Shown: positions 1-64,000 of the stretch, piece after piece
How the letters are laid out: each line of letters opens with the position of its first letter
Position numbering within the stretch: the first letter of the stretch is position 1
Assembly (NCBI RefSeq): GCF_029338395.1
Contig: NZ_CP119809.1
Coordinates: 2,294,001 to 2,358,000, forward strand
DNA length: 64,000 nt
Reading direction: 5' to 3'
Source of the DNA: Halorussus caseinilyticus
GTDB lineage: Archaea > Halobacteriota > Halobacteria > Halobacteriales > Haladaptataceae
Program-made: the position numbers and the translations under genes
Notes under the pieces: generated by a model
What the model was told of the DNA's origin: nothing
Databases searched by the model: none
Seen by the model: only the letters and a program-made list of their open reading frames with translations

Positions 1-831
1 GACCCGCACCCCGGAAACCTCGCGGTGCGCGAGGACGGGACCATCGTCTTCTACGACTTCGGCATGTCCGGTCGAGTGGACGAGTTCATCCAGAACAAAA
101 TCGTGGACTTCTATATCGCGGTGGCAAATCAGGACATCGACGGGATTCTCGACGCCCTCGTGGAGATGGGGACGCTCAGCCCCGAGGCCGACCGAGCGAC
201 GATGGGACAGGTGATGGAACTCGCAATCGAGGACGCCCGCGGCGAGGACATCGAGACCTACCGGGTCCAGCAAATCGTCGAGCAGGTCGAGGACACCATC
301 TACGAGTTCCCCCTGCGTCTGCCCTCGAACCTCGCGCTGGTTCTGCGGGTCGCTACCGTGGTCGAGGGGGTCTGCGTCACGCTCGACCCCGACTTCGACT
401 TCATCTCGGTTGCGACCGACTACCTGACCGAACAGGGCTACCGCGAGGAGTCGATAAAGCAGTTCGCCGCCGAGACGGGCGACCAGATTCAGCGGTCGAT
501 TCAGTCGTCGGTCCGGGTCCCGCCGAAACTGGAGAACGCGCTGGACCGAATCGAGCGAGACGACTTCTACGTCCGGGCGGACGTTGAAGACGGCAACGAC
601 GTGTTCGAGGACCTCGCCAAGCGCCTCGTCTACGGCATGTTGCTCGCCTCGGGCGCGTTCTCGACGGCGTTCCTCTACGCGCTGACCACCGTGGAAGCGG
701 CGGCAGTCGCGGGCGTCTTCTCGGCGGGGGTCGCGTTCCTGCTCTACCGGACGTTCCGCGGGCGAAAGGGTATCCGGGCGACGCCGCAGTTCACCCGTCA
801 CGAGATGCGCCAGCGCCGCGGCGGGAAGTGA
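1..831 (+). CDS. ABC1/AarF/UbiB-family atypical kinase, C-terminal part (5' end outside window)
   Basis: The frame is open from base 1 and begins DPHPGN, the conserved metal-binding region of ABC1/AarF/UbiB kinases, soon followed by FYDFGMSG, the DFG-like motif. The N-terminal half therefore lies upstream of the window. The C-terminus has two hydrophobic segments (about residues 210-250 of the visible part) and ends in a basic tail, as in membrane-associated UbiB-like proteins. Family members act on isoprenoid quinone or lipid metabolism; the substrate in haloarchaea is not settled. The gene ends 72 bases before a ZIP transporter on the same strand. Family assignment is firm, function is inferred. 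Confidence 0.9.
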   Translation, partial: DPHPGNLAVREDGTIVFYDFGMSGRVDEFIQNKIVDFYIAVANQDIDGILDALVEMGTLSPEADRATMGQVMELAIEDARGEDIETYRVQQIVEQVEDTIYEFPLRLPSNLALVLRVATVVEGVCVTLDPDFDFISVATDYLTEQGYREESIKQFAAETGDQIQRSIQSSVRVPPKLENALDRIERDDFYVRADVEDGNDVFEDLAKRLVYGMLLASGAFSTAFLYALTTVEAAAVAGVFSAGVAFLLYRTFRGRKGIRATPQFTRHEMRQRRGGK

Positions 832-902
832 GTTTTAGGATAGCCAAAAACTACTTTGCGTTTTGGAAAACTCTTTTCGGGTAGTAGCGAGAAGGGTCGA
901 AC

Positions 903-1805
903 ATGGGACTACTGGAGAACCTCGTGCTGGTGTTCGTCGCGGGTCTCGTGACGGCGCTGGCGACGGGACTCGGCGCGCTTCCCTTCTTCGTCGTGGACGA
1001 CTTCAGCGACCGGTGGAACGTCGCGTTGTGGGGGTTGGCGTCGGGCATCATGGTGTCGGCGTCGCTGTTCGGTCTCGTCAACGAGGGGTTGGCGTACGCG
1101 GAGGGCGGCTTTCCGGTGTTGATGGTCGGGGGTCTCCTCGCGGGCGTCGTACTGGTGGAAGCGGCAGACTGGGCGCTCGACGCCATCGACATCGAAGGCG
1201 GCGACGAGAGCGAGGCGAGTCACGACCATCACGGTGAGGACGACCACGCTCACGCCGACGGCGGCCATAGCCACGGCGAACACGCGATGGAGGCCGAGGC
1301 GTTCGCCGAGGGCGACCTCCGGAAACTCGTCCTCATCCTCGGCATCCTGACGGTCCACAGTTTCCCGGAGGGGGTCGCGGTCGGCGTCTCGTTCGCGGAG
1401 TTGGGCTTCGCGGGGGGCATCCCGATTCTCGGCTTTTCGGTGCCCCTGCTCGCGGTGTTCATGACCGTCGCCATCTCCATCCACAACGTCCCGGAGGGAT
1501 TGGCCATCTCCATCCCGATGCGCGCGATGGACGTGAGCAAGTGGCGGATGGTGGGCGCGGCGGTGTTTTCGAGTCTCCCCCAACCCATCGGTGCAGTCAT
1601 CGCCTTCGCGTTCGTCCGGTGGGCCAAGGAGTTCCTCCCCTTCGGGTTCGGGTTCGCCGCGGGCGCGATGATTTATCTGGTCGTCACCGAGTTCATCCCC
1701 GAGGCGTTGGAGACCGGCGAGACGCTTTCGGGAGACGGCTACCGGGAACTGCTCGCGGGTCTCGGGGTCGGCGTCGCCGCGATGGTTCCGCTGATGTACG
1801 TGTAG
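903..1805 (+). CDS. ZIP-family divalent metal transporter
   Basis: This 300-residue polytopic membrane protein has about eight hydrophobic segments. A long His/Asp/Glu-rich cytoplasmic loop (about residues 100-130, including HDHHGEDDHAHADGGHSHG) lies between membrane helices 3 and 4. The ZIP metal-site signature appears as HSFPEGVAVG in helix 4 and HNVPEGLAIS in helix 5. ZIP proteins carry Zn2+, and often Fe2+ or Mn2+, into the cytoplasm. The sequence resembles the ZupT/GufA-type branch. The start ATG is supported by the hydrophobic first helix following at once. Confidence 0.92.
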   Translation: MGLLENLVLVFVAGLVTALATGLGALPFFVVDDFSDRWNVALWGLASGIMVSASLFGLVNEGLAYAEGGFPVLMVGGLLAGVVLVEAADWALDAIDIEGGDESEASHDHHGEDDHAHADGGHSHGEHAMEAEAFAEGDLRKLVLILGILTVHSFPEGVAVGVSFAELGFAGGIPILGFSVPLLAVFMTVAISIHNVPEGLAISIPMRAMDVSKWRMVGAAVFSSLPQPIGAVIAFAFVRWAKEFLPFGFGFAAGAMIYLVVTEFIPEALETGETLSGDGYRELLAGLGVGVAAMVPLMYV

Positions 1806-1844
1806 TCCGGTAGGCAGATACCGCCGTGGTTACTTCCTGCCGAC

Positions 1845-2108
1845 GTGAACAGTTCGATTCGGAAAGACGAACTCGCCGTGGCACTGCTCTCGTCGGCGTT
1901 CGTCGGTCTCGGGGTCGCTCTCACGACGCGGGCGCTGGTCTCGTGGAAGTGCCTGCCGTCGGTTCCGCCCGACACCTACCGCGTGATGTCGGTCGATTTC
2001 TCGACCGTCAACTTCTACTGGGCCGGATGTCCGATACTGGCACCGCTCTGGCCGACGTACCTCGGGGTCGCCGTCCTACTCGGTATCGCGGCGTGGACGT
2101 GTCGGTAA
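1845..2108 (+). CDS. Small hypothetical membrane protein
   Basis: This 87-residue ORF starts at GTG. It has two clear hydrophobic segments (about residues 10-30 and 62-82) separated by a polar loop with cysteines and aromatic residues. I do not recognise the family. It sits 39 bases after the ZIP gene and 57 bases before the aminotransferase, all on the plus strand, and may be co-transcribed. An overlapping frame is more basic and arginine-rich, typical of a shadow ORF, so this frame is preferred. Confidence 0.6.
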   Translation: MNSSIRKDELAVALLSSAFVGLGVALTTRALVSWKCLPSVPPDTYRVMSVDFSTVNFYWAGCPILAPLWPTYLGVAVLLGIAAWTCR

Positions 2109-2165
2109 TCGAGTGCGGGTTCCGGTTTCCATCGACTTTACGCTCTCGCCCGTCGTAGGTCCGGC

Positions 2166-3287
2166 ATGGACATCGCACCCTTCGAACTCGAACGCTGGTT
2201 CGCCGAGTACGAACACGAGGCCGACATCATGCTCGCCGAGAGCGGTATCCGAAGCTTATCGGCCGACAGGTTCGACCTGAATCCGGGGAAACTCGGCTAC
2301 GTCATCCCGACCAACGGCGACCCCGAACTCCGGGCGTCGGTGGCCGACCGATACGACCGGGAGGCCGACGAAGTGCTGTTCACCTGCGGGACCCAAGAGG
2401 CCAACCTGCTGGCGTTCCTCTCGCTGATGGACCGAGAGAGAGCGCTCGGCGGCGATACCGCCTCGCCATCCGGTTCCGCTTCGCGGAACCCGCACGCAGT
2501 CGTCGTCACGCCGACGTATCAGGCGCTCCACGCCGTGCCCGAGGCTATCGGCGACGTGAGCAGGGTGTGGCTCGAACCACCTGAGTGGGAACTCGACGTG
2601 GACGCCGTGGCCGACGCGATTCGGCCGGAAACGTCGGTCGTGGTCCTCAACAACCCGAACAACCCGACCGGACGCTACCACCCCGAGGAGAAAGTCCGGG
2701 CGCTCTACGAACTCGCGGCCGACAACGACGCCTACCTCCTCTGCGACGAGGTGTACCGCCTGCTGGCGGACGAACCCCTTCCGACCGTGGCGAGCATGGG
2801 CGAGTACGGCATCAGCACGACCAGTCTCACCAAGGCCTACGGACTCGCTGGCCTGCGATTCGGGTGGATTGCCGGACCGGAGGAAGTCGTCGAACGGGCG
2901 TGGCAGTGGAAAGACTACACCACCATCTCGCCGTCCATCTTCGGCCAGCACCTCGCCCGGCAAGCCCTCGGCGAGCGAGAGGACGCGATTCTGGCCGAGA
3001 ACCGCGAACTCGCGGCCCACAACCGCGAGCGAGTCCGGGAGTTCGTCGCCGAGTACGACCTGTCGTGGTACGACCCCGTGGGGGTCAACGGCTTCGTGTC
3101 GGTGCCGGAGGGATTCTCGGGGAGCGAGGATTTCTGTCGGACCGTGGTCGAAGAAGAGAGCGTCGTCCTCGCGCCGGGCGAGTTGTTCGGCTACGACGAG
3201 TACTTCCGCATCGGGTTCGGCCTGCCGACCGACGAACTCGAAGACGGTCTCGCGCGCGTCGGCGACTGCATCGAGCGACGACAGTAG
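2166..3287 (+). CDS. PLP-dependent aminotransferase, class I/II
   Basis: This 373-residue protein has fold-type I aminotransferase landmarks: NNPNNPTG (cofactor and substrate binding), LCDEVYR with the aspartate that contacts the pyridine nitrogen, and SLTKAYGLAGLRFGW with the Schiff-base lysine and phosphate-binding arginine. Such enzymes move amino groups between amino acids and 2-oxo acids. The exact substrate cannot be read from the sequence. The ATG follows a short gap and the ORF length matches the family. Confidence 0.9.
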   Translation: MDIAPFELERWFAEYEHEADIMLAESGIRSLSADRFDLNPGKLGYVIPTNGDPELRASVADRYDREADEVLFTCGTQEANLLAFLSLMDRERALGGDTASPSGSASRNPHAVVVTPTYQALHAVPEAIGDVSRVWLEPPEWELDVDAVADAIRPETSVVVLNNPNNPTGRYHPEEKVRALYELAADNDAYLLCDEVYRLLADEPLPTVASMGEYGISTTSLTKAYGLAGLRFGWIAGPEEVVERAWQWKDYTTISPSIFGQHLARQALGEREDAILAENRELAAHNRERVREFVAEYDLSWYDPVGVNGFVSVPEGFSGSEDFCRTVVEEESVVLAPGELFGYDEYFRIGFGLPTDELEDGLARVGDCIERRQ

Positions 3288-3462
3288 TCGGAACTCGCGT
3301 GCCTGCTTTGGGACGGCGTACCACTCTTTCGAGAATCGGAGGAACGTCCGCAGCACCGGTTTTAAAACTTCTAGAGTGTTTTCGGAGCGTTATAAAACGT
3401 CAGTTCACCTTCGTGAAACCACGGGAAATCGGTTAGCAGGGTGGAAAACGCACAAATTCTCC

Positions 3463-3483
3463 CTAACGCTCTCCCCTTTATAT
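3463..3483 (+). promoter_or_regulatory. Promoter element shared with the paralogous gene at 15967
   Basis: The sequence CTAACGCTC, six variable bases, then TTATAT lies 37 bases before the start of the small membrane gene at 3520. The same arrangement with the same six-base spacing occurs at 15912-15932 before its paralog. TTATAT is read as the TATA box. CTAACGCTC sits where BRE or an activator site would be. The function is inferred from co-conservation only. Confidence 0.55.
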
Positions 3484-3519
3484 GGTGTTGGGGGTTCGAG
3501 GAGAAAGTAGGTCATCACG

Positions 3520-3789
3520 ATGTCGAACGTGCCCTCCCCACTCAGCGAACAGGCGACCCGGCTTCCAGACGACGCATACTCCGGACTGCGCAACGGCGTC
3601 GAGTCGGCGCTCAAAACGCTCACCGCTCCGTTCCAGTTCGCCGGATTCTGGTCGGCCGTGGCGCTCCCGTTGTTCTACCTCCCGATGTTTGCCGACGGGT
3701 TCACCGCCGACGAACGCTCGGCCTTCGCCGTCCTCGTCGCGGCCCACGTCCTCGCGTTGGTCGTCGGACACGGCTACCGACGCGACTGA
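3520..3789 (+). CDS. Small two-helix membrane protein, copy A
   Basis: This 89-residue protein has a polar N-terminus (about 35 residues), then [19 protein letters not shown] and a second hydrophobic helix ending in HGYRRD. A paralog at 15967-16272 shares the pattern FEVVGFWSAIALPFLYVP, a second helix, and GHGHKRE at the C-terminus. I know no function. The conserved core and basic end suggest both insert with the same topology. The shared upstream motif suggests common regulation. It is followed by a 22-bp tandem repeat and then eIF5A. Confidence 0.72.
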
Positions 3790-3830
3790 TGGCTCGCTCC
3801 CCCGCTGGCGCTCCCCTCCGTCCACTCTCA

Positions 3831-3918
3831 CCGACTCACCGTCCCCGCCTCGCCGACTCACTGTCTCCGCCTCGCCGACTCACTGTCTCCGCCTCGCCGA
3901 CTCACTGTCTCCGCCTGA
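3831..3918 (+). repeat. Tandem repeat, four 22-bp units
   Basis: Four adjacent 22-bp units lie at 3831-3852, 3853-3874, 3875-3896 and 3897-3918. Units 2 and 3 are identical (core CCGACTCACTGTCTCCGCCT). Unit 1 differs at two positions and unit 4 at its last bases. The array lies between the small membrane gene and the eIF5A promoter and does not form part of a credible gene. Confidence 0.9.
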
Positions 3919-3978
3919 TGCTCCGAGGTCGCCCGCTCACCGCGTCGGTCCGAAACGCTGGAAATCCCATTCCAAACG

Positions 3979-3988
3979 GTTTATACTA
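3979..3988 (+). promoter_or_regulatory. TATA box of eIF5A
   Basis: GTTTATACTA lies about 26-30 bases before the eIF5A ATG at 4010. This places transcription start at or within a few bases of the start codon, as in the leaderless transcripts common in haloarchaea. Confidence 0.6.
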
Positions 3989-4009
3989 CCCCGGACGCTA
4001 TCCGGCCGT

Positions 4010-4390
4010 ATGGCAAAAGAGCAGAAGGAAGTACGAGACCTTCAGGAAGGCAACTACGTGATGATTGACGACGCGGCGTGTGAAATCAACTCCTACAGCA
4101 CGGCCAAACCAGGCAAGCACGGTAGCGCCAAGGCCCGCATCGAGGCCGAAGGTGTCTTCGACGGCAAGAAGCGAAGTCTCTCCCAACCCGTCGACGCCAA
4201 GATTTGGGTCCCCATCATCAACCGGAAACAGGGACAGGTCGTCTCCGTCGAGAGCGCCGACGTTGCCCAAGTCATGGACCTCGAAACCTACGAGACCATC
4301 ACCATCAAGACCCCCGGCGATGTCTCGCTCTCCCCCGACGACGAAATCGAGTACCTCGAGATGGAAGAACAGCGGAAGATTCTCGAATAG
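4010..4390 (+). CDS. eif5A: Translation initiation factor 5A (hypusine-containing)
   Basis: This 126-residue protein has the N-terminal SH3-like barrel carrying the hypusine loop ([13 protein letters not shown]) and a C-terminal OB-fold domain. By alignment with known eIF5A, Lys36 of the GKHG motif is the residue converted to (deoxy)hypusine. eIF5A binds the ribosomal E site and relieves stalling at proline-rich and other difficult sequences. The start at 4010 gives the family's usual length; a longer upstream frame only adds repeat-derived sequence. An agmatinase-like gene starts at the next base, and deoxyhypusine synthase lies at 10108. Confidence 0.97.
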
Positions 4391-5212
4391 ATGTTCCCCG
4401 GTGCGTCCGCCGACCGCGAGGAAGCTTCCTACGTGGTGGTTGGCGCACCGCTTGACGTTTCCACGACGTTCCAACCCGGTGCGCGATTCGGTCCCGAGCG
4501 CGTCCGCCGATTCTCGCGGACCTACGACGACTACGACGCCCGCACCGGCCGACACTTCTCGGACCTCGCGGTCCACGACCACGGCGACGTGCGGGCGTGG
4601 GACGACGCCGACGAGTATCTGGAGTATTTGGAGGGCGTGCTGACCGACGTGCGGTGGGACGACGCGACGCCGCTTCTGCTCGGCGGCGAACACACCGTCA
4701 CCGTCGCGGGCGTCCGCGCCGCGGACCCGGACATCTTCGTCTGTCTCGACGCTCACCTCGACCTCCGGGAGGAGTACGACGGCAACCCGCTGAGTCACGC
4801 CACCGTGACCCGCCACGCCCTCGACGTGGCCGACGAAGCCGTGATTCTGGGGGCCAGAACCGGGAGCGAAGCGGAGTACGACCGCGCCAGCGAGTCTGAC
4901 GTGACGGTCGTTTCCCCCGAGGACGTGGCCGACTGGTCGCCCGACTTCGACCCGGGGGCTAGCGTCTATCTGAGCGTGGACATCGACGGCGCGGACCCCG
5001 GTTTCGCGCCCGGCACGGGCACGATGGAACCGTTCGGACTGACTCCCCGCGAGATGCGCGACGTGGTGCGGGAGGTGGCCACGGCCGGTCAGGTCGCGGG
5101 GTTCGACGTGGTGGAGGTCAACGACCGCGACGACGGCCAGTCGGCGGCGCTCGGCGGGAAGTTGCTCCGGGAGTTCGTCCTCGCGGACGCCGCCGCGACG
5201 AGTTCGGAGTAG
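4391..5212 (+). CDS. speB: Agmatinase/arginase-family ureohydrolase, likely for hypusine formation
   Basis: This 273-residue ureohydrolase has the binuclear manganese ligands GGEHTVT, DAHLD and SVDIDGADPG. Its ATG follows the eIF5A stop codon with no gap, so the two are surely co-transcribed. Agmatinases convert agmatine to putrescine and urea. Work in Haloferax volcanii linked the agmatinase-like gene next to eIF5A to a pathway in which agmatine is first attached to the eIF5A lysine and then processed. That role is inferred here from family and position; free agmatine hydrolysis is the alternative. Confidence 0.9.
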   Translation: MFPGASADREEASYVVVGAPLDVSTTFQPGARFGPERVRRFSRTYDDYDARTGRHFSDLAVHDHGDVRAWDDADEYLEYLEGVLTDVRWDDATPLLLGGEHTVTVAGVRAADPDIFVCLDAHLDLREEYDGNPLSHATVTRHALDVADEAVILGARTGSEAEYDRASESDVTVVSPEDVADWSPDFDPGASVYLSVDIDGADPGFAPGTGTMEPFGLTPREMRDVVREVATAGQVAGFDVVEVNDRDDGQSAALGGKLLREFVLADAAATSSE

Positions 5213-5286
5213 GGAATCGTATTCGTTTCTTTAGGCAATGTTTTTGTTTGCTATGGCATTATTTAATAACCTCTATCGGCGCGCGC

Positions 5287-5312
5287 TGGCGCGGCCCGGA
5301 GTGGCCGCGCCA
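5287..5312. terminator. Inverted repeat after the agmatinase gene
   Basis: Perfect 10-bp arms (TGGCGCGGCC and its complement) with a 6-base loop lie 74 bases after the agmatinase stop. A T-rich stretch (5220-5250) precedes it. It may aid transcript termination or 3'-end stability; this is inferred from position. Confidence 0.4.
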
Positions 5313-5362
5313 AATCGCGCGAGGGACGACTGAACGAGTGCCGGAGGCACGAGTGAAGGAGT

Positions 5363-5430
5363 CGGTTGGGGAGGACGTGGCCTACGGTTGCGGTCGCGGT
5401 GCGGTCTGATTGGAGTCGGCAGTAGCTAGC
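5363..5430 (+). repeat. Dispersed intergenic repeat family A, member 1
   Basis: The segment contains CGGTTGGGGAGG, then CGGTTGCGGT, then a GATTGG box and ends AGTAGCTAGC. The same ordered blocks occur at 51339-51412 on the same strand and, inverted, at about 38495-38640. Nothing in it looks coding. The rest of the 583-base gap from 5213 to 5795 holds a hairpin, a family B repeat and no credible gene. Confidence 0.65.
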
Positions 5431-5500
5431 TTCTCCCTATCGTTCGTCGTCTCGAACACCACTCTACACCGCCATAGTCACCGTAGAAGCAGTGAACGCC

Positions 5501-5561
5501 TCGAAAGCCCCCGCCCGCTCGCGGTCGCTGACCGGCATATCCTCGTTCGCTCCGCTCACTT
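5501..5561 (+). repeat. Dispersed intergenic repeat family B, member 1
   Basis: A 29-base block starting TCGAAAGCCCCCGCCCGCTC is identical to the inverted copy at 11400-11464. It is followed in both by a diverged ATAT-CTCG-TCG-TCAC stretch. The accidental peptide from one frame (SKAPARSRSL) also recurs. The repeat lies between agmatinase and the NIF3-like gene. Confidence 0.6.
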
Positions 5562-5795
5562 CGGATAGGGGCCGGTCAGACGACCACGTTGAACGCGAGC
5601 GGGCGGCCCCTTTATCCCTCCCCATCGGTTGGTCCACCGAGTGCGTCCCCGTCGGTCCCGGGTCGTCACATCCCCGAAACCATGCCCTCTCGCCCCCGAA
5701 ACTCCGCCTCTCGACTCCGACAATCGTCCCCATCGAACACGCCCGCGAGCAGTGATACAGATACAAGCCGTCCCGAACACAATCCACGGACAGGA

Positions 5796-6563
5796 ATGGA
5801 CCTCTCCGAACTCACCGCGCGATACGACGAGGAACTGCGCACCAGCGACTTCGCCGACGTGGACGCCAGCGCCAACGGACTCCAAGTCGGTCCCGACCAC
5901 CGAGAGGTCGAACACGTCGCGTTCGCCGTGGACGCCGCCGAGCAGACCGTCGAAACCGCCGCCGACCGCGGCGCGGACCTGCTCGTGACCCACCACGGTC
6001 TCTCGTGGGGCGGTATCGAGCGCGTGACCGGTCGCCAGTACGGTCGCATCGCGCCGCTAATCGAGAACGACGTGGCGCTGTACGTCTCCCACCTTCCGCT
6101 GGACGGCCATCAGGAACTGGGCAACGCCGCCGGAATCGCGGACTTGCTGGGTCTCGAAGACCGCGAACCCTTCGGCGAGGTGGGTCCCGAACACGTCGGC
6201 CAGCGCGGAACCGCACCCGACCCGATTCCGACCGACCGCCTGCGCGAGACGCTGGAAGCCGAACTCGACCACTTCGGGCAGGGCGTGCGCGTCCTCGACT
6301 TCGGCCCGGAAAAGCTCGAAGACGTTGCCGTCCTGACCGGGAGCGGCGTCGATTGGTTGGACGAGGCCGTCGAGTCGGGCGCGGACGCCCTGATTACGGG
6401 CGAGGGCAAGCAGAAGGCCTACCACGAGGCGCGCGAGGCCGGACTCACCGTCTTTCTGGCGGGCCACTACGCCACCGAGACGTTCGGCGTCCGGTCGCTC
6501 CAATCGCTGGCCGACGACTGGGGACTGGAGACGACGTACATCGACGCGCCGACCGGCCTCTGA
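5796..6563 (+). CDS. NIF3-like (DUF34) metal-binding protein
   Basis: This 255-residue protein has NIF3/DUF34 landmarks: NGLQVGP near the N-terminus, DLLVTHHGLSWGG with metal-binding histidines, a central LPLDGH motif, and GHYATETFGV near the C-terminus. The family forms toroidal hexamers with a dinuclear metal centre. It is often labelled GTP cyclohydrolase 1 type 2, but its cellular role is unsettled. The start at 5796 fits the conserved N-terminus; a longer frame runs through the family B repeat and is not supported. Confidence 0.88.
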   Translation: MDLSELTARYDEELRTSDFADVDASANGLQVGPDHREVEHVAFAVDAAEQTVETAADRGADLLVTHHGLSWGGIERVTGRQYGRIAPLIENDVALYVSHLPLDGHQELGNAAGIADLLGLEDREPFGEVGPEHVGQRGTAPDPIPTDRLRETLEAELDHFGQGVRVLDFGPEKLEDVAVLTGSGVDWLDEAVESGADALITGEGKQKAYHEAREAGLTVFLAGHYATETFGVRSLQSLADDWGLETTYIDAPTGL

Positions 6564-6950
6564 GCGGCGCGTCCCGAGCGAACTCGACGCGGCGGCGACC
6601 GGCCGACGACGTTCTCTGGAAATGGATAATATTAAAACCCCTCCGTTCAACTTGAATAACGTGTCCGTCGGGTTTCAACAACCCGAGAAGGTTGCCGGAG
6701 CTATGGTCACGCGACGGTTCTCGACGGAGACGGGCCGCGGCCAACCGGCCCCGACAGCCGACCCCTCGGGTGCGGCTAATTGAACCGCCGCTGGCGTCCG
6801 ACCGCCGTCACGCGGGCCTTCGCGGTAGTTGGCACTACAGTTTTTCGCCAATCGACGAAATGACAGGTCGAGAACCGCGATTATCAGCGATGATACGACC
6901 ACGTACGCTTATTCTCCCCGACTTCTTATCTATCTTCGAGTAAGACCAAA
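6564..6950. other. Intergenic region upstream of the phototaxis operon
   Basis: No credible gene was found in this 387-base gap. It contains AT-rich patches (ATAATATTAAAA near 6625 and CTTCTTATCTATCTTCG near 6921). The second lies about 25-30 bases before the htrII ATG and is the best TATA candidate for the htrII-sopII operon. Confidence 0.5.
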
Positions 6951-9296
6951 ATGGGACAGAAGTGGCCATTCGTGACAAGGGTACGACGAAGTTACGCGTT
7001 GAAGCTCGCAGTCGCGCTGGTATCGGTCGTGGCGGTGACGGTGGTCGTCGGGGCGCTGATACACGTCCAGACGGGGGAACGGCTGCGCGCGGACGTTCAA
7101 GAGGAGATGACGACGTTCTCGAACTCGCGGGCCGACAACCTCGATACGTGGCTGGCGAGCGTGAAGACCCAGACGCGGTTGACTTCGGACCATCCGGCCG
7201 TCGGTAGCGGCGACACCGGTCGCGTCCGGGACCACCTGAAGGGGTTGATAGCCGACGACAACGTTCCGGCGGGCGTCGTGGCGGTCCACTACTACGACGC
7301 CGCCAACGGGACTATCGTGACGAGTTCGAGCGACGCGATGGTCGGAGTCAGTCCCGAAGAACAGGGCGCGCCGTTCGCCCGCAACCCGCCGACCTACGAC
7401 GGGAGCGACGGCGTGTACGTCTCCGCGCCGTTCGAGGTCCCCGTGGTCGAGTTCCCGGTCGTCGCCGTCGTCTCGCCGGTCCCCGACCGACCCGACAAGC
7501 GCGTCGTCTACATGGTGAACATCGCCGAGCGAACCCGGTCGCTCACCGGAGGTATCGAAGGCGGGTCGACCGTCGTCCTCGACTCGGACGGTCGGTATCT
7601 GGCTCACCCGAACGGGAGCAAACTTCTGACGACGCATCCGGGCGGTGGCGACAATACGGCGGTCGAACGCGGCGTAGCGGGGGAATCCGGATTCATGCAG
7701 ATGAACTCGGAGACGCTGATGGCCTACGCGCCGATGGAGTCGGCCGACTGGGTGGTCGTGGTCCACGCACCGCAGAGCGAGGCGTACGCGCTCGGGTCGG
7801 CGGTCACGTCGAGTATCCTCGGACTCATCCTGCTCGCGGTGGTGAGTCTCGCGCTGGTCGGCGTCACGATTGGGAGCAACACCGTCATCTCCCTGAGACA
7901 ACTCTCGCGGAAGGCCGACGCGATGGCGGGCGGGGACCTCGAAGTCGAGTTGAAGACCACCCGGACCGACGAGTTCGGGTCGCTGTACGACTCGTTCGCC
8001 CGGATGCGCGACTCGCTCCGCGAACAGATACGCGAGGCCGAGTCCGCACGCGACGAGGCCGAGTCTGCCCGACTCGAAGCCGAGTCCGCTCAGGAAGAAG
8101 CCGAGAGTGCCCGCGAAGCGGCCGAGCGTCGGCGCGAGGAGGCTGAGGAACTCTCGGCGCACCTCGAAACGAAGGCCCAACACTACGAGGACGTGATGAA
8201 CGCGGCCGCGGACGGCGACCTCGGCGTCCGGGTCGACCCCGAGAGCCGAGACGAGGCGATGGTCGCCATCGGCGAGTCGCTCAACGACATGCTCGACGAC
8301 ATCGAGCGGACGGTAGCGAAGGTCAAGCGGTTCGCCTCCCACGTCTCGAACGCGGTAGTGGACGTGGAAGACAGCGCCGAGACGGTGATGGCGACCGGCG
8401 AGGAGGTCAGCGAGTCGGTCGGCGAAATCTCCGACGGCGCGGCCCGCCAGACCGACAACCTCGGCGACGTGGCGAACGAGATGAACACCCTGTCGGCCAG
8501 TGCCCAACAGGTCGCCGCGACGGTGGACGAGGTGGCCGCCACCTCCGAACAGGCCGCGGCCGCGGGCGAACTCGGCAGGGAGGCCGCCGAGGAAGCCCTC
8601 GAAGAGATGGACGCGGTGGAGACGGCGACCGAACGCACGGCGGCCGAAATCGAGGAACTCGAAGCCGAGATGGAAGCCATCGGCGACGTGGTGGAGGTCA
8701 TCACCGAAATCGCCGACCAGACCAACATGCTCGCGCTCAACGCCTCCATCGAGGCGGCGCGGTCGGGCGCGGACGGCGACGGCTTCGCGGTGGTCGCCGA
8801 CGAAGTGAAGAACCTCGCCGAGGAGACCAAGGAGTCGGCGGCCGAAATCGAGGGGCGCATCGAGCGCGTCCAGTCGAAGACGGCCGACTCCGTGGCCGAG
8901 ATGCACGAGACCAGCGACCGCATCACGACCGGCGTCGAGACGGTCGAGGGCGCTATCGAGGCGCTCGAAGAGATAGCCGAGTACGTAGAGCGGACCGACA
9001 CCCGGATTCAGGAGATAAACGAGGCGACCGAGGACCAAGCCGAGTCGTCGGCCGCGGTGGTCGAGATGGTGGACGAAGTGGCCGCCATCAGCGAGGAGAC
9101 CTCCGGACAGGCCGAGTCGGTCGCCGACGCCGCCGAGAACCAGACCCGGACGCTGGCCGAGGTCCGCGACGACGCCGCGGACCTCGCAGAGCGCGCCGCG
9201 GAGCTTTCGGCCCTCCTCGACGACTTCCGAGTCGGGAAGGGTGCCGGGCCGATGGACGACACTGACTTCGAGTCCGCGGAGGTGAGCCACCGATGA
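6951..9296 (+). CDS. htrII: Sensory rhodopsin II transducer HtrII (with extracellular sensor domain)
   Basis: This 781-residue methyl-accepting transducer has membrane helix 1 at about residues 15-38, a large extracellular domain (about 40-280), helix 2 at about 283-308 and a HAMP domain. An Ala/Glu heptad coiled coil (repeats of AESARDE type) leads to a second HAMP-like region. The MCP signalling hairpin has its tip at about residue 585-600 ([19 protein letters not shown]). It overlaps the rhodopsin gene by four bases, which identifies it as that receptor's partner. The large extracellular domain resembles Halobacterium salinarum HtrII, which also senses serine, and differs from the short Natronomonas form. 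Chemosensing here is inferred. Confidence 0.93.
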
Positions 9297-10015
9297 TGGA
9301 CCTCACGCCGGTCTGGTTCTGGCTGGGGACTCTCGGGATGGCCGTCGGCACGGCGTTCCCGCTCTGGCGACTCGCCGCCGAACGCCGGTACGGGACCTAC
9401 TTCGGGGTTCTCGCGGGCGTGACCGGGTTCGCGACCGTCGCGTACCTCTCGATGGCGCTCGGTCTTGGGAGCGTGCAGGTCGGCGACGCCGAACTCTTCT
9501 TGCCCCGGTACGTCGATTGGCTGGTGACGACGCCGCTTTTGGTGCTGTATCTCGGGATGCTCTGTCGCCCCGAACGCCGGGTGTACGCCGCGCTGGTCGG
9601 CGTTGACGTGCTGGTCATCGGCGCGGGCGTGGTCGCGGGTCTGGTCCCGACGCCGTACAACTACGTGGCGTATCTGGTCGGATGCGTGGCCTACATGGGA
9701 CTGCTCTACTTGTTGCTCGCCGTCCTGCCCCGGCAGGCGACTCTGCTCGGCGACCGAGTGACCGCGGTGTTCACCAAACTCAGGAACCTGACGGTGGTCC
9801 TCTGGACGCTCTACCCCGTGGTGTGGATTCTCGGACCGCTCGGAGTAGGACTGCTTCAGGTCGGGACCGAGGTGATGGTCGTGACCTACCTAGACCTCAC
9901 CAGTAAGGTCGGGTTCGTGTTCATGGCGGTCAACGGCGCGGACGCGCTCGACCAACTCCGGACCGGGGCGGCGCTGGCCGACCACACAGGGACCGACGCC
10001 CCGGCCGCCGACTGA
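9293..10015 (+). CDS. sopII: Sensory rhodopsin II (phoborhodopsin)
   Basis: This 240-residue seven-helix retinal protein keeps Natronomonas SRII numbering if the first ATG is used: PRYVDW holds Arg72 and Asp75 (counter-ion), Tyr174 lies in LYPVVW, Tyr199, and Lys205 in LDLTSKVGF binds retinal. It triggers blue-light avoidance through HtrII, encoded just upstream with an ATGA overlap. Differences from the Natronomonas receptor include Thr204 to Ser, Phe86 to Tyr, Asp193 to Glu and Pro183 to Leu. Asp96 of proton pumps is absent, which fits a sensor. A second ATG three bases later is an equally possible start. Confidence 0.95.
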
Positions 10016-10107
10016 CCGGTCGTCTTCTCCCGGCCGACTGACAGACGTTTCCCGCCTCCGGCTTCGTAATCGCGGCGTTCAAGCGTCTGGGCCGACCAGC
10101 AACCCAC

Positions 10108-11166
10108 ATGACCGACGACCACGACGCTCACGAGGACGGCGGAGAACCCGACGAGGGCCACCACGAACCCCACCGCGAGGAGTTCCACCACGACCCCATC
10201 GCTCACGCGGAGGTCCGGGCGGGGATGACGGTCGGGGAGTTGGCCAACTCCTACGGCGACGCGGGCATCGGCGCGGCCGACCTCCACGAGGCGGTGGACA
10301 TCTACTCCGAGATGCTCGGCGACGACGTGACCAACTTCTTCGGACTCGCGGGTGCGATGGTGCCGACCGGGATGCGCCGAATCGTGGCCGAGTTGATTCG
10401 GGACGGCCACATCGACGCCCTCGTCACGACCGGCGCGAACCTGACCCACGACGCCATCGAAGCCATCGGTGGCAAGCACCACCACGGCACCGAAGAACCC
10501 GGCGAGGGGCGGAGCCTTCGGGACCACGACGAGCAACTGCGCGACGAGCAGGTCGACCGCATCTACAACGTCTACCTTCCCCAAGAACACTTCGCGCTGT
10601 TCGAGAACCACCTGCGCTCAGAGGTGTTTCCCGCGGTCGAAGACGAGGGCGCGGTCAGCATCCAGCGACTGACCGAGGCGCTCGGGAAGGCCAACAGCGA
10701 GGTCAACGAGAGCGAGGGCGTCGAGGAGGGCGCGGGAATCGCGGCCGCGGCCTACGAGAACGACGTTCCGGTTTACTGTCCGGCGATTCAGGACTCGGTA
10801 CTCGGTCTGCAAGCGTGGATGTACTCCCAGACCTCCGACTTCACGCTCGACGCGCTGGCCGACATGACGACGATTACCGACCAAGCGTTCGAGGCCGACC
10901 GGTCGGGCGCGATGGTGGTCGGCGGCGGCGTGCCCAAAAACTACGTCCTCCAGACGATGTTGGTCTCGCCGGACGCGTACGACTACGCGGTCCAGTTGAC
11001 GATGGACCCGCCCCAGACCGGCGGACTTTCGGGCGCGACGCTGGACGAGGCCCGGTCGTGGGGGAAACTGGAGAAGGCCGCTCGGAACGCGAGCGTCTAC
11101 GCCGACGCGACCATCACCCTCCCACTGGTCGTCGCGGCGGCGCGCGAGCGCATCGAAGACGAGTGA
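10108..11166 (+). CDS. dys: Deoxyhypusine synthase
   Basis: This 352-residue protein is NAD-dependent and modifies the eIF5A lysine. Visible landmarks are FFGLAGAMVPTGMRR, LVTTGANLTHD, SNSEVNESEG-like spacing (ANSEVNESEGVEEG), CPAIQDS and GGGVPKNYVLQ. Lys277 of the last motif corresponds to the lysine that forms the enzyme-imine intermediate. The first 33 residues are unusually rich in His, Asp and Glu and lie before the conserved core. eIF5A and the agmatinase-like gene lie 5-6 kb upstream, so most of the known archaeal hypusine pathway is in this window. Confidence 0.95.
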   Translation: MTDDHDAHEDGGEPDEGHHEPHREEFHHDPIAHAEVRAGMTVGELANSYGDAGIGAADLHEAVDIYSEMLGDDVTNFFGLAGAMVPTGMRRIVAELIRDGHIDALVTTGANLTHDAIEAIGGKHHHGTEEPGEGRSLRDHDEQLRDEQVDRIYNVYLPQEHFALFENHLRSEVFPAVEDEGAVSIQRLTEALGKANSEVNESEGVEEGAGIAAAAYENDVPVYCPAIQDSVLGLQAWMYSQTSDFTLDALADMTTITDQAFEADRSGAMVVGGGVPKNYVLQTMLVSPDAYDYAVQLTMDPPQTGGLSGATLDEARSWGKLEKAARNASVYADATITLPLVVAAARERIEDE

Positions 11167-11671
11167 GCGACCCTCCGCCAGCGAACGCTCGGTGAGACAA
11201 ACCACCGTCTGGGTGGATAAAAGGGGCCGCTCGCGTTCGTCGTGGTCGTCTCCGCGGGCCACTATTCGAGCGGTCTGCAGAGCGGAGCGACGCAGACCTC
11301 GGCAGTCGCACGCCCGCATGGTTCGAGAGCAACGCTCTCGTCATCCCGAAAATATCCGATTTTCGGAGACAGCGAAGCGAGCAGGAACGTCTGCCGGTGA
11401 GTGAACGCAGTGAACGAGCGAGAATATCCCGCGGAGCGACCGCGAGCGGGCGGGGGCTTTCGAAACCTCGTTCTCTCGGACTCCGAGGACGCCGACCCTG
11501 ACGCCAACGACAGCCACGACTCCGACGACGGCCACGACTCCGACGACAGTGACCGCAGAAACAGCAACTTCGACACCGACGACTCCGACAACCACGACTA
11601 CAAAACCAACAGAGACGACGACCCTGCGAACCGGCAACAACACTTTTACCAGTCAGTGTCGGACTTCCAAC
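11167..11671. other. Intergenic region with family B repeat and low-complexity GAC-rich tract
   Basis: The gap contains the inverted family B repeat (11400-11464) and a low-complexity stretch (11500-11620) of repeated ACTCCGACGACG-like units. That stretch reads as Thr-rich or Asp/Ser-rich in different frames. Two short hairpins occur, one at CGAGAGC-AAC-GCTCTCG near 11325. CTTTTACC at 11643-11650 is a plausible TATA box for the following CBS gene. No convincing gene was found. Confidence 0.5.
11400..11464 (-). repeat. Dispersed intergenic repeat family B, member 2
   Basis: This is the inverted copy of the 29-base block at 5501, identical over that block and diverged beyond it. It lies in the gap between deoxyhypusine synthase and the CBS protein. 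Confidence 0.6.
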
Positions 11672-11977
11672 TTGAAGGTAGGGTTACAGAGCATCTACAG
11701 CGAACACGTCGTCACCGCATCGCCCGATACACCGGTCGAAGAAGTCGCGCGGACCATGTTCGGCGAGTCCGTGGGGAGCGTCGTCGCCGAGAGCGGTGAC
11801 CTCCGAGGAATCGTCACCGACCGGGACCTGACCGTCGAACTCCTCGCCGAGGACAGCGAGTACAACGTCTCCAGCGGCGAGGACGACCTGATTGTCCACC
11901 TCGCGGGCGAACACCAGCGACTCGCCGCGGACACGCGGGCCATCGCGGACGTTATCGAGGAAGAGTCGCCGCGGTGA
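11672..11977 (+). CDS. Single-CBS-motif protein, probably internally deleted
   Basis: From a TTG at 11672 the protein has one CBS motif (SIYSEHVVTASPDTPVEEVA to GIVTDRDLTVELLAE). It then passes almost directly into DLIVHLAGEHQRLAADTRAI and ADVIEEESPR. In typical haloarchaeal two-CBS proteins such a LLAGE-DVIESP tail follows a second CBS motif, which is missing here. A possible TATA (CTTTTACC) lies about 27 bases before the TTG. An in-frame ATG at 11549 would add a low-complexity Thr-rich stretch and looks less likely. CBS motifs bind adenine nucleotides, usually in pairs. Confidence 0.6.
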   Translation: MKVGLQSIYSEHVVTASPDTPVEEVARTMFGESVGSVVAESGDLRGIVTDRDLTVELLAEDSEYNVSSGEDDLIVHLAGEHQRLAADTRAIADVIEEESPR

Positions 11978-12008
11978 CGCGCTGGTCGGCGACGGAATGC
12001 AGACAGAT

Positions 12009-12066
12009 ATTTTAAATTATAATTTCAATTATTATTTTATAATATAAAAATTCCAACACTTATTTT
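12009..12066. other. Strongly AT-rich intergenic block
   Basis: About 58 bases are almost pure A and T (ATATTTTAAATTATAATTTC and onward) in an otherwise GC-rich segment. It separates the CBS gene from the SprT-like gene. It could be an easily melted or protein-binding site, or simply neutral drift. No genes were found between 11978 and 12298. Confidence 0.6.
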
Positions 12067-12298
12067 AGTCGCGGATGTGAGCGTCGAGACGGAGGTGAGA
12101 ACGATGGAAGAGACTGACAATCACGGCTCCTCGACCAGCGGTCCGTAACGTCGCCGACCGGAGGTGAGAACGGTCACAATCGACGGTAGCGCCACTGTCG
12201 TTACCGGACCCCCACCGATGGCCGTCTACGGCTATTTCTTCGAGTCGGGACACTCACGAGGTCCGGGTCCGTCGGAACCGTCACGGAGACCCGAACAC

Positions 12299-12928
12299 GT
12301 GTCCGACTCCCGCCGCCCCCCGCCCGAGGTCAACCCCGACCAGTCGCCGACCGTCCGGGCGCTCGCCCACGCCGAGACCGACGAAGAGTTGATTCTGGGG
12401 TCGCGGGCCTACTGCCGGGAGGCGGCCCGCGAGTACGACCTCGACGTGGACTTCTCGCCGGTCGAGTGGGAGGTCTCGACCCGCGCGAAGCGACGCGCCG
12501 CCGCGGTCAAGCGTCCGAAGATTTCCGACGCCGAAGTGGGTGACCCAGTGGACTGGCGGGCCGCGGCCGAGCGACTCGACGAGTCGCTCGCGGACCTCCG
12601 GACCTGCACGCTCTCGCTGACATGGGCGGCGTTCGAGTCGTTCGACGTTAGTCAGTGGACCGCAGTCCTCCGCCACGAACTCGTCCACGTAGAGCAGTTC
12701 CAACGGTACGGGACGACCGACCACGGCCGGGCGTTCGAGGCCCGTGCCGAGACGGTGGACGCGACGGTCCGATGCCCCCCGTTCGCGGACCCCGAGTACA
12801 TCCTGACGTGCGCCGACTGCGGCGCGCTGGTCGGGCGGCGCTACCGCGAGTGCAAACTGGTCCGCCGCCACGACCGGTATCGGTCGTCGTGCTGTGGCGC
12901 GTCGCTGACGTGTTCGGAGCCCGAGTGA
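12299..12928 (+). CDS. SprT-like zinc metalloprotease with C-terminal zinc ribbon
   Basis: From GTG 12299 this is a 209-residue protein. The SprT-like core has HELVHVEQFQ (HExxH, about residues 126-130) and a downstream histidine in TTDHGRAF. It is followed by a zinc ribbon: CADCGALVG, then SSCCGASLTC. Eukaryotic SPRTN/Spartan relatives cleave DNA-protein crosslinks; the haloarchaeal role is unproven. In-frame starts at 12164 and 12218 would add residues with no resemblance to the family, so I chose the first start near the conserved region; this choice is uncertain. Confidence 0.78.
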   Translation: MSDSRRPPPEVNPDQSPTVRALAHAETDEELILGSRAYCREAAREYDLDVDFSPVEWEVSTRAKRRAAAVKRPKISDAEVGDPVDWRAAAERLDESLADLRTCTLSLTWAAFESFDVSQWTAVLRHELVHVEQFQRYGTTDHGRAFEARAETVDATVRCPPFADPEYILTCADCGALVGRRYRECKLVRRHDRYRSSCCGASLTCSEPE

Positions 12929-13017
12929 AAACGGAGATAGCACGTTTTAGCACGCTATAGAAATGTTTAAACCATATATTTCCACTGTTAACGACTGTTC
13001 TGGTTTCCCACGTTCAC

Positions 13018-13051
13018 GCGAGTTGACGCGACTGCAGTCGCGTCAACTCGC
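13018..13051. repeat. 34-bp perfect palindrome
   Basis: The arms are 17 bp and meet at CTGCAG with no spacer or mismatch. It lies between the SprT-like gene and the tRNA promoter. It could form a cruciform or an RNA hairpin at the 3' end of the upstream transcript. Confidence 0.8.
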
Positions 13052-13108
13052 CCGACGGTGCGTCCGAAACCACCGTGCGTCGGAGTCCCGAACTACCGCA
13101 AGATGAGA

Positions 13109-13117
13109 ACTTTAAAG
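13109..13117 (+). promoter_or_regulatory. TATA box of tRNA-Met
   Basis: ACTTTAAAG lies about 30 bases before the tRNA 5' end at 13144, as expected for an archaeal tRNA promoter. Confidence 0.6.
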
Positions 13118-13143
13118 AGTAGCACCGCCCTACTCGAAACCGA

Positions 13144-13293
13144 GCCCGGGTGGCTTAGCTGGACATAGCGCCGCACTCATAGGGTTACTGAGATTCGGTG
13201 CTCAGGCCTTGGAAGCCTCCCGTGACCGAGAGGCCCGCCGAGCCTCTAACCTGGGTCATGCGGAGATCGGGGGTTCGGAGCCCCCCCCGGGCA
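13144..13293 (+). tRNA. tRNA-Met (CAU), elongator type, with 76-nt intron
   Basis: The acceptor stem is GCCCGGG (13144-13150) paired with CCCGGGC (13286-13292), with A as discriminator. D-stem GCT/AGC, anticodon stem CCGCA/TGCGG and T-stem GGGGG/CCCCC all pair. The anticodon CAT is at 13178-13180. An intron of 76 bases (13182-13257) interrupts between positions 37 and 38, the canonical archaeal splice position. Removing it gives a 74-nt tRNA. Elongator tRNA-Met of other haloarchaea also carries an intron here, which favours elongator Met over an initiator or a CAU-reading tRNA-Ile. Confidence 0.93.
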
Positions 13294-13445
13294 CTCCGTT
13301 CGATTCTCGCCGGTGACGTTATCCTCCCGAGCGACGGCTACGGTTCCGTCCGCCGCCGCATTCGTCACGAACGATAGTCCACTAAAAAGCGCATTGTAGC
13401 TTACCAAACACCTTTTCTGGGCGTGTCCGAACCGACGCGTGGAAG

Positions 13446-14384
13446 ATGAACGTGAAACGTCACGCCCTGACGCTCGCAGTCGTCGTCCTCGTATCGACCG
13501 CCGTCCCGGTTCTGGGCGCGTCCCCGTCCGCGGAGTTCGACGGGAACGTCGCCGAGACCCCCGCCGGTGAGACGGCCGAGATTCCCGTCACGCTCTCGGA
13601 GACGGACAACGCCACCGTCACGGTCGGTTCCGAGTCGGTCAACTACGTCGCCACCGTCGTCGTCGGCGACGGGAACGGCGACCGAAACGTCACCCTCCGG
13701 TACAACACCAGTAAGGCGGGCCACGGCGGGGCGTTCTCCGTCGCCGACGGCGCGGACAACGTGACCGTCGTCGACGAGACCGAACTCTCCGACGACCACC
13801 TGCTCGCGCCGGGTAGCTACGAACTCACCGTCGCGCCGGGCAACCGGAGCGGTGCGAACGCTACCGACGTGGCGGCGCTCGTCGTCGGCGAACCGGAGTC
13901 CGACGAGGACCCCGAGACCGAAACCGCGACGCCGGGACCGTACGCCGGTCACGTCACCGACATCGAAGGCGGCGTCGTCGTCGCCCACGCCCAGAACCAG
14001 ACCATCACCGGGTCGCTCGACCTCGAACCCGGAACCGAGGTGCAGGTTCGCGTGCAGGGCGACCAGTTCATCAGGACCGCCACGACGAACGTCACCGACG
14101 ACGGCCGGTTCCGCGTCTCGTTCGACTTCGACGACAGTGTGGGCGAGAACGGGACCGAGTTCACCGTCTCGGTCCGAGCGAACGACGAGACCCAGACAGA
14201 AGTGATGGGCGTCGTCCGGACGCCGCCGACCGAGACCACCGAGACGACGAAACAGGCGGTGCAAGACGAGACGACCGAAACGACGACCGACTCCCAAGAC
14301 GGTAGCACGCCGGGATTCGGTCTCTCCACCGCCGTCCTCGCGCTGACGGCGGTCGCACTGCTCGCCCTCCGGCGAGACGACTAA
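13446..14384 (+). CDS. Secreted BGTF-type surface protein with PGF-CTERM anchor
   Basis: This 312-residue protein has an N-terminal signal peptide (hydrophobic segment at residues 8-24 ending VLGA). One or two beta-rich domains with many Asn-x-Ser/Thr sites follow, then a Thr/Glu/Asp-rich linker (about 255-285). The C-terminal tripartite tail STPGFGLSTAVLALTAVALL ends in RRDD. The tail matches the PGF-CTERM signal that archaeosortase A processes while the protein is attached to an archaeal lipid. The domain pattern fits the halobacterial BGTF surface family. It is probably a surface-anchored glycoprotein with unknown partner. Confidence 0.82.
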   Translation: MNVKRHALTLAVVVLVSTAVPVLGASPSAEFDGNVAETPAGETAEIPVTLSETDNATVTVGSESVNYVATVVVGDGNGDRNVTLRYNTSKAGHGGAFSVADGADNVTVVDETELSDDHLLAPGSYELTVAPGNRSGANATDVAALVVGEPESDEDPETETATPGPYAGHVTDIEGGVVVAHAQNQTITGSLDLEPGTEVQVRVQGDQFIRTATTNVTDDGRFRVSFDFDDSVGENGTEFTVSVRANDETQTEVMGVVRTPPTETTETTKQAVQDETTETTTDSQDGSTPGFGLSTAVLALTAVALLALRRDD

Positions 14385-14415
14385 CCTGTCTCTTCGGATT
14401 CCGACGATTTTTCGG

Positions 14416-15639
14416 TCACGCCGACAGTTCCCACAACTCCTCCTGCGGTTCGGTCAGCCACTCGGTGCCGTCGTCGGTCACGAGGACCATCTCCTCCAGT
14501 CCGAGGTACCCCCACTCGGTGTCCACACCAAGTTCGACGGTGTAGATTTCGCCCGCCCGAATCTCGCCCTCCGGCGCGGTCCCGTACCGGTCCCACCGCG
14601 GACCGAGGAGCGTCCCGCCGTCGTGGGCGTTCCGGCCGACCTGATGGCCGAAGGCGTGTTCGTACTCGGGCCATCCGCGGCCGGTCAACTCCTCGCGTGC
14701 GGCGTCGTCTACCTCGTAGCCCTGCACGCCCGGCGCGATTCGCTCTCGGCCCGCCTCGATTGCGGCGCGAACGTCGGCGAACGCCGCCCGTAACTCCGCC
14801 GGAGGCTCCGGATGCTCGTCCGACGGCCGGTAGAACAGTCGCTGTACGTCGGCGCTGTAGCCGTCCTGCTTCACGCCGAAGTCGAGGTGAAGTACCTCGC
14901 CCGGCGGGAGCGTCAGGTCGCCCGGCAGGGTGTGGCCGACTTCGCTCTCGCCGCCCGCGTGGACCGTCGGGCAGTAGTCCCAACTCCACGCGCTCCCGAG
15001 TCCGCGCTCGTCCATGCGGGCGTGGAACCAGTCGGACACGTCCGATTCGGTCCAGTCGGGCGTCCACCGGTCGGTCATCTCGTCGAACAGGGATTCGGTG
15101 GTCGCCACGGCCTGCTCGACGCGTTCGCGCTCTATCGGTGACTTGACGCCCCGAACCGCCGAGACGACTTCCTCGGCGCTCGTCAGCGACCCCTCGTGGG
15201 GCGTCCCCTCCAGCAAGTCGCGCAGTCGGAGGTACATGCCGTGGGTCAGACCGTCGGCGGACGTGTCGTCGCGCGAGTAGTTGACCGCGATTTCGTCCGG
15301 GTCGATGTCGTCAAGCAAGTTCAGGAGCGGTTCCTCCAGTGACTCGTCGTAGGGGTAGACTTCGTGTCCGAGTTCGCGGGCGTTCGGCGCGTCGTGGCGG
15401 CCGATGACCACCGCGGACCGGCCGTCCTTCGAGATGACGACTGCGGTGGGCCACACCACGTCGAACCCGAGCAGGTAGGGCAGGTTCGGTTCGGAAATCT
15501 CGGTCGTCTCCCGGCAGAAGGTAAGCCAGCAGTCCACGTCTCGGTCGGCCAGCACGTCGGACGCCTGTTCGGTCTTCTCGGCTATCAGGTCGGTATCTGT
15601 CACGGAACTCACTGGGTGGGGATTCAGAACGTCGCTCAA
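14416..15639 (-). CDS. M24-family metallopeptidase (Xaa-Pro peptidase-like)
   Basis: This 407-residue protein has an N-terminal creatinase-like domain (about 1-160) and a C-terminal pita-bread domain. Metal ligands are visible in order: LDFGV (Asp), SADVQR (Asp), HAFGHQVG (His), VELGV (Glu) and GLEEMV (Glu). Such enzymes remove N-terminal residues ahead of proline or hydrolyse related substrates. It is transcribed toward the PGF-CTERM gene. The ATG gives the expected length. Confidence 0.88.
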   Translation of the reverse strand: MSDVLNPHPVSSVTDTDLIAEKTEQASDVLADRDVDCWLTFCRETTEISEPNLPYLLGFDVVWPTAVVISKDGRSAVVIGRHDAPNARELGHEVYPYDESLEEPLLNLLDDIDPDEIAVNYSRDDTSADGLTHGMYLRLRDLLEGTPHEGSLTSAEEVVSAVRGVKSPIERERVEQAVATTESLFDEMTDRWTPDWTESDVSDWFHARMDERGLGSAWSWDYCPTVHAGGESEVGHTLPGDLTLPPGEVLHLDFGVKQDGYSADVQRLFYRPSDEHPEPPAELRAAFADVRAAIEAGRERIAPGVQGYEVDDAAREELTGRGWPEYEHAFGHQVGRNAHDGGTLLGPRWDRYGTAPEGEIRAGEIYTVELGVDTEWGYLGLEEMVLVTDDGTEWLTEPQEELWELSA

Positions 15640-15966
15640 AGAACGTTCCGGCGATTCGCACTCGTCTCACCGGGGTTCGCTACTCGGACTTCGCCGAGAC
15701 GCCGACCTCCCCGCGTACCGATACTCCCTTCCTATCGTCGTCCAAACAACGCCTGATACTCCTGTCCGGACCCAAGTATCACCACATTTATACTCGTAAA
15801 AATATCTGAATAAAACGCTCAGAGTCAGTTTTAAATTTTATAAAGCCATCAAAACTCTTTTTGAAAGGTACCGTTTTCGTCGCTCGACCGATGAACTGTT
15901 CTGAAATCGCGCTAACGCTCGGCGCGTTATATTACCCCTGCGGTGTAACGATAGGTCGAGGTCGAG
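15640..15966. other. Intergenic region, AT-rich, with divergent promoters
   Basis: This 327-base gap lies between the divergent peptidase and small membrane genes. It contains an AT-rich block (about 15781-15845) and the shared promoter element at 15912-15932. No gene was found. Confidence 0.5.
15912..15932 (+). promoter_or_regulatory. Promoter element shared with the paralogous gene at 3520
   Basis: CTAACGCTC, six variable bases and TTATAT match the element at 3463-3483 in order and spacing. The TATA-to-ATG distance is 40 bases here and 42 there. This supports a common regulator or promoter class for the two paralogs. Confidence 0.55.
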
Positions 15967-16272
15967 ATGTCCCCCATGACCGATTCCACCCTCCAAAACG
16001 AAAACAAGTCCGCCATCGGGTCCCCGGCAGAGGCCGGTGAAGCGACCGCAGGGAGTCACAAACTCGCCGCTCTGCACGACCGGTACCACGAACACACCCT
16101 GACGACGCCGTTCGAAGTCGTCGGGTTCTGGTCGGCAATCGCCCTCCCGTTCCTCTACGTGCCGCTTTTGCTCACCGGCATCTCGACGCAGGGCGAACTA
16201 CTCACCTTCGTCGGTCTCCTCGTCTTGAATCTCGCCGCCCTCCTCGCCGGTCACGGCCACAAGCGAGAGTGA
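15967..16272 (+). CDS. Small two-helix membrane protein, copy B
   Basis: This 101-residue paralog of the 3520 protein has a longer polar N-terminus (about 50 residues). The core FEVVGFWSAIALPFLYVPLL, a second helix and the end GHGHKRE match copy A's [19 protein letters not shown] and GHGYRRD. The function is unknown. A second ATG at codon 4 is an alternative start. Confidence 0.72.
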   Translation: MSPMTDSTLQNENKSAIGSPAEAGEATAGSHKLAALHDRYHEHTLTTPFEVVGFWSAIALPFLYVPLLLTGISTQGELLTFVGLLVLNLAALLAGHGHKRE

Positions 16273-16364
16273 CGACGCTTCGGCCCTCTCTTCGACCCGG
16301 TTTCGGTATCTCCCACCGTCGCCAAAGAGACGATTTTAACCCCGGTCTGCGGTAATAGCCGGGC

Positions 16365-17333
16365 ATGGACCTCGACACGGCGTCGCTCGGTCGTACCGGC
16401 ACGAAAGTCAGCGAAGTCGCGTTCGGAACGTGGCGGTTCGGCCGGAAGAACGACGAGGGCGAGATGGAGATAGGGAAGGAGCGCGCTCACGAACTCCTCG
16501 ACGCCTACGCCGACGCCGGGGGCAACTTCATCGACACCGCCGACATGTACGGCGACGGCCGGAGCGAACGGTACATCGGCGACTGGCTGGCCGACCGGGA
16601 CCGCGAGAACTTCGTCGTCGCCTCGAAAATCTACTGGCCGACCCGCGACGACCCGAACGGGAAAGGACTCTCGCGCAAGCACCTCCGGAACAACGTCGAA
16701 GAGATTCTGGACCGCCTCGGGACCGACTACGTGGACCTGCTCTACGTCCACCGGTGGGACGACGACACCCCCGCCGAGGAGTTTATGCGCACCCTAGACC
16801 GGTTCGTCCGCGAGGGGAAGGTCAACTACCTCGGGACTTCGACGCTCGAACCCAACGCGTGGAAGGTCGCCAAGGCCAACGAAATCGCCGACAGGCGCGG
16901 CTACGAACCCTTCAAACTCGCGCAACCCCGGTACAACCTCGCCAACCGGGAAATCGAGGGGAACTACCTCGAAATGTGCGCCGACTACGAGGTCGGCGTC
17001 GTCCCGTGGAGTCCCCCCGCGGGCGGATTCCTCACCGGCAAGTACGAACGCGGCGAGAAACCGCCGACGGGGACTCGCGGTGCGACCGACGAGCAGTTCC
17101 GCGACTCGTATCTCACCTCGGAGAACTTCGACGTGTTGGAGGCAGTCCAAGCAGTCGCCGAGGAAGTCGGTGCGACGCCCGCGCAGGTCAGTCTCGCGTG
17201 GTTGACCGACCACGAGCAAGTCACGGCCCCCATCGTCGGCGCGCGCACGGTGAAACAACTAGAGGAGAACCTCGCGGCCACCGACATCGACCTCGCAGGC
17301 GAACAGTTCGAGCGGTTGGCCGAGGCGAAGTAG
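16365..17333 (+). CDS. Aldo/keto reductase
   Basis: This 322-residue (beta/alpha)8 oxidoreductase has catalytic-tetrad features: FIDTADMYGDGRSE (Asp and Tyr), VVASKIYW (Lys) and LLYVHRWDD (His). NADPH-binding residues near the end (TAPIVGARTVKQLEENL) fit the family. It reduces an aldehyde or ketone with NADPH; the substrate is unknown. The ATG follows a possible TATA (GATTTTAACC) by about 30 bases. Confidence 0.9.
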   Translation: MDLDTASLGRTGTKVSEVAFGTWRFGRKNDEGEMEIGKERAHELLDAYADAGGNFIDTADMYGDGRSERYIGDWLADRDRENFVVASKIYWPTRDDPNGKGLSRKHLRNNVEEILDRLGTDYVDLLYVHRWDDDTPAEEFMRTLDRFVREGKVNYLGTSTLEPNAWKVAKANEIADRRGYEPFKLAQPRYNLANREIEGNYLEMCADYEVGVVPWSPPAGGFLTGKYERGEKPPTGTRGATDEQFRDSYLTSENFDVLEAVQAVAEEVGATPAQVSLAWLTDHEQVTAPIVGARTVKQLEENLAATDIDLAGEQFERLAEAK

Positions 17334-17340
17334 ACTTCGC

Positions 17341-17565
17341 CTATCGCTCTCGGAGGTACAGCGGTACCAAGAGCGCGAGCGCCAGTATCGAAACCACCGG
17401 ATGTGAGAGCGACTCGACGCCGAAGAAGTAGAGCGCGCTGTTGGCCGCGGCGACGGCCACGCCGACGACGAACAGCGCCGTGGCGACCGGCGACCGCTCC
17501 GTGGCGGCGGTCTGCTGTCCCGCGTCGGGCACGAACCCGGTGAAGTCGGTTCCCCGTTCGGTCAT
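17341..17565 (-). CDS. Small two-helix membrane protein
   Basis: This 74-residue protein has a polar N-terminus with Gly/Asp/Thr residues, then helices at about residues 27-46 and 52-69, ending in YLRER. I do not recognise a function. It lies tail-to-tail with the aldo/keto reductase (7 bases apart) and downstream of the EamA transporter on the same strand. Confidence 0.65.
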   Translation of the reverse strand: MTERGTDFTGFVPDAGQQTAATERSPVATALFVVGVAVAAANSALYFFGVESLSHPVVSILALALLVPLYLRER

Positions 17566-17623
17566 CGGTGGGTGCTGTTCGTCGGGAGGCTAAAGTCCTT
17601 GTGGGTCGCGCCGGGGGTCGGTC

Positions 17624-18574
17624 TCACTGGCGCGAGACGGCCGCCCGGAGTTTGGGGAGTTCGCGCGCCAGCGCCTCGCGTTTCATCAGGCAGAACCCGG
17701 CGAAGATTATCAGAAAGCCGCCGACGGTCGTGAGGTCGATGACCTCGCCGAGGAACCACCACCCCGAGACGGCCGCGAACACCGGCGCGACGTAGGAGAC
17801 GAGGTTGATTTCGATTGGGCCGAGTCGTTCGAGCAGGTCGAAGTAGACGAGGAACCCGAGCGCGCTCGCGGCGATGGAGAGGTAGGCCATCGCGCCGATT
17901 GCCTCGGGCGTCCACCTGACCGCGGCGAACGACTCGCTCGGCCGAGCGACGCTGACGGCGTGCATCATGACCGCGCCGAGAACCATCGACCACGCTTCCA
18001 TCGTCTCGATTGGCAACTCGGCGTCGATGCGCCGAGTCAGGACGCTCCCGAGCGCGAACGACCCGGCCGCGGCGAACACCAGCGACTTGCCGACCACGCT
18101 CGAAGTCACGAGGTTGTTCGGGTCGGGGTTGCTCAGGACCACGACGCCGACCAGACCCAACAGCAGGCCCGCGATGCCCGCCGGGGTCAGGCGCTCGCTC
18201 GGGAGCAGAGCGCGCGCGAACCCGGTGGTCAGGACGGGACTCAGACTGACGACGACTGCGGCGACTGCGCTGGTCACGCTGTCGTAGCCTTCGCCGACGA
18301 AGAGGAAGGCGTGATACCCGGCTATCATCAGCGACGCGCCGACGAGGACGAGCGTCCACTCGCCCCGGCCGCGGGGTCGCCACCGGTCGGCGGCGTAGGC
18401 GGCGTACCCGAGCATCAACACGCCAGCGATGTCGTAGCGAATCGCGGCGAACAGCACCGGCGGGAAGTACTCCAATCCGACTTTGATAGCCATGAACGCC
18501 GACCCCCAGACGGCGGCTAACGCGACGAACAGCGCGACGTTCCGGTAGTTGGTCACGACTGAACTGGTCGCCAC
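17624..18574 (-). CDS. EamA/DMT-superfamily transporter
   Basis: This 316-residue protein has ten hydrophobic segments arranged as two EamA repeats. The first begins AAVWGSAFMAIKVGLEYFPP and the second AWSMVLGAVMMHAVS. The charged C-terminus is typical. DMT permeases move metabolites or drugs across the membrane; the substrate is unknown. Other long frames here are antisense shadows. Confidence 0.88.
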   Translation of the reverse strand: MATSSVVTNYRNVALFVALAAVWGSAFMAIKVGLEYFPPVLFAAIRYDIAGVLMLGYAAYAADRWRPRGRGEWTLVLVGASLMIAGYHAFLFVGEGYDSVTSAVAAVVVSLSPVLTTGFARALLPSERLTPAGIAGLLLGLVGVVVLSNPDPNNLVTSSVVGKSLVFAAAGSFALGSVLTRRIDAELPIETMEAWSMVLGAVMMHAVSVARPSESFAAVRWTPEAIGAMAYLSIAASALGFLVYFDLLERLGPIEINLVSYVAPVFAAVSGWWFLGEVIDLTTVGGFLIIFAGFCLMKREALARELPKLRAAVSRQ

Positions 18575-18638
18575 CGGGGGGTCAACGTTTCGAAGGGCGA
18601 CAGGGTTTGCCGGTTGCGTGACGACTCGGGAGAACCGC

Positions 18639-19151
18639 TCACGAAACCGGTTCGCCGGTCGTCCGGCGCTCGTCCCGGACCGCCCGAAGCACGTCCTGTC
18701 GGGCGACGATACCGAGAAGTTTGCCGTCGTCGTCCACGACCGGCAGGCGGTTGATGTCCCGTTCGTCGTCGGCCAACAGGTCGAGCATGGCGTCGAAGTC
18801 GGTGTCGGGTTTGACCGTCACCACGTCGTCGGTCATCACGGTCCGGACCGGCTTTCCGGCGTGTTTCAGCAGGTCGATTTCCCGGTCCAAGTCGTCCCAC
18901 GAGAGGTCGATGGCGTACTCGAGCGTCTCCAAGAACGGCGGAAAGCCGACCGGAATCCAGAGCGTCCGGTCGCTCGGTTGGAAGATGTGAACCAAGTCGT
19001 GTTGGGTCACAATGCCGACGACGCGGCCGTCGTCGTCCACGACGGGGAAGCCGTTGAAGTCCGCGCGCGCGAGACGTGTCAAGACCTCGCTTATCTCGTC
19101 GTCCGGATGAACCGTCTCTACGTCGGTCGTCATCAGGTCGCGGGCGTCCAT
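18639..19151 (-). CDS. Two-CBS-motif protein
   Basis: This 170-residue protein is built from two complete CBS motifs: LMTTDVETVHPDDEISEVL to VGIVTQHDLVHIF, and VMTDDVVTVKPDTDFDAML to LGIVARQDVLRAV. An insertion of about 45 residues (IPVGFPPFLETLEYAIDLSW region) lies between them. A Bateman pair like this usually binds adenine nucleotides. No effector domain is attached. It contrasts with the single-motif relic at 11672. Confidence 0.88.
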   Translation of the reverse strand: MDARDLMTTDVETVHPDDEISEVLTRLARADFNGFPVVDDDGRVVGIVTQHDLVHIFQPSDRTLWIPVGFPPFLETLEYAIDLSWDDLDREIDLLKHAGKPVRTVMTDDVVTVKPDTDFDAMLDLLADDERDINRLPVVDDDGKLLGIVARQDVLRAVRDERRTTGEPVS

Positions 19152-19516
19152 GTTCGAAGCCGAGGCGACGACGGGCCGTATCGTTTCCGGTCGCGCGACA
19201 GGTCGGCCGTCGCGTCCCGCGTTTGCTCCTCGCGCCTCGCCGAGCGCACCGTCTCACAGATAGCGTATGGAACGAAATACGCGCTCTTAGCAATTATTTT
19301 TCGTGCTTTAGGAAATGTATGCGTGTCTTGGTGGGCGTCCGAAGGTTCAACTATCGGAACGGAGGGAACTCGTGGCGTGCCGGTCAGTCGCCGCGCCCGC
19401 GGAGTCGGCCCATCGCGCTCGCTACTCGGTAGTCTCGGCGCGCTGGTCGGTCTCCTCGTGAAACTCGGAGACCGACTCGGGCAAGCCTTACACCTTCTCC
19501 GGTCGTCTCTCCGGGT
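19152..19516. other. Intergenic region, no gene seen
   Basis: This 365-base gap lies between the divergent CBS gene and the zinc-finger microprotein. It has an AT-rich patch near 19290-19320. GCCTTACACC near 19484-19493 is a likely TATA element for the next gene. Confidence 0.45.
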
Positions 19517-19618
19517 ATGGGGGACCAAGAGCGGTACGTCTGCGAGGCGTGTGGCAAGTCGTTCGACTCCGAGGAAGAACTTCGCAGGCACGTCTACGCC
19601 GTCGGTCTGGTGGAGTAG
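19517..19618 (+). CDS. Zinc-finger-like microprotein (33 residues)
   Basis: The ATG opens a 33-codon frame with YVCEACGKSFDSEEELRRHV, the first half of a C2H2 finger: Cys9, Cys12, the conserved Phe and Leu positions, and His25. The second histidine of a classical C2H2 finger is absent, and the protein ends AVGLVE. Very short proteins of this shape are common in haloarchaea. A TATA-like element lies about 25-30 bases upstream, which fits a leaderless mRNA. Metal binding by three ligands, or in a dimer, is inferred. Confidence 0.68.
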   Translation: MGDQERYVCEACGKSFDSEEELRRHVYAVGLVE

Positions 19619-19710
19619 GCCACCGGAGGCGTGGCCGCGCAAGCCGCCGCCCGGCCGACGACCCGCACGTCGCCAGCAGACCAGCGCAGGGACGGATAGC
19701 CGTGAGTCCG

Positions 19711-20361
19711 TCAGTCGCTCGCTCGGGTGTCGCTGGCCTGCCGGTCGGCCCGCGACGGCGGCGGAATCTGGGCCTCGCTGGAAGTCGCTCGCTCGGGCAG
19801 GAGACACCGGTCGGTCTCGCGGTTGACGTGGGCGTACTCCTCGGGAGCGTTCGCCAGCGCGTGGGCCGGGTTCTGGCCGCTTTCGAGGACTGCCGCCCGA
19901 ATCTCGCCGAAGTTGCAGATTCGGGCACGAATCCCGCGCCACTGGTGTCTGCTCGCCCGCGGGACCGTCAGTTCCCGCGGCGGCGTGTGGTCGGTCCGAC
20001 GAGTCGCCAGCGCCGCGCTGTTGACGTTCGCTGCGAGGTCGTCGTGGTCCACGAGGACCCCGACGCGCGCGTCGGTCGGCGCGTGAGCGGCGAGTACGTC
20101 GAGTCCGAGGTGGAGCGCCCGGTACTCCGCGACGTTGTTGTCCGTGACGGTCTCGTCCGGAATCGAGAGTCGGGTTACGCGCTCGCCGTCGCGGGTCTCG
20201 ATGATGACGCCGAGTCCGCCGTCGTCGCTCCGGAGGTCGTAGGAACCGTCCGTGACGACGTAGAAATCGCGGTGATGCGTCCGCGGCGGATGGGCGATGT
20301 GCGGCGTGGGCGATTCGTCGAACAGTGCCCGGAGTGGGGAGGAGCGGCCGTGAACGGCCAT
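19711..20361 (-). CDS. rnhA: RNase HI-family ribonuclease
   Basis: The 216-residue protein starting at 20361 has the RNase H fold landmarks: VVTDGSYD (Asp38), DNNVAEYRAL (Glu79), LVDHDD (Asp105-108) and HVNRETDRC near residue 180. These supply the metal-binding acidic residues. It degrades RNA in RNA-DNA hybrids, such as primers and R-loops. The chosen ATG lies about 30 bases from a TATA-like TAAGTTTAAG on the minus strand. A longer upstream frame has no family similarity. Confidence 0.82.
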   Translation of the reverse strand: MAVHGRSSPLRALFDESPTPHIAHPPRTHHRDFYVVTDGSYDLRSDDGGLGVIIETRDGERVTRLSIPDETVTDNNVAEYRALHLGLDVLAAHAPTDARVGVLVDHDDLAANVNSAALATRRTDHTPPRELTVPRASRHQWRGIRARICNFGEIRAAVLESGQNPAHALANAPEEYAHVNRETDRCLLPERATSSEAQIPPPSRADRQASDTRASD

Positions 20362-20492
20362 ATCCGTCGGTTCGGCCCCAGAGAACTTAAACTTACGGCC
20401 GAGAGCGCCCGGAACGACGTGCCAACCGCGAGACCGGCGAATGCTGTGTGTCACCACAGCATATTTATGTCCAAGTAGATGTTGTAGTGGAT

Positions 20493-22121
20493 ATGGCGCA
20501 CGACGAAGGCACGTCTCGACGCAAATTTCTGACGGCCGCTGGAACCGCGGCCGCAACTGCTTCAATCGCCGGTTGTACCGGTGGCGAGGGTGGACAGGAC
20601 ACGACGACCGAAACCGACACCGCGACGGAGGAGACCACCGAAACCACCGAAGACGGTGGCGACCAGTCGGGAGACTTCTCGGTGACTATCACGCAGGGCC
20701 AGATGCCGACGACGCTGGACCCCCAGAACCACCGTTCGACCCCGACCGACAACGTGGTTCTCCACGCCTACGAGGGACTGCTCTCGCGCACCCGGAAAGG
20801 CAAAGTACAGGCGCAACTGGCGACCGAGTGGAACCGTCAAGAACCGGGCGTGGTCCGCTTCCAGATTCGTGAGGGCGTCACGTTCCACAGCGGCAACGAA
20901 CTCACTCCCGAGGACGTAGCCTTCAGCATCAACCGCATCGTCAAGAAGGACGTGGGCATCGCAAGCCCGCAGTCCGACCAACTCGCTGGCGTGACGGGCG
21001 CGAAGGTCGTAGACGGCGAACGCGCCGTGGACGTGATGTCCGACGGCCTGAACCCCATCGTATTCTCGCTGTTCGCCACCTACGGCGACGTGATGGAGAA
21101 GGCGTGGGTCCAAGACCGCGAGAAGTCCCAAATCGCCAAGCAGATGAACGGAACGGGTCCCTTCGAACTCGACACCTACGAGGAGAACGTCAAAGTCGAG
21201 TTCTCCCGGAACGACGACTACTGGCAGGACCCCGCCGCGGTCACGTCGCTGACCTTCCGGGCGGCAAAGGAGTCCAGCACCCGCGTCAACCAACTTTTGA
21301 GCGGCGAGACCGACATCATAGTCAACGTCCCGCCCCAAGCCATCTCCCGCGTCAAGGGAGCAAACGACGCCCGCGTCGCCGCAGTACCGAGTACCCGCGT
21401 CATCTACAACGCGATGCGCTACGACGTGGAACCGTTCTCCAGTCCGAAGTTCCGACAGGCGATGAACTACGCCGTCAACCTCGAAGGCATCATCGAGAAC
21501 GTCCTCCAGACGTTCGGCGACGCGACGGGCCAACCGACGCTGGAGGGCTTCTTCGGCTACAACCCCGACGTGGGACCGTACGCTTACAACAAGCAGAAGG
21601 CCGAGACGCTGGTCGAAGAGAGCGGCCACGCCGGAGCGGAAATCACGCTCCACACGCCGGTCGGCCGCTACCTCAAGGACCTCGAAATCGCGCAGGCGGT
21701 CGCCAACCAAATCAACCAACTCTCGAACGTCTCGTGTTCGGTCAAACAGCGCGACTTCGGGACGCTCGCGGGCGAACTCACCGACGGCAATCTGGAGACG
21801 AGTCCGAAGTTCTACCTCATCGGATGGGGCAACGCCACCTTCGACGCCAGCCAGACCATCATCCCCCTGCTGACTTCCGACGGGGCGCTGACCTCCTACA
21901 GCAACGACGAGTTGGACAACCTCATCGAACAGGCCCAGAGCGAGTCCAATCAGGACGAGCGCAAGCAGTTGCTCCAAGAGGCGAACAAACTCATCCACGA
22001 CCAAGCCCCGTGGATATTCCTGAACCGCCAGTACAGCGTCTACGGCGCGACCAACGACGTGAAGTGGCAGGCGCGACGTGACGAGCGCATCGACGCCTAC
22101 GCGATGGAACCACAGCAGTAG
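20493..22121 (+). CDS. ABC transporter substrate-binding lipoprotein, family 5 (peptide type), Tat-exported
   Basis: The 542-residue protein starting at 20493 begins with a Tat motif (SRRKFL), a hydrophobic stretch and a lipobox-like SIAGC. An acidic/Thr linker follows (about residues 35-60), then a family 5 solute-binding domain with LDPQNHRSTPTDNV and LTPEDVAFSINR. It captures peptides or related solutes outside the cell. It is the first gene of a five-gene importer operon. TATTTAT lies about 30 bases upstream, supporting this start over an earlier one. Confidence 0.93.
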   Translation: MAHDEGTSRRKFLTAAGTAAATASIAGCTGGEGGQDTTTETDTATEETTETTEDGGDQSGDFSVTITQGQMPTTLDPQNHRSTPTDNVVLHAYEGLLSRTRKGKVQAQLATEWNRQEPGVVRFQIREGVTFHSGNELTPEDVAFSINRIVKKDVGIASPQSDQLAGVTGAKVVDGERAVDVMSDGLNPIVFSLFATYGDVMEKAWVQDREKSQIAKQMNGTGPFELDTYEENVKVEFSRNDDYWQDPAAVTSLTFRAAKESSTRVNQLLSGETDIIVNVPPQAISRVKGANDARVAAVPSTRVIYNAMRYDVEPFSSPKFRQAMNYAVNLEGIIENVLQTFGDATGQPTLEGFFGYNPDVGPYAYNKQKAETLVEESGHAGAEITLHTPVGRYLKDLEIAQAVANQINQLSNVSCSVKQRDFGTLAGELTDGNLETSPKFYLIGWGNATFDASQTIIPLLTSDGALTSYSNDELDNLIEQAQSESNQDERKQLLQEANKLIHDQAPWIFLNRQYSVYGATNDVKWQARRDERIDAYAMEPQQ

Positions 22122-22167
22122 CACCGCCCCGACTCATGATTTCCTGGTCTCGATGGAGTGATGTTTG

Positions 22168-23154
22168 ATGTCGATGGGACGATTCCTGATAAAGCGCGGA
22201 CTACAGGGCGTGTTCGTCATCTGGGGCGTCGTGACCGTCGTGTTCGGTCTCCGGTACGTCACGCCGGGCAACCCGATTACGTTCGTCGCGCCCCTCGACG
22301 CGAGCCAAGAGTTGCGCCAGCAAATCGCCGCGGAACTCGGCCTGAACAGACCGTTCTACGTCCAGTACTTCGACTACCTCTTGAGTCTGCTTCAGGGCGA
22401 CATGGGCTACTCCTACATCTCGGGAACCGAGGCGAGTAGCCTCATCTTCTCCAGACTGCCCGCGACGCTGGAGTTGGCCGTCGCCGCGAGCATCGTCGCA
22501 GTGGTCATCTCGATTCCGCTGGGCGTCGTCTCGGCGACCCGGCGACACGAACCCGCCGACTACGCCGCGACCAGTTTCTCGCTGGTGGGCATCTCGACGC
22601 CGAACTTCTGGCTGGGCATCATGCTGGTGTTGGTGCTGTCGGTCCAGTTCGGCCTGTTCCCGACGAGTCGTCGCGGCATCGGTCTCTACCCGGCGTTGAC
22701 GATGCTCGTGACCCAGTTCCAAGTCTCGGGGCTGGTGACGTGGATTTCCCACATCACGCTCCCGGCAGTGACGCTCGGGACGTACTTCACCGCGCTCATC
22801 ACCCGCCTCACACGGAGCGGGATGCTGGACGAACTCGGCAAGCCCTACGTCCGCGCTTCGCGGGCGAAGGGACTGCCCGAGACGCTGGTCCGGTACAAGC
22901 ACGCGCTCCGGAACACCCTGATTCCGGTCGTCACGGTGCTGGGTCTCCAGTTGGGGACCCTCATCGGCGGCGCGGTCATCACCGAGGCGGTCTTCGCGTG
23001 GCCCGGACTCGGGACGCTCGTCATCAACGCCATCAACGCCCGCGACTGGCCGCTGATACAGGGGTCGCTCATCGTCATCGGAACCGGGTTCGTCCTCATC
23101 AATCTGCTCGTAGACACGCTGTACGCCTACATCAACCCGCAGGTGGTTCACTGA
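22168..23154 (+). CDS. ABC transporter permease, DppB/OppB type
   Basis: This 328-residue protein has about six membrane helices: an N-terminal helix in FLIKRGLQGVFVIWGVVTVV, then the permease core. The EAA-type loop (RASRAKGLPETLVRYKHALR) contacts the ATPase. ATG 22168 is preferred to a TTG one codon earlier. The stop codon overlaps the next gene by one base. Confidence 0.93.
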   Translation: MSMGRFLIKRGLQGVFVIWGVVTVVFGLRYVTPGNPITFVAPLDASQELRQQIAAELGLNRPFYVQYFDYLLSLLQGDMGYSYISGTEASSLIFSRLPATLELAVAASIVAVVISIPLGVVSATRRHEPADYAATSFSLVGISTPNFWLGIMLVLVLSVQFGLFPTSRRGIGLYPALTMLVTQFQVSGLVTWISHITLPAVTLGTYFTALITRLTRSGMLDELGKPYVRASRAKGLPETLVRYKHALRNTLIPVVTVLGLQLGTLIGGAVITEAVFAWPGLGTLVINAINARDWPLIQGSLIVIGTGFVLINLLVDTLYAYINPQVVH

Positions 23155-24224
23155 TGGCCGGACCGTTCGACAGACTCGCCGACCTGTTCTGGAGTAGCGT
23201 CGAGCGCGGCTTCTCGCCGCGAACTGCCCGGAACCTCCGGAAGGAACTCCGACAGAGCGCACTCGCCAAGGTGGGTATCGTCGTCGTCGTCGCAATCGTG
23301 CTGGTGGCGGTGTTCGCGCCCTTGCTCGCGCCCCACAACCCGACCAGCCAGCATCTGGACGAGTCCCAACTCCCGCCGGTCGGGTTCAGCAAGGAGACGA
23401 CCCAGACCAGTTCCGAAGTCGTCAACGGGACGGTCCAAGTGGCCAACGAGACGGCTCTCGTCTCCGCCGAGCCGAAGTACCCACTCGGAACCGACGCCCT
23501 CGGCAGGGACATGCTCTCGCGGGTCATCTACGGCGCGCGGACCTCCCTGCTCGTGGGACTGTTCGGCACCGCCATCGCCGCCCTCGTCGGCGTGACGGTC
23601 GGACTGGTGTCGGGGTACTACGGCGGGAAGGTGGACGACGCGCTGATGCGGAGCGCCGACATCATGCTCGCGTTCCCCTCGCTCGTGTTGGCGGTGGCGC
23701 TGGTCGGATTGTTCGGCAGGGCGGTGGTCAGACTCCCCGACCCGCTGGTGAAGGCCGGAATCGCGCCGAACATGCCCGAGACGTTCGCTCTACCGGGGAC
23801 GGTCATCCTCGTCGTCGGCTTGGTGAACTGGGTGTGGTTCGCGCGGGTCGCCCGCGGCGAGGCGCTCTCCATAGAGGGCGAGGAGTACGTCAAGGCCGCG
23901 CGGTCGGTGGGTGCCGACGACGGATTCATCATCCGGAAACACGTCCTGCCCAACAGCGTGACCCCCATCCTCGTGCTGGCGACCATCCAAATCGCGGCCA
24001 TCATCCTGCTCGAATCGGCCCTCTCGTTCCTCGGGTTCTCCGGGACGAACCTCTCGTGGGGCTTCGACATCGCGCAGGGTCGGGACTATCTGGCCTCCTC
24101 GTGGTGGATTTCGACCGTGCCCGGCATCGCCATCGTGCTGACGGTCATCGGCATCAACCTCGTGGGCGACTGGCTTCGTGACGCCTTGGACCCCGGTATC
24201 GAGGGCGAGGGAGGTGGCGTCTGA
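23154..24224 (+). CDS. ABC transporter permease, DppC/OppC type
   Basis: This 356-residue protein has the N-terminal hydrophobic anchor of DppC (about 42-62). An extracytoplasmic stretch with GTDALGRDMLSR follows, then five core helices. The EAA loop is EYVKAARSVGADDGFIIRKHVLPN. It overlaps both neighbours by one base, indicating translational coupling in the operon. Confidence 0.93.
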   Translation: MAGPFDRLADLFWSSVERGFSPRTARNLRKELRQSALAKVGIVVVVAIVLVAVFAPLLAPHNPTSQHLDESQLPPVGFSKETTQTSSEVVNGTVQVANETALVSAEPKYPLGTDALGRDMLSRVIYGARTSLLVGLFGTAIAALVGVTVGLVSGYYGGKVDDALMRSADIMLAFPSLVLAVALVGLFGRAVVRLPDPLVKAGIAPNMPETFALPGTVILVVGLVNWVWFARVARGEALSIEGEEYVKAARSVGADDGFIIRKHVLPNSVTPILVLATIQIAAIILLESALSFLGFSGTNLSWGFDIAQGRDYLASSWWISTVPGIAIVLTVIGINLVGDWLRDALDPGIEGEGGGV

Positions 24225-25499
24225 TGGCCGAGGACCTCCTGCGCGTCCGAAATCTCTCGACGCGCTTTTTCACCGAGGACGGGCAGGTCAACGCGGTCGA
24301 ATCCGTGGACTTCGACGTGCGCGACGGCGAGGTGTTCGGCATCGTCGGCGAGTCGGGGTCGGGCAAGAGCGTGACCGCGCTGTCGGTCATCGACCTCGTG
24401 GAGTCGCCCGGCCGAATCACCAGCGGCGAGATTTGGTACCGGAACCCGGACCTCGCCGAGGAGGTGCGCGAGGACAACCCCGACGCCGTGGACGGCGACT
24501 TCGTGGACGTGCGCCGGGTGCCCGAGAACGTCAGGCGGGCGCTCCGCGGGCCGTCGTTCAGCACCATCTTCCAAGACCCGATGAGCAGTCTCAATCCCTC
24601 GCTGACCGTCGGCGAGCAGATAGCCGAGGCGGTCGAAGTCCAACGTCGGGCGCGCTCGAACCCGCGCTCGACGCGCTCGCGCACGCAGGGGTTCGGACTC
24701 GGCAACCTCCTGACCAGCACGCTCCTGCCCTCGCAGGGGTACGTCAGCGACGAGAGTCGCGCGGAGGCCATCGAACTGCTCGAACAGGTCGGCATCCCCG
24801 ACCCCGCAGAGCGGGCCGAGGAGTACCCTCACGAGTTCTCGGGCGGGATGCTCCAGCGCGCGATGATTGCCCAAGCCCTCGCGGGCGAACCCGACCTGCT
24901 CATCGCCGACGAACCGACGACGGCACTCGACGTGACGATTCAGGCCCAGATTCTCGACCTCCTGCGGGACTTGCAGGAAGATACCGGGATGAGTATCGTG
25001 ATGATTACCCACAACCTCGGGGTCATCGCTCGGATGTGCGACCGAGTTGGAGTGATGTACGCGGGCGAAGTCGTGGAACGAGGAACCCTCGAAGACGTGT
25101 TCGACGACCCGGTGCATCCCTACACGCAGGGCCTCCTCGGGTCGATTCCGGACTTGGACGACCCCGCGCCGCGCCTGCAACCCATTGAGGGCAACGTGCC
25201 GGACCTCTACGACGCCGAGATGGAAAACCGATGTTACTTCGCCGACCGCTGTCCGAAAGCCATGGAGGAGTGTCTGCACAAACCGCCCGAGTTCGACACC
25301 GAGACCGGCGAATCGCGCGAGGACTTCGCCGACCGCGCGGCGAGCGACCACGGCGCGAAGTGTTACCTCGCACAGCACGAGTACGACCCCTCGCAGGCGC
25401 TCCCCGAGGGCTACTTCGGGAGCGGGACGGACGAGGCGAAAAGCGCCTCGGGAACCGCTCGCGGCGACGCCGCGAGCGAGGACGAGGAGGTGAGCGCGG

Positions 25500-25507
<8 letters not shown>
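24224..25507 (+). CDS. ABC transporter ATP-binding protein, DppD/OppD type
   Basis: This 427-residue ATPase has Walker [10 protein letters not shown], the signature [15 protein letters not shown], Walker [14 protein letters not shown], and the switch histidine in MITHNLG. The C-terminal oligopeptide-transporter extension has cysteines ([17 protein letters not shown]) that in this family bind a 4Fe-4S cluster. An insertion of about 40 residues after [17 protein letters not shown] makes it longer than usual. It overlaps the next gene by eight bases. Confidence 0.93.
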
Positions 25508-26555
<1,048 letters not shown>

Positions 26556-26847
26556 GACCTTCTCGGGTCCGTTTTCGGCGGCGTAGCACGTTCGGCATGA
26601 ATAGTCGGGCAGTATCCTTTTGGCCGGTAACGTGGTCTTCGAACTACGGTACGACGCCCGGTGTGACTCTCCGTCGGGGAGAGACGCGGGGTGCTGGCCG
26701 TCGAAGGTCACGGACGCGCCGTTCGCGCCGCGAGCGTCTCACGCCACAGCTATGAGTCAGAACCAGAACCGGTGAGCCAACTCCCCACCGCACGTCGCCG
26801 AAGAGGACGTACTGCCGGTCGATAGCGAGAGCGAGTCGCTCGGTTCG

Positions 26848-27153
26848 GTGTTTCGGGCGCTCTCGGACCACCGACGGCGATGTCTCTGTCACTACCTCGC
26901 CCGACGCGACGGGCCGATGACGGTAGACGAACTGGCGGAACTGCTGGCCGCGTCGATGAGTGAGAAGACGCGGGCCGTCGTCACGTCGGCGGAGATAGAG
27001 AAGACTCGGGCCGAACTCCACCGGATGCACCTGCCGAAACTGACGGAGGCGGGCATCGTGGAACACGACGGCGAGAAGGGAATCGTCCGTCTTTCCGACT
27101 CGACCGGCCTCGTGGACTGTCTGCGGGCGGCCGCAGGTGTGAACCTCCAGTAA
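26848..27153 (+). CDS. DUF7344-like winged-helix protein with disrupted 5' end
   Basis: From GTG 26848 the 101-residue product contains the complete-looking domain FRALSDHRRRCLCHYLARRD to HLPKLTEAGIVEHD and ends with a short helix. The halobacterial DUF7344 family has this form and is thought to bind DNA. In the same frame, an ATG at 26752 opens MSQNQNR and is cut by TGA at 26773-26775. The following 24 codons then read as plausible acidic N-terminal sequence. The original start was probably 26752, and the gene carries a nonsense mutation. It may still be expressed from the GTG. Confidence 0.7.
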   Translation: MFRALSDHRRRCLCHYLARRDGPMTVDELAELLAASMSEKTRAVVTSAEIEKTRAELHRMHLPKLTEAGIVEHDGEKGIVRLSDSTGLVDCLRAAAGVNLQ

Positions 27154-27257
27154 GGCCGATTTTCGGGGCGTCGAGAGAGCTGTCGCCGGTCTCGGACAGC
27201 GCCGCGTCACGAGTCGCGTCCGGCACCGTTTTCTATCCGGCGACCCTTCTCGGAACC

Positions 27258-27806
27258 ATGGCAGACGATTTGACCGCGACACTCCACACGACTCACGGCG
27301 ACATCGAGGTCCGACTGTTCGACGAGCGCGCGCCCCGAACCGTCGAGAACTTCGTCAATCTGGCGAAACACGACCCCGCCGCGAACGACGACCCCGCGAC
27401 CGACACCACGACGTGGGAGGACCCCGAGTCCGGCGAGGTCCGAGGCGACTCGCTGTACAGCGACGTGCCCTTCCACCGCATCATCGCCGACTTCATGATT
27501 CAGGGCGGCGACCCGACCGGAACCGGCCGCGGCGGACCCGGCTACCAGTTCGAAGACGAGTTCCACGACGAACTCCGCCACGACGACGCGGGCATCCTCT
27601 CGATGGCCAACAGCGGTCCCGACACCAACGGCTCGCAGTTCTTCATCACCCTCGACGCCCAACCGCATCTGGACGACCGACACGCCGTGTTCGGCGAGGT
27701 AATCGACGGGATGGACGTGGTGGAGGAAATCGGTTCGGTGCCGACCGACCACAACGACAGCCCCAACGAAGACGTGACGCTCGAACGCGTCGAGATTCAC
27801 GAGTAG
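27258..27806 (+). CDS. Cyclophilin-type peptidyl-prolyl isomerase
   Basis: This 182-residue protein has cyclophilin landmarks: VPFHRIIADFMIQGGDPTGTG (catalytic Arg), GILSMANSGPDTNGSQFFIT and LDDRHAVFGEV. Compared with short bacterial forms it has an acidic insertion (HDPAANDDPATDTTTW). It speeds proline isomerisation during folding. A possible TATA (TTTTCTATCC) lies about 25 bases upstream. Confidence 0.95.
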   Translation: MADDLTATLHTTHGDIEVRLFDERAPRTVENFVNLAKHDPAANDDPATDTTTWEDPESGEVRGDSLYSDVPFHRIIADFMIQGGDPTGTGRGGPGYQFEDEFHDELRHDDAGILSMANSGPDTNGSQFFITLDAQPHLDDRHAVFGEVIDGMDVVEEIGSVPTDHNDSPNEDVTLERVEIHE

Positions 27807-27808
27807 CG

Positions 27809-28141
27809 CTATCGAACGATAGCCGCCGCCGGCGAGAGCGCGAGGTTGGAACAGACGAGGACTCCGACGGCGTACCCGACCGTCGTCGGAACGACCAGCA
27901 CTGCGGGGACGGCGAGGACTGCCGTCGATACGACCAGTCCCCGCCGCTCGTCGGTGTACGCGCCGGGCCACGCGAACGTCACTACTTGTGAGAGCAGAAC
28001 GGCGAGCGCCAGCGACGCTCCTGCGACCACCGACCAGACGAGCGACGGCCCCGCGGCGTAGAGGTCCGGAGCGACCGGATGGAACAGAAACAGGTCCGGG
28101 CGACGGGCCACCCCGAGGGCGCTGGAGACTCGAAATCCCAT
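27809..28141 (-). CDS. Hypothetical membrane protein
   Basis: From ATG 28141 the product has 110 residues and three hydrophobic segments (about 35-55, 68-88 and 90-107). I do not recognise the family. The minus-strand TATATA near 28171-28176, about 30 bases before the start, supports this shorter start. It lies tail-to-tail with the cyclophilin gene. Confidence 0.62.
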   Translation of the reverse strand: MGFRVSSALGVARRPDLFLFHPVAPDLYAAGPSLVWSVVAGASLALAVLLSQVVTFAWPGAYTDERRGLVVSTAVLAVPAVLVVPTTVGYAVGVLVCSNLALSPAAAIVR

Positions 28142-28314
28142 CCTATAGCAACATCTGGATGGCTTTAGAACATATATACGATTTCTAAACGTGTTTTTAC
28201 AGTTCCCTACCCCGGAACCCCCGACCTCGAACGCCGGACGGGTCGCGCCCGCACTTCCTTCCGTCTCGGACAGACCGAAACCCACTTCGGGACCAACGGT
28301 CAATTTTCTCGTGC

Positions 28315-28397
28315 GCGAGGGTTGCCGAGCGGCCAAAGGCGGCGGGCTTAAGACCCGCTCTCGTAGGAGTCCATGGGTTCGAATCCCATCCCTCGCA
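28315..28397 (+). tRNA. tRNA-Leu (UAA)
   Basis: The acceptor stem GCGAGGG (28315-28321) pairs with CCCTCGC (28390-28396) and A is the discriminator. The anticodon stem GCGGG/CCCGC encloses loop CTTAAGA with anticodon TAA at 28349-28351. The long variable arm (about 28359-28372) marks a class II tRNA. The T-stem ATGGG/CCCAT pairs. No intron is present. A T-run (28405-28409) follows as the likely terminator. Confidence 0.95.
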
Positions 28398-28414
28398 CTA
28401 CGACCTTTTTATTG

Positions 28415-28557
28415 CGAGTCGGGTCGCCGTCGGCGACCCGACTCGATAAAAGCTCGACCAAAAAGCCGTCGTCACCCCCTCAGAAGCGCCGACGGCGCTT
28501 CTTCGAGGGCTTCCTCGGCCCGCGAGCGAGGAGCGCCGACGGCGCTCCTCGCTCGCG
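28415..28557. repeat. Cluster of three perfect inverted repeats
   Basis: Three mismatch-free hairpin sequences lie in a row after tRNA-Leu: 28415-28445 (14-bp arms, 3-base loop), 28482-28502 (10-bp arms, 1-base centre) and 28521-28557 (18-bp arms, 1-base centre). The last two share the core GCGCCGACGGCGC. The first directly follows the tRNA T-run. A GC-rich ACCGCAACCGC-type stretch follows at 28565-28600. No gene occurs between 28398 and 28653. Confidence 0.8.
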
Positions 28558-28653
28558 GCGAGTCGCTGGTGCGCGACCGCAACCGCACCGCGACCGCACC
28601 GTGACCGTGGCCAGTCGAAACCCACATTCCTCCGAATCGCCTATCCGGAGACA

Positions 28654-29181
28654 ATGACCGACGAGCGAGTCGAGCGCGCCTTCCGCGACCATCCCGACTT
28701 CGAGCAGACCGACGACGACCGGTTCGAGACGCCCGCGAAACCCTTCGAGAACGTCGTCACCGTGAGCGACACCGAGGGAGACGCCCGCGAGTACCGCCTC
28801 GAAGCCCGGACGCCGATGCTCGACGCCGTGGTCGAAGGCGAGACGGTGGCCGAAGTCGTCGAAGACGGGTGGTTCGAGACCCTAGAGTTGCGACTGGACG
28901 ACGCCCACACCGTCGCCGACGCCGACGCCGCGCCGCCCGAAATCGAGCGCGAGGGGACGGGCGAGGACGCGGAGGTCGTCGTCACCGTCGCGTTCGACCG
29001 GGAGGACCCCGAACGCGCCGCCGAGGACGCGCTGGCGATAGCCGAGTACGTCGAAGGGACGTGGGTGCAGGGCATCATCCCGGGCTACGACTACCGGGAA
29101 CCCGCCGCGGGCCTGCGCGAGCGAGCGCGCCAGAACTACGACGAGGACGGCGCTAGCGGGCGACGGGACGGTCCCCGCTAG
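28654..29181 (+). CDS. Halobacterial hypothetical protein (DUF5813-like)
   Basis: This 175-residue acidic soluble protein has no signal peptide or membrane helix. It reads as an alpha/beta domain with the motifs FRDHPDFEQT, TPMLDAVVEG and TWVQGIIPGYDYREP. I believe it matches the halobacterial DUF5813 family, from memory rather than a search. No function is known. Its 3' end overlaps the end of the minus-strand RAM-domain gene by four bases. Confidence 0.72.
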   Translation: MTDERVERAFRDHPDFEQTDDDRFETPAKPFENVVTVSDTEGDAREYRLEARTPMLDAVVEGETVAEVVEDGWFETLELRLDDAHTVADADAAPPEIEREGTGEDAEVVVTVAFDREDPERAAEDALAIAEYVEGTWVQGIIPGYDYREPAAGLRERARQNYDEDGASGRRDGPR

Positions 29182-29408
29182 TCCATGGCGATGTACGTCT
29201 GGGTGTCCTCGACGCCTTGAATGCCCTGAATCCCGTCGGCCGCGATTTCCTTCACGTCGGCGGGCGAGTCCACGTCGAGTTTGGCGATGATGTCCACGTC
29301 GCCCGCGACGATGTGGGCGTCGATTACGCCGTCGAGGTCCATAATCGCGTTCTTGAGCCTGTCCGCCTCGCCCGTGTTCGCTTTGACCATCACGTACGCT
29401 GTAACCAT
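29178..29408 (-). CDS. Stand-alone RAM (Lrp/AsnC ligand-binding) domain protein 1
   Basis: This 76-residue protein is a bare RAM domain (VTAYVMVKANTGEADRL, DAHIVAGDVDIIAKLD, GVEDTQTYIAMD) with no DNA-binding helix-turn-helix. RAM domains bind amino acids and assemble into rings. It lies one base downstream of the TrkA-like gene and is co-transcribed with it. It is clearly related to the protein at 30188. Confidence 0.88.
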   Translation of the reverse strand: MVTAYVMVKANTGEADRLKNAIMDLDGVIDAHIVAGDVDIIAKLDVDSPADVKEIAADGIQGIQGVEDTQTYIAMD

Positions 29409-29409
29409 G

Positions 29410-30105
29410 TTAGGTACCTCCCGTCATCGCTTGCGCACTCGCTCTGCTTGCGTCGCCCACCAGAATCTGTCGCACGTCCTCCAGCACGTCGAAGTCCGCG
29501 AGGACCGCCAGTCGGTCGCCGACCTCCAGCGAGTCGTCGGGGAGCGGAATCCCCATCGCTTCGTCGGCCTTGCCGAACGCCAAGATTCGGGAGTCGGCGG
29601 GCAACGAGAGTTCGCTGATGGAGTAGCCCTTGACCGGCGACTCGTCGGTAATCGTGAGTTCGACCACCTGTAGGCTCTGGGCGATGTCCGCGATGGCGCG
29701 GATGTTCCCCCCGAGCAGTGCGTTCTTCGCGCCGATGGCACCGAGGCGCTCGGGGTAGACCACCTCGTCCACGTCGCTGGCGAACTTCCGGTAGATGTCC
29801 TCGCGGTAGTCCTCGTCGATGCGCAGAACCGTCCGACAGCCGTAGTGTTTGGCGACCATGCACGCCGCGAAGTTGACGTTCAGGTCGCCGGTGAGCGCAC
29901 CCACCGCGTCCGCTGATTCGAGGTCGGCCTGCGTCAGGACTTCCTCGCGGTCCCCGTCGCCCTCGATGACCTCGAAGTCGTCGTTACGAGCGCGCTCGAC
30001 TTTGTTGGCGTCGCGCTCTATCAGCGTGACCTCGTGGCCCTCCTCCCGAAGGACGCGGGCCGTGCGAAGCCCTACCCGACCCGAGCCAATGATAACGAAT
30101 CGCAT
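29410..30105 (-). CDS. TrkA-family NAD-binding regulatory protein (RCK_N and RCK_C)
   Basis: This 231-residue protein has an N-terminal Rossmann RCK domain (MRFVIIGSGRVGLRTARVL, acidic end of strand 2 in LIERD) and a C-terminal TrkA_C domain (about 140-222). Such proteins gate potassium transporters in response to nucleotides. No TrkH or KtrB membrane partner is nearby. Instead the gene is flanked by RAM-domain genes on both sides, suggesting amino-acid input to ion transport. That link is inferred. Confidence 0.92.
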   Translation of the reverse strand: MRFVIIGSGRVGLRTARVLREEGHEVTLIERDANKVERARNDDFEVIEGDGDREEVLTQADLESADAVGALTGDLNVNFAACMVAKHYGCRTVLRIDEDYREDIYRKFASDVDEVVYPERLGAIGAKNALLGGNIRAIADIAQSLQVVELTITDESPVKGYSISELSLPADSRILAFGKADEAMGIPLPDDSLEVGDRLAVLADFDVLEDVRQILVGDASRASAQAMTGGT

Positions 30106-30187
30106 GGGAACGTTTACGTGGGACTGACTGAATAACTTTTCTCCACCCCAAAGGCTTTTCTCGCGTGGTACAGAATCACACAGTGCG

Positions 30188-30418
30188 ATGGTTCACGCTT
30201 TTATCATGGTGAAAACGGCCGCTGGACGCTCGGAGGACGTTCTACAGGCAGTTCGCGGGTTAGACCGCATCTCGGAGGCCCACATCGTCGCGGGCGAGTT
30301 CGACGTTATCGTGGAGACCGACGCCGACGAGGTGTACGACGTACTTCACGCCGCCTCGTCGGACATCTCGGGGATGGACGGCGTTGCGGACACCAAGACG
30401 TACATGGCGCTCGACTGA
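30188..30418 (+). CDS. Stand-alone RAM (Lrp/AsnC ligand-binding) domain protein 2
   Basis: This 76-residue bare RAM domain (VHAFIMVKTAAGRSEDVL, EAHIVAGEFDVIVETDADE, GVADTKTYMALD) is similar in length and pattern to the 29178 protein. It is transcribed divergently from the TrkA-like gene across an 82-base gap. Small-ligand sensing and hetero-oligomer formation with the first RAM protein are possible but unproven. Confidence 0.88.
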   Translation: MVHAFIMVKTAAGRSEDVLQAVRGLDRISEAHIVAGEFDVIVETDADEVYDVLHAASSDISGMDGVADTKTYMALD

Positions 30419-30440
30419 GGAAAATCGCGCCGCCGGGTCG

Positions 30441-31505
30441 TCAGTGGTCTAACTCCTGCACGTCGTTCTCGGCGAGGAAGGAGTCGAGCCACGCTTTCTG
30501 TTCGCGCAGGTTCGGCGGCAGGTTCTCGTACACTCGGTCGAACACGTCGTCGGGGTCTCCGGGGTCGGCGGACTCGGCGCGCTCGACGGCCTCGTCCAGT
30601 TCGGCATCCACCTCGTCCTCGACCTCGGCGACGAACTCGTCGTCCAACACGTCTTGGTCGCGGAGGTACTCCTCGTAGCGTTCGAGGGGGTCGGCGGTCC
30701 GCCAGTCGGGCAACTCGCGGGCCGTCTCCTCGTACTGACTCGGGTCGTCGCTGGTGGTGTGTGCGCCCTGTCGGTAGGTCAGACTCTCCACGAGGACGGG
30801 GTTCCCGTCGCGGGCCGATTCGAGCGCCTCGGCCACCGTCTCCCGGACCGCGAGGGGGTCGTTGCCGTCCACCTGTACGCCCTCGAAGCCGTAGGCCGCG
30901 GCCTTCTGTGCGATGCTGTCGGCGGCGGTCTGGCGGTGGCGCGGCAGGCTAATCGCCCACTCGTTGTTCTCACAGAAGAAGACGGTCGGCGCGTCGAAGA
31001 CGCCCGCGAAGTTGAGACCCTCGTGGAAGTCGCCTTCGCTGGTCGCGCCGTCGCCGAAGTAACAGACGGTGGCACGGTCGCCGTCCTCGCCGTTGACCGC
31101 CTCCCGGTAGTTCATCGCCATGCCGACGCCCGCGGCGTGGGGAATCTGGGTGGCGATGGGAATCGCCTGCGGGAAGTTGGGCACGTCGTGGCCCGAGTGG
31201 AACTCGGGCATGCCCCGCCGGAACAGGAGGATGTCGCTCATCGGAACGTCGCGGGCGATTTGCATCGCGTTCGACCGGTAGGTCGGAAAGAGCCAGTCGT
31301 CGTCGGCCATCGCAAGCGCGGCCCCGACCTGCGACCCCTCTTGGCCTCGGTACGGTGGCCAACTACTCATCCACCCTCGTCGCTGGAGCGCCAGCGCTCG
31401 CTCGTCGAACGCCCGCGCTCGGACCAACTCGCGGTAGGTCTCACGGGCCTGTTCGGGAGAGAACGGCGTCTCCGAGAGGTCGCGCTCGCCGATGATGCGG
31501 TTCAT
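30441..31505 (-). CDS. Thiamine-diphosphate 2-oxoacid dehydrogenase E1 component, alpha subunit
   Basis: The 354-residue protein starting at 31505 has the ThDP-binding motif GDGATSEGDFHEGLNFAGVF to ENNEWAISLPRH. It also has the E1-alpha N-terminal YRGQEGSQVG and the phosphorylation-loop-like YRQGAHTTSDDPSQY. With an E1-beta partner it decarboxylates pyruvate or branched-chain 2-oxoacids. No E1-beta, E2 or lipoyl gene is adjacent, so it is an orphan here. A longer upstream frame crosses the divergent Bat-type gene and is rejected. Confidence 0.9.
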   Translation of the reverse strand: MNRIIGERDLSETPFSPEQARETYRELVRARAFDERALALQRRGWMSSWPPYRGQEGSQVGAALAMADDDWLFPTYRSNAMQIARDVPMSDILLFRRGMPEFHSGHDVPNFPQAIPIATQIPHAAGVGMAMNYREAVNGEDGDRATVCYFGDGATSEGDFHEGLNFAGVFDAPTVFFCENNEWAISLPRHRQTAADSIAQKAAAYGFEGVQVDGNDPLAVRETVAEALESARDGNPVLVESLTYRQGAHTTSDDPSQYEETARELPDWRTADPLERYEEYLRDQDVLDDEFVAEVEDEVDAELDEAVERAESADPGDPDDVFDRVYENLPPNLREQKAWLDSFLAENDVQELDH

Positions 31506-31620
31506 AGCCCGCGATTTGACCCCCCGTCGCATATTGGTTCCGGAACTGTCGGCGGTGGACTCGTTGACAGCAATCGAGTACCACAACCGGCTTGTCGCTT
31601 CGCGCTGAAACCGGACCCGG

Positions 31621-32265
31621 ATGAGTATCATCGCGGAGTTGTCCGTCCCAGTCGGCGACTTTCCGCTCGGTAGAGCCCTCACGGTGACGCCAGCCATGGA
31701 GGTCGAACTCGAACGCATCGTCCCGACAGGTGACGGTGCGCTCCCGTTCTTCTGGGTGTGGGGCGACGACGTGGACGCGTTCGTATCGGAGTTAGAGAAC
31801 GACACCGGCATCGAAGAAGTCACGGTTTTAGACAGGGTGGGCGACGGTGCGCTGGTGCGCGCGGAGTGGAGAGAAGAACACGGACTCATCGAGACCATCG
31901 TGAACTCGGAGGCGACCCTGTTGGCGGTGAACCGACACGACGACGTGTGGAAGTTCCAACTCCGGTCGCCCGACCGCGCGGCGGTCGTGGCGCTCCAGCG
32001 CTACTGCGCGGACCACGACATCGACCTGCGACTCAACTGGATTCACACGCTCACGGAAGTCGAGGCGGGCGAGCAGTACGGCCTGACCGACGACCAGCGT
32101 CGGGCCATCGTCGCGGCTTTCGAGGCGGGCTACTTCGACGAACCGCGCGAGACCACCCTCGAAGACCTCTCTAAGGAGTTCGGTATCTCCTCGCGGGCGG
32201 TCTCCAAGCGAATCCGTCGCGGACTCCGGAATCTAGTTGCGACGACGCTCGTGACCGAAGAGTAG
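31621..32265 (+). CDS. Bat-type (bacterio-opsin activator-like) HTH-10 transcription regulator
   Basis: This 214-residue protein starts MSIIAELSVPVGDFPLGRAL. It has the bacterio-opsin-activator sensor domain (LERIVPTGDGALPFFWVWGDD) and a C-terminal HTH-10 domain (LTDDQRRAIVAAFEAGYFDE to EFGISSRAVSKRIRRGLRNL). Haloarchaea carry many such regulators, and their targets vary. No PAS or GAF domain is present. A second start at 31696 would cut the conserved N-terminus. Confidence 0.9.
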   Translation: MSIIAELSVPVGDFPLGRALTVTPAMEVELERIVPTGDGALPFFWVWGDDVDAFVSELENDTGIEEVTVLDRVGDGALVRAEWREEHGLIETIVNSEATLLAVNRHDDVWKFQLRSPDRAAVVALQRYCADHDIDLRLNWIHTLTEVEAGEQYGLTDDQRRAIVAAFEAGYFDEPRETTLEDLSKEFGISSRAVSKRIRRGLRNLVATTLVTEE

Positions 32266-32375
32266 ACCCTATTTAAAACCGTTCAGAGACGAACCAGACC
32301 GAGTACCCCTCCAGAGAACCAACATCGGCGTAGCGAACTCCGGAGACCGAGGTACTCCGCGAGACCGAGTTATCC

Positions 32376-32672
32376 ATGAGCGAAAAGCAATCAGAAGTAA
32401 ATCGCGGGACCGTGCTGACGACTTACGAAGTGGCGACCGGCGAGCGGTTGAGCGAGGGGGTCATCGCGGCCGTCGCCGCGGTTTCGGGCATCGACCCCGC
32501 CGAGATGGACCCCCTCGCAGAGGTCATCGACCCGGACGCGCTGGACGCCCTGTTCGACGCTCGGCACGACGGAACCCCGCGGGCCGACGGGACGACTCGG
32601 TTCTCCTTCTTCGATTACGGCGTCGTCGTGACCGGCAGCGGCCGTATCTCGATACTCGACGCGACGCCGTAA
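32376..32672 (+). CDS. HalOD1 output domain protein
   Basis: This 98-residue protein fits the HalOD1 pattern: VIAAVAAVSGIDPAEMDPLAE, VIDPDALDALF, and a C-terminal strand pair FSFFDYGVVVTGSGRISI. HalOD1 is a halobacterial domain found alone or fused to signalling domains; its output function is unknown. It stands 110 bases after the Bat-type regulator on the same strand. Confidence 0.85.
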   Translation: MSEKQSEVNRGTVLTTYEVATGERLSEGVIAAVAAVSGIDPAEMDPLAEVIDPDALDALFDARHDGTPRADGTTRFSFFDYGVVVTGSGRISILDATP

Positions 32673-32744
32673 CCGAGTCACTCGGTCGCTCGTCCGGTCG
32701 CCGATTCCCCAACGGTTATCGCTCCGCGCGCGCACGTCTCGGAC

Positions 32745-34301
32745 ATGACAGCGGCGGCAGACCGTATCTTCACGAACGCGGAAGTTCACACGCTCGCCGA
32801 CCCCGACGTGACCGCGGAGGCGCTGGCGGTCCGGGACGGCGAAGTCGTGCGTGTAGACGACGCCTACGAAGTCGAGTTCCTGAACGGCGTCGAGACCGAA
32901 GTCGTGGACCTCGACGGGCGGGTCCTCCTGCCGGGTTTCATCGACGCCCACACCCACCTCCAGCACCTCGGGCGCTCGCTGGTCTACGCCGACCTCGCCG
33001 AGGCCGACTCGCCCGGCGACTGCGTGGCCCTGCTCGCCGACGAGGGCGGTTCCGACGGTGACGGTGACTCCGGTGACGAGTGGATTCTGGGATTCGGCTA
33101 CGACGAGAGCGCGTGGGAGGAGTCCCGATACCTGACGAGCGCGGACCTCGACGCCGTTTCCGAGGACCGACCGGTCGCGGCGTTCCGCGAGGACATGCAC
33201 ATTGCGGCGGTCAACTCGGTCGCGCTCGACCGGTTCGCCGACGAGATGCCCGACGGCGACGTGCGGACCGAGGGCGGCGACCCCACGGGCGTCGTCGTGG
33301 AGGAAGCAGTGGACGTACTCTACGAGGCCATCGAACCCGACGCCGAGGAGACCCGCGGACTGCTCGACGCCGCACAGCGCGAGGCCCACCGGAAGGGCGT
33401 GACGGGCGTCCACGACATGGTTCGCCAGTCGCGCGCGCCGGAGGTCTACCGCAGGATGGACGCGGACGGGGACCTCGCGCTCCGGGTCCGCATCAACTAC
33501 TGGTCGGACCACCTCGACGCCCTCACCGAAGTCGGCCTGCGGACCAACCACGGGAGCGAGTTCGTCCGGACCGGCGGCGTCAAGACGTTCACCGACGGAA
33601 GCCTCGGCGGACGGACCGCCAAACTTTCCGAACCCTACGCCGACTCGCCGGAATCAGAAACCGGCCAGTGGGTCGTCCCGCCCGCGGAACTCCGCGAACT
33701 CGTGGCGAAGGGTGACGACGCTGGCTTCCAGATGACCGCCCACGCCATCGGCGACGAAGCGGTCGAGGAAGTCCTGTCGGCCTACGAGGGGACCGACGAC
33801 CCCGCGAGCGCCCGCCACCGGGTCGAACACGCCGAACTCGCGTCCGACGAGGCTATCGAGCGATTCGCCGACACCGGGGTCGTCGCGTCGGTCCAACCGA
33901 ACTTCCTGAAGTGGGCCGACGAGGGCGGACTGTACGACGCCCGCCTCGGCACCGAGCGACGCGAGCGGTCGAACCGCTACGCCGACCTGCTGGCGGCGGA
34001 CACGCCGCTGGCGTTCGGGAGCGACTGCATGCCGCTGGACCCGCTTTTCGGCGTCCACCAGACCGTCAACGCACCCGCCGAGCGCCAGCGTCTCTCGGTG
34101 ACGGACGCGCTCCGAGCGTACACCCGCGGGGCGGCCTACGCCGGGTTCGACGAGGACCGACTCGGCACCGTCGAGGCTGGCAAGAAGGCGGATTTGGTGG
34201 TCTTGGACCGCTCGCCGTGGGACCACCCCGACGACATCGAGAACATCGACGTGGCGATGACCGTCGTGGACGGCGAAGTCGTCTACGACGGCCGGAACTG
34301 A
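32745..34301 (+). CDS. Amidohydrolase (YtcJ-like)
   Basis: This 518-residue metal-dependent hydrolase has LLPGFIDAHTHLQHLG (metal histidines), FTDGSLGGRTAKL, FQMTAHAIGDEA, HRVEHAEL and FGSDCMPLDPL (catalytic Asp). The C-terminal AGKKADLVVLD strand closes the composite beta-sandwich. This layout is the YtcJ-like branch, which hydrolyses amide or formamide bonds of unknown substrates. Length and start agree with the family. Confidence 0.9.
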   Translation: MTAAADRIFTNAEVHTLADPDVTAEALAVRDGEVVRVDDAYEVEFLNGVETEVVDLDGRVLLPGFIDAHTHLQHLGRSLVYADLAEADSPGDCVALLADEGGSDGDGDSGDEWILGFGYDESAWEESRYLTSADLDAVSEDRPVAAFREDMHIAAVNSVALDRFADEMPDGDVRTEGGDPTGVVVEEAVDVLYEAIEPDAEETRGLLDAAQREAHRKGVTGVHDMVRQSRAPEVYRRMDADGDLALRVRINYWSDHLDALTEVGLRTNHGSEFVRTGGVKTFTDGSLGGRTAKLSEPYADSPESETGQWVVPPAELRELVAKGDDAGFQMTAHAIGDEAVEEVLSAYEGTDDPASARHRVEHAELASDEAIERFADTGVVASVQPNFLKWADEGGLYDARLGTERRERSNRYADLLAADTPLAFGSDCMPLDPLFGVHQTVNAPAERQRLSVTDALRAYTRGAAYAGFDEDRLGTVEAGKKADLVVLDRSPWDHPDDIENIDVAMTVVDGEVVYDGRN

Positions 34302-34435
34302 GTTCGGTCTCCGCTCTTTTCTCACCACCTGCTGGTACCGGGGAGTGATTCGGATTCACGCGAGTAGTCCGTCGGCCGTCTCCCTCTCTATAGACTCTCG
34401 TATCACCGGGGCAATTCACCGGGTATCTATGAAGA

Positions 34436-34447
34436 GAAAATATTTTC
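34436..34447. promoter_or_regulatory. 12-bp perfect palindrome upstream of the nad operon
   Basis: GAAAATATTTTC is a perfect palindrome 53-64 bases before the chosen nadA ATG. It could be part of the promoter (its centre is TATA-like) or an operator for NAD-responsive control. No regulator gene is adjacent. Confidence 0.4.
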
Positions 34448-34499
34448 AATAGTGGATACCGAAGTCTGTTGCAATCGGAGGTGGCTGACTGTGCCAAAA

Positions 34500-35624
34500 A
34501 TGGAAACGGCCGACATCGAAACCGACCTTAGTCTCTTCAAATACGACAACCTCGAACAGTTGCCCGAACGCTATCGGGAGTTGGACGAGGCCGAACGCAC
34601 CGACCGAATCGAGGCCGCGAAAGCCGAGTTGGGCGACGACCTCGTAATCTTGGGTCACAACTACCAGCGACGGGAAATCGTGGAACACGCCGACTTCATC
34701 GGCGACTCCTACCAGTTGAGCGTCGAGGCGGCCGAGGCCGACGCCGAGTACGTCGTCTTCGGCGGCGTGACGTTCATGGCCGAGTCCGCGGACATCATCA
34801 CCGACGACGACCAGACCGTGATTCTCCCCTCGATGGAAGCCTCGTGTCCGATGGCGGGGATGGCCGAGGCCCTGCAAGTTGACGCGGCGTGGGCCGAGAT
34901 TACGCAGGCCGCGCCCGACGACGAGATAATTCCCATCACGTACATGAACTCCTACGCCGACCTGAAGGCGTTCTGCGCCGAGCAGGGCGGGGCGGTCTGT
35001 ACCTCCTCGAACGCCGCCGACGTGTTCGAGTGGGCCTTCGAGCAGGGCGACAAAGTACTCTTCCTGCCCGACAAGCACCTCGGCGAGAACACCGCCCACC
35101 GACTCGGCATGGAGGACGACGTGGCCGAGTGGGACCCGTGGGACCCAGAGGGCAAGGACGCCGAGGAAGTCGCCGAGAGCGACGTTATCCTCTGGGACGG
35201 CTACTGTCAGGTCCACGAGCGCTTCCGCGCCGAACACATCGAACAGGTCCGCGAGGAGTACGACGACGCCAACGTCATCGTCCACCCCGAGTGTCGCCGG
35301 GAGGTCGTGGAGGCCGCCGACGTTGCGGGAAGCACGGCGACTATCTGCGAGACCGTGGCGAACGCCGACCCCGGCGAGACGTGGGCCATCGGCACCGAGA
35401 TTCACCTCACGAACCACCTCCAGCGGTGGCACCCCGAGGTCGAAGTCGTCCCCCTCTGCGGGGACGCCTGCATGGACTGCAACGCGATGCGCCAAATCGA
35501 CCCGAACTACCTGACGTGGGTGCTGGAGGAACTCGTGGCCGGACGTGAGCGCAACGTCATCGAAGTCCCACCCCGAGAGGCGCAACTGGCGAACGTGGCG
35601 ATGGAGCGCATGCTGGAGATATGA
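34500..35624 (+). CDS. nadA: Quinolinate synthase
   Basis: This 374-residue protein has NadA motifs: LGHNYQRREIVEHADFIGDS, GVTFMAESA, MEASCPMAGMAEA (cluster Cys), VCTSSNAA, HPECRREV and CGDACMDCNAM. Three cysteines hold a 4Fe-4S cluster. It condenses iminoaspartate with dihydroxyacetone phosphate to quinolinate. A GTG three codons earlier (34491) is an alternative start. The stop overlaps the nadB start. Confidence 0.96.
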   Translation: METADIETDLSLFKYDNLEQLPERYRELDEAERTDRIEAAKAELGDDLVILGHNYQRREIVEHADFIGDSYQLSVEAAEADAEYVVFGGVTFMAESADIITDDDQTVILPSMEASCPMAGMAEALQVDAAWAEITQAAPDDEIIPITYMNSYADLKAFCAEQGGAVCTSSNAADVFEWAFEQGDKVLFLPDKHLGENTAHRLGMEDDVAEWDPWDPEGKDAEEVAESDVILWDGYCQVHERFRAEHIEQVREEYDDANVIVHPECRREVVEAADVAGSTATICETVANADPGETWAIGTEIHLTNHLQRWHPEVEVVPLCGDACMDCNAMRQIDPNYLTWVLEELVAGRERNVIEVPPREAQLANVAMERMLEI

Positions 35625-37177
35625 CGATGAGTAACGAATCCGACACCCGCACCGAAGCGGACGTACTCGTGGTCGGAAGCGGCGTGGCCGGGTGTGCGAC
35701 CGCGCTCTCGGCCGCGCGAGAGGGCGCGGACGTGCTGGTCGTCACGAAGGCGACCCGGCCCGAGCAGACCACCTCACACTGGGCGCAGGGCGGGGTCGCC
35801 ACCGCGCGCTCGGACCCCGAAGCGTTCGAGCAGGACGTGCTGGCGGCGAGCGCCGACACCGCCGACCCGGAGGCGGTCGAGGTGCTGGTCGAGGAGTCGC
35901 GTGAAGCGGTCGAAGACGTGCTGGTAGAGACGCTGGACGTGCCCTTCGACCGGGACGGGTCCGAGTTCGATTTCGGCCGCGAGGCCGCCCACTCCGAACC
36001 GCGCATCCTCCACGTGGACGCCAGCACCGGCAAGCACGTCCTCGGCCCGTTTCTGAACCGCCTCGCGGCCCACGAGAACGTGACGATTCGTGAGGACACC
36101 GCGGCGCTCGACCTGATTACCCACGAGGGCCGAGTCCACGGCGCGGTCGTGGACCGCGCCGCGGACGGCGCGAGCGAGGACTCCGGTCCCGAACCCGTCT
36201 TCGCGGGCGCGACGGTCCTCGCTACCGGCGGCATCGGCGCGCTCTACCGGAACTCCACGAACCCCGAGACCGCCACGGGTGACGGGATTGCGATGGCCGC
36301 CCTCGCGGGCGCGGACGTGGCGGACGTGGCCTACGTCCAGTTCCACCCGACGGCCTTCTCTGGGGAGGACCCCTTCCTCGTCAGCGAGGCGGTCCGCGGG
36401 GAGGGTGCGCTCCTCCGGAACGGCGACGGCGAGCGGTTCATGCCCGACTACCACGAGGACGCCGAACTCGCGCCGCGCGACGTGGTGGCCCGCGCGGTCG
36501 CGGACGAACGCGAGCGCACGGGCGAGGTCCGACTCGACGTGAGTCCGCTCGACTTCGCCGAGGAGTTCCCGGACCTCGCCGAGAAGTGCGAGGTCCGCGG
36601 CGTGGACTGGACCGACGGCATCCCGGTCGAACCGAGCGAACACTTCCTCTGTGGCGGGATTTCGGTTGACGACCGCGGCCGGACCGACTTGGACCGCCTG
36701 TTCGCGGTCGGCGAGTGCGCCCGGACCGGCGTCCACGGCGCGAACCGCCTCGCGTCCACGAGTCTGCTGGAGGGACTCGTCTGGGGCCTGCGCGCCGGGG
36801 AGTCGGCCGCCGGGTTCGACCCCGAACCCGTCGAAGCGCCGGAACTGCGCGACAGCGACCCCGACCTCCCCTCGGGGTTCGCCCGCGAAAAGTTCGTCCG
36901 CCTGCGCCGCGTGATGGACGAGCAGGTCGGGATTCGCCGGACGCCCGAGGGTCTGCGGCGCGCGACGGCGGTCCTCCGGCGACTCAAGGGCGAGGTGGAC
37001 GCCTACACCCGGACCCGGACGAGTCGGAGCCTCTACGAACTTCGGAACGCCAGCGTGGTCGCCCTGCTGGTCGCTCGGTCGGCGTTGGACGCCGAACCGG
37101 TCGGGTGCCACGCGCTGGAAGACGACGAACGCGACGCCGAGGAGTCGGGCGAGGTGCCAGCGAATGCGAGTGACTGA
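35621..37177 (+). CDS. nadB: L-aspartate oxidase
   Basis: This 518-residue flavoprotein has the N-terminal FAD motif VVGSGVAGCATAL, the NadB signature TTSHWAQGGVAT, the capping domain, and the substrate region FHPTAF and HGANRLASTSLLEGLVWG. It oxidises aspartate to iminoaspartate, the substrate of NadA. It overlaps nadA by four bases and nadC by fourteen, so the three are one transcription unit. A second ATG two codons later is possible. Confidence 0.95.
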   Translation: MTMSNESDTRTEADVLVVGSGVAGCATALSAAREGADVLVVTKATRPEQTTSHWAQGGVATARSDPEAFEQDVLAASADTADPEAVEVLVEESREAVEDVLVETLDVPFDRDGSEFDFGREAAHSEPRILHVDASTGKHVLGPFLNRLAAHENVTIREDTAALDLITHEGRVHGAVVDRAADGASEDSGPEPVFAGATVLATGGIGALYRNSTNPETATGDGIAMAALAGADVADVAYVQFHPTAFSGEDPFLVSEAVRGEGALLRNGDGERFMPDYHEDAELAPRDVVARAVADERERTGEVRLDVSPLDFAEEFPDLAEKCEVRGVDWTDGIPVEPSEHFLCGGISVDDRGRTDLDRLFAVGECARTGVHGANRLASTSLLEGLVWGLRAGESAAGFDPEPVEAPELRDSDPDLPSGFAREKFVRLRRVMDEQVGIRRTPEGLRRATAVLRRLKGEVDAYTRTRTSRSLYELRNASVVALLVARSALDAEPVGCHALEDDERDAEESGEVPANASD

Positions 37178-37976
37178 CCGCAAGGTCGAAGACTGGCTAC
37201 GGGAAGACGTGGGCCACCGCGACGTGACCAACCACGTCCCCGGCGAGACGACGGGCCGACTCGTCGCCAAGGAGGAGGGCGTCGCGGCGGGACTCGACGC
37301 CGCGAGCGCCGTCTTCGACTACCTCGACGCGGACTGCGAGGCGACGGCCGAAGCGGGCGACCGAATCGCGCCCGGCGACACAGTGCTGGAAGTCGAGGGG
37401 TCCGCGGAGTCGGTCCTCCGCGGCGAGCGCGTGGCGGTCAACGTCGCGGGCCACGCCTCGGGCGTGGCGACGAAGACCCGCCGAGCGGTCGATGCCGCCC
37501 GCGAGGTCCGAGACTGCGTGGCGATTGCCGGAACCCGGAAGACGACGCCCGGCCTGCGCGGGGTCGAGAAGCGCGCGATTGCGGCCGGGGGAGGCGACAC
37601 CCATCGGCTCACCCTCTCGGGGATGGTGATGGTCAAGGACAACCACGTCGCCGAGATGGGGATGGAAGCGGCAGTCGCGCACTTCCGGGCGGAGAAGTCC
37701 TTCGCGACGAAAATCGAGGTGGAAGTCGAGCGTCCCGAAGACGCCGCTCGCGCCGCCGACGCCGGGGCCGACATCGTGCTTCTGGACAACATGTCGCCCG
37801 CGGAAGTCCGGGAGGGCGTGGCGGCGCTTCCGGAGGGCGTGATTGCGGAGGCCAGCGGCGGCATCGGAATCGCGGACGTGCCCGACTACGCCGCGACGGG
37901 CGTGGACGTGATTTCGATGGGGTCGCTCACGCACTCGGCGAGTTCGCTGGACCTGTCGTTCCGGACCGGGGAGTGA
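37164..37976 (+). CDS. nadC: Nicotinate-nucleotide pyrophosphorylase (quinolinate phosphoribosyltransferase)
   Basis: This 270-residue protein has NadC landmarks: REDVGHRDVTN, NVAGHASGVATKTRR, ATRKTTPG-like GTRKTTPGLR, HRLTLSGMVMVKDNH, IEVEVERPEDA, and EASGGIGIADVPDYAATGVDVISMG. It converts quinolinate and PRPP to nicotinate mononucleotide. It completes the nadA-nadB-nadC operon for de novo NAD synthesis. Confidence 0.96.
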   Translation: MRVTDRKVEDWLREDVGHRDVTNHVPGETTGRLVAKEEGVAAGLDAASAVFDYLDADCEATAEAGDRIAPGDTVLEVEGSAESVLRGERVAVNVAGHASGVATKTRRAVDAAREVRDCVAIAGTRKTTPGLRGVEKRAIAAGGGDTHRLTLSGMVMVKDNHVAEMGMEAAVAHFRAEKSFATKIEVEVERPEDAARAADAGADIVLLDNMSPAEVREGVAALPEGVIAEASGGIGIADVPDYAATGVDVISMGSLTHSASSLDLSFRTGE

Positions 37977-38047
37977 GGAAAGCGATTGTATACGTTTCTT
38001 TTAGAATTGTTTTTCATTTCTAGAGAAATATATAGATTGTCGAGAAT

Positions 38048-38283
38048 GCGCTACACCGTCCTTCCGTCAGCGACGGCACGGCGGAACGGGTCATCGGTTC
38101 AAGCAGTAGCTAGCCACTCGCTGGTTTGGTGGAAAGAGGCGACGGAGCAACGAAGCTTACGAAGGGGAACGAGAAGCGTCAGGGCGGTAGTTACAGACTC
38201 GAACCAATCGAGACCGCACAGCACCGCAACCGCGAACCGCACTGATGCCGACGCCGAGGAGACCACACAGCACCGCGACAACC
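38048..38283 (+). repeat. Long direct repeat, copy 1
   Basis: This is the first copy of a roughly 240-base imperfect direct repeat whose second copy begins 293 bases later. Shared blocks include CGTCCTTCCG near the start, GGTCATCGGTTCAAGCAGTA, CGAGAAGCGTCAGG and ACCGCAACCGCGAACCGCAC. It lies in the 824-base gene-free stretch 37977-38800. Confidence 0.85.
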
Positions 38284-38340
38284 TTGACCCCCGCGCCAGA
38301 GGGTCAACAGCGCGTTCGACGCATCGTTTTCCGGACAAGA

Positions 38341-38590
38341 GCGCCACGCCGTCCTTCCGCCAGCGACGACACGGCGGAACGGGTCATCGGTTCAAGCAGT
38401 AGATGGCGACTCGCTGATTTGGCGGGGGAGGCGACGGAGTAACGAAGTTTACGAGGGGAACGCGGTTTACGAGGGAGACGAGAAGCGTCAGGTTGGTAGC
38501 TACAGACTCGAACCGACGAAGACCGCACAGCACCGCAACCGCGAACCGCACTGATGCCGACGCCGAGGAGACCGCACAGCACCGCAACCG
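38341..38590 (+). repeat. Long direct repeat, copy 2
   Basis: This second copy differs by scattered substitutions and a short internal duplication (GTTTACGAGGG-type units, 38446-38476). Near its end the block ACCGCACAGCACCGCAACCG occurs twice, 50 bases apart. Its tail (38495-38543) contains the family A repeat core in inverted orientation. Confidence 0.85.
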
Positions 38591-38690
38591 CGGGCCTCAC
38601 ACCTCCCCAACCTCCTCGCTCGTTCCCGTTGGTCACTCGCTCGTCCACCGTCGGAAGCGAGTTCCGACGAGCAGTCGGCGCACAGCGCTG
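38495..38690 (-). repeat. Dispersed intergenic repeat family A, member 2 (inverted)
   Basis: Read on the minus strand, blocks of family A recur: a CGGAACTCGCTTCCGACGGT block (38651-38670), GGTTGGGGAGG, CGCGGTTGCGGT and the GTAGCTAC end. The first block is shared with the copy at 51200-51412. The order is the same as at 51339, though spacing differs. No credible gene lies here. Confidence 0.55.
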
Positions 38691-38800
38691 ACGACCTCGC
38701 GCGGGTCGGCGCGACCACGAGGGTCGCGCCCGCACGCGCCGGAGGAGAAATCGTGAGAGCGCGACTCCAGTCAGAACGACGGTTCTCGGGGACTTCTCGG

Positions 38801-40318
<1,518 letters not shown>

Positions 40319-40454
40319 GGGCGGATGGAGGGCGGCTTGTCGTAACTACTCTTCGCTTGGCGAGAAATCGGCCGGTCGCGTCGGCCGGTCGCGGGACCGC
40401 GACCGGCCGGACACTTCAACAAGACCTTTGGCCGACCGTGGTGAACGAAGGGAC

Positions 40455-41837
40455 ATGAAAGGTGTCGTCGGTGGGGGAATCGCGGGTCTCGCGGCCGCCT
40501 ACCGCCTCCAGCAACACGGTCACGACGTGCAGGTGTTCGAAGCCAGCGACCAAATCGGCGGACTCGCCGCCGTGTACGAGACGGCGGGCGACCCAGTAGA
40601 GAAGTTCTACCACCACCTCTCGGCCTCCGAAGAGACCATCGTGGACCTCATCGAGAAGTTGGGTCTCGAAGAGCGTCTGGAGTGGCCAATCGGCAAGAAC
40701 GCCTACTACTGGGACGGCACGGTCTACCCGATGGACAAACCGTGGGAGATTCTGGCCTACCCCCACATGAGCGTCTACGACAAGTTCCGCCTCACGATGC
40801 TCACGCAGGAAATCGACGTTCGAGGCGGGGTTCCGAAGTTCGACACCTACGAGAATCTGGAGGACTTCGAGGACGTTGCCATCGAGGACTTCCTTCGCGA
40901 ACACACCTCCAACGGCGTCTACGAGGGATTCTTCGAACCCCTGCTGGACGCCAAGTTCGGCGACCGCAAAGACGACGTGAGCGCGGCGTGGTTGCTCGGG
41001 CGCATCAAGTTCCGGGGCGAGCGCGACCTGCTCCGGGGCGAACCGCTGGGCTACCTCGAAGGCGGGTTCGGGCAGTTGCTCGACGCTCTCGTGGAGGAAG
41101 TCGGCCGTGAGAACATCACGACGAACGCCCGCGTCACCGACCTCGACCTCGAAGACGGCGGGGTGAGCGAGATGACCGTCGAAGTCGCAGACGGAGAACC
41201 CGTCTCGGAGCAAGCGCAGGCCGAGGCCGCCGACGGCGGCACGGCCACCGAGACCCACGCGGTGGACGACGTGGTGGTCGCGGCGATGCCCAACGTCCTC
41301 GAAGACCTCACCGGCTACCCGTGCGAAATCGACTTCCAAGGGGCGGTCTGCGCGCTGGTGACGATGGACGAAGCGCTGACCGACACCTACTGGCTCAACG
41401 TGGCCCACGACGCTCCCTTCGGCGCGCTCATCGAACACACCAACTACATGCCGCCCGAGAACTACGGCGGCGACCACCTGCTCTACGTCGCCAGCTACAT
41501 TCAGGACTACGAGGAGGACCTCTGGCAGATGGAGGAAGAGGAGGTTCGGGACTTGTGGTTGGGGCACGTCGAAGAGATGTTCCCCGACTGGGACCGCTCG
41601 CACGTCGAGGAGTTCCGACTGGCCAAGAACCCCCGCGCCGCACCGATTTACGAGCGGGGGTATCTCGACATGGTGATTCCCTACGACCTCGGCGAGGAGG
41701 TTGCGGATGGGCTGTACTATGCGGGGATGGCGAGCAGAGCGCAGTATCCCGAGCGGAGTCTGAACGGCGGTATCGTGGCGGGTTACGAGTGTGCCGACCG
41801 GATTGCGGGGCGGAAGGAAGTCGTCAGTCCGGAGTAG
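40455..41837 (+). CDS. FAD-dependent amine-oxidase-like oxidoreductase
   Basis: The 460-residue protein starting at 40455 has an N-terminal dinucleotide-binding GGGIAGLAAAYRLQQHGHDV and a GGLAAVYE motif. The C-terminal FAD closure YYAGMASRAQYPERSLNGGI matches the protoporphyrinogen oxidase/amine oxidase superfamily. The middle holds aromatic-rich substrate motifs (HHLSASEETIVDLIEKLGL). The substrate is unknown; lipid-linked sugar or isoprenoid chemistry is possible. It is divergent from gpmI. A longer upstream frame overlaps gpmI and is rejected. Confidence 0.85.
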   Translation: MKGVVGGGIAGLAAAYRLQQHGHDVQVFEASDQIGGLAAVYETAGDPVEKFYHHLSASEETIVDLIEKLGLEERLEWPIGKNAYYWDGTVYPMDKPWEILAYPHMSVYDKFRLTMLTQEIDVRGGVPKFDTYENLEDFEDVAIEDFLREHTSNGVYEGFFEPLLDAKFGDRKDDVSAAWLLGRIKFRGERDLLRGEPLGYLEGGFGQLLDALVEEVGRENITTNARVTDLDLEDGGVSEMTVEVADGEPVSEQAQAEAADGGTATETHAVDDVVVAAMPNVLEDLTGYPCEIDFQGAVCALVTMDEALTDTYWLNVAHDAPFGALIEHTNYMPPENYGGDHLLYVASYIQDYEEDLWQMEEEEVRDLWLGHVEEMFPDWDRSHVEEFRLAKNPRAAPIYERGYLDMVIPYDLGEEVADGLYYAGMASRAQYPERSLNGGIVAGYECADRIAGRKEVVSPE

Positions 41838-41940
41838 TTGAGGCTAAGTTATAAATCCTCAGTACTTTATCATCAAGTATATTCTCCACACTGTTCAACC
41901 GTCCGAAAACCATTTTATGTTCTAGTTAAAATAGTGGTGT

Positions 41941-42156
41941 ATGTCTGACGACGATTCATCAGACGCCGCCCAAGAAAATAAGACACAGAACCCCCGAGCA
42001 AATTCTGAAAAGGTTGAACTTTCAGAGAAAGTTGCTCGCCGAACAATTGAGAAGGGGGAAGAAGTAGTTGATGTTGAGCCACCAGAAGACGGTTACATCA
42101 TGGCTCCGACCTCAAATAACCCTGATAGAAGTAACGGCGACGGCGATAACGACTAA
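41941..42156 (+). CDS. Small hydrophilic hypothetical protein in AT-rich island
   Basis: This 71-residue highly charged protein has an acidic N-terminus, a Lys/Glu helix (EKVELSEKVARRTIEKGEEV) and a disordered-looking Asn/Asp tail. Base and codon use are much more AT-rich than the neighbours. TTTTATG about 29 bases upstream may be the TATA box. It is followed after 19 bases by the DUF6338-like membrane gene and is probably its operon partner. I do not recognise the family. Confidence 0.62.
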   Translation: MSDDDSSDAAQENKTQNPRANSEKVELSEKVARRTIEKGEEVVDVEPPEDGYIMAPTSNNPDRSNGDGDND

Positions 42157-42175
42157 CACAATATTTTCGCTTCCT

Positions 42176-42862
42176 ATGCCGATAACTGCGGAAACGCTGA
42201 TACTCGCGGCCTTATTGATCGCTCCCGGTTTTATTGCTGTACTTCTTGGTATCACGCTAGGAGTGGTTGAGCAAAAAATCGACCGCGATATATTCTATCT
42301 TACAAGTTTCGTCTCTAGTATACTAATAGATATTACATTCATTTGGATCGGTCAGCAGACAGGGAAAATAATTAATAGTCAGAATGCAATTCGTGGCGTC
42401 TTCTTCGGTCCAGATAGGTTTTATATTGAGTCAGCCGTCACCTTATTCATTCTTTCATGTGCTTTTGGCCTTGTCTACGCAATCACACTCACAACAAATT
42501 TCCCACACCAAGTTCGCTCGAAACTTGGCTCTTGGATGAGTCATCAGCGGAATCCGTGGCAACCTTGGGAAGGAGGTCTTCGAAATGCCGAGCAAGTCAT
42601 GGTAGAACTCAAGAATGGAAAGGATATTTCCGGCATACTTACCGAGTATAGCCGAGTTGGGAGAGAGCGCCAGCTTGTACTCGCATATCCAGTCTATATC
42701 GATTTTGAGGATAAACCCTCCCGAGAGAAAACAATTCTCACTGAGGAGCAAATCAGGGCCGTCCATGTAATGACGACACGAGAACGAGAGGGTATTTTAG
42801 ACAAAATAAAATATTTTCTTTCAAATTTCCAATTTTGTTCTTGCGATGAAAGCTCTGAGTAG
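42176..42862 (+). CDS. DUF6338-like membrane protein in AT-rich island
   Basis: This 228-residue protein has three hydrophobic helices (about 6-28, 38-58 and 82-104). A cytoplasmic domain follows with the pattern VMVELKNGKDISGILTEYS to LAYPVYIDFED, characteristic in my judgement of DUF6338. The gene is strongly AT-rich with non-local codon use, suggesting recent transfer. It follows the 71-residue ORF. No function is known. An in-frame start at 42068 overlaps the upstream gene and is less likely. Confidence 0.75.
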   Translation: MPITAETLILAALLIAPGFIAVLLGITLGVVEQKIDRDIFYLTSFVSSILIDITFIWIGQQTGKIINSQNAIRGVFFGPDRFYIESAVTLFILSCAFGLVYAITLTTNFPHQVRSKLGSWMSHQRNPWQPWEGGLRNAEQVMVELKNGKDISGILTEYSRVGRERQLVLAYPVYIDFEDKPSREKTILTEEQIRAVHVMTTREREGILDKIKYFLSNFQFCSCDESSE

Positions 42863-42888
42863 TCTCTAGATAGTGAATAGATATTTTC

Positions 42889-43482
42889 TTACGCCTCGGC
42901 GTCCTCGTCGCTCACGCCGGGCGCGTCCGTCAGGTCCACTTCCTCGGGTTCGTCCTGCCCGCCGACCCGAATCTCACCATCAGGTCCCTCGACGTAAACG
43001 TCGTCCGCAAATCCACCCTCAGCGTAGGGATGCTCCGGCTCCTCCAACTTCTCGGGCGTCGAGGGCGCATCGGGAATCCCGCCCGCGGGCATGAACTCGC
43101 CGAGGGGGTCCTCGATGGCGATGCCGTGGCGCTCGAAGAACTCGGCGTAGCGGTCGTAGTGGTCGTCGAGTTCGTCGCTCGGGAACTCCATCATCTCGGT
43201 CCAGCCGTGGTTGTAGAAGTCGAAATTGGCTTGAATGTGGGTGATTTCGCGGGCCTCGGCCTCGGGCGCACCGGCCTGTAGCGCCGCGAGGTAGGTGTCC
43301 ATCGTGGCGTCGAAGAAGGCGTCGAGTCGCTCGCGGCGCTCCTCGCGGTGTCGCTCGTCGGCCTTCTCTAGGAAGATACGCGTGTGTAGGTCCACGAGCT
43401 TGTCCTTCACGAGGTCCGAGACCACCGGCAGTTCCAGCGCCTTCCGGGACGCGAAGTGGCGGACGTTCTGGTTTATCTTCAT
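42889..43482 (-). CDS. Halobacterial conserved protein (DUF6149-like)
   Basis: The 197-residue protein starting at 43482 reads MKINQNVRHFASRKALELPV. It is helical and charged and ends in an acidic Pro/Glu/Asp-rich tail (about 140-197). It matches, from memory, the halobacterial DUF6149 family. No membrane segment or catalytic motif is seen. A longer antisense frame through the FAD gene is a shadow. GC content returns to the local norm here, marking the right edge of the AT-rich island. Confidence 0.78.
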   Translation of the reverse strand: MKINQNVRHFASRKALELPVVSDLVKDKLVDLHTRIFLEKADERHREERRERLDAFFDATMDTYLAALQAGAPEAEAREITHIQANFDFYNHGWTEMMEFPSDELDDHYDRYAEFFERHGIAIEDPLGEFMPAGGIPDAPSTPEKLEEPEHPYAEGGFADDVYVEGPDGEIRVGGQDEPEEVDLTDAPGVSDEDAEA

Positions 43483-43587
43483 CGGGCGGGGGTTAGGACG
43501 CGACCCCCAAAAGTTCGTCTGTTCGTGAACCTCTGACACGATACGAAGATAGCAACCCACTTTAACCCCGAAGCTGAAGGTTCGGCT

Positions 43588-44829
43588 ATGAGCGAGTCGT
43601 ACGTGATAATCGGTGACGGAATCGCGGGCAGTTCCGCCGCGGAGACCATCCGCGAGGAAGACCCCGACGCCGACGTATCCGTCATCACAGACGAGGGTGA
43701 GGCGCTGTACAACCGCATCCTCATCAAGGAATTCGCCAAAGGAAAGCTCCCCGAAGCACCCATCTCCATCCACGAGGAAGACTGGTACGCCGAGCGGGAC
43801 ATCGACCTCGAACTCAACACGTTCGTGACCGACGTGGACCCCGACGCTCACGAGGTCCACACCCACGACAGCGGCACGTTCGAGTACGACAAACTGCTCG
43901 TGGCGACAGGCGGAACGCCGACTCAGCTTCCGGTGGACAACAGCGACGCCGAGGGTATCCACCACTTCTGGACGTTCCAAGACGCCCGGAAGATTCAGGA
44001 GAACGCGAGCGAGGCCGACCAAGGCGTCGTCGTCGGCGCGGGTCTGCTCGGAATCGACCTCGCGGCGGTGTGCGCGGCCCAAGACGTGGACGCCAAGTAC
44101 ATCATGCGTGGCAACCGCTGGTGGCGCTACGGCCTGAGCCTCGACGGTGCCGAAATCATCCACGACGCCCTCGAAGAGAAGGGTGTCGAACCCGTCCTCG
44201 AAAGCGGCGTCGAGCGATTCGAGACCGACGACGACGGCCGAGTCGTCTCGACGGTGGACGCCAACGGCGAAGAGTACGACAGCGACTTCGTCGGCGTCGC
44301 CATCGGTCTGAACTTCAACACCGAGTACCTCCAAGGCACCGGCATCGAGGAGGACAGCGGCATCGTCGTGGACGAGTACATGCAGACCAACGTCGAGGAC
44401 ATCTACGCTGCCGGTGACATCACCCGGTACTACGACACCATCCTCGACCAGTACGCCCAGAACGGGTCGTGGGGCAGTGCGAAAGAGCAGGGCCAAATCG
44501 CCGCGAAGAATATGGTCGCCGACGGCGAAGACGAAGCGTTCCGCTGGGTCTCGTCGTACTCCATCACCCACTTCGACTTCCCGTTCCTCAGCTTCGGGTT
44601 CCCGACGCTGGGCGACGACGAGTGCGAGCGCAAGTACAGCGACACCGAGTGGCGGCGTCTCGCGTTCAAGGACGGTAAGTTGGTCGGCGGCGTCCTCATC
44701 GGCGACATCGCCCCGCAGGGCAAGTACAAGGACCTCATCCGCCAAGAGGCCGAAGTCGCCGACCAGAAAGAGACCCTGCTGGAGAAGGACTTCGACCCCG
44801 AAGAGCTGGCGATTCCGCAGGAACAGTAG
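43588..44829 (+). CDS. NAD(P)/FAD-dependent pyridine nucleotide oxidoreductase
   Basis: This 413-residue protein has two dinucleotide-binding regions (SYVIIGDGIAGSSAAETI and GVVVGAGLLGIDLAAVCAAQ), LLVATGGTPTQLPV between them, and the FAD aspartate in IYAAGDITRYYD. The layout resembles the NirB, rubredoxin and ferredoxin reductase class. No redox-active CxxxxC pair is evident. The C-terminal region (VSSYSITHFDFPFLSFG) is probably a dimer or partner domain. The electron partner is unknown. Confidence 0.88.
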   Translation: MSESYVIIGDGIAGSSAAETIREEDPDADVSVITDEGEALYNRILIKEFAKGKLPEAPISIHEEDWYAERDIDLELNTFVTDVDPDAHEVHTHDSGTFEYDKLLVATGGTPTQLPVDNSDAEGIHHFWTFQDARKIQENASEADQGVVVGAGLLGIDLAAVCAAQDVDAKYIMRGNRWWRYGLSLDGAEIIHDALEEKGVEPVLESGVERFETDDDGRVVSTVDANGEEYDSDFVGVAIGLNFNTEYLQGTGIEEDSGIVVDEYMQTNVEDIYAAGDITRYYDTILDQYAQNGSWGSAKEQGQIAAKNMVADGEDEAFRWVSSYSITHFDFPFLSFGFPTLGDDECERKYSDTEWRRLAFKDGKLVGGVLIGDIAPQGKYKDLIRQEAEVADQKETLLEKDFDPEELAIPQEQ

Positions 44830-44883
44830 TTTCGCGCGAACGACGAACCACCCGGTAACTCGTCACTTTTCGTCTCAGACTTC

Positions 44884-44921
44884 TCGGCGAGTCGGCGGTC
44901 CGCGGACCGCCGACTCGCCGA
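44884..44921. terminator. 38-bp perfect palindrome after the oxidoreductase gene
   Basis: The arms are 19 bp with no loop or mismatch (core GGTCCGCGGACC). It lies 55 bases after the oxidoreductase stop, after a TTTTCGTCTC stretch. It may form the 3' end of that mRNA. The palindrome is longer than needed for a simple terminator. Confidence 0.6.
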
Positions 44922-44981
44922 TGGGAGCAAAACGACGGGCCAACCAAACGTTGTAGTAGTTGGAACTGGTAGCCGATGTAC

Positions 44982-45218
44982 ATGCCTCAGCTCGAAATTA
45001 CTCTGTCGGACGACGTGGACATGCAGATAGACCAGTTGGTCTCCCAAGAGGAGTTCGTGGACCGCCAAGAGGCCCTCGAAGAGGTCCTGTCGCTCGGTAT
45101 CAAGGAGTACCAGACCACGATGGAGAGCAACACCCGCGACGAGATGGAGTTCGCCGACGAGATGATGGAGACGACCGAACGCTCGCTCGGCGACGAAGAC
45201 GAAGGCTACCGGTTCTAA
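44982..45218 (+). CDS. Ribbon-helix-helix small DNA-binding-like protein
   Basis: From ATG 44982 the 78-residue protein begins MPQLEITLSDDVDMQID, a beta strand and helix, followed by EFVDRQEALEEVLSLGIKEY, as in CopG/RHH halobacterial proteins. The C-terminus is acidic. A start two codons earlier (44976) is possible. It probably dimerises and binds DNA; the target is unknown. No toxin gene is adjacent. Confidence 0.78.
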   Translation: MPQLEITLSDDVDMQIDQLVSQEEFVDRQEALEEVLSLGIKEYQTTMESNTRDEMEFADEMMETTERSLGDEDEGYRF

Positions 45219-45361
45219 CGTCCGTTCGGCGCTCGACCCGACGCTTCGCAAATCTTGCTTTTCGACTTTCCCGCCGAGAGGAATATCTATCTCCCCGACT
45301 CGTTGGTTCCGAACGCCAGAAGGTTTAAGATACTTCACGGCATTTGGTACCGTGTAGCACA

Positions 45362-45604
45362 ATGTCCTCGAACACGACTTCCGGAACCGAGAGAGACGGG
45401 CGAACCCTTCGTCTCCGTCCGACAGCGACCGCACCGGCCGGGGTGCCGGTGCGTCACTTCGACGAGTTACCAGAGCGGGCACAGCAGTTGCTCGCCGAGT
45501 ACGACGGACGGGGCACAGTCGCCGTGACGCCGGAGGTGGCCTCCCTGTTCGCCGACGAACCGGTGGTCGTGTTCTCCGAGTACCTGCGCGTCGAACTCGC
45601 CTGA
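45362..45604 (+). CDS. Small hypothetical protein
   Basis: This 80-residue protein has a charged, Thr-rich N-terminus (about 28 residues). A short alpha/beta segment follows (VRHFDELPERAQQLLAEYDG to VVVFSEYLRVELA). GTTTAAGA at 45321-45328, about 35 bases upstream, is a likely TATA box. I do not recognise the family with confidence. A strong hairpin follows the stop. Confidence 0.65.
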   Translation: MSSNTTSGTERDGRTLRLRPTATAPAGVPVRHFDELPERAQQLLAEYDGRGTVAVTPEVASLFADEPVVVFSEYLRVELA

Positions 45605-45609
45605 GTCGA

Positions 45610-45647
45610 GCGCCGACTGCCCACCGGAACCGGTGGGCAGTCGGCGC
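45610..45647. terminator. Perfect hairpin after the small gene
   Basis: Arms of 18 bp surround a two-base AA centre with no mismatches (CCACCGG-AA-CCGGTGG at the tip). It starts six bases after the stop codon at 45604, so it lies at the 3' end of that transcript. There is no T-run directly after it. Confidence 0.6.
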
Positions 45648-45742
45648 GAACCCGACCGTCGATTCCCGGCGAGCGTCGGCGTCGGTCCGAGAGATGACTT
45701 CGGACCGAAGGCGTTTTGCCCGCCACGGGCCGAAAGAGACCC

Positions 45743-46156
45743 ATGAACGGAAGCGGCGACATGACCCTCGCCTTCGAACTCTCCGCGCTGGAGGAGTTGG
45801 CCAAACCCGGCACGGTGTTCGAAGACGCCCGCAGGTGGAGCAAGTACGTCGGCGTCGTCTCGGACAAGCCCACCTACGTCGTGACGAACTTCACCCGGAA
45901 GAACCGCATCCGGCAGGACTTCTTCTCCGGACCGAAGGGGAAAGGCGAGAGTCTCGAAAGCGTCCGCGAGCAGTTCGACACCGACCGCCACGTCTTCGTC
46001 GGCACGACCGACGACGACCGGGAACTCGCCGACGAGTACGAGTGGGAGTTCTTAGACGTGACCGAGGCGGCAGAGGCCGCCGAGTGGCAACTCGCCGACG
46101 AGGTGGACGACGACGAGCAAGCGGCCGAAGAGGACCAGCGCGACGACTGGCCCTGA
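45743..46156 (+). CDS. Halobacterial conserved protein (DUF7124-like)
   Basis: This 137-residue protein has MTLAFELSALEELAKPGTVF, SKYVGVVSDKPTYVVTNFTR and KNRIRQDFFSGPKGKGESLE, a pattern I associate with the halobacterial DUF7124 family. The C-terminus is very acidic. No catalytic motif is evident. The start at 45743 follows the conserved region by seven codons; ATG at 45761 is an alternative. Confidence 0.75.
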   Translation: MNGSGDMTLAFELSALEELAKPGTVFEDARRWSKYVGVVSDKPTYVVTNFTRKNRIRQDFFSGPKGKGESLESVREQFDTDRHVFVGTTDDDRELADEYEWEFLDVTEAAEAAEWQLADEVDDDEQAAEEDQRDDWP

Positions 46157-46159
46157 GCG

Positions 46160-46288
46160 TCACACCGCCTCGAATCGAAGGATAGTCTCCGAAAACGTTT
46201 CCCCGTCCTCTCGGAGCGACTTCAGTCGTTCGTGGGCCTCGCGGGAGATGCAGATTTGCTTCGCCGTGGGTTCACCGGGGCGGACTTG
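46160..46288 (-). pseudogene. Ribbon-helix-helix antitoxin-like fragment without start codon
   Basis: On the minus strand an open frame ending at 46160 encodes TAKQICISREAHERLKSLRE and then DGETFSETILRFEAV. This is the strand-helix-helix pattern of VapB-like or halobacterial RHH proteins. The frame is open back to a stop at 46418-46420 but holds no upstream ATG, GTG or TTG. It is read as a decayed gene. No toxin gene is nearby. It lies four bases beyond the stop of the plus-strand gene. Confidence 0.5.
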
Positions 46289-46463
46289 TCCCGCGTTCGT
46301 ACTTGAACTCTGGGAGCGTGGGGAATCGGACCCGACGCTCCGATAGTCACCCCCTACCGAAAACGCGGACGGGCGAAAAGGACGGGGTAGCTTCGTGGGC
46401 GGGCCAACCGTCCCCGTTCACCAAGTCGCGGTTTTTAAACGTCCCGAACGCCAACCCAGTCGC

Positions 46464-46997
46464 ATGGCAGAACCGCGCGTTCCGGGCGGTCGGGGGGCCG
46501 AAATCGACCTCCCCTGCGGCGAGTCGGTCTACGTCCACGACCTCGACATGGGCATGCGCGAGTACGAGTGCGCGTGCGGCGAGAACCACGCGGTCGTCAC
46601 CGACGTTCACCCGCCCTCGCGTTTCGTCCCCGAGTTCCTCGTGGAAGTCCTCCGGGCGACTATCGACACCGACGACGACCTCGGCGAGTTCGGCACGCCC
46701 CACGTCATGGGCGTCGTGTTGGAGGAGTTCCCCGGCGAAGTCGTCAGCGAGAACGTCGAAGACGACCAAGACGTAGGCTACGCCCTACTCTGGTTGACCG
46801 ACTTCGACTCGCGTCGCCTCCACGAAATCGTGGTCGAACTCGTCGTGGAACTGATGGAACACGCCGTGAGTCACGCCGACGACGACGGCGCGATGGCCCA
46901 GTTCGAAGACGACATGCTCGACTTCGACGTGACGGAGTTCGTAGAGCAGTACCGCCGCGAACGGGACTTCTCCGGTCCCCACGACCGAGCGGTGTAG
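46464..46997 (+). CDS. Halobacterial conserved protein (DUF5815-like)
   Basis: This 177-residue protein starting at 46464 has a possible metal site near the N-terminus (LPCGESVYVHDLDMG, ECACGENHAVVTDVHPPSRF) and an acidic helical remainder. It resembles the halobacterial DUF5815 family, from memory. GTTTTTAAACG about 30 bases upstream is a good TATA box, which supports this start over an earlier one. Function is unknown. Confidence 0.78.
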   Translation: MAEPRVPGGRGAEIDLPCGESVYVHDLDMGMREYECACGENHAVVTDVHPPSRFVPEFLVEVLRATIDTDDDLGEFGTPHVMGVVLEEFPGEVVSENVEDDQDVGYALLWLTDFDSRRLHEIVVELVVELMEHAVSHADDDGAMAQFEDDMLDFDVTEFVEQYRRERDFSGPHDRAV

Positions 46998-47090
46998 TTT
47001 CGCCCGAGTCCGATTTTCGACGCGAAACCGCGTCTGACGCCCGTCTGACTGAGGCTTAAGTGTGGCTCTCTCCCATGCGAGAACAGACGT

Positions 47091-47312
47091 ATGGCCCGGC
47101 CCGCGAGGGAGTACGACCGCATCCGAACCGTCCTCGCCGAAACGGACGCCGACGAACCGTTGACCGCGCGAGAAATCCTCCAGTTGCTCGAAGCACGCGA
47201 CGAACCGTTCGAGAGTGCCCACCGCGTCGCCACCGTCCTCGGGCGGCGCGCGCGAGAGGGCGAGGTGACAGTCATCCAGTCGTCGCCGTATCGGTACCGA
47301 CTCGAAACCTGA
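47091..47312 (+). CDS. Small winged-helix-like protein
   Basis: This 73-residue protein has PLTAREILQLLEARDEPF, AHRVATVLGRRAREG and a C-terminal hairpin VTVIQSSPYRYRLE, the layout of a minimal winged helix. DNA binding is inferred from the fold pattern. GCTTAAGTG about 30 bases upstream may be the TATA box. Confidence 0.72.
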   Translation: MARPAREYDRIRTVLAETDADEPLTAREILQLLEARDEPFESAHRVATVLGRRAREGEVTVIQSSPYRYRLET

Positions 47313-47342
47313 GTCGCCGAGAGCCGATTCGCCGACCCCGAC

Positions 47343-48302
47343 TCACTCCGGAGTCGGTTCGTAGGTCTCGCCGACGGCGAGTTCCACCGTTCGCTCGCCG
47401 GTCTCCATCGTCAGCGACCCGTGAGTCCCGGTTTCGCCGTCGAAACTGAACCCCACCGGGTCGTCGCGTCGAACGTCGACCCGCAGTTCCGACGCGAAGA
47501 GGTTGGTGACGTGTTCGGTCTCCTCGCCGAACAGTCGGTGAATCGCCGCCTCCTGTAGCAGGTTCGTCGGGGGCGACCGCTCGACGATTGTCAACTCCAG
47601 CAGTCCGTCCTCGCAGTTGGCCTGCGACCGACCCCGTGCGGGGAACCTGCGAGCGTTGCCGACCAGTACCATCACGGCGTCGCCCGTCCACGTCTTCTCG
47701 GTCCCCGGGCAACTGGCCTCGACCGCAAGCGGGAGGCCCTCGAACTCCGTGACCGCTCGGAGACCGTTGAGTACGTAGGCCAACACGCCGAGTCGGGCCT
47801 TCAACTCCGGCGAAGCCGAGGCGCTGGCTTCGGCGGTCAACCCCGCGATGCAGGAGTTCAGAAAGCGTTCGCCGTCGGCAGTCGCCACGTCGATGCGGCG
47901 GCGTTCGCCCTCGGCGAGAACGTCGAAGGCGTGGTCGATGCCCTCTATGCCGACGTTCCCGGCGAAGTTGTTTCCGGTCCCGGCCGGGACGACACCGAAG
48001 GTCACGTCGTCTAACGCGTCTGCCGCGTCGAGACCCCGGAGAACTTCGTTGACGGTTCCGTCGCCGCCCGCCGCCGCTACGAGGTCCGCACCGGCCGCCG
48101 CCGCGAGTCGGCCGAACTCGACGCCTTCGCCGCTGGCTTGGGTCTCCAACACGGTGAATCCGGCGTCGTCGGCCGACTTCCGGACCCGTTCGGCGTGACT
48201 CCCGTTCCCGCTGACCGGGTTGAGAACGAGTATTCGGTCGCTCGGGTCGCCGTCGTCGGCGATAGTCGCCTCACCCGTGGGCCCCCGCCCAACATCGGGC
48301 AT
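47343..48302 (-). CDS. Diacylglycerol kinase-like lipid kinase (YegS/DgkB family)
   Basis: This 319-residue protein has the DAGK catalytic motif ILVLNPVSGNGSHAE, the nucleotide loop VAAAGGDGTVNEVLRGL, and GVVPAGTGNNFAGNV. The C-terminal beta-rich domain ends DVRRDDPVGFSFDGETG. It phosphorylates a lipid such as diacylglycerol or an archaeal ether-lipid counterpart; the substrate is inferred. It is divergent from the PHP gene. Confidence 0.92.
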   Translation of the reverse strand: MPDVGRGPTGEATIADDGDPSDRILVLNPVSGNGSHAERVRKSADDAGFTVLETQASGEGVEFGRLAAAAGADLVAAAGGDGTVNEVLRGLDAADALDDVTFGVVPAGTGNNFAGNVGIEGIDHAFDVLAEGERRRIDVATADGERFLNSCIAGLTAEASASASPELKARLGVLAYVLNGLRAVTEFEGLPLAVEASCPGTEKTWTGDAVMVLVGNARRFPARGRSQANCEDGLLELTIVERSPPTNLLQEAAIHRLFGEETEHVTNLFASELRVDVRRDDPVGFSFDGETGTHGSLTMETGERTVELAVGETYEPTPE

Positions 48303-48357
48303 ACGACAGTCCGTTGGGGGCAGAAAGTCAAAGGTCTACCGGCTATTACGGTCTCGT

Positions 48358-49077
48358 GTGTACACGGTTGACCTACACGCCCACACGCGATTCTTCCACG
48401 GCCACCGGCGGGCGGCCGACTACTACGACCCGGTGGGGGTCCGTCTGCTGGCCGGGACCGCCGAACTGCGGGGACTCGACGGGGTGGCGCTGACCAACCA
48501 CGACTACTTCCGGGCGTTCGACATCGGCGACTCCGGGCCGGACGGCCGGTTCGCGGGGACGATTCCGGGCATCGAGGTGACGACCACTCACGGCCACGTC
48601 CTCGTGGTCGGGCCGGACCCCCCGCGAGAGACCGACCCCGGCGACCTCTCGCCCGAAGAAGCGGTCGAACTCGCCCACGACCGAGGGTGTGCGGCCATCG
48701 TCGCCCACCCCTACCGCAACAGCACCGTCCGAGAGGTGGGGGCCGACTTCGACGCCATCGAAGTCAACGGGAAACACCCCCGGACCGGGGAGTGGGTCCG
48801 GAGACTGGCCGACCGCAACGACCTGCCGCTGGTCGGCGGGAGCGACGCCCACTATCCGGTCGAGGTGGGTCGGGCCTACACCGAAATCGACGCCGACGAG
48901 TTCTCGCCCGAGGCCGTCGTCTCGGCGATTCGGGACGGACGGGTCAGGCCGCAGGTCGACCGTAGCCCGTTCAATAGGGCGCTTCGGACGCTCTACCGGC
49001 GGGTTCACGAGGAGAAGGGGTACCTCCAGCGACCCGAGTGGTTGGAGACGCCGGGCGTGGGCGAACCGCCGAAGTGA
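48358..49077 (+). CDS. PHP-domain metal-dependent phosphoesterase
   Basis: From GTG 48358 the 239-residue protein begins VYTVDLHAHTRFFHG (metal histidines). ALTNHDYFRAF, PGIEVTTTHGHVLVVG, AIVAHPYRNS, EVNGKHP and VGGSDAHYPVEVG follow, the full set of PHP metal-ligand motifs. It is probably a phosphatase or nuclease on small phosphorylated substrates. The GTG is chosen because the conserved motif starts two residues later; an upstream frame overlaps the divergent kinase. Confidence 0.9.
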   Translation: MYTVDLHAHTRFFHGHRRAADYYDPVGVRLLAGTAELRGLDGVALTNHDYFRAFDIGDSGPDGRFAGTIPGIEVTTTHGHVLVVGPDPPRETDPGDLSPEEAVELAHDRGCAAIVAHPYRNSTVREVGADFDAIEVNGKHPRTGEWVRRLADRNDLPLVGGSDAHYPVEVGRAYTEIDADEFSPEAVVSAIRDGRVRPQVDRSPFNRALRTLYRRVHEEKGYLQRPEWLETPGVGEPPK

Positions 49078-49250
49078 CTCTTGTCTGGTTCTGGCGACGA
49101 CACTCCGTCTCGCGCGGGTTCGTTTCGCCGGAAAGCCGAGTACGTACCACGTAGGTAGACTTAAAATTGCGTCTTCGTTTCCGGTCTCACCTTCGAGTAG
49201 GAGCTAATTAACTAACCTTCAATCTTCCAATTCTCAAACCGGACTGCTCC

Positions 49251-51062
49251 ATGAGACGAACGAAAAAGGACGAACCTGCAGACTCGGAGAAGGACGACGA
49301 CCACCTGTCGATGGGCCGACGCCGACTGTTGCAGGCGGCGGGCGTCGGAGTCGGCGGTCTCTCGCTCGCGGGGTTCGGCGGCGAAGTCGCCACTGCCCAG
49401 ACCGACTGCGCGGACGGCCCGTTCAAGCGGACCTACGACGGCGCGACCATCAACTTCGGTCAGATTCGGGCCGAGCAAGCGCGCGGCGAGGCACCCGACT
49501 CGGTGGGCGCGTCGAGTCCGGGCGGTGGCGGGACCGCCGCGGACCTGCGCCGGACCGCGAGCGAGGCGGGCGGACGACAACCGCCGCGACAGGCCGCCCA
49601 AGAGTCGAACGCCGACGACCCCGGCCCGCTGACCGCCAGAACCGAGTACGACGGCGTGAACGCCGAACAGACCCGCGGCGGCGTCCCCTCCGACTCGCAG
49701 GTCGCGGCGGGCAACGGCAAAGTCGTCCACGCGCTCAACCGACAGGTCGCCATCTTCAACGAGCAGGCGGGGCGGCGACAACAGCAGGTACGCCTCGAAC
49801 GACTCTGGGAACCGGTCATCCCCGAACCCGAAGGCGGGTTCGTCTACGGCGAACCGTTCGTGTTCGACCCGCGGGCGCGCTACGACAGAGAGGCCGACCG
49901 GTTCGTGGTGTGTGCGACCCAGTACGAACCCGGCCTGACGACCGACGGCGAAATCATCGACCGTGAGACCCTCGAAGAGGGCGAGCTGGAGGACGAACAG
50001 GTCAGTCGCCCGCCCCGAGGATGGTGGGTCGTCGCGGTGTCGGCGACCAGCAACCCGAACGGGGAGTGGCACGTCTACCGGGTCCCGCCGCTGAACAACG
50101 AGGGTCTGGTGGACTACCCGACGCTCGGACTCGACAGCGACGCCATCTACCTCACGCAGAACTTCTTCGGCGAGGTGTTCGAGGTGACGATGATTACCCT
50201 CGACAAGGCCGAGATGTACGCGGGCGAACCGGTGACGACCCACCACTTCACCGGGATGAGCGACCCGGACGCGGACGGTCTGACGTTCACGGTCCAACCG
50301 GCGCTTCAGCCGTTCTCGGGCGGGAGTTCGGGGACGTACTATCTGGTGAACTCCGACTTCCCCACGCCGAGTTCGGGGACGCTCACGCTCTGGGAGTTGA
50401 CCGACCCGACGGGCGACCCGACGCTGGAGTGTTACACGCTCGACGTTGACCCCTACAGCTATCCGCCGCCAGCGCGACAGAAGGGCGGCGACGAGACCGA
50501 CTACGTGGACACCCTCGGCACGCGCCTGATGAACGCCGACGTGGACGGCGGGTCGCTGTGGACCGCCCACACCATCCAGTACGACTGGGACGGCGACGGG
50601 CGCGCGGTCGCGGCCATCCGGTGGTACGAAATCGACGTGGCCTCGCGGTCGGTCGTCCAGAGCGGCGTCTACGGCGAACCCGGCACCTCCTACTACATCC
50701 CGACGGTCGGGGCCGACGACGGCACGGCGGTCATCGCCCACAACCGGAGCGGACCCGACACCTACATCCAGTCGCTGGTCTCGGGCCGGACCAGCGATTA
50801 CGCGCAGGGCCGACTCGAAGACTCGCTGGTCGTCCAAGACGGCGAGTCGAACTACGACTTCGGCGAGGGCTTCGGGACGCTGGCCAACCCCCTGCGCTGG
50901 GGCGACTACAACGGCGTGTCGGTAGACCCCTCCTCGGGCCGGTTCTGGACGGTGAGCCAGTACTCGCCCGACGTGGAGGTTCCGCCGGAGGCCGAGGAGC
51001 GCGACCCCTACCACACCCGCATCGCCGAGGTGTACTTCGACGAGGACGGCACGAGTAACTGA
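49251..51062 (+). CDS. Tat-exported large secreted protein of unknown function
   Basis: This 603-residue protein has a Tat signal (GRRRLLQAAGVGVGGLSLAG, residues 23-42) ending ATA. A variable Gly/Ala/Gln-rich stretch follows (about 75-125). The large body shows repeated beta-strand blocks such as VVHALNRQVAIFNEQ, RYDREADRFVVCATQY, VDYPTLGLDSDAIYLTQNFF and WTAHTIQYDWDGDG. This resembles secreted beta-propeller-like proteins found in bacteria. No catalytic motif is evident. It is probably extracellular. A possible promoter lies in the AT-rich patch 49200-49235. Confidence 0.8.
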   Translation: MRRTKKDEPADSEKDDDHLSMGRRRLLQAAGVGVGGLSLAGFGGEVATAQTDCADGPFKRTYDGATINFGQIRAEQARGEAPDSVGASSPGGGGTAADLRRTASEAGGRQPPRQAAQESNADDPGPLTARTEYDGVNAEQTRGGVPSDSQVAAGNGKVVHALNRQVAIFNEQAGRRQQQVRLERLWEPVIPEPEGGFVYGEPFVFDPRARYDREADRFVVCATQYEPGLTTDGEIIDRETLEEGELEDEQVSRPPRGWWVVAVSATSNPNGEWHVYRVPPLNNEGLVDYPTLGLDSDAIYLTQNFFGEVFEVTMITLDKAEMYAGEPVTTHHFTGMSDPDADGLTFTVQPALQPFSGGSSGTYYLVNSDFPTPSSGTLTLWELTDPTGDPTLECYTLDVDPYSYPPPARQKGGDETDYVDTLGTRLMNADVDGGSLWTAHTIQYDWDGDGRAVAAIRWYEIDVASRSVVQSGVYGEPGTSYYIPTVGADDGTAVIAHNRSGPDTYIQSLVSGRTSDYAQGRLEDSLVVQDGESNYDFGEGFGTLANPLRWGDYNGVSVDPSSGRFWTVSQYSPDVEVPPEAEERDPYHTRIAEVYFDEDGTSN

Positions 51063-51095
51063 GACCGCCGACCGGCGGTAGTCGGGACGTTCGGG

Positions 51096-51138
51096 GTCGG
51101 CGCGCGCCACTGCGATTTTGCGACGGGCGCGCGCCGAC
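51096..51138. repeat. Inverted repeat with long loop
   Basis: Perfect 13-bp arms (GTCGGCGCGCGCC and its complement) flank a 17-base loop containing ATTTTG, 34 bases after the secreted-protein gene. It may serve as a transcript end. The region 51063-51574 holds no credible gene. Confidence 0.6.
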
Positions 51139-51164
51139 GTGACTCTTTCGACCCCGGCGCGTGC

Positions 51165-51190
51165 GGGCGCGGCGCACAAGCGCCGCGCCC
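51165..51190. repeat. GC-rich inverted repeat
   Basis: Perfect 11-bp arms (GGGCGCGGCGC and its complement) with a 4-base ACAA loop lie just after the previous inverted repeat. Their sequences are unrelated beyond GC richness. Confidence 0.55.
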
Positions 51191-51338
51191 ATCTGCGCGA
51201 GGTCATCGGGAGCGGTGCGCGGCGCTCTGCGCCGCGACCGAGAGCGGTGCAACCGCGAACGAGCGACCGATGGCTCGTCGGAACTCGCTTCCGACGGTGG
51301 ATGAGTACCACAGCGACCGCAGGGAGCGAGGAACGCAA

Positions 51339-51412
51339 TCGGTTGGGGAGGGCGTGGTCCGCGGTTGCGGTGCCGTGCGGGGCGGTTTTGATTGGCTCAA
51401 GGAGTAGCTAGC
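51339..51412 (+). repeat. Dispersed intergenic repeat family A, member 3
   Basis: Blocks TCGGTTGGGGAGG, CGCGGTTGCGGT, GATTGGCTC and AGTAGCTAGCT match member 1 (5363-5430) in order and strand. The upstream block CGGAACTCGCTTCCGACGGT (51280-51299) also occurs inverted at 38651-38670, so this copy extends to about 51200. Confidence 0.65.
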
Positions 51413-51574
51413 TCTCCTTTTCCCTGCGTCCGTCCCGTCGCCGGTTCGCCGACCGAAGACGTTCGCCGACCGAAGACGCCCGTAAACCGAACCCCTCGCC
51501 GAGAACAATCTACAGATGTCCCTAAGCAATACATACGCGTCTTAAACACATATATAAACGCCTAAAACGAATCG

Positions 51575-51988
51575 CTACCCGAGTTTCTCGTCCAGAATCA
51601 GTCGGGTCTTGGTGTTCACGACTTCCTCCAACTCGCGCGCTCTCGTAATCAGTTGGTTCACGCTTTGGGTATCCGCCGCGTCCACGACCAGCACGATGTC
51701 CTCCTCGCCCGAGACCTGCCACACGAAGTCCACCTGTTCCCAGTCGGCGACTCGCTCGCCGAGGTCCGAGGTGTTCACGTCCACCGCCACGTCGAGTTCT
51801 ATCATCGCCTTCACGTTGCCGGTCCGAGTGGCGACGGTGAAGCGTTCGATGACTCCCTCGTCGGTCATTCGCTCGACGCGGTTGCGGACGGTTCCCTCCG
51901 AGGTGCCGACCGTCTCGGCGATTTCGGTGTACGGTTTTCGGGCGTCTCGGCGCAAGATGCTCAGGATTTCGCGGTCCAGTTCGTCCAT
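51575..51988 (-). CDS. lrp: Lrp/AsnC-family transcription regulator
   Basis: From ATG 51988 the 137-residue protein begins MDELDREILSILRRDARKPY. It has the AsnC-type helix-turn-helix (TEIAETVGTSEGTVRNRVERM) and the RAM ligand-binding domain (about 60-137). Such regulators sense amino acids. It is transcribed divergently from carA over a perfect palindrome at 52023-52041, which is probably its operator. A start eight codons earlier is possible but less typical. Confidence 0.9.
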   Translation of the reverse strand: MDELDREILSILRRDARKPYTEIAETVGTSEGTVRNRVERMTDEGVIERFTVATRTGNVKAMIELDVAVDVNTSDLGERVADWEQVDFVWQVSGEEDIVLVVDAADTQSVNQLITRARELEEVVNTKTRLILDEKLG

Positions 51989-52022
51989 CGAGATGTGTGA
52001 GTAGACTGGCACGGCACTTGAT

Positions 52023-52041
52023 GATTACGAAATTCGTAATC
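52023..52041. promoter_or_regulatory. Probable Lrp operator between lrp and carA
   Basis: GATTACGAA-A-TTCGTAATC is a perfect 9-bp inverted repeat around one base. It is placed between the divergent lrp and carA starts. Half-site-like TTCGTAT and CTCGTAAT recur at 52073-52092 by the carA start. GGTTTATGA (about 52057-52065) is the likely carA TATA box, so binding here could control both genes. Confidence 0.65.
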
Positions 52042-52090
52042 TCGCTACGAAAGCAAGGTTTATGACCCGTCGTTTCGTATGAATCTCGTA

Positions 52091-53158
52091 ATGTCGGCCG
52101 CATACGTCGCACTGGAGGGGGGCAGCGTCGTGGAGGCTCGCTGTCGCGCTCCGGGCACGTCCCACGGGGAACTGGTATTCACTACTGCGTACACGGGCTA
52201 CGAAGAGAGCCTGACGGACCCGTCCTACGAGGAACAGGTCCTGACGTTCTCGTACCCGCTCATCGGTAACTACGGAGTCCGGCGCGAGCGATTCGAGGAC
52301 GACCGCGTTCACCCGCGCGCGGTCGTCGCGCGGGAACTCACCGACGACGTGGCCGAATGGCTCGAATCCGAGGACGTTCCCGCGGTGGACCGCCTCGACA
52401 CCCGCGACCTCGTGGGCCAGATTCGAGAGGGCGGCGCGATGAAGTGCGGCATCTCGGCCGGTCCCGACGCCTCGCCCGAGAAGGCCAAGGACGCGCTGGC
52501 GGACTGTCCGGGCATGAGCGACCACACGGACATCGGCGCGCAGGTCAGCGTCTCCCGGCGCAAGACCTACGAGGGCGGCGACGGACCCGACGTTGCGCTC
52601 GTGGACTGCGGCGCGAAGGGGAGCATCACCGAGTCACTGCTCGAACGCGACGCGACGGTCCACGTCCTGCCCTACGACGTGACGCCCGAGGAAGTCGCCG
52701 ACTTGGACCCCGACGTACTCTTCCTCTCGAACGGTCCCGGCGACCCTGCGAACTTCGAAGCCGCCCAGTCGCTCGTCGAGGAGTTCGTCGGGGAAGTCCC
52801 CTTGGCGGGCATCTGCCTCGGCCAGCAAATCGTCGCGCGTGCGCTCGGGGGCACGACCGAGAAGATGGACTTCGGCCACCGCGGGGTCAACCAACCGGTT
52901 CGGGACCTCCGGACCGACAAGGTGGTCATGACCACCCAGAACCACGGCTACACGGTCGCCGACCCCGGAGACCTCGAAGTCACGCAGGTCAACGTCAACG
53001 ACGACACGCCCGAAGGACTGGAGAGCGACGACCTGCGAGTCCTGACTCGCCAGTACCACCCCGAGGCGAACCCCGGCCCGCACGACACGCTCGGATTCTT
53101 CGACGATGTGGTGGAGATGGCGGGAAACGAGTGTCGAACGCCCGTCGCCGCTGACTGA
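52091..53158 (+). CDS. carA: Carbamoyl-phosphate synthase small subunit (glutamine amidotransferase)
   Basis: This 355-residue protein has the CarA N-terminal domain (SAAYVALEGGSVVEARCRAPG, TGYEESLTDPSYEEQ). The class I amidotransferase domain has nucleophile Cys in PLAGICLGQQIVARA and His/Glu in RQYHPEANPGPHD. It supplies ammonia from glutamine for carbamoyl phosphate in arginine and pyrimidine synthesis. carB is not next to it. ATG 52091 is preferred to 52079 because the conserved sequence starts there and a TATA box lies about 30 bases upstream. Confidence 0.95.
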   Translation: MSAAYVALEGGSVVEARCRAPGTSHGELVFTTAYTGYEESLTDPSYEEQVLTFSYPLIGNYGVRRERFEDDRVHPRAVVARELTDDVAEWLESEDVPAVDRLDTRDLVGQIREGGAMKCGISAGPDASPEKAKDALADCPGMSDHTDIGAQVSVSRRKTYEGGDGPDVALVDCGAKGSITESLLERDATVHVLPYDVTPEEVADLDPDVLFLSNGPGDPANFEAAQSLVEEFVGEVPLAGICLGQQIVARALGGTTEKMDFGHRGVNQPVRDLRTDKVVMTTQNHGYTVADPGDLEVTQVNVNDDTPEGLESDDLRVLTRQYHPEANPGPHDTLGFFDDVVEMAGNECRTPVAAD

Positions 53159-53247
53159 CGGGCGGAGAGTTCTCCCCTCGATTTTTCGGTTCTGTGGTCC
53201 CCTCGCGTAGACGTTTCCCTTCCGTTCTCGGGCCGTCTTCACTCCTC

Positions 53248-53276
53248 GCGCAGTCGCTACCGCGTAGCGACTGCGC
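53248..53276. terminator. Hairpin after carA
   Basis: Perfect 12-bp arms (GCGCAGTCGCTA and its complement) with a 5-base loop lie 90 bases after the carA stop. It is probably a 3'-end structure; there is no T-run directly after it. Confidence 0.5.
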
Positions 53277-53365
53277 CACTCGGCGTCTGTCGGACCGGGT
53301 GAGAACGTGTGTATAAGTATTCCTTCAAAAATTATTTTAATTTAGAGTTAATTCTAGAGCGTGCA

Positions 53366-54229
53366 ATGGTTCAGTCACGACGACGGTTCCTGAAGCTCGC
53401 CGGTTCGACGGCGGCGACGGGTGCCCTGATTGGCGCATCGAACTCCGCGAGCGCGTACTCGTCCCAGCCGAACATGCGCTGGGAACCCGCGGACCCGAGC
53501 AACTACACCGAGGCGAGTCGGAGCCCTTCCGAGATGCGGTGGATTATCATCCACGTCACGGAGGGCAGTTACGAGGGGACGATTAGCTGGTTCAAGGACC
53601 CCGACGCGAACGTCAGCACACACTACGTCATCGAGAACGACAGCAACGCCGAAATCACGAAGATGCTCAACCGCGGCGACATCGGGTGGCACGCGGGCAA
53701 CGGCGGCTACAACGACACGTCGCTGGGCTTCGAACACGAGGGGTACACCGACCAGACCACCTTCACCGACGCGCTCTACCGCTCGTCGGCGAAAGTCGTC
53801 CGGTACCTCGCCGACAAGTGCAACATCCCGCTGACCCGACCGTCGGGCGTCGCGCCGTGTAACCCCTACGACGGCATCGGCGGCATCATCGGCCACCATC
53901 AGGTTCCCGACCCCAACGACTGCGGCTACAACAGCCACACCGACCCCGGTTCGACGTGGGACTGGGGCACCTACATGAACTACGTGCAGGGCACGACGCT
54001 CGGCGCGCGGTTCAGTATCGGCGAGGGCGTCGTCACCACCGCGAGCGTCAACGTCCGGAGCGAACCCGCAATCGGCGACAACGTCGTCCACACCAATCCG
54101 GTCGGCGAAGTCGGCTACGTGCAGGACGGCTACGTCACCGAAGACGGCTACACGTGGTGGAAGATAGAGTACAACAACGGCGTCACCGGGTGGTCGGTGG
54201 ACCGCTTCCACGCCTCGGACGCCATCTGA
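53366..54229 (+). CDS. Tat-exported peptidoglycan amidase (N-acetylmuramoyl-L-alanine amidase, family 2) with SH3 domain
   Basis: The 287-residue protein starting at 53366 has a Tat signal (QSRRRFLKLAGSTAATG). An amidase-2/PGRP domain follows, with zinc-ligand candidates His63 (IIIHVTEGS), His177/178 (GHHQVPD) and Asp193 (HTDPGSTWDW). A C-terminal bacterial SH3 domain comes last (ASVNVRSEPAIGDN to GVTGWSVDRF). AmpD has Lys two residues before that Asp; here it is His191, a form I also associate with actinobacterial secreted amidases. Haloarchaea lack murein, so the substrate is probably bacterial cell wall. AT-rich promoter DNA precedes the start. Confidence 0.9.
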   Translation: MVQSRRRFLKLAGSTAATGALIGASNSASAYSSQPNMRWEPADPSNYTEASRSPSEMRWIIIHVTEGSYEGTISWFKDPDANVSTHYVIENDSNAEITKMLNRGDIGWHAGNGGYNDTSLGFEHEGYTDQTTFTDALYRSSAKVVRYLADKCNIPLTRPSGVAPCNPYDGIGGIIGHHQVPDPNDCGYNSHTDPGSTWDWGTYMNYVQGTTLGARFSIGEGVVTTASVNVRSEPAIGDNVVHTNPVGEVGYVQDGYVTEDGYTWWKIEYNNGVTGWSVDRFHASDAI

Positions 54230-54385
54230 GCGGGCGAATCGCCGACCACGATGTCCGCCGACTCTTTTATCGTCCGGCTACCGACAGTCGAGTCAGACTA
54301 GACCGCGGACCGTCGCGCGCAGGCCCGCCTGCGCATCGCTCGTGCGCGCCCGTTCGACCGCTCGTGCCCCCAACCGCGTGCGCGT

Positions 54386-54407
54386 CCGCGGCGCGCTCGC
54401 GCCGCGG
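54386..54407. repeat. Short GC-rich hairpin
   Basis: Perfect 10-bp arms (CCGCGGCGCG and its complement) with a 2-base loop lie between the convergent amidase and metallophosphoesterase genes. It probably separates the two transcripts. Confidence 0.45.
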
Positions 54408-54438
54408 GCGCGCCGACTCATACGCACGCACCACTGGC

Positions 54439-55437
54439 TCATCGCTCGTCCACCAGCGGCAGGTCCGAAAGCTGGTCTTCGACCATCGCGGCGATGTCCC
54501 CGCTCCGGTCGGAGTGGGTCCGGGCGAGGTGGTGGGCCTCCTCGACGCCCTCGGTGTCGGCCACGGGCACCATCCGGAGGGTAGTCCCCTCGGGACCGAC
54601 CTCCGCGAGGGTGTAGGCCTGCGGGAACGACGAGAGCGCGGGGCAGACGAGTCCCCGAACGTCGCCGGTGATTGCGGCGGGCAGGTGAACGTGACCCGAG
54701 AGGTGGAGGGCGTCGTGGCCCGCTAGCGCGTCCACGAACGCGGGCGCGTCCCCGACCGGCGGGTGGGGCGCGTAGCCGTCCGCGCCGACGGCGGCGTCGA
54801 GACCCGGCAGGTTGTGGTGGCTCACGACCAGCGCGGCGTCGGTCTCGGGCAGGGTGGATTCGAGCCACGAGAGTTGGTCGTCGGAAATCGCGCCGTCGTG
54901 GGTGGCGTCGAGTTCGCCGCCGGGCGCGGACGCGGAGTTCAGTCCCAACACGTCCACGCCGCCGAACTGCGTCCGGAAGGGGAACTCGCCGGGCGCGAAG
55001 CGGTCGGCGAACTCGGCGACGGGCGGGGTGTCGTGGTCGTCGAACGCCTTGGGCACGTCGTGGTTGCCCGGCACCGCGACGAACGGCGCGTCCAAGTCCG
55101 CCAGCACGTCGGCCGCGCCGTCGAAGTCCTCGGGTCTGCCGTCCTCGGTCAAGTCGCCAGCGAACACCACGCCGTCCACGCCGCGGTCGTTGGCGTCGGC
55201 GATGGCGGCCCGAAGTCGGTCCTCGGTCCGGTGAAAGACCTTCCACGTTCCCTCCTTGTCGGTCGAAAGGTGCGGGTCGGAGACGACGGCGAGCGTCGTC
55301 CGAGTGTCGGCCCGCGGACGCGCGAACCGGGCCAGCGTAGCGGGTCCTCTGCGGGCGCGAATTTCGGGTGTTTCGGCGTCGTCTGCCGTCGTCGTGGCGT
55401 CTCGCCGCCGGTAGACTGCGCTTCCCTCGGTAGTCAT
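54439..55437 (-). CDS. Calcineurin-like metallophosphoesterase
   Basis: This 332-residue protein has the full motif series VVSDPHLS, VFAGDLTEDG, VPGNHDVPK, VVSHHNLPG and LHLSGHVHLPA, which binds two metal ions. Substrates in this superfamily are varied (cyclic nucleotides, phospholipids, phosphoproteins), and no clue is given here. It is convergent with the amidase gene. No signal peptide is present, so it is cytoplasmic. Confidence 0.9.
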   Translation of the reverse strand: MTTEGSAVYRRRDATTTADDAETPEIRARRGPATLARFARPRADTRTTLAVVSDPHLSTDKEGTWKVFHRTEDRLRAAIADANDRGVDGVVFAGDLTEDGRPEDFDGAADVLADLDAPFVAVPGNHDVPKAFDDHDTPPVAEFADRFAPGEFPFRTQFGGVDVLGLNSASAPGGELDATHDGAISDDQLSWLESTLPETDAALVVSHHNLPGLDAAVGADGYAPHPPVGDAPAFVDALAGHDALHLSGHVHLPAAITGDVRGLVCPALSSFPQAYTLAEVGPEGTTLRMVPVADTEGVEEAHHLARTHSDRSGDIAAMVEDQLSDLPLVDER

Positions 55438-55716
55438 TGCGTAGTCGCGGGTAGCCGACTCACGACCTTAAGCGTAGCGCAGGAAGTATATATTTGACAC
55501 CATAATCTATATAGATTCGCCCGGTCGGCGCTCGCCGCGTGTGTCGGCGACGAGCGTCGCCGAAGCACGCGTATCTCTTGCTCTCACATTTCTCTACAAT
55601 TTTTTTCCAATTATATCTCTTGCTGAAAGGGTTGCAGAGGTGTCCGGCGGCGGTCCGCGAGCGGACGGAGGTTTGCCGGGCGCTCTCGCTCGCAGTTTCC
55701 GCGGGTCGCCGTCGCG

Positions 55717-56700
55717 GTGGAGAGCGAACACGACCGGCCAGACGCCCTCGAACGGAAAGTACAAGACGCCTCCGGCCGCGGTTCACGCCGAATGCTCGAC
55801 GAGTTGCTCGGGCGCGCGGAGTTGAAAGAGCGCATCGCCGACCTCCAAGAGGAGAAACGCCACCTCGAACGCCGGATAGAGGCCGAGGAGGAACGCCGTT
55901 CCGAGGCCGCGACCGCCCGCCAAGCCGCCGAAGAGCGGGTCAACCGGCTCGAAGACCGCATCGCCGAGTTGGAAGACCGCGTGGAGCGGACCGAAACAGA
56001 CGACGAGAACCTCGACTTCCGGAGCGTCGAGACGGTTCGCGGCGACCGACTCGCCGAAGTCCTCGCTCGCCTCGAATCCGTCGGGACCGACCGCGAGGGC
56101 GCGCTGACCGCGATGGTGGGCGACGGGGACGCCGACCTCCCCGGCGAAGTCGAAGCCGCGTTCGGCGACCACGCCGCGCTGGTCGGCCGGGCCGCGCCTT
56201 GCCTCGCGGTCACGGACGACGCAGGTCTCGTGAGCGCCGCGCTCGTTCCCCCCGTCGCACCCGACCCCTTCGCAACGTGGGCCGACGGTTTCCGCATCGA
56301 CCGCCAGTGGTTCCTGCCGACCGGCGAGTTCGCGCTGGCGCTGGTCCGCTCGGACGTGTTCGCGCTCGGCACCTACGAGGGCCGCGAGCGCCGGGAGTTC
56401 GAGGGGTTCGAGAGCGACGTGAAGTCCGACCACTCGAAAGGCGGGTTCTCGCAGGGCCGGTTCGAGCGCCGACGCGACGCCCAAATCGACGAGCATCTGG
56501 AGCAGTGCGAGGACGCCATCGCGGAGGTCCTCGCCGGGGACGGCCCGGACCGCCTGTTCGTCGTCGGCCAGCGCACGCTCCTCGGGGAGTTCGAGAGTCG
56601 GGCCGACGCGACCCGGCCGGTGGACGCCACCGGCAAACCGAAAGAGGCCTTGGACGACGCCTTCCGGGAGTTCTGGACGACGCGACTGTATCGGATTTGA
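55717..56700 (+). CDS. Vms1/ANKZF1-family peptidyl-tRNA release factor-like protein
   Basis: This 327-residue protein has an N-terminal Glu/Arg-rich coiled coil (about 40-100) and a C-terminal eRF1-like VLRF1 domain. The hallmark KGGFSQGRFERRR lies at Lys241-Arg253, with Gln246 at the position of the catalytic glutamine. In eukaryotes Vms1/ANKZF1 frees nascent chains from stalled 60S subunits. The archaeal role in ribosome rescue is inferred. The codon at 55717 is ATG. Confidence 0.85.
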   Translation: MESEHDRPDALERKVQDASGRGSRRMLDELLGRAELKERIADLQEEKRHLERRIEAEEERRSEAATARQAAEERVNRLEDRIAELEDRVERTETDDENLDFRSVETVRGDRLAEVLARLESVGTDREGALTAMVGDGDADLPGEVEAAFGDHAALVGRAAPCLAVTDDAGLVSAALVPPVAPDPFATWADGFRIDRQWFLPTGEFALALVRSDVFALGTYEGRERREFEGFESDVKSDHSKGGFSQGRFERRRDAQIDEHLEQCEDAIAEVLAGDGPDRLFVVGQRTLLGEFESRADATRPVDATGKPKEALDDAFREFWTTRLYRI

Positions 56701-56727
56701 GCTGTTCTCGGTCTCTCCGACCGCGAC

Positions 56728-58146
56728 TCAGATTCCCGTCGGCGGGTGGCCCCGACACTCCCGGAACGCGCCCTGTACGACCTCTGAGAGCGCCGGATGG
56801 ACGTGGATGGTCTCCGCGAGGCGGTCGGCATCCCCTCCCGCGGCGACTGCGGTGGACACCTCGTGGACCAGCATCGAGGCGTGGGGGCCGACGACGTGGA
56901 AGCCGAGTATCTCGCCGTCCGGGGCCGCGATAGCCTTGGCGAAGCCATCCTCGGCGAGCGCGGTCCCGAGCGCGGTCTCGTCGTACGCGAAGGTGCCAAC
57001 GTCGTACTCGTCGCGGTCCACCTCGCCCTCGGTCTTCCCGAGACTCCCGACCTGCGGCGACCCGAAGACGGCGTAAGCCATGCCGGGATACTCGACCGAC
57101 GCGCGCTCGCCGCGGACCGCGTTCCGGACCGCGTACTCGGCCTCCTTGTCGCCCGAGTGCTTGAACATGTAGTTGCCCGCGATGTCGCCGATGGCCCACA
57201 CGCCGTCGGCCGACGTTTCGAGGAACCGGTCGGTCTCCACGAACCCCTTCTCGTCGGTGCCGATGCCCGCGGCCCCGACGTTCCACGCGTCGGAGTTGGG
57301 TCTGCGACCGGTCGCCAGCAGTATCTCGTCGCCGCGAACGTCGATTTCGTCGCCGTCGTCGGACTCCGCGCGGACGACTTTCCCGCCGTCCGCTTTTCCA
57401 TCTACTTCCCCGTCCGCCTCCGCGAGTTCGGTCGCGCCGTAGCCTGTGTAGAGGTCGTACCGCTCGGCGTAGGCGTCGGTCAGGAACTCGGCCACCTCGC
57501 GGTCCTCGCGGTCCACCAACAGGTCGCTCCGGCCGACGATGGCGACCTCTGCACCCATCGCGCCGAAAAAGTGGCCCATCTCGACCGCGATGTATCCGCC
57601 GCCCACGATTACGAGTCTGTCCGGGCGCTCGCGGAGTCGGAGGGCCTCGGCGCTCGTCAGGAACGACACCTCGTCGGTGCCGTCGATGGCCTCGGGAATC
57701 CGTGGCCGCGACCCGCCCGCGAGGACGATTCTCTCTGCGGTGAGTTCCTCGCTCTCGTCTCCGGCGTCTCCCGTCTCCACCTCGACGGTTCGCTCGCCGA
57801 CGAACCGGCCTTCCGTCTGGTAGAACGTGATGCGGTCGCTCTCGCGGGCGGTCTCAGCCTTCGCTTCGGCCTCCGCGGAGATTTTGGCGTTCACGTCGTC
57901 CACGATGTCGGCGAACGCGATGTCTTCGACGCTGGCTTCGACGCCGAGCGACCCGGCCTGACGGACGGTCTGGGCCACGTCCGCCCGGTGAATTAGCTTC
58001 TTCGAGGGGTTACAGCCCCGATTGAGGCAGGTCCCTCCGAGTCGGTCGCGCTCTACCAGCGCAACATCGAGTCCCTCTTCGGCCGCGGCCGACGCGACGA
58101 CGTTGCCGGTTCCCCCGCCGAGAACGATGAGTTCGAACTCGGTCAC
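56728..58146 (-). CDS. Flavin-dependent disulfide reductase (dihydrolipoyl dehydrogenase-like)
   Basis: This 472-residue class I pyridine nucleotide-disulfide reductase has FAD motif LIVLGGGTGNVVASAAAEEG and redox pair GGTCLNRGCNPSK. The NAD motif is LVIVGGGYIAVEMGHFFG. The C-terminal IHVHPALSEVVQ supplies the catalytic His-Glu. CNPSKKLIHRAD differs from the usual lipoamide form CIPSKALL, so mycothione-like or bis-gamma-glutamylcystine reductase activity is an alternative for a haloarchaeon. It stands alone with no 2-oxoacid dehydrogenase genes beside it. Confidence 0.87.
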   Translation of the reverse strand: MTEFELIVLGGGTGNVVASAAAEEGLDVALVERDRLGGTCLNRGCNPSKKLIHRADVAQTVRQAGSLGVEASVEDIAFADIVDDVNAKISAEAEAKAETARESDRITFYQTEGRFVGERTVEVETGDAGDESEELTAERIVLAGGSRPRIPEAIDGTDEVSFLTSAEALRLRERPDRLVIVGGGYIAVEMGHFFGAMGAEVAIVGRSDLLVDREDREVAEFLTDAYAERYDLYTGYGATELAEADGEVDGKADGGKVVRAESDDGDEIDVRGDEILLATGRRPNSDAWNVGAAGIGTDEKGFVETDRFLETSADGVWAIGDIAGNYMFKHSGDKEAEYAVRNAVRGERASVEYPGMAYAVFGSPQVGSLGKTEGEVDRDEYDVGTFAYDETALGTALAEDGFAKAIAAPDGEILGFHVVGPHASMLVHEVSTAVAAGGDADRLAETIHVHPALSEVVQGAFRECRGHPPTGI

Positions 58147-58284
58147 GCGTCCAGTGACGCGAGCGAGCGCAAAGAAGGTCCCCGCCGCTAGCGGTCGGAC
58201 TCGTTGTGGCGATAGCTCGACGTTCGAGTACCGAGCGAATCAGTGACGAGTGAGAAAAACAGTGCGAACGGTAGTTCGTCGGGA

Positions 58285-59757
58285 TTATCCGAACATGTCG
58301 CGCATCATCGGGTGCATCTCCATCAGTTGCTCTTCGGCGATTTCCTCGTAGAGCTTGTACGTGATGGAGACCGTCAGCAGCAGACCCGTACCGGAGACGC
58401 CGCCGATGGTTCCGAGCATGTTCGCGAGCACGGCCAGCAGGCCGACCAGCGCGCCGCCGATGACGGTGACTTGCGGGATGTAGCGCTCCATCACCTTCTC
58501 GATGACGCCCGTGTTCTGGCGGAAGCCGGGAATCTGCATTCCGGAGTTCTGAATCTGCTTTGCGGTCGCTTCCGGACCCATGTCGGTCGTCTCGACCCAG
58601 AAGATGGCGAAGATGGCTCCGCCGACGACCATGAACGTGAGGTCGATGAGGACCCGGACGATGACCTGCCACGGCTCTTGAGCGACCGTACCGGTCCACC
58701 ACATCCACTGGCCGGGGGCCTGAATCGGCGCGAGGTAGTAGAACAACCCGCCGGTCGGGTTGCCTGCCTGACCGTAGGTCCCCAACCAGTTGGGCATCCC
58801 GCTCGCACCGAGTTGGCTGTAGAGGATGCGCCCGAGGAACTGGAGGTTGGCCTGTAGCGCCCGGACGAGAATCATCGGCAGGACGCTGGCGTAGATGAGC
58901 TTCACCGGGAAGCGGCCGCGAGCGCCCTTCACGCGGGCGTGACTCAGCGGAATCTCGACCCGGACGCTCTCGGCGTACACGACGATGCCGAAGATGAGGA
59001 CCGTCGTGAGCAACGCGATGATGTCCCCGTCACCGAGGAACAGGTACTGGATACCGTCGCTGGTGAGCAGCGAGGGCACGTTCTCGGCGCTCCCGGTAAT
59101 CAGGCCTATCCACGTCGGGATGAGACCCGTCTGTCCCGGCAGGCTCGGCCACGCGAACAGGCCGCCCAGCAGCTTCTGGCTGACACCGGCGATGATGAAC
59201 AGCCCGATACCGCTCCCGACGCCCCACTTGCTGATAATCTCGTCCATGAAGAGGACGAGGATGCCGCCGACCGCGATTTGGCCGAAGATTAGCCACTTGA
59301 CGCCCATCGACCCGATGCCGAGATTCTGGGCGACCTGCGGGTCCACCTGCAGGAAGCCACCGGCGAACACCATCGGCAGGCCGGTCAGGAATATCATCAC
59401 GACCACCAGTAGCTTCTGGAGGCCCTGATACAGCACCTGGTCGCGGGGGTCGTCGGTGTCGAGTCCCAACAGGTCCGCACCGCCGAGCAACTGGAGGACG
59501 ATGCTCGCGGTGACTATCGGACCGATACCAAGTTGGAGGACTGTCCCTTGCCCGCCCGCCAGAATCGAGCGGAACTGGCCGAAGGCGTCAGCGCCTCCGA
59601 TGTTGACCCCGTACAGGTAGACGTTCGTGAGGAAGAAATACAGAACCAACACGCCCGCGGTCCACCCAAGCTTTCGCTTGAACGGAACGTGGCCCTCCGG
59701 CCGTCGCACGGAGGGCATCCGCGTAAGTACTGGTTCTGCCGCTTCTTTCCAACTCAT
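58285..59757 (-). CDS. secY: Protein translocase subunit SecY
   Basis: The 490-residue protein starting at 59757 (MSWKEAAEPVLTRMPSV) has about ten membrane helices and archaeal SecY features. These include the plug region after helix 1, GIGPIVTASIVLQLLGG and the cytoplasmic loop VEIPLSHARVKGARGRFPVKL. It forms the Sec channel. The ATG three codons inside the longest frame is chosen because it matches the archaeal N-terminus. No ribosomal protein gene lies upstream, unlike the common L15-secY arrangement. Confidence 0.96.
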   Translation of the reverse strand: MSWKEAAEPVLTRMPSVRRPEGHVPFKRKLGWTAGVLVLYFFLTNVYLYGVNIGGADAFGQFRSILAGGQGTVLQLGIGPIVTASIVLQLLGGADLLGLDTDDPRDQVLYQGLQKLLVVVMIFLTGLPMVFAGGFLQVDPQVAQNLGIGSMGVKWLIFGQIAVGGILVLFMDEIISKWGVGSGIGLFIIAGVSQKLLGGLFAWPSLPGQTGLIPTWIGLITGSAENVPSLLTSDGIQYLFLGDGDIIALLTTVLIFGIVVYAESVRVEIPLSHARVKGARGRFPVKLIYASVLPMILVRALQANLQFLGRILYSQLGASGMPNWLGTYGQAGNPTGGLFYYLAPIQAPGQWMWWTGTVAQEPWQVIVRVLIDLTFMVVGGAIFAIFWVETTDMGPEATAKQIQNSGMQIPGFRQNTGVIEKVMERYIPQVTVIGGALVGLLAVLANMLGTIGGVSGTGLLLTVSITYKLYEEIAEEQLMEMHPMMRDMFG

Positions 59758-59959
59758 ATATCGCAATACATCGGACGGGGGCTTGTATGTGCTTCGCTTT
59801 GGACCCCGGTGTGGGTGTGAGAAAATGGCACGAACCGACCCGGAACCGCGGGCGCTTCGGCCGACTCGCCATCAGTCGGCAGGCGAACTCCCGCCGCGCC
59901 GTCCGCCGAGAGCGCGCCGATGCGTGCCCTTTTCCCGCCCGCCCACCCTACCCGCGTCC

Positions 59960-60667
59960 ATGAACGACGACATCTGGACCTCGGACGACGGGACGACGCG
60001 CGACGGAACGACAGAGAGAGGGACCACAGACGACCGGACCGAGGACGCCGACCGAACCACCGGCGAGGACCGGACCCCCGACGAGAAGCGCTACCGCGTG
60101 CTGGCCGTCCCCGAGCGCGGACGCCTCCGACTCCTCGACCGGGAGACGTACGAACCGGTCGTCACCGCCGCGGAGGGCCACGACACGTCGGTCGAGGACC
60201 TCCGGCCGGGCTATCTCGTGGACGCCGACCTCGACTGGTCGTCTGCCGACCCGACGGTCCGGTCGGTGTCGGTGGCCCGGCCGACGCTGTACGCCTTCGC
60301 CGACGGCATCGAACCAGTGTTCGAGGCGGCACGGGAGACGTGGGCCGACGCGCGCGCCGCGGGCGACGGCATGAACAGTCGCGTCACTCGCAACACCGAC
60401 AACGAGGTCAACGGCGTCCTCTACGTGTTCGCCGACGACGGCGTGGGCGGCACGTTCGAGGCGTTCCGCGACGGCACCCGTCCGGTCGAACCGCTGGTTG
60501 ACAGGGTGAACGACCAGCAGGGGTCGGCCCCGCGGGAGGTGTTCGTCCTCCGACCCGCAAACGAGCAGTTCGTCGTCGTCACGATTGCGCTCCGGAAGGG
60601 CGGCCAGTTCGCCGACACCCTTCGGGAGACGTACGACTGTCCGCGCCCGCCGGAGTCGGTCGAATAG
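59960..60667 (+). CDS. Halobacterial conserved protein (DUF6663-like)
   Basis: This 235-residue soluble protein has a low-complexity Thr/Asp/Arg-rich N-terminus (about 45 residues). The conserved body has KRYRVLAVPERGRLRLLD, PTLYAFADGIEPVFEAARET, GMNSRVTRNTDNEVNGVLYV and VFVLRPANEQFVVVTIALRK. It matches, from memory, the halobacterial DUF6663 family of unknown function. It is divergent from secY. Confidence 0.75.
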   Translation: MNDDIWTSDDGTTRDGTTERGTTDDRTEDADRTTGEDRTPDEKRYRVLAVPERGRLRLLDRETYEPVVTAAEGHDTSVEDLRPGYLVDADLDWSSADPTVRSVSVARPTLYAFADGIEPVFEAARETWADARAAGDGMNSRVTRNTDNEVNGVLYVFADDGVGGTFEAFRDGTRPVEPLVDRVNDQQGSAPREVFVLRPANEQFVVVTIALRKGGQFADTLRETYDCPRPPESVE

Positions 60668-60702
60668 CGGCCGCTCGGTGACACGGCTACCGCTTCTAAG
60701 GA

Positions 60703-60742
60703 GGCGATTCGGCGCGCGCAGGACTGCGCGCGCCGAATCGCC
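60703..60742. terminator. Perfect hairpin after the DUF6663-like gene
   Basis: Arms of 19 bp with a 2-base GA centre and no mismatches (core CGCGCGCAG-GA-CTGCGCGCG) lie 36 bases after the stop and before the convergent HAD gene. It is probably a bidirectional transcript end. Confidence 0.6.
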
Positions 60743-60786
60743 CGCGTCTGCGCGTCGAACACAGAACCGCGGTCCCGGACGCTCGC

Positions 60787-61446
60787 TTAGGCGCTACAGA
60801 CTCTGTGGAGGTCGTCCAGACACTCGATTTCCCACGTGGGCCAGACGTTGAGTTCCCAGTCCGTTCGGTGGGGTCGGCGGATGAACGCCGAGTCGATACC
60901 GGCGTTCTCGGCGGCCCTGATGTCGGACTCGTTGTCGCCGACGAACAGCGCCGAGTCCGCGTCGAGGTCCGCCAGCGCCCGGTCGATGTAGTGGGAGTTG
61001 GGCTTTCGCCGGTCGAGGCTCTCGATGGTCGCCTCGCGGCCGTAGGCGGTGTCGAACATGTGGGACACCTCGAAGTGGTCGAGCAGGAAATCCACCGTCT
61101 CCTGCTGGTTCGAGGAGACGATACCCATCGTGGCGTCTAAGTCCGTCAGGGTGTGGATGTCGTCGTAGGGCGTCTTGCGCCCCTCGCGGGCCTCCATCTG
61201 CTGGGCGCGCGAAGAGGTGCTGTCGAGGGCCTTCCAGAACGTCGTCGGCGTGAGGTCGTACTCGGCACAGATTTCGCCGACGCGACTGGGAGTCGCCCCA
61301 ACAGTCATGTCGTCTACGTGGTCGGGGTCCGGGTCGGTCACGTCGAACTTCTCGAACGTCCGAAGGGTCGCGTCCCTGAGAACGTCGAAGCTCGTTCGAC
61401 CGACGAGGACACCGTCGTTGTCGAAGACGACGGTATCGTAGGTCAT
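60787..61446 (-). CDS. HAD-family hydrolase
   Basis: This 219-residue protein has HAD motif I VFDNDGVLVGRTSF (nucleophile and acid Asp), motif II IVSSNQQ, motif III with Lys in RRKPNSHYI, and motif IV LFVGDNESDIRAA. A helical cap lies between motifs I and II. It resembles phosphoglycolate phosphatase-like enzymes; the substrate is unknown. Confidence 0.9.
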   Translation of the reverse strand: MTYDTVVFDNDGVLVGRTSFDVLRDATLRTFEKFDVTDPDPDHVDDMTVGATPSRVGEICAEYDLTPTTFWKALDSTSSRAQQMEAREGRKTPYDDIHTLTDLDATMGIVSSNQQETVDFLLDHFEVSHMFDTAYGREATIESLDRRKPNSHYIDRALADLDADSALFVGDNESDIRAAENAGIDSAFIRRPHRTDWELNVWPTWEIECLDDLHRVCSA

Positions 61447-61658
61447 ATCTGGTGATGGTGAGCCGGAGTTATAAGTGTTGCAGTCCCCGCACTGCTTTCG
61501 ACGGGAGTCGGGCGCGGCGTCGCTTACACATAGAAGAACAATTCTAAGAGATAGTAAAATATTTGTTTATGATAGGCAAAGCTGTCCACAACTCGTTGCT
61601 CGGACGCACGACGCTCCTGCCAGCAAAAGTAGTAGCTAACGACGGTCGGCGACGGAAC

Positions 61659-61871
61659 TCAAGTAGAGTCGGTAGGGTCGTCCCGTAGTTCGTACAGTCC
61701 CGTGTCCGCCAAGTTTTCCACGATACCGTGTTCCTCTAACCGTCGTAGCCGCTGAGTGAGATATTCCCTCGACCATTCAGTTCGCCTATCCAGAAAAACA
61801 GCGGTCACTCGCCCGTCTCGAAGATGTCGTAAAATCGCCTTGTCCGCGTCGTTCAGTCGAAGGTCGCCCAT
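61659..61871 (-). CDS. Winged-helix regulator (PhiH1 repressor-like)
   Basis: From ATG 61871 the 70-residue protein begins MGDLRLNDADKAILRHLRDG. It has a winged-helix pattern (EYLTQRLRRLEEHGIVENL, wing, YELRD) like small haloarchaeal phage PhiH1-type repressors. It is divergent from the methyltransferase gene. Two near-identical CGTTAAT-AAC sites lie upstream of its start. It may control the restriction-modification genes, which is inferred from position. A TTG ten codons earlier is less likely as start. Confidence 0.72.
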   Translation of the reverse strand: MGDLRLNDADKAILRHLRDGRVTAVFLDRRTEWSREYLTQRLRRLEEHGIVENLADTGLYELRDDPTDST

Positions 61872-61891
61872 GTCTCGTTGATTTCGGTAGC

Positions 61892-61928
61892 CGTTAATCA
61901 ACCCCGCTACTTAATGACGTTAATTAAC
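61892..61928. promoter_or_regulatory. Paired putative operator sites
   Basis: CGTTAATCAAC (61892-61902) and CGTTAATTAAC (61918-61928) are direct repeats 26 bases apart. The second contains the palindrome GTTAATTAAC. They lie 21-57 bases upstream of the winged-helix start, over its likely promoter. They also face the methyltransferase gene. Confidence 0.5.
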
Positions 61929-62057
61929 AAAACAAACTTTAAGTACGATTACGGAGAACCCGTCTTTACTGATGATACGGAAGACTGAAGCGTCCGAATC
62001 GAGGAAAAGTACGAAAAAACTACCACGCTGGGTATCCCAGGTCGCTTCAACCGAATA

Positions 62058-63413
62058 ATGGCAGAGTATACCCGCCAAACCACGCTCGATGCGCCCTCCG
62101 GCAAAATCGCCGACCTCAAAGATATCGACTGGACTTTCGAAGGGGCAGACACGCAGTATTTGACACACGGACTACACTCCTATCCTGCGCGGATGATTCC
62201 CCAGATTCCGCGTACGTTGTTCGACTACTACAAGTCGAAAGGGGTACTCTCGGAGGGCGACACCGTTTACGACCCTTTTAGCGGAAGCGGTACTACAGCA
62301 GTAGAAGGGCGGCTTCACGGCTTGAACGCGGAAGCGAACGACGTTAATCCTCTCGCTTGTCTCCTCACGTTCGCTAAGTCAATCCCGCTCCCCCGGGAAG
62401 AAGTTGAGACCGCCCGTCGGGAGTTGCTCGACGGTCTCGCCGAAGAACTCCGGGAAGTGCGGAGCGCCTACGAGGACGGAACGCTCGAACTAGACGAACT
62501 CGCGGTTCGAGACGGGTGGTTCCCAGAGCCACAGCAACAGGAACTCTGGCACGTTCGGCGGCGAATCGACGGTATCGAGGCGGAGTACGGCGAAGGAATC
62601 GGCCGCCTCTTGCGAGTTTCTCTGTCTAGCATCGTCCGTAAAGTAAGTTATCAGCGGAACGGGGAGTACAAGCGGTACCGGCTTCCGGAAGAGAAACGAG
62701 ACGAACACGACCCGAACGTCTTCGACCTTTTCCAGTCCGAACTCAACAAAAACGTCCGGAAGATGCGAAAGTACAGTGCGAGAGCCGACCACTCTCTCTC
62801 TACCGTAGTTCATTACGCCGACTCTCGGACTGCCACGTCGAACGACTCTGCCGTTGAGAAGGACAGCGCAGATATTGTGATTACGTCACCACCCTACGGA
62901 GACCACCGCACGACGGTCGCGTACGGCCAGTTCTCACAAGACCCTGCCATCGTCGCAGGTGAGTACGGATACGACGAAATGAAAGACGTTGATAAGAACG
63001 GTCTTGGCGGACCGAACAGCGACCTCAAACCGATAGCCGACCTCGAAAACTGGTCGCCCTCGTTCGGTGCGACTCTGGACGCCCTCCGAGAGAAAGGCGG
63101 ACGTGCCGAGGACGCGATGAACTTCGTCCGAGACTACTACGAAGTGATGAAGGAAGTAGCGAAGATTTTGAAACCCGGTCAACCGGCCGCGTGGGTCGTC
63201 GCAAATCGAACGATGAGTCGGGTCAACATCCCCACTCACCTCATCACGCAGGAACTCTGTCAACATCTCGGGTACGAACACGAAGTTACGCTTCCGCGAG
63301 AAATCCCGACGAAAACGCTTCCGTGGGAAAACGCTCCCGAGAACATCGAAGGAACGAAAGGCGACCTGATGGCGAACGAGAATATCGTCGTTACGCGCTC
63401 GCCCTCAGAGTAG
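62058..63413 (+). CDS. Type II DNA methyltransferase (probably N4-cytosine)
   Basis: This 451-residue protein has the SAM-binding motif VYDPFSGSGTTAVEG (Asp72-Gly78 core) and NDVNPLACLL. The catalytic motif ITSPPYGD (Ser277-Pro-Pro-Tyr280) lies about 200 residues later. SPPY favours N4-cytosine methylation. LTHGLHSYPARMIPQIPR near residue 38 is typical of this methylase group. It is convergent with, and overlaps by nine bases, the restriction enzyme gene. Codon use is less GC-rich than in the housekeeping genes. Confidence 0.9.
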   Translation: MAEYTRQTTLDAPSGKIADLKDIDWTFEGADTQYLTHGLHSYPARMIPQIPRTLFDYYKSKGVLSEGDTVYDPFSGSGTTAVEGRLHGLNAEANDVNPLACLLTFAKSIPLPREEVETARRELLDGLAEELREVRSAYEDGTLELDELAVRDGWFPEPQQQELWHVRRRIDGIEAEYGEGIGRLLRVSLSSIVRKVSYQRNGEYKRYRLPEEKRDEHDPNVFDLFQSELNKNVRKMRKYSARADHSLSTVVHYADSRTATSNDSAVEKDSADIVITSPPYGDHRTTVAYGQFSQDPAIVAGEYGYDEMKDVDKNGLGGPNSDLKPIADLENWSPSFGATLDALREKGGRAEDAMNFVRDYYEVMKEVAKILKPGQPAAWVVANRTMSRVNIPTHLITQELCQHLGYEHEVTLPREIPTKTLPWENAPENIEGTKGDLMANENIVVTRSPSE

Positions 63414-64000
63414 CGACGTTCGCTCTGCAAATGCCTCGTCGAGGCGGCTGTCATCTAAAATCCGCCACGCAGTCCCCCGGTTACGGATATTTCCGTTGTC
63501 CTTTATGTGCATCCGCAGGTCCAACGTAATCACCCCGTCTCGCATCAGTTGGAGGAAATGGTCTCCGTCGAACCCATCGAGATGGTAGGCTTCGTCGTAG
63601 TGGAAGTGTTCTCGACCATCTACTTTCTTCGTGTCGGCCATTACCATCACCAACTCCGGCATCTTCCCCTCGAAGGTCTCTTGGAGGAAATCCAGCGGAT
63701 AGGTAGCACAGGCTCCGTAGTTTTCGTGAGACACCGCTACTGAGCTTTCGTCGTACGAGAGGAGAAACCCCTGACTGTTCGGAGTGTCCGGCTCGATAGT
63801 CACTTTCAGGGCCTGCCGTTCTTTGCTGTCTTCGTATCCTAGTTTCCGAACGAGGTCCTGATTCCAAAGGTCGCGCTCACCTCGCGGAGGCTCTTTCGTA
63901 AACAGCGTTGTGAGGTTGTTCGAGTGGCGGCGAGTAGACTTGAGTTCGACACCAACTGCGTCCGGTCCAGGAACGTTGTTCTCTTCGATGCCGAGAAGGT
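63405..64000 (-). CDS. MvaI/BcnI-family type II restriction endonuclease (5' end outside window)
   Basis: The open frame runs on the minus strand to the window edge, so about 197 C-terminal residues are visible. GIEENNVPGPDAVGVELKST contains a PD-(D/E)xK site with Asp, four residues, Glu-x-Lys, as in MvaI and BcnI. LTTLFTKEPPRGERDLWNQ follows. MvaI cuts CCWGG and BcnI CCSGG; the target here is a related five-base site by inference. The protecting methyltransferase is adjacent, tail to tail, with a nine-base 3' overlap. Confidence 0.88.
   Translation of the reverse strand, partial: LLGIEENNVPGPDAVGVELKSTRRHSNNLTTLFTKEPPRGERDLWNQDLVRKLGYEDSKERQALKVTIEPDTPNSQGFLLSYDESSVAVSHENYGACATYPLDFLQETFEGKMPELVMVMADTKKVDGREHFHYDEAYHLDGFDGDHFLQLMRDGVITLDLRMHIKDNGNIRNRGTAWRILDDSRLDEAFAERTSLL

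Follow-up and report, generated by a model that had tools for sequence, protein, structure and literature searches.

A candidate exported peptidoglycan amidase in a haloarchaeon, and a probable peptidoglycan-utilisation locus in its relatives

Introduction

Haloarchaea contain no murein. Why should one of them carry a gene that reads as that of an exported enzyme for cutting the walls of bacteria? The question is raised by Halorussus caseinilyticus, in a stretch of 64,000 nucleotides (positions 2,294,001 to 2,358,000 of contig NZ_CP119809.1) that we call the window. A first-pass annotation had seen at 53366-54229 an exported peptidoglycan amidase of bacterial type, with competing bacteria as its likely target. 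Sequence and fold bear out the first of these statements, and the predicted active site is complete; we hold it very probable that the gene specifies a zinc amidase that is exported and acts on bacterial peptidoglycan. That the same enzyme would also serve in digestion, which makes up the full account developed here, appears likely.

The gene and its product

The open reading frame is intact and codes for 287 amino acids, from an ATG at 53366 to a stop codon at 54227-54229. Its features, in window coordinates, are the following.

53308..53365, forward strand: AT-rich stretch upstream of the gene (26% GC), likely promoter, judged from composition
53366..54229, forward strand: complete gene of an exported Amidase_2-SH3 protein (open reading frame and translation, PF01510 match, homologue in genome G024)
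53366..53455, forward strand: Tat signal peptide, residues 1-30 (SRRRFLK ... ASA), recognised by TIGR01409, its exact cleavage point inferred
53531..53950, forward strand: Amidase_2 catalytic domain, residues 56-195 (PF01510, E 4.7e-26), with an AmpD-like fold
53552..53554, forward strand: H63, predicted zinc ligand 1, conserved in 63/63 haloarchaeal and 82/83 bacterial relatives
53732..53734, forward strand: E123, predicted catalytic base at the position of AmpD E116 by alignment, conserved in 63/63 haloarchaeal and 83/83 bacterial relatives
53894..53896, forward strand: H177, predicted zinc ligand 2, conserved in 63/63 haloarchaeal and 82/83 bacterial relatives
53936..53944, forward strand: H191-T192-D193, with H191 at the position of AmpD K162 and D193 as predicted zinc ligand 3, from conservation and alignment
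54002..54229, forward strand: C-terminal module resembling bacterial SH3 domains, residues 213-287, likely wall-binding (SH3_3, E 0.013; relatives; model)

The AT-rich stretch is likely to be the promoter of the gene; the sole match of a promoter scan was of bacterial type and on the opposite strand, which is irrelevant for an archaeon. A homologue that is 89% identical exists in a second Halorussus genome (G024). As first noted, base composition resembles that of the neighbours, with GC3 at 0.89 against 0.86-0.88 in the adjoining genes. With a pI of about 4.6 the mature protein is acidic, as expected of proteins operating at high salt.

The Tat signal holds: TIGR01409 scores 20.0 bits over residues 4-30, around the motif SRRRFLK, for a cut-off of 16.7. 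So does the amidase-2/PGRP domain, with 92.1 bits for PF01510 against a curated cut-off of 26 and a predicted fold like that of AmpD. In the AlphaFold2 model pLDDT exceeds 90 across most of the domain, and its best match among solved structures is AmpD (E 1.1e-8, Z 18.8, rmsd 2.1 over 152 residues), followed by XlyA, PlyL, AmpDh2, AmiD, AmiA, LytA and the animal PGRPs. With the AmpD equivalog model NF008758, which stands for anhydromuramoyl amidases, the protein scores 36.1 bits, below the cut-off of 143.

Conservation was counted over 63 haloarchaeal, 83 bacterial and 21 viral relatives, and H63, H177 and E123 are nearly invariant across them all. A profile alignment places H177 and D193 at zinc positions of AmpD, E123 at that of its base and H191 at that of Lys162. 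The zinc ligands first proposed, H63, H177 and D193, are thus upheld by conservation and by alignment with AmpD, while the alternative H178 is to be dropped: it is variable, kept in 14 of the 63 haloarchaeal sequences, which leaves H177 as the second ligand. At the third ligand, these sequences have Asp in 51 cases and Cys in 12, and Cys is also a known zinc ligand in the AmpD/PGRP fold. The motif HTDPG, with His where AmpD has Lys, had seemed worthy of note. This residue is His in 44 of 63 haloarchaeal and 82 of 83 bacterial relatives; it is the normal state of this branch of amidases and therefore no mark of novelty.

AmpD, AmiD and AmpDh2 (PF01510) have in common with the window amidase its fold (Z 16.8-18.8), its zinc ligands and its catalytic Glu; it differs from them by Tat export, the SH3 module and the His just discussed, at about 21-26% identity. 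The amidases of the staphylococcal autolysins AmiA and AmiE (4KNK, 3LAT) share the fold at Z 16 with only 14-15% identity, and they too have His at the AmpD Lys position. Unlike the window amidase, they act on the wall of their producer. Catalytic domain, complete predicted active site, Tat signal and conservation throughout the family thus make a well supported set of predictions. Beyond it we infer activity on murein, actual secretion, and a benefit as food, alone or together with the removal of competitors.

The SH3 module

The bacterial SH3 domain of the first-pass annotation is a more delicate matter. In the window amidase itself it is weak, at 16.1 bits under a Pfam cut-off of 27 for SH3_3, and the region modelled alone is all-beta with low confidence (pLDDT 66), its fold matches being weak as well (Z 6.5 for an autolysin repeat, Z 6.0 for an endolysin SH3b). 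In relatives the homologous module passes the Pfam cut-off and occurs as a repeated unit. Elsewhere in the window genome it is found on three M23 peptidases, a SleB-like protein and an S15 peptidase, and in a relative on a glucosaminidase.

Between one and four copies accompany the amidase domain in 36 of the 63 haloarchaeal proteins and none in the 83 bacterial relatives, so that its joining to the amidase probably took place within haloarchaea. A Tat-like motif precedes the amidase domain in 58 of the 63. The union of Tat export, Amidase_2 and SH3 is thus nothing special to this gene and is common in its haloarchaeal family.

The window amidase is not alone in its genome, which also encodes a second amidase, three M23 peptidases and a SleB-like protein, most of them with the same SH3 module; all three M23 proteins combine it with a Tat-like motif. 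These three Tat-SH3-M23 proteins and the SleB-like protein, which has two SH3 modules, lie outside the window (L055 2230-2973 and 3035-3808, L058 2241-3014, L057 2154-3254) and are candidate exported wall hydrolases.

A haloarchaeal family

Homologues are present in 49 of 391 Halobacteria genomes (E 1e-15). Within its own family 23 of 28 genomes have relatives, some of the listed matches being to the SH3 module alone; over a phylum-wide sample of 295 genomes, all matches again fell within Halobacteria. Scans with the single protein of viral and genome contigs gave nothing, and it was a query built from an alignment that recovered relatives.

The closest bacterial relatives are proteins of Actinomycetota (Nonomuraea, Streptomyces) named N-acetylmuramoyl-L-alanine amidase, up to about 50% identical and sharing HTDPG. 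They differ in lacking the SH3 module and in forming a separate branch of the tree. The comparison with bacterial relatives that had been suggested at the outset was made in an unrooted tree of 55 representatives. There a branch with support 100/97 separates the 35 haloarchaeal sequences, without exception, from bacteria rich in Actinomycetota. This fits a single old gain from bacteria and later diversification among haloarchaea, as far as a tree that is unrooted can suggest it.

Might the gene instead be a stray lysis gene, the endolysin of some phage or virus left in the chromosome? The best named PHROGs are indeed lysis families, and distant relatives are encoded on viral contigs. However, a single phage record matched, at 25% identity; a scan of viral contigs for the pattern of close relatives found none, and the viral relatives that the alignment recovered do not exceed 39% identity. 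The Tat signal, the two housekeeping-type genes on either side and membership of a large cellular haloarchaeal group also argue against a viral gene, which we regard as very improbable. As to the viral proteins, eighteen of the contigs L205-L224 carry an amidase group with long branches and Cys as third zinc ligand; in a quick tree it falls near some haloarchaeal sequences, probably through long-branch attraction.

The domains found with the amidase in other haloarchaea bear on its substrate. Some relatives combine amidase, SH3 and glucosaminidase, or amidase and PG_binding_1, in one polypeptide: fusion to Glucosaminidase is seen in L034 and L051, to two PG_binding_1 domains in L013. With such partners peptidoglycan is the substrate that makes most sense, and we see in these fusions the best sequence evidence for it. 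An 863-aa haloarchaeal protein (L039 949-3537) is built otherwise, with an alpha/beta hydrolase (DUF900-like), four SH3 modules and an amidase domain.

A rival account would have the substrate changed or the activity lost, the protein acting on something else, such as a glycoprotein or an archaeal wall polymer, or serving as a sensor in the manner of non-catalytic PGRPs. It draws on the lack of murein in haloarchaea, on the fact that fold alone cannot reveal a substrate, and on the existence of PGRPs that bind peptidoglycan without cutting it. All zinc ligands and the base are kept here, unlike in the non-catalytic PGRPs; besides the fusions, paralogues of the amidase adjoin AnmK and NamZ, which are specific for MurNAc. 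We find such a change of function very unlikely, and prefer an active peptidoglycan amidase.

The chromosomal site

In Halorussus the gene occupies a variable site, window positions 53159-54438, between two conserved borders.

52079..53158, forward strand: presumably carA (carbamoyl-phosphate synthase small subunit), a name given from sequence and general knowledge; left border, conserved by synteny in Halorussus
54439..55437, reverse strand: calcineurin-like metallophosphoesterase (PF00149, 51.2 bits), right border, conserved by synteny

Six Halorussus genomes have no amidase here, their two border genes being neighbours separated by 34-393 bases. The amidase directly follows carA in two genomes, that of the window and G024. 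Two others (G011, G022) have at the same place a different amidase, 46% identical, which belongs to another clade and is endowed with PG_binding_1 domains, and the remaining genomes have unrelated genes there. The first-pass annotation had taken the similar base composition as a sign of long residence. The family is old in haloarchaea, to judge from the tree, but presence at this particular site is patchy, and since the gene is missing there in several close relatives, composition is no proof that it has long resided at the site. Farther upstream of the stretch formed by an Lrp/AsnC gene, carA and the amidase gene, the window encodes at 49251-51062 (forward strand) a 603-aa protein with a Tat signal and no Pfam match.

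A probable utilisation locus in relatives

Short paralogues of the amidase, of the Tat type, are found in quite different company. In Halorussus limi, H. vallis and H. aquaticus, plasmids carry a 25-kb locus in which such a paralogue accompanies AnmK, NagZ, NamZ (DUF1343), two GH18 enzymes and a complete ABC transporter of the Opp type, together with a serine hydrolase, a HAD hydrolase, a GNAT, an SDR, a mandelate-racemase-type enzyme, a PIG-L deacetylase and an IclR regulator. AnmK and NagZ score above their NCBIfam equivalog cut-offs, and NamZ has both its Pfam domains (N and C). Instances were collected from Halorussus limi (L085 2813-28006, at about 10.8-36 kb of NZ_CP096661.1) and elsewhere (L087, L088, L229-L244). 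Contamination was considered as their source and discarded: the locus sits on plasmids of complete Halorussus genomes, beside haloarchaeal genes.

Gene content is conserved over several families, and in a genome of a different family (G099) the amidase lies inside the locus too. AnmK is present in 15 of the 391 Halobacteria genomes and NamZ in 16, among them all 15 with AnmK; the AnmK-NamZ-NagZ locus thus occurs in about 4% of haloarchaeal genomes. An Amidase_2 protein is often found near it, or elsewhere in the same genome. The amidase family is present in 10 of 15 genomes with AnmK and in 39 of 376 without it (odds ratio 17, p 7e-7); by genus the association has p 0.001, ancestry being treated only by counting genera. 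Most genomes with the amidase do without the AnmK/NamZ locus.

Tat-like motifs mark the amidase, both GH18 enzymes and the binding protein of the transporter, while NagZ, NamZ and AnmK have none. Together with the gene content, this pattern has the layout of a feeding pathway, with cutting outside, import, and breakdown inside, and we consider the ensemble a probable peptidoglycan-utilisation locus. It recalls the cassette for MurNAc catabolism of bacteria, made of AmiE-NagZ-NamZ and AnmK: in the haloarchaeal relatives NamZ, NagZ, AnmK and a Tat-type amidase are likewise gathered in one locus. The difference lies in MurQ, the usual etherase for MurNAc 6-phosphate. None was found above cut-off in 17 genomes, which gave only partial matches of SIS domains, under cut-off and in frames of the size of GlmS. 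The GNAT, SDR and HAD genes of the locus were weighed as substitutes, and nothing pointed to any of them.

The mandelate-racemase-type gene falls far under the cut-off for L-Ala-D/L-Glu epimerases. S66 LD-carboxypeptidase, tried as an indicator that muropeptides are used, is uninformative, being present in 14 of 14 genomes tested and in Haloferax volcanii. A literature search found no paper on the AnmK/NamZ locus, on peptidoglycan recycling or on MurNAc use in haloarchaea; most subscription journals lay outside it, which makes it weak evidence of novelty.

How does the window amidase relate to this locus? It lies outside it, at the carA site, and its clade, with amidase and SH3, differs from that found inside the locus. 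Its genome has neither AnmK nor NamZ; the second amidase there is 69% identical to one of the short paralogues. The organism would therefore not use MurNAc by that route, and its food would be peptides and cell contents.

Weapon or digestive enzyme?

Haloarchaeal proteins that act on bacteria are already known. Woldo and Danwoldo of Halogranum salarium are wall hydrolases exported by Tat, and they kill a halophilic bacterium, Halalkalibacterium halodurans (PMC12352652). The window amidase resembles them as a Tat-exported haloarchaeal wall hydrolase, and the same idea of an action on bacteria applies; it differs in that their catalytic domains are M23 and glucosaminidase with PG_binding_1, and in that killing was shown for them, while it is known from its sequence. 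Scavenging was not excluded by the authors of that work, who left open whether archaeal wall hydrolases kill rivals or eat walls (PMC12352652). Of the features on which their survey relied, the amidase has the catalytic Pfam domain (PF01510) and the Tat signal peptide, and lacks a wall-binding Pfam domain above cut-off (PMC12352652). For the latter reason the survey probably did not include it.

The same enzyme might accordingly be conceived as a dedicated weapon, secreted to kill competing bacteria, with food as an incidental gain. Besides the precedent of Woldo and Danwoldo, the absence of AnmK and NamZ from its own genome speaks for this, as does the patchy site between carA and the phosphoesterase (six times empty, twice with this amidase, twice with the other), reminiscent of turnover in an arms race. 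Yet patchiness is usual for catabolic genes too, and the paralogues are part of a locus of nutrient type, with a transporter and catabolic genes. A target among competing bacteria, as first proposed, is thus plausible and has its haloarchaeal precedent, but the case for scavenging that relatives make, through their MurNAc/peptidoglycan locus, is no weaker. A weapon first and foremost seems to us rather unlikely.

The digestive account that we prefer would run as follows. A zinc-dependent N-acetylmuramoyl-L-alanine amidase would leave the cell folded, through the Tat pathway, and outside it would sever stem peptides from the MurNAc of bacterial peptidoglycan, the SH3-like module keeping it on the bacterial wall. 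Along with the other exported hydrolases of the genome, it would open and digest bacterial walls, the peptides and cell contents released being usable as food. The producer, having no peptidoglycan, would need no immunity gene.

A broader proposal can be made, to which we give somewhat less than even chances: several haloarchaeal families would feed on bacterial peptidoglycan, with Tat-exported amidases and GH18 enzymes outside, uptake of the Opp type, and NamZ, NagZ and AnmK inside, an as yet unknown enzyme replacing MurQ. The window amidase would be an outside component of such a system in an organism that uses peptides only.

Significance

Peptidoglycan hydrolases that archaea secrete and that kill bacteria were already published in 2025, and the window amidase is another such candidate. 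The new element is not this single gene; it is the probable peptidoglycan-utilisation locus of its relatives. The amidase family is widespread in haloarchaea, members like this one probably escape the domain filter of the published survey, and its linkage to MurNAc genes in relatives offers a direct case for eating that can be put to the test. Should the pathway be real, archaea would join in the turnover of peptidoglycan in salt lakes, and would use muramic acid without the usual etherase.
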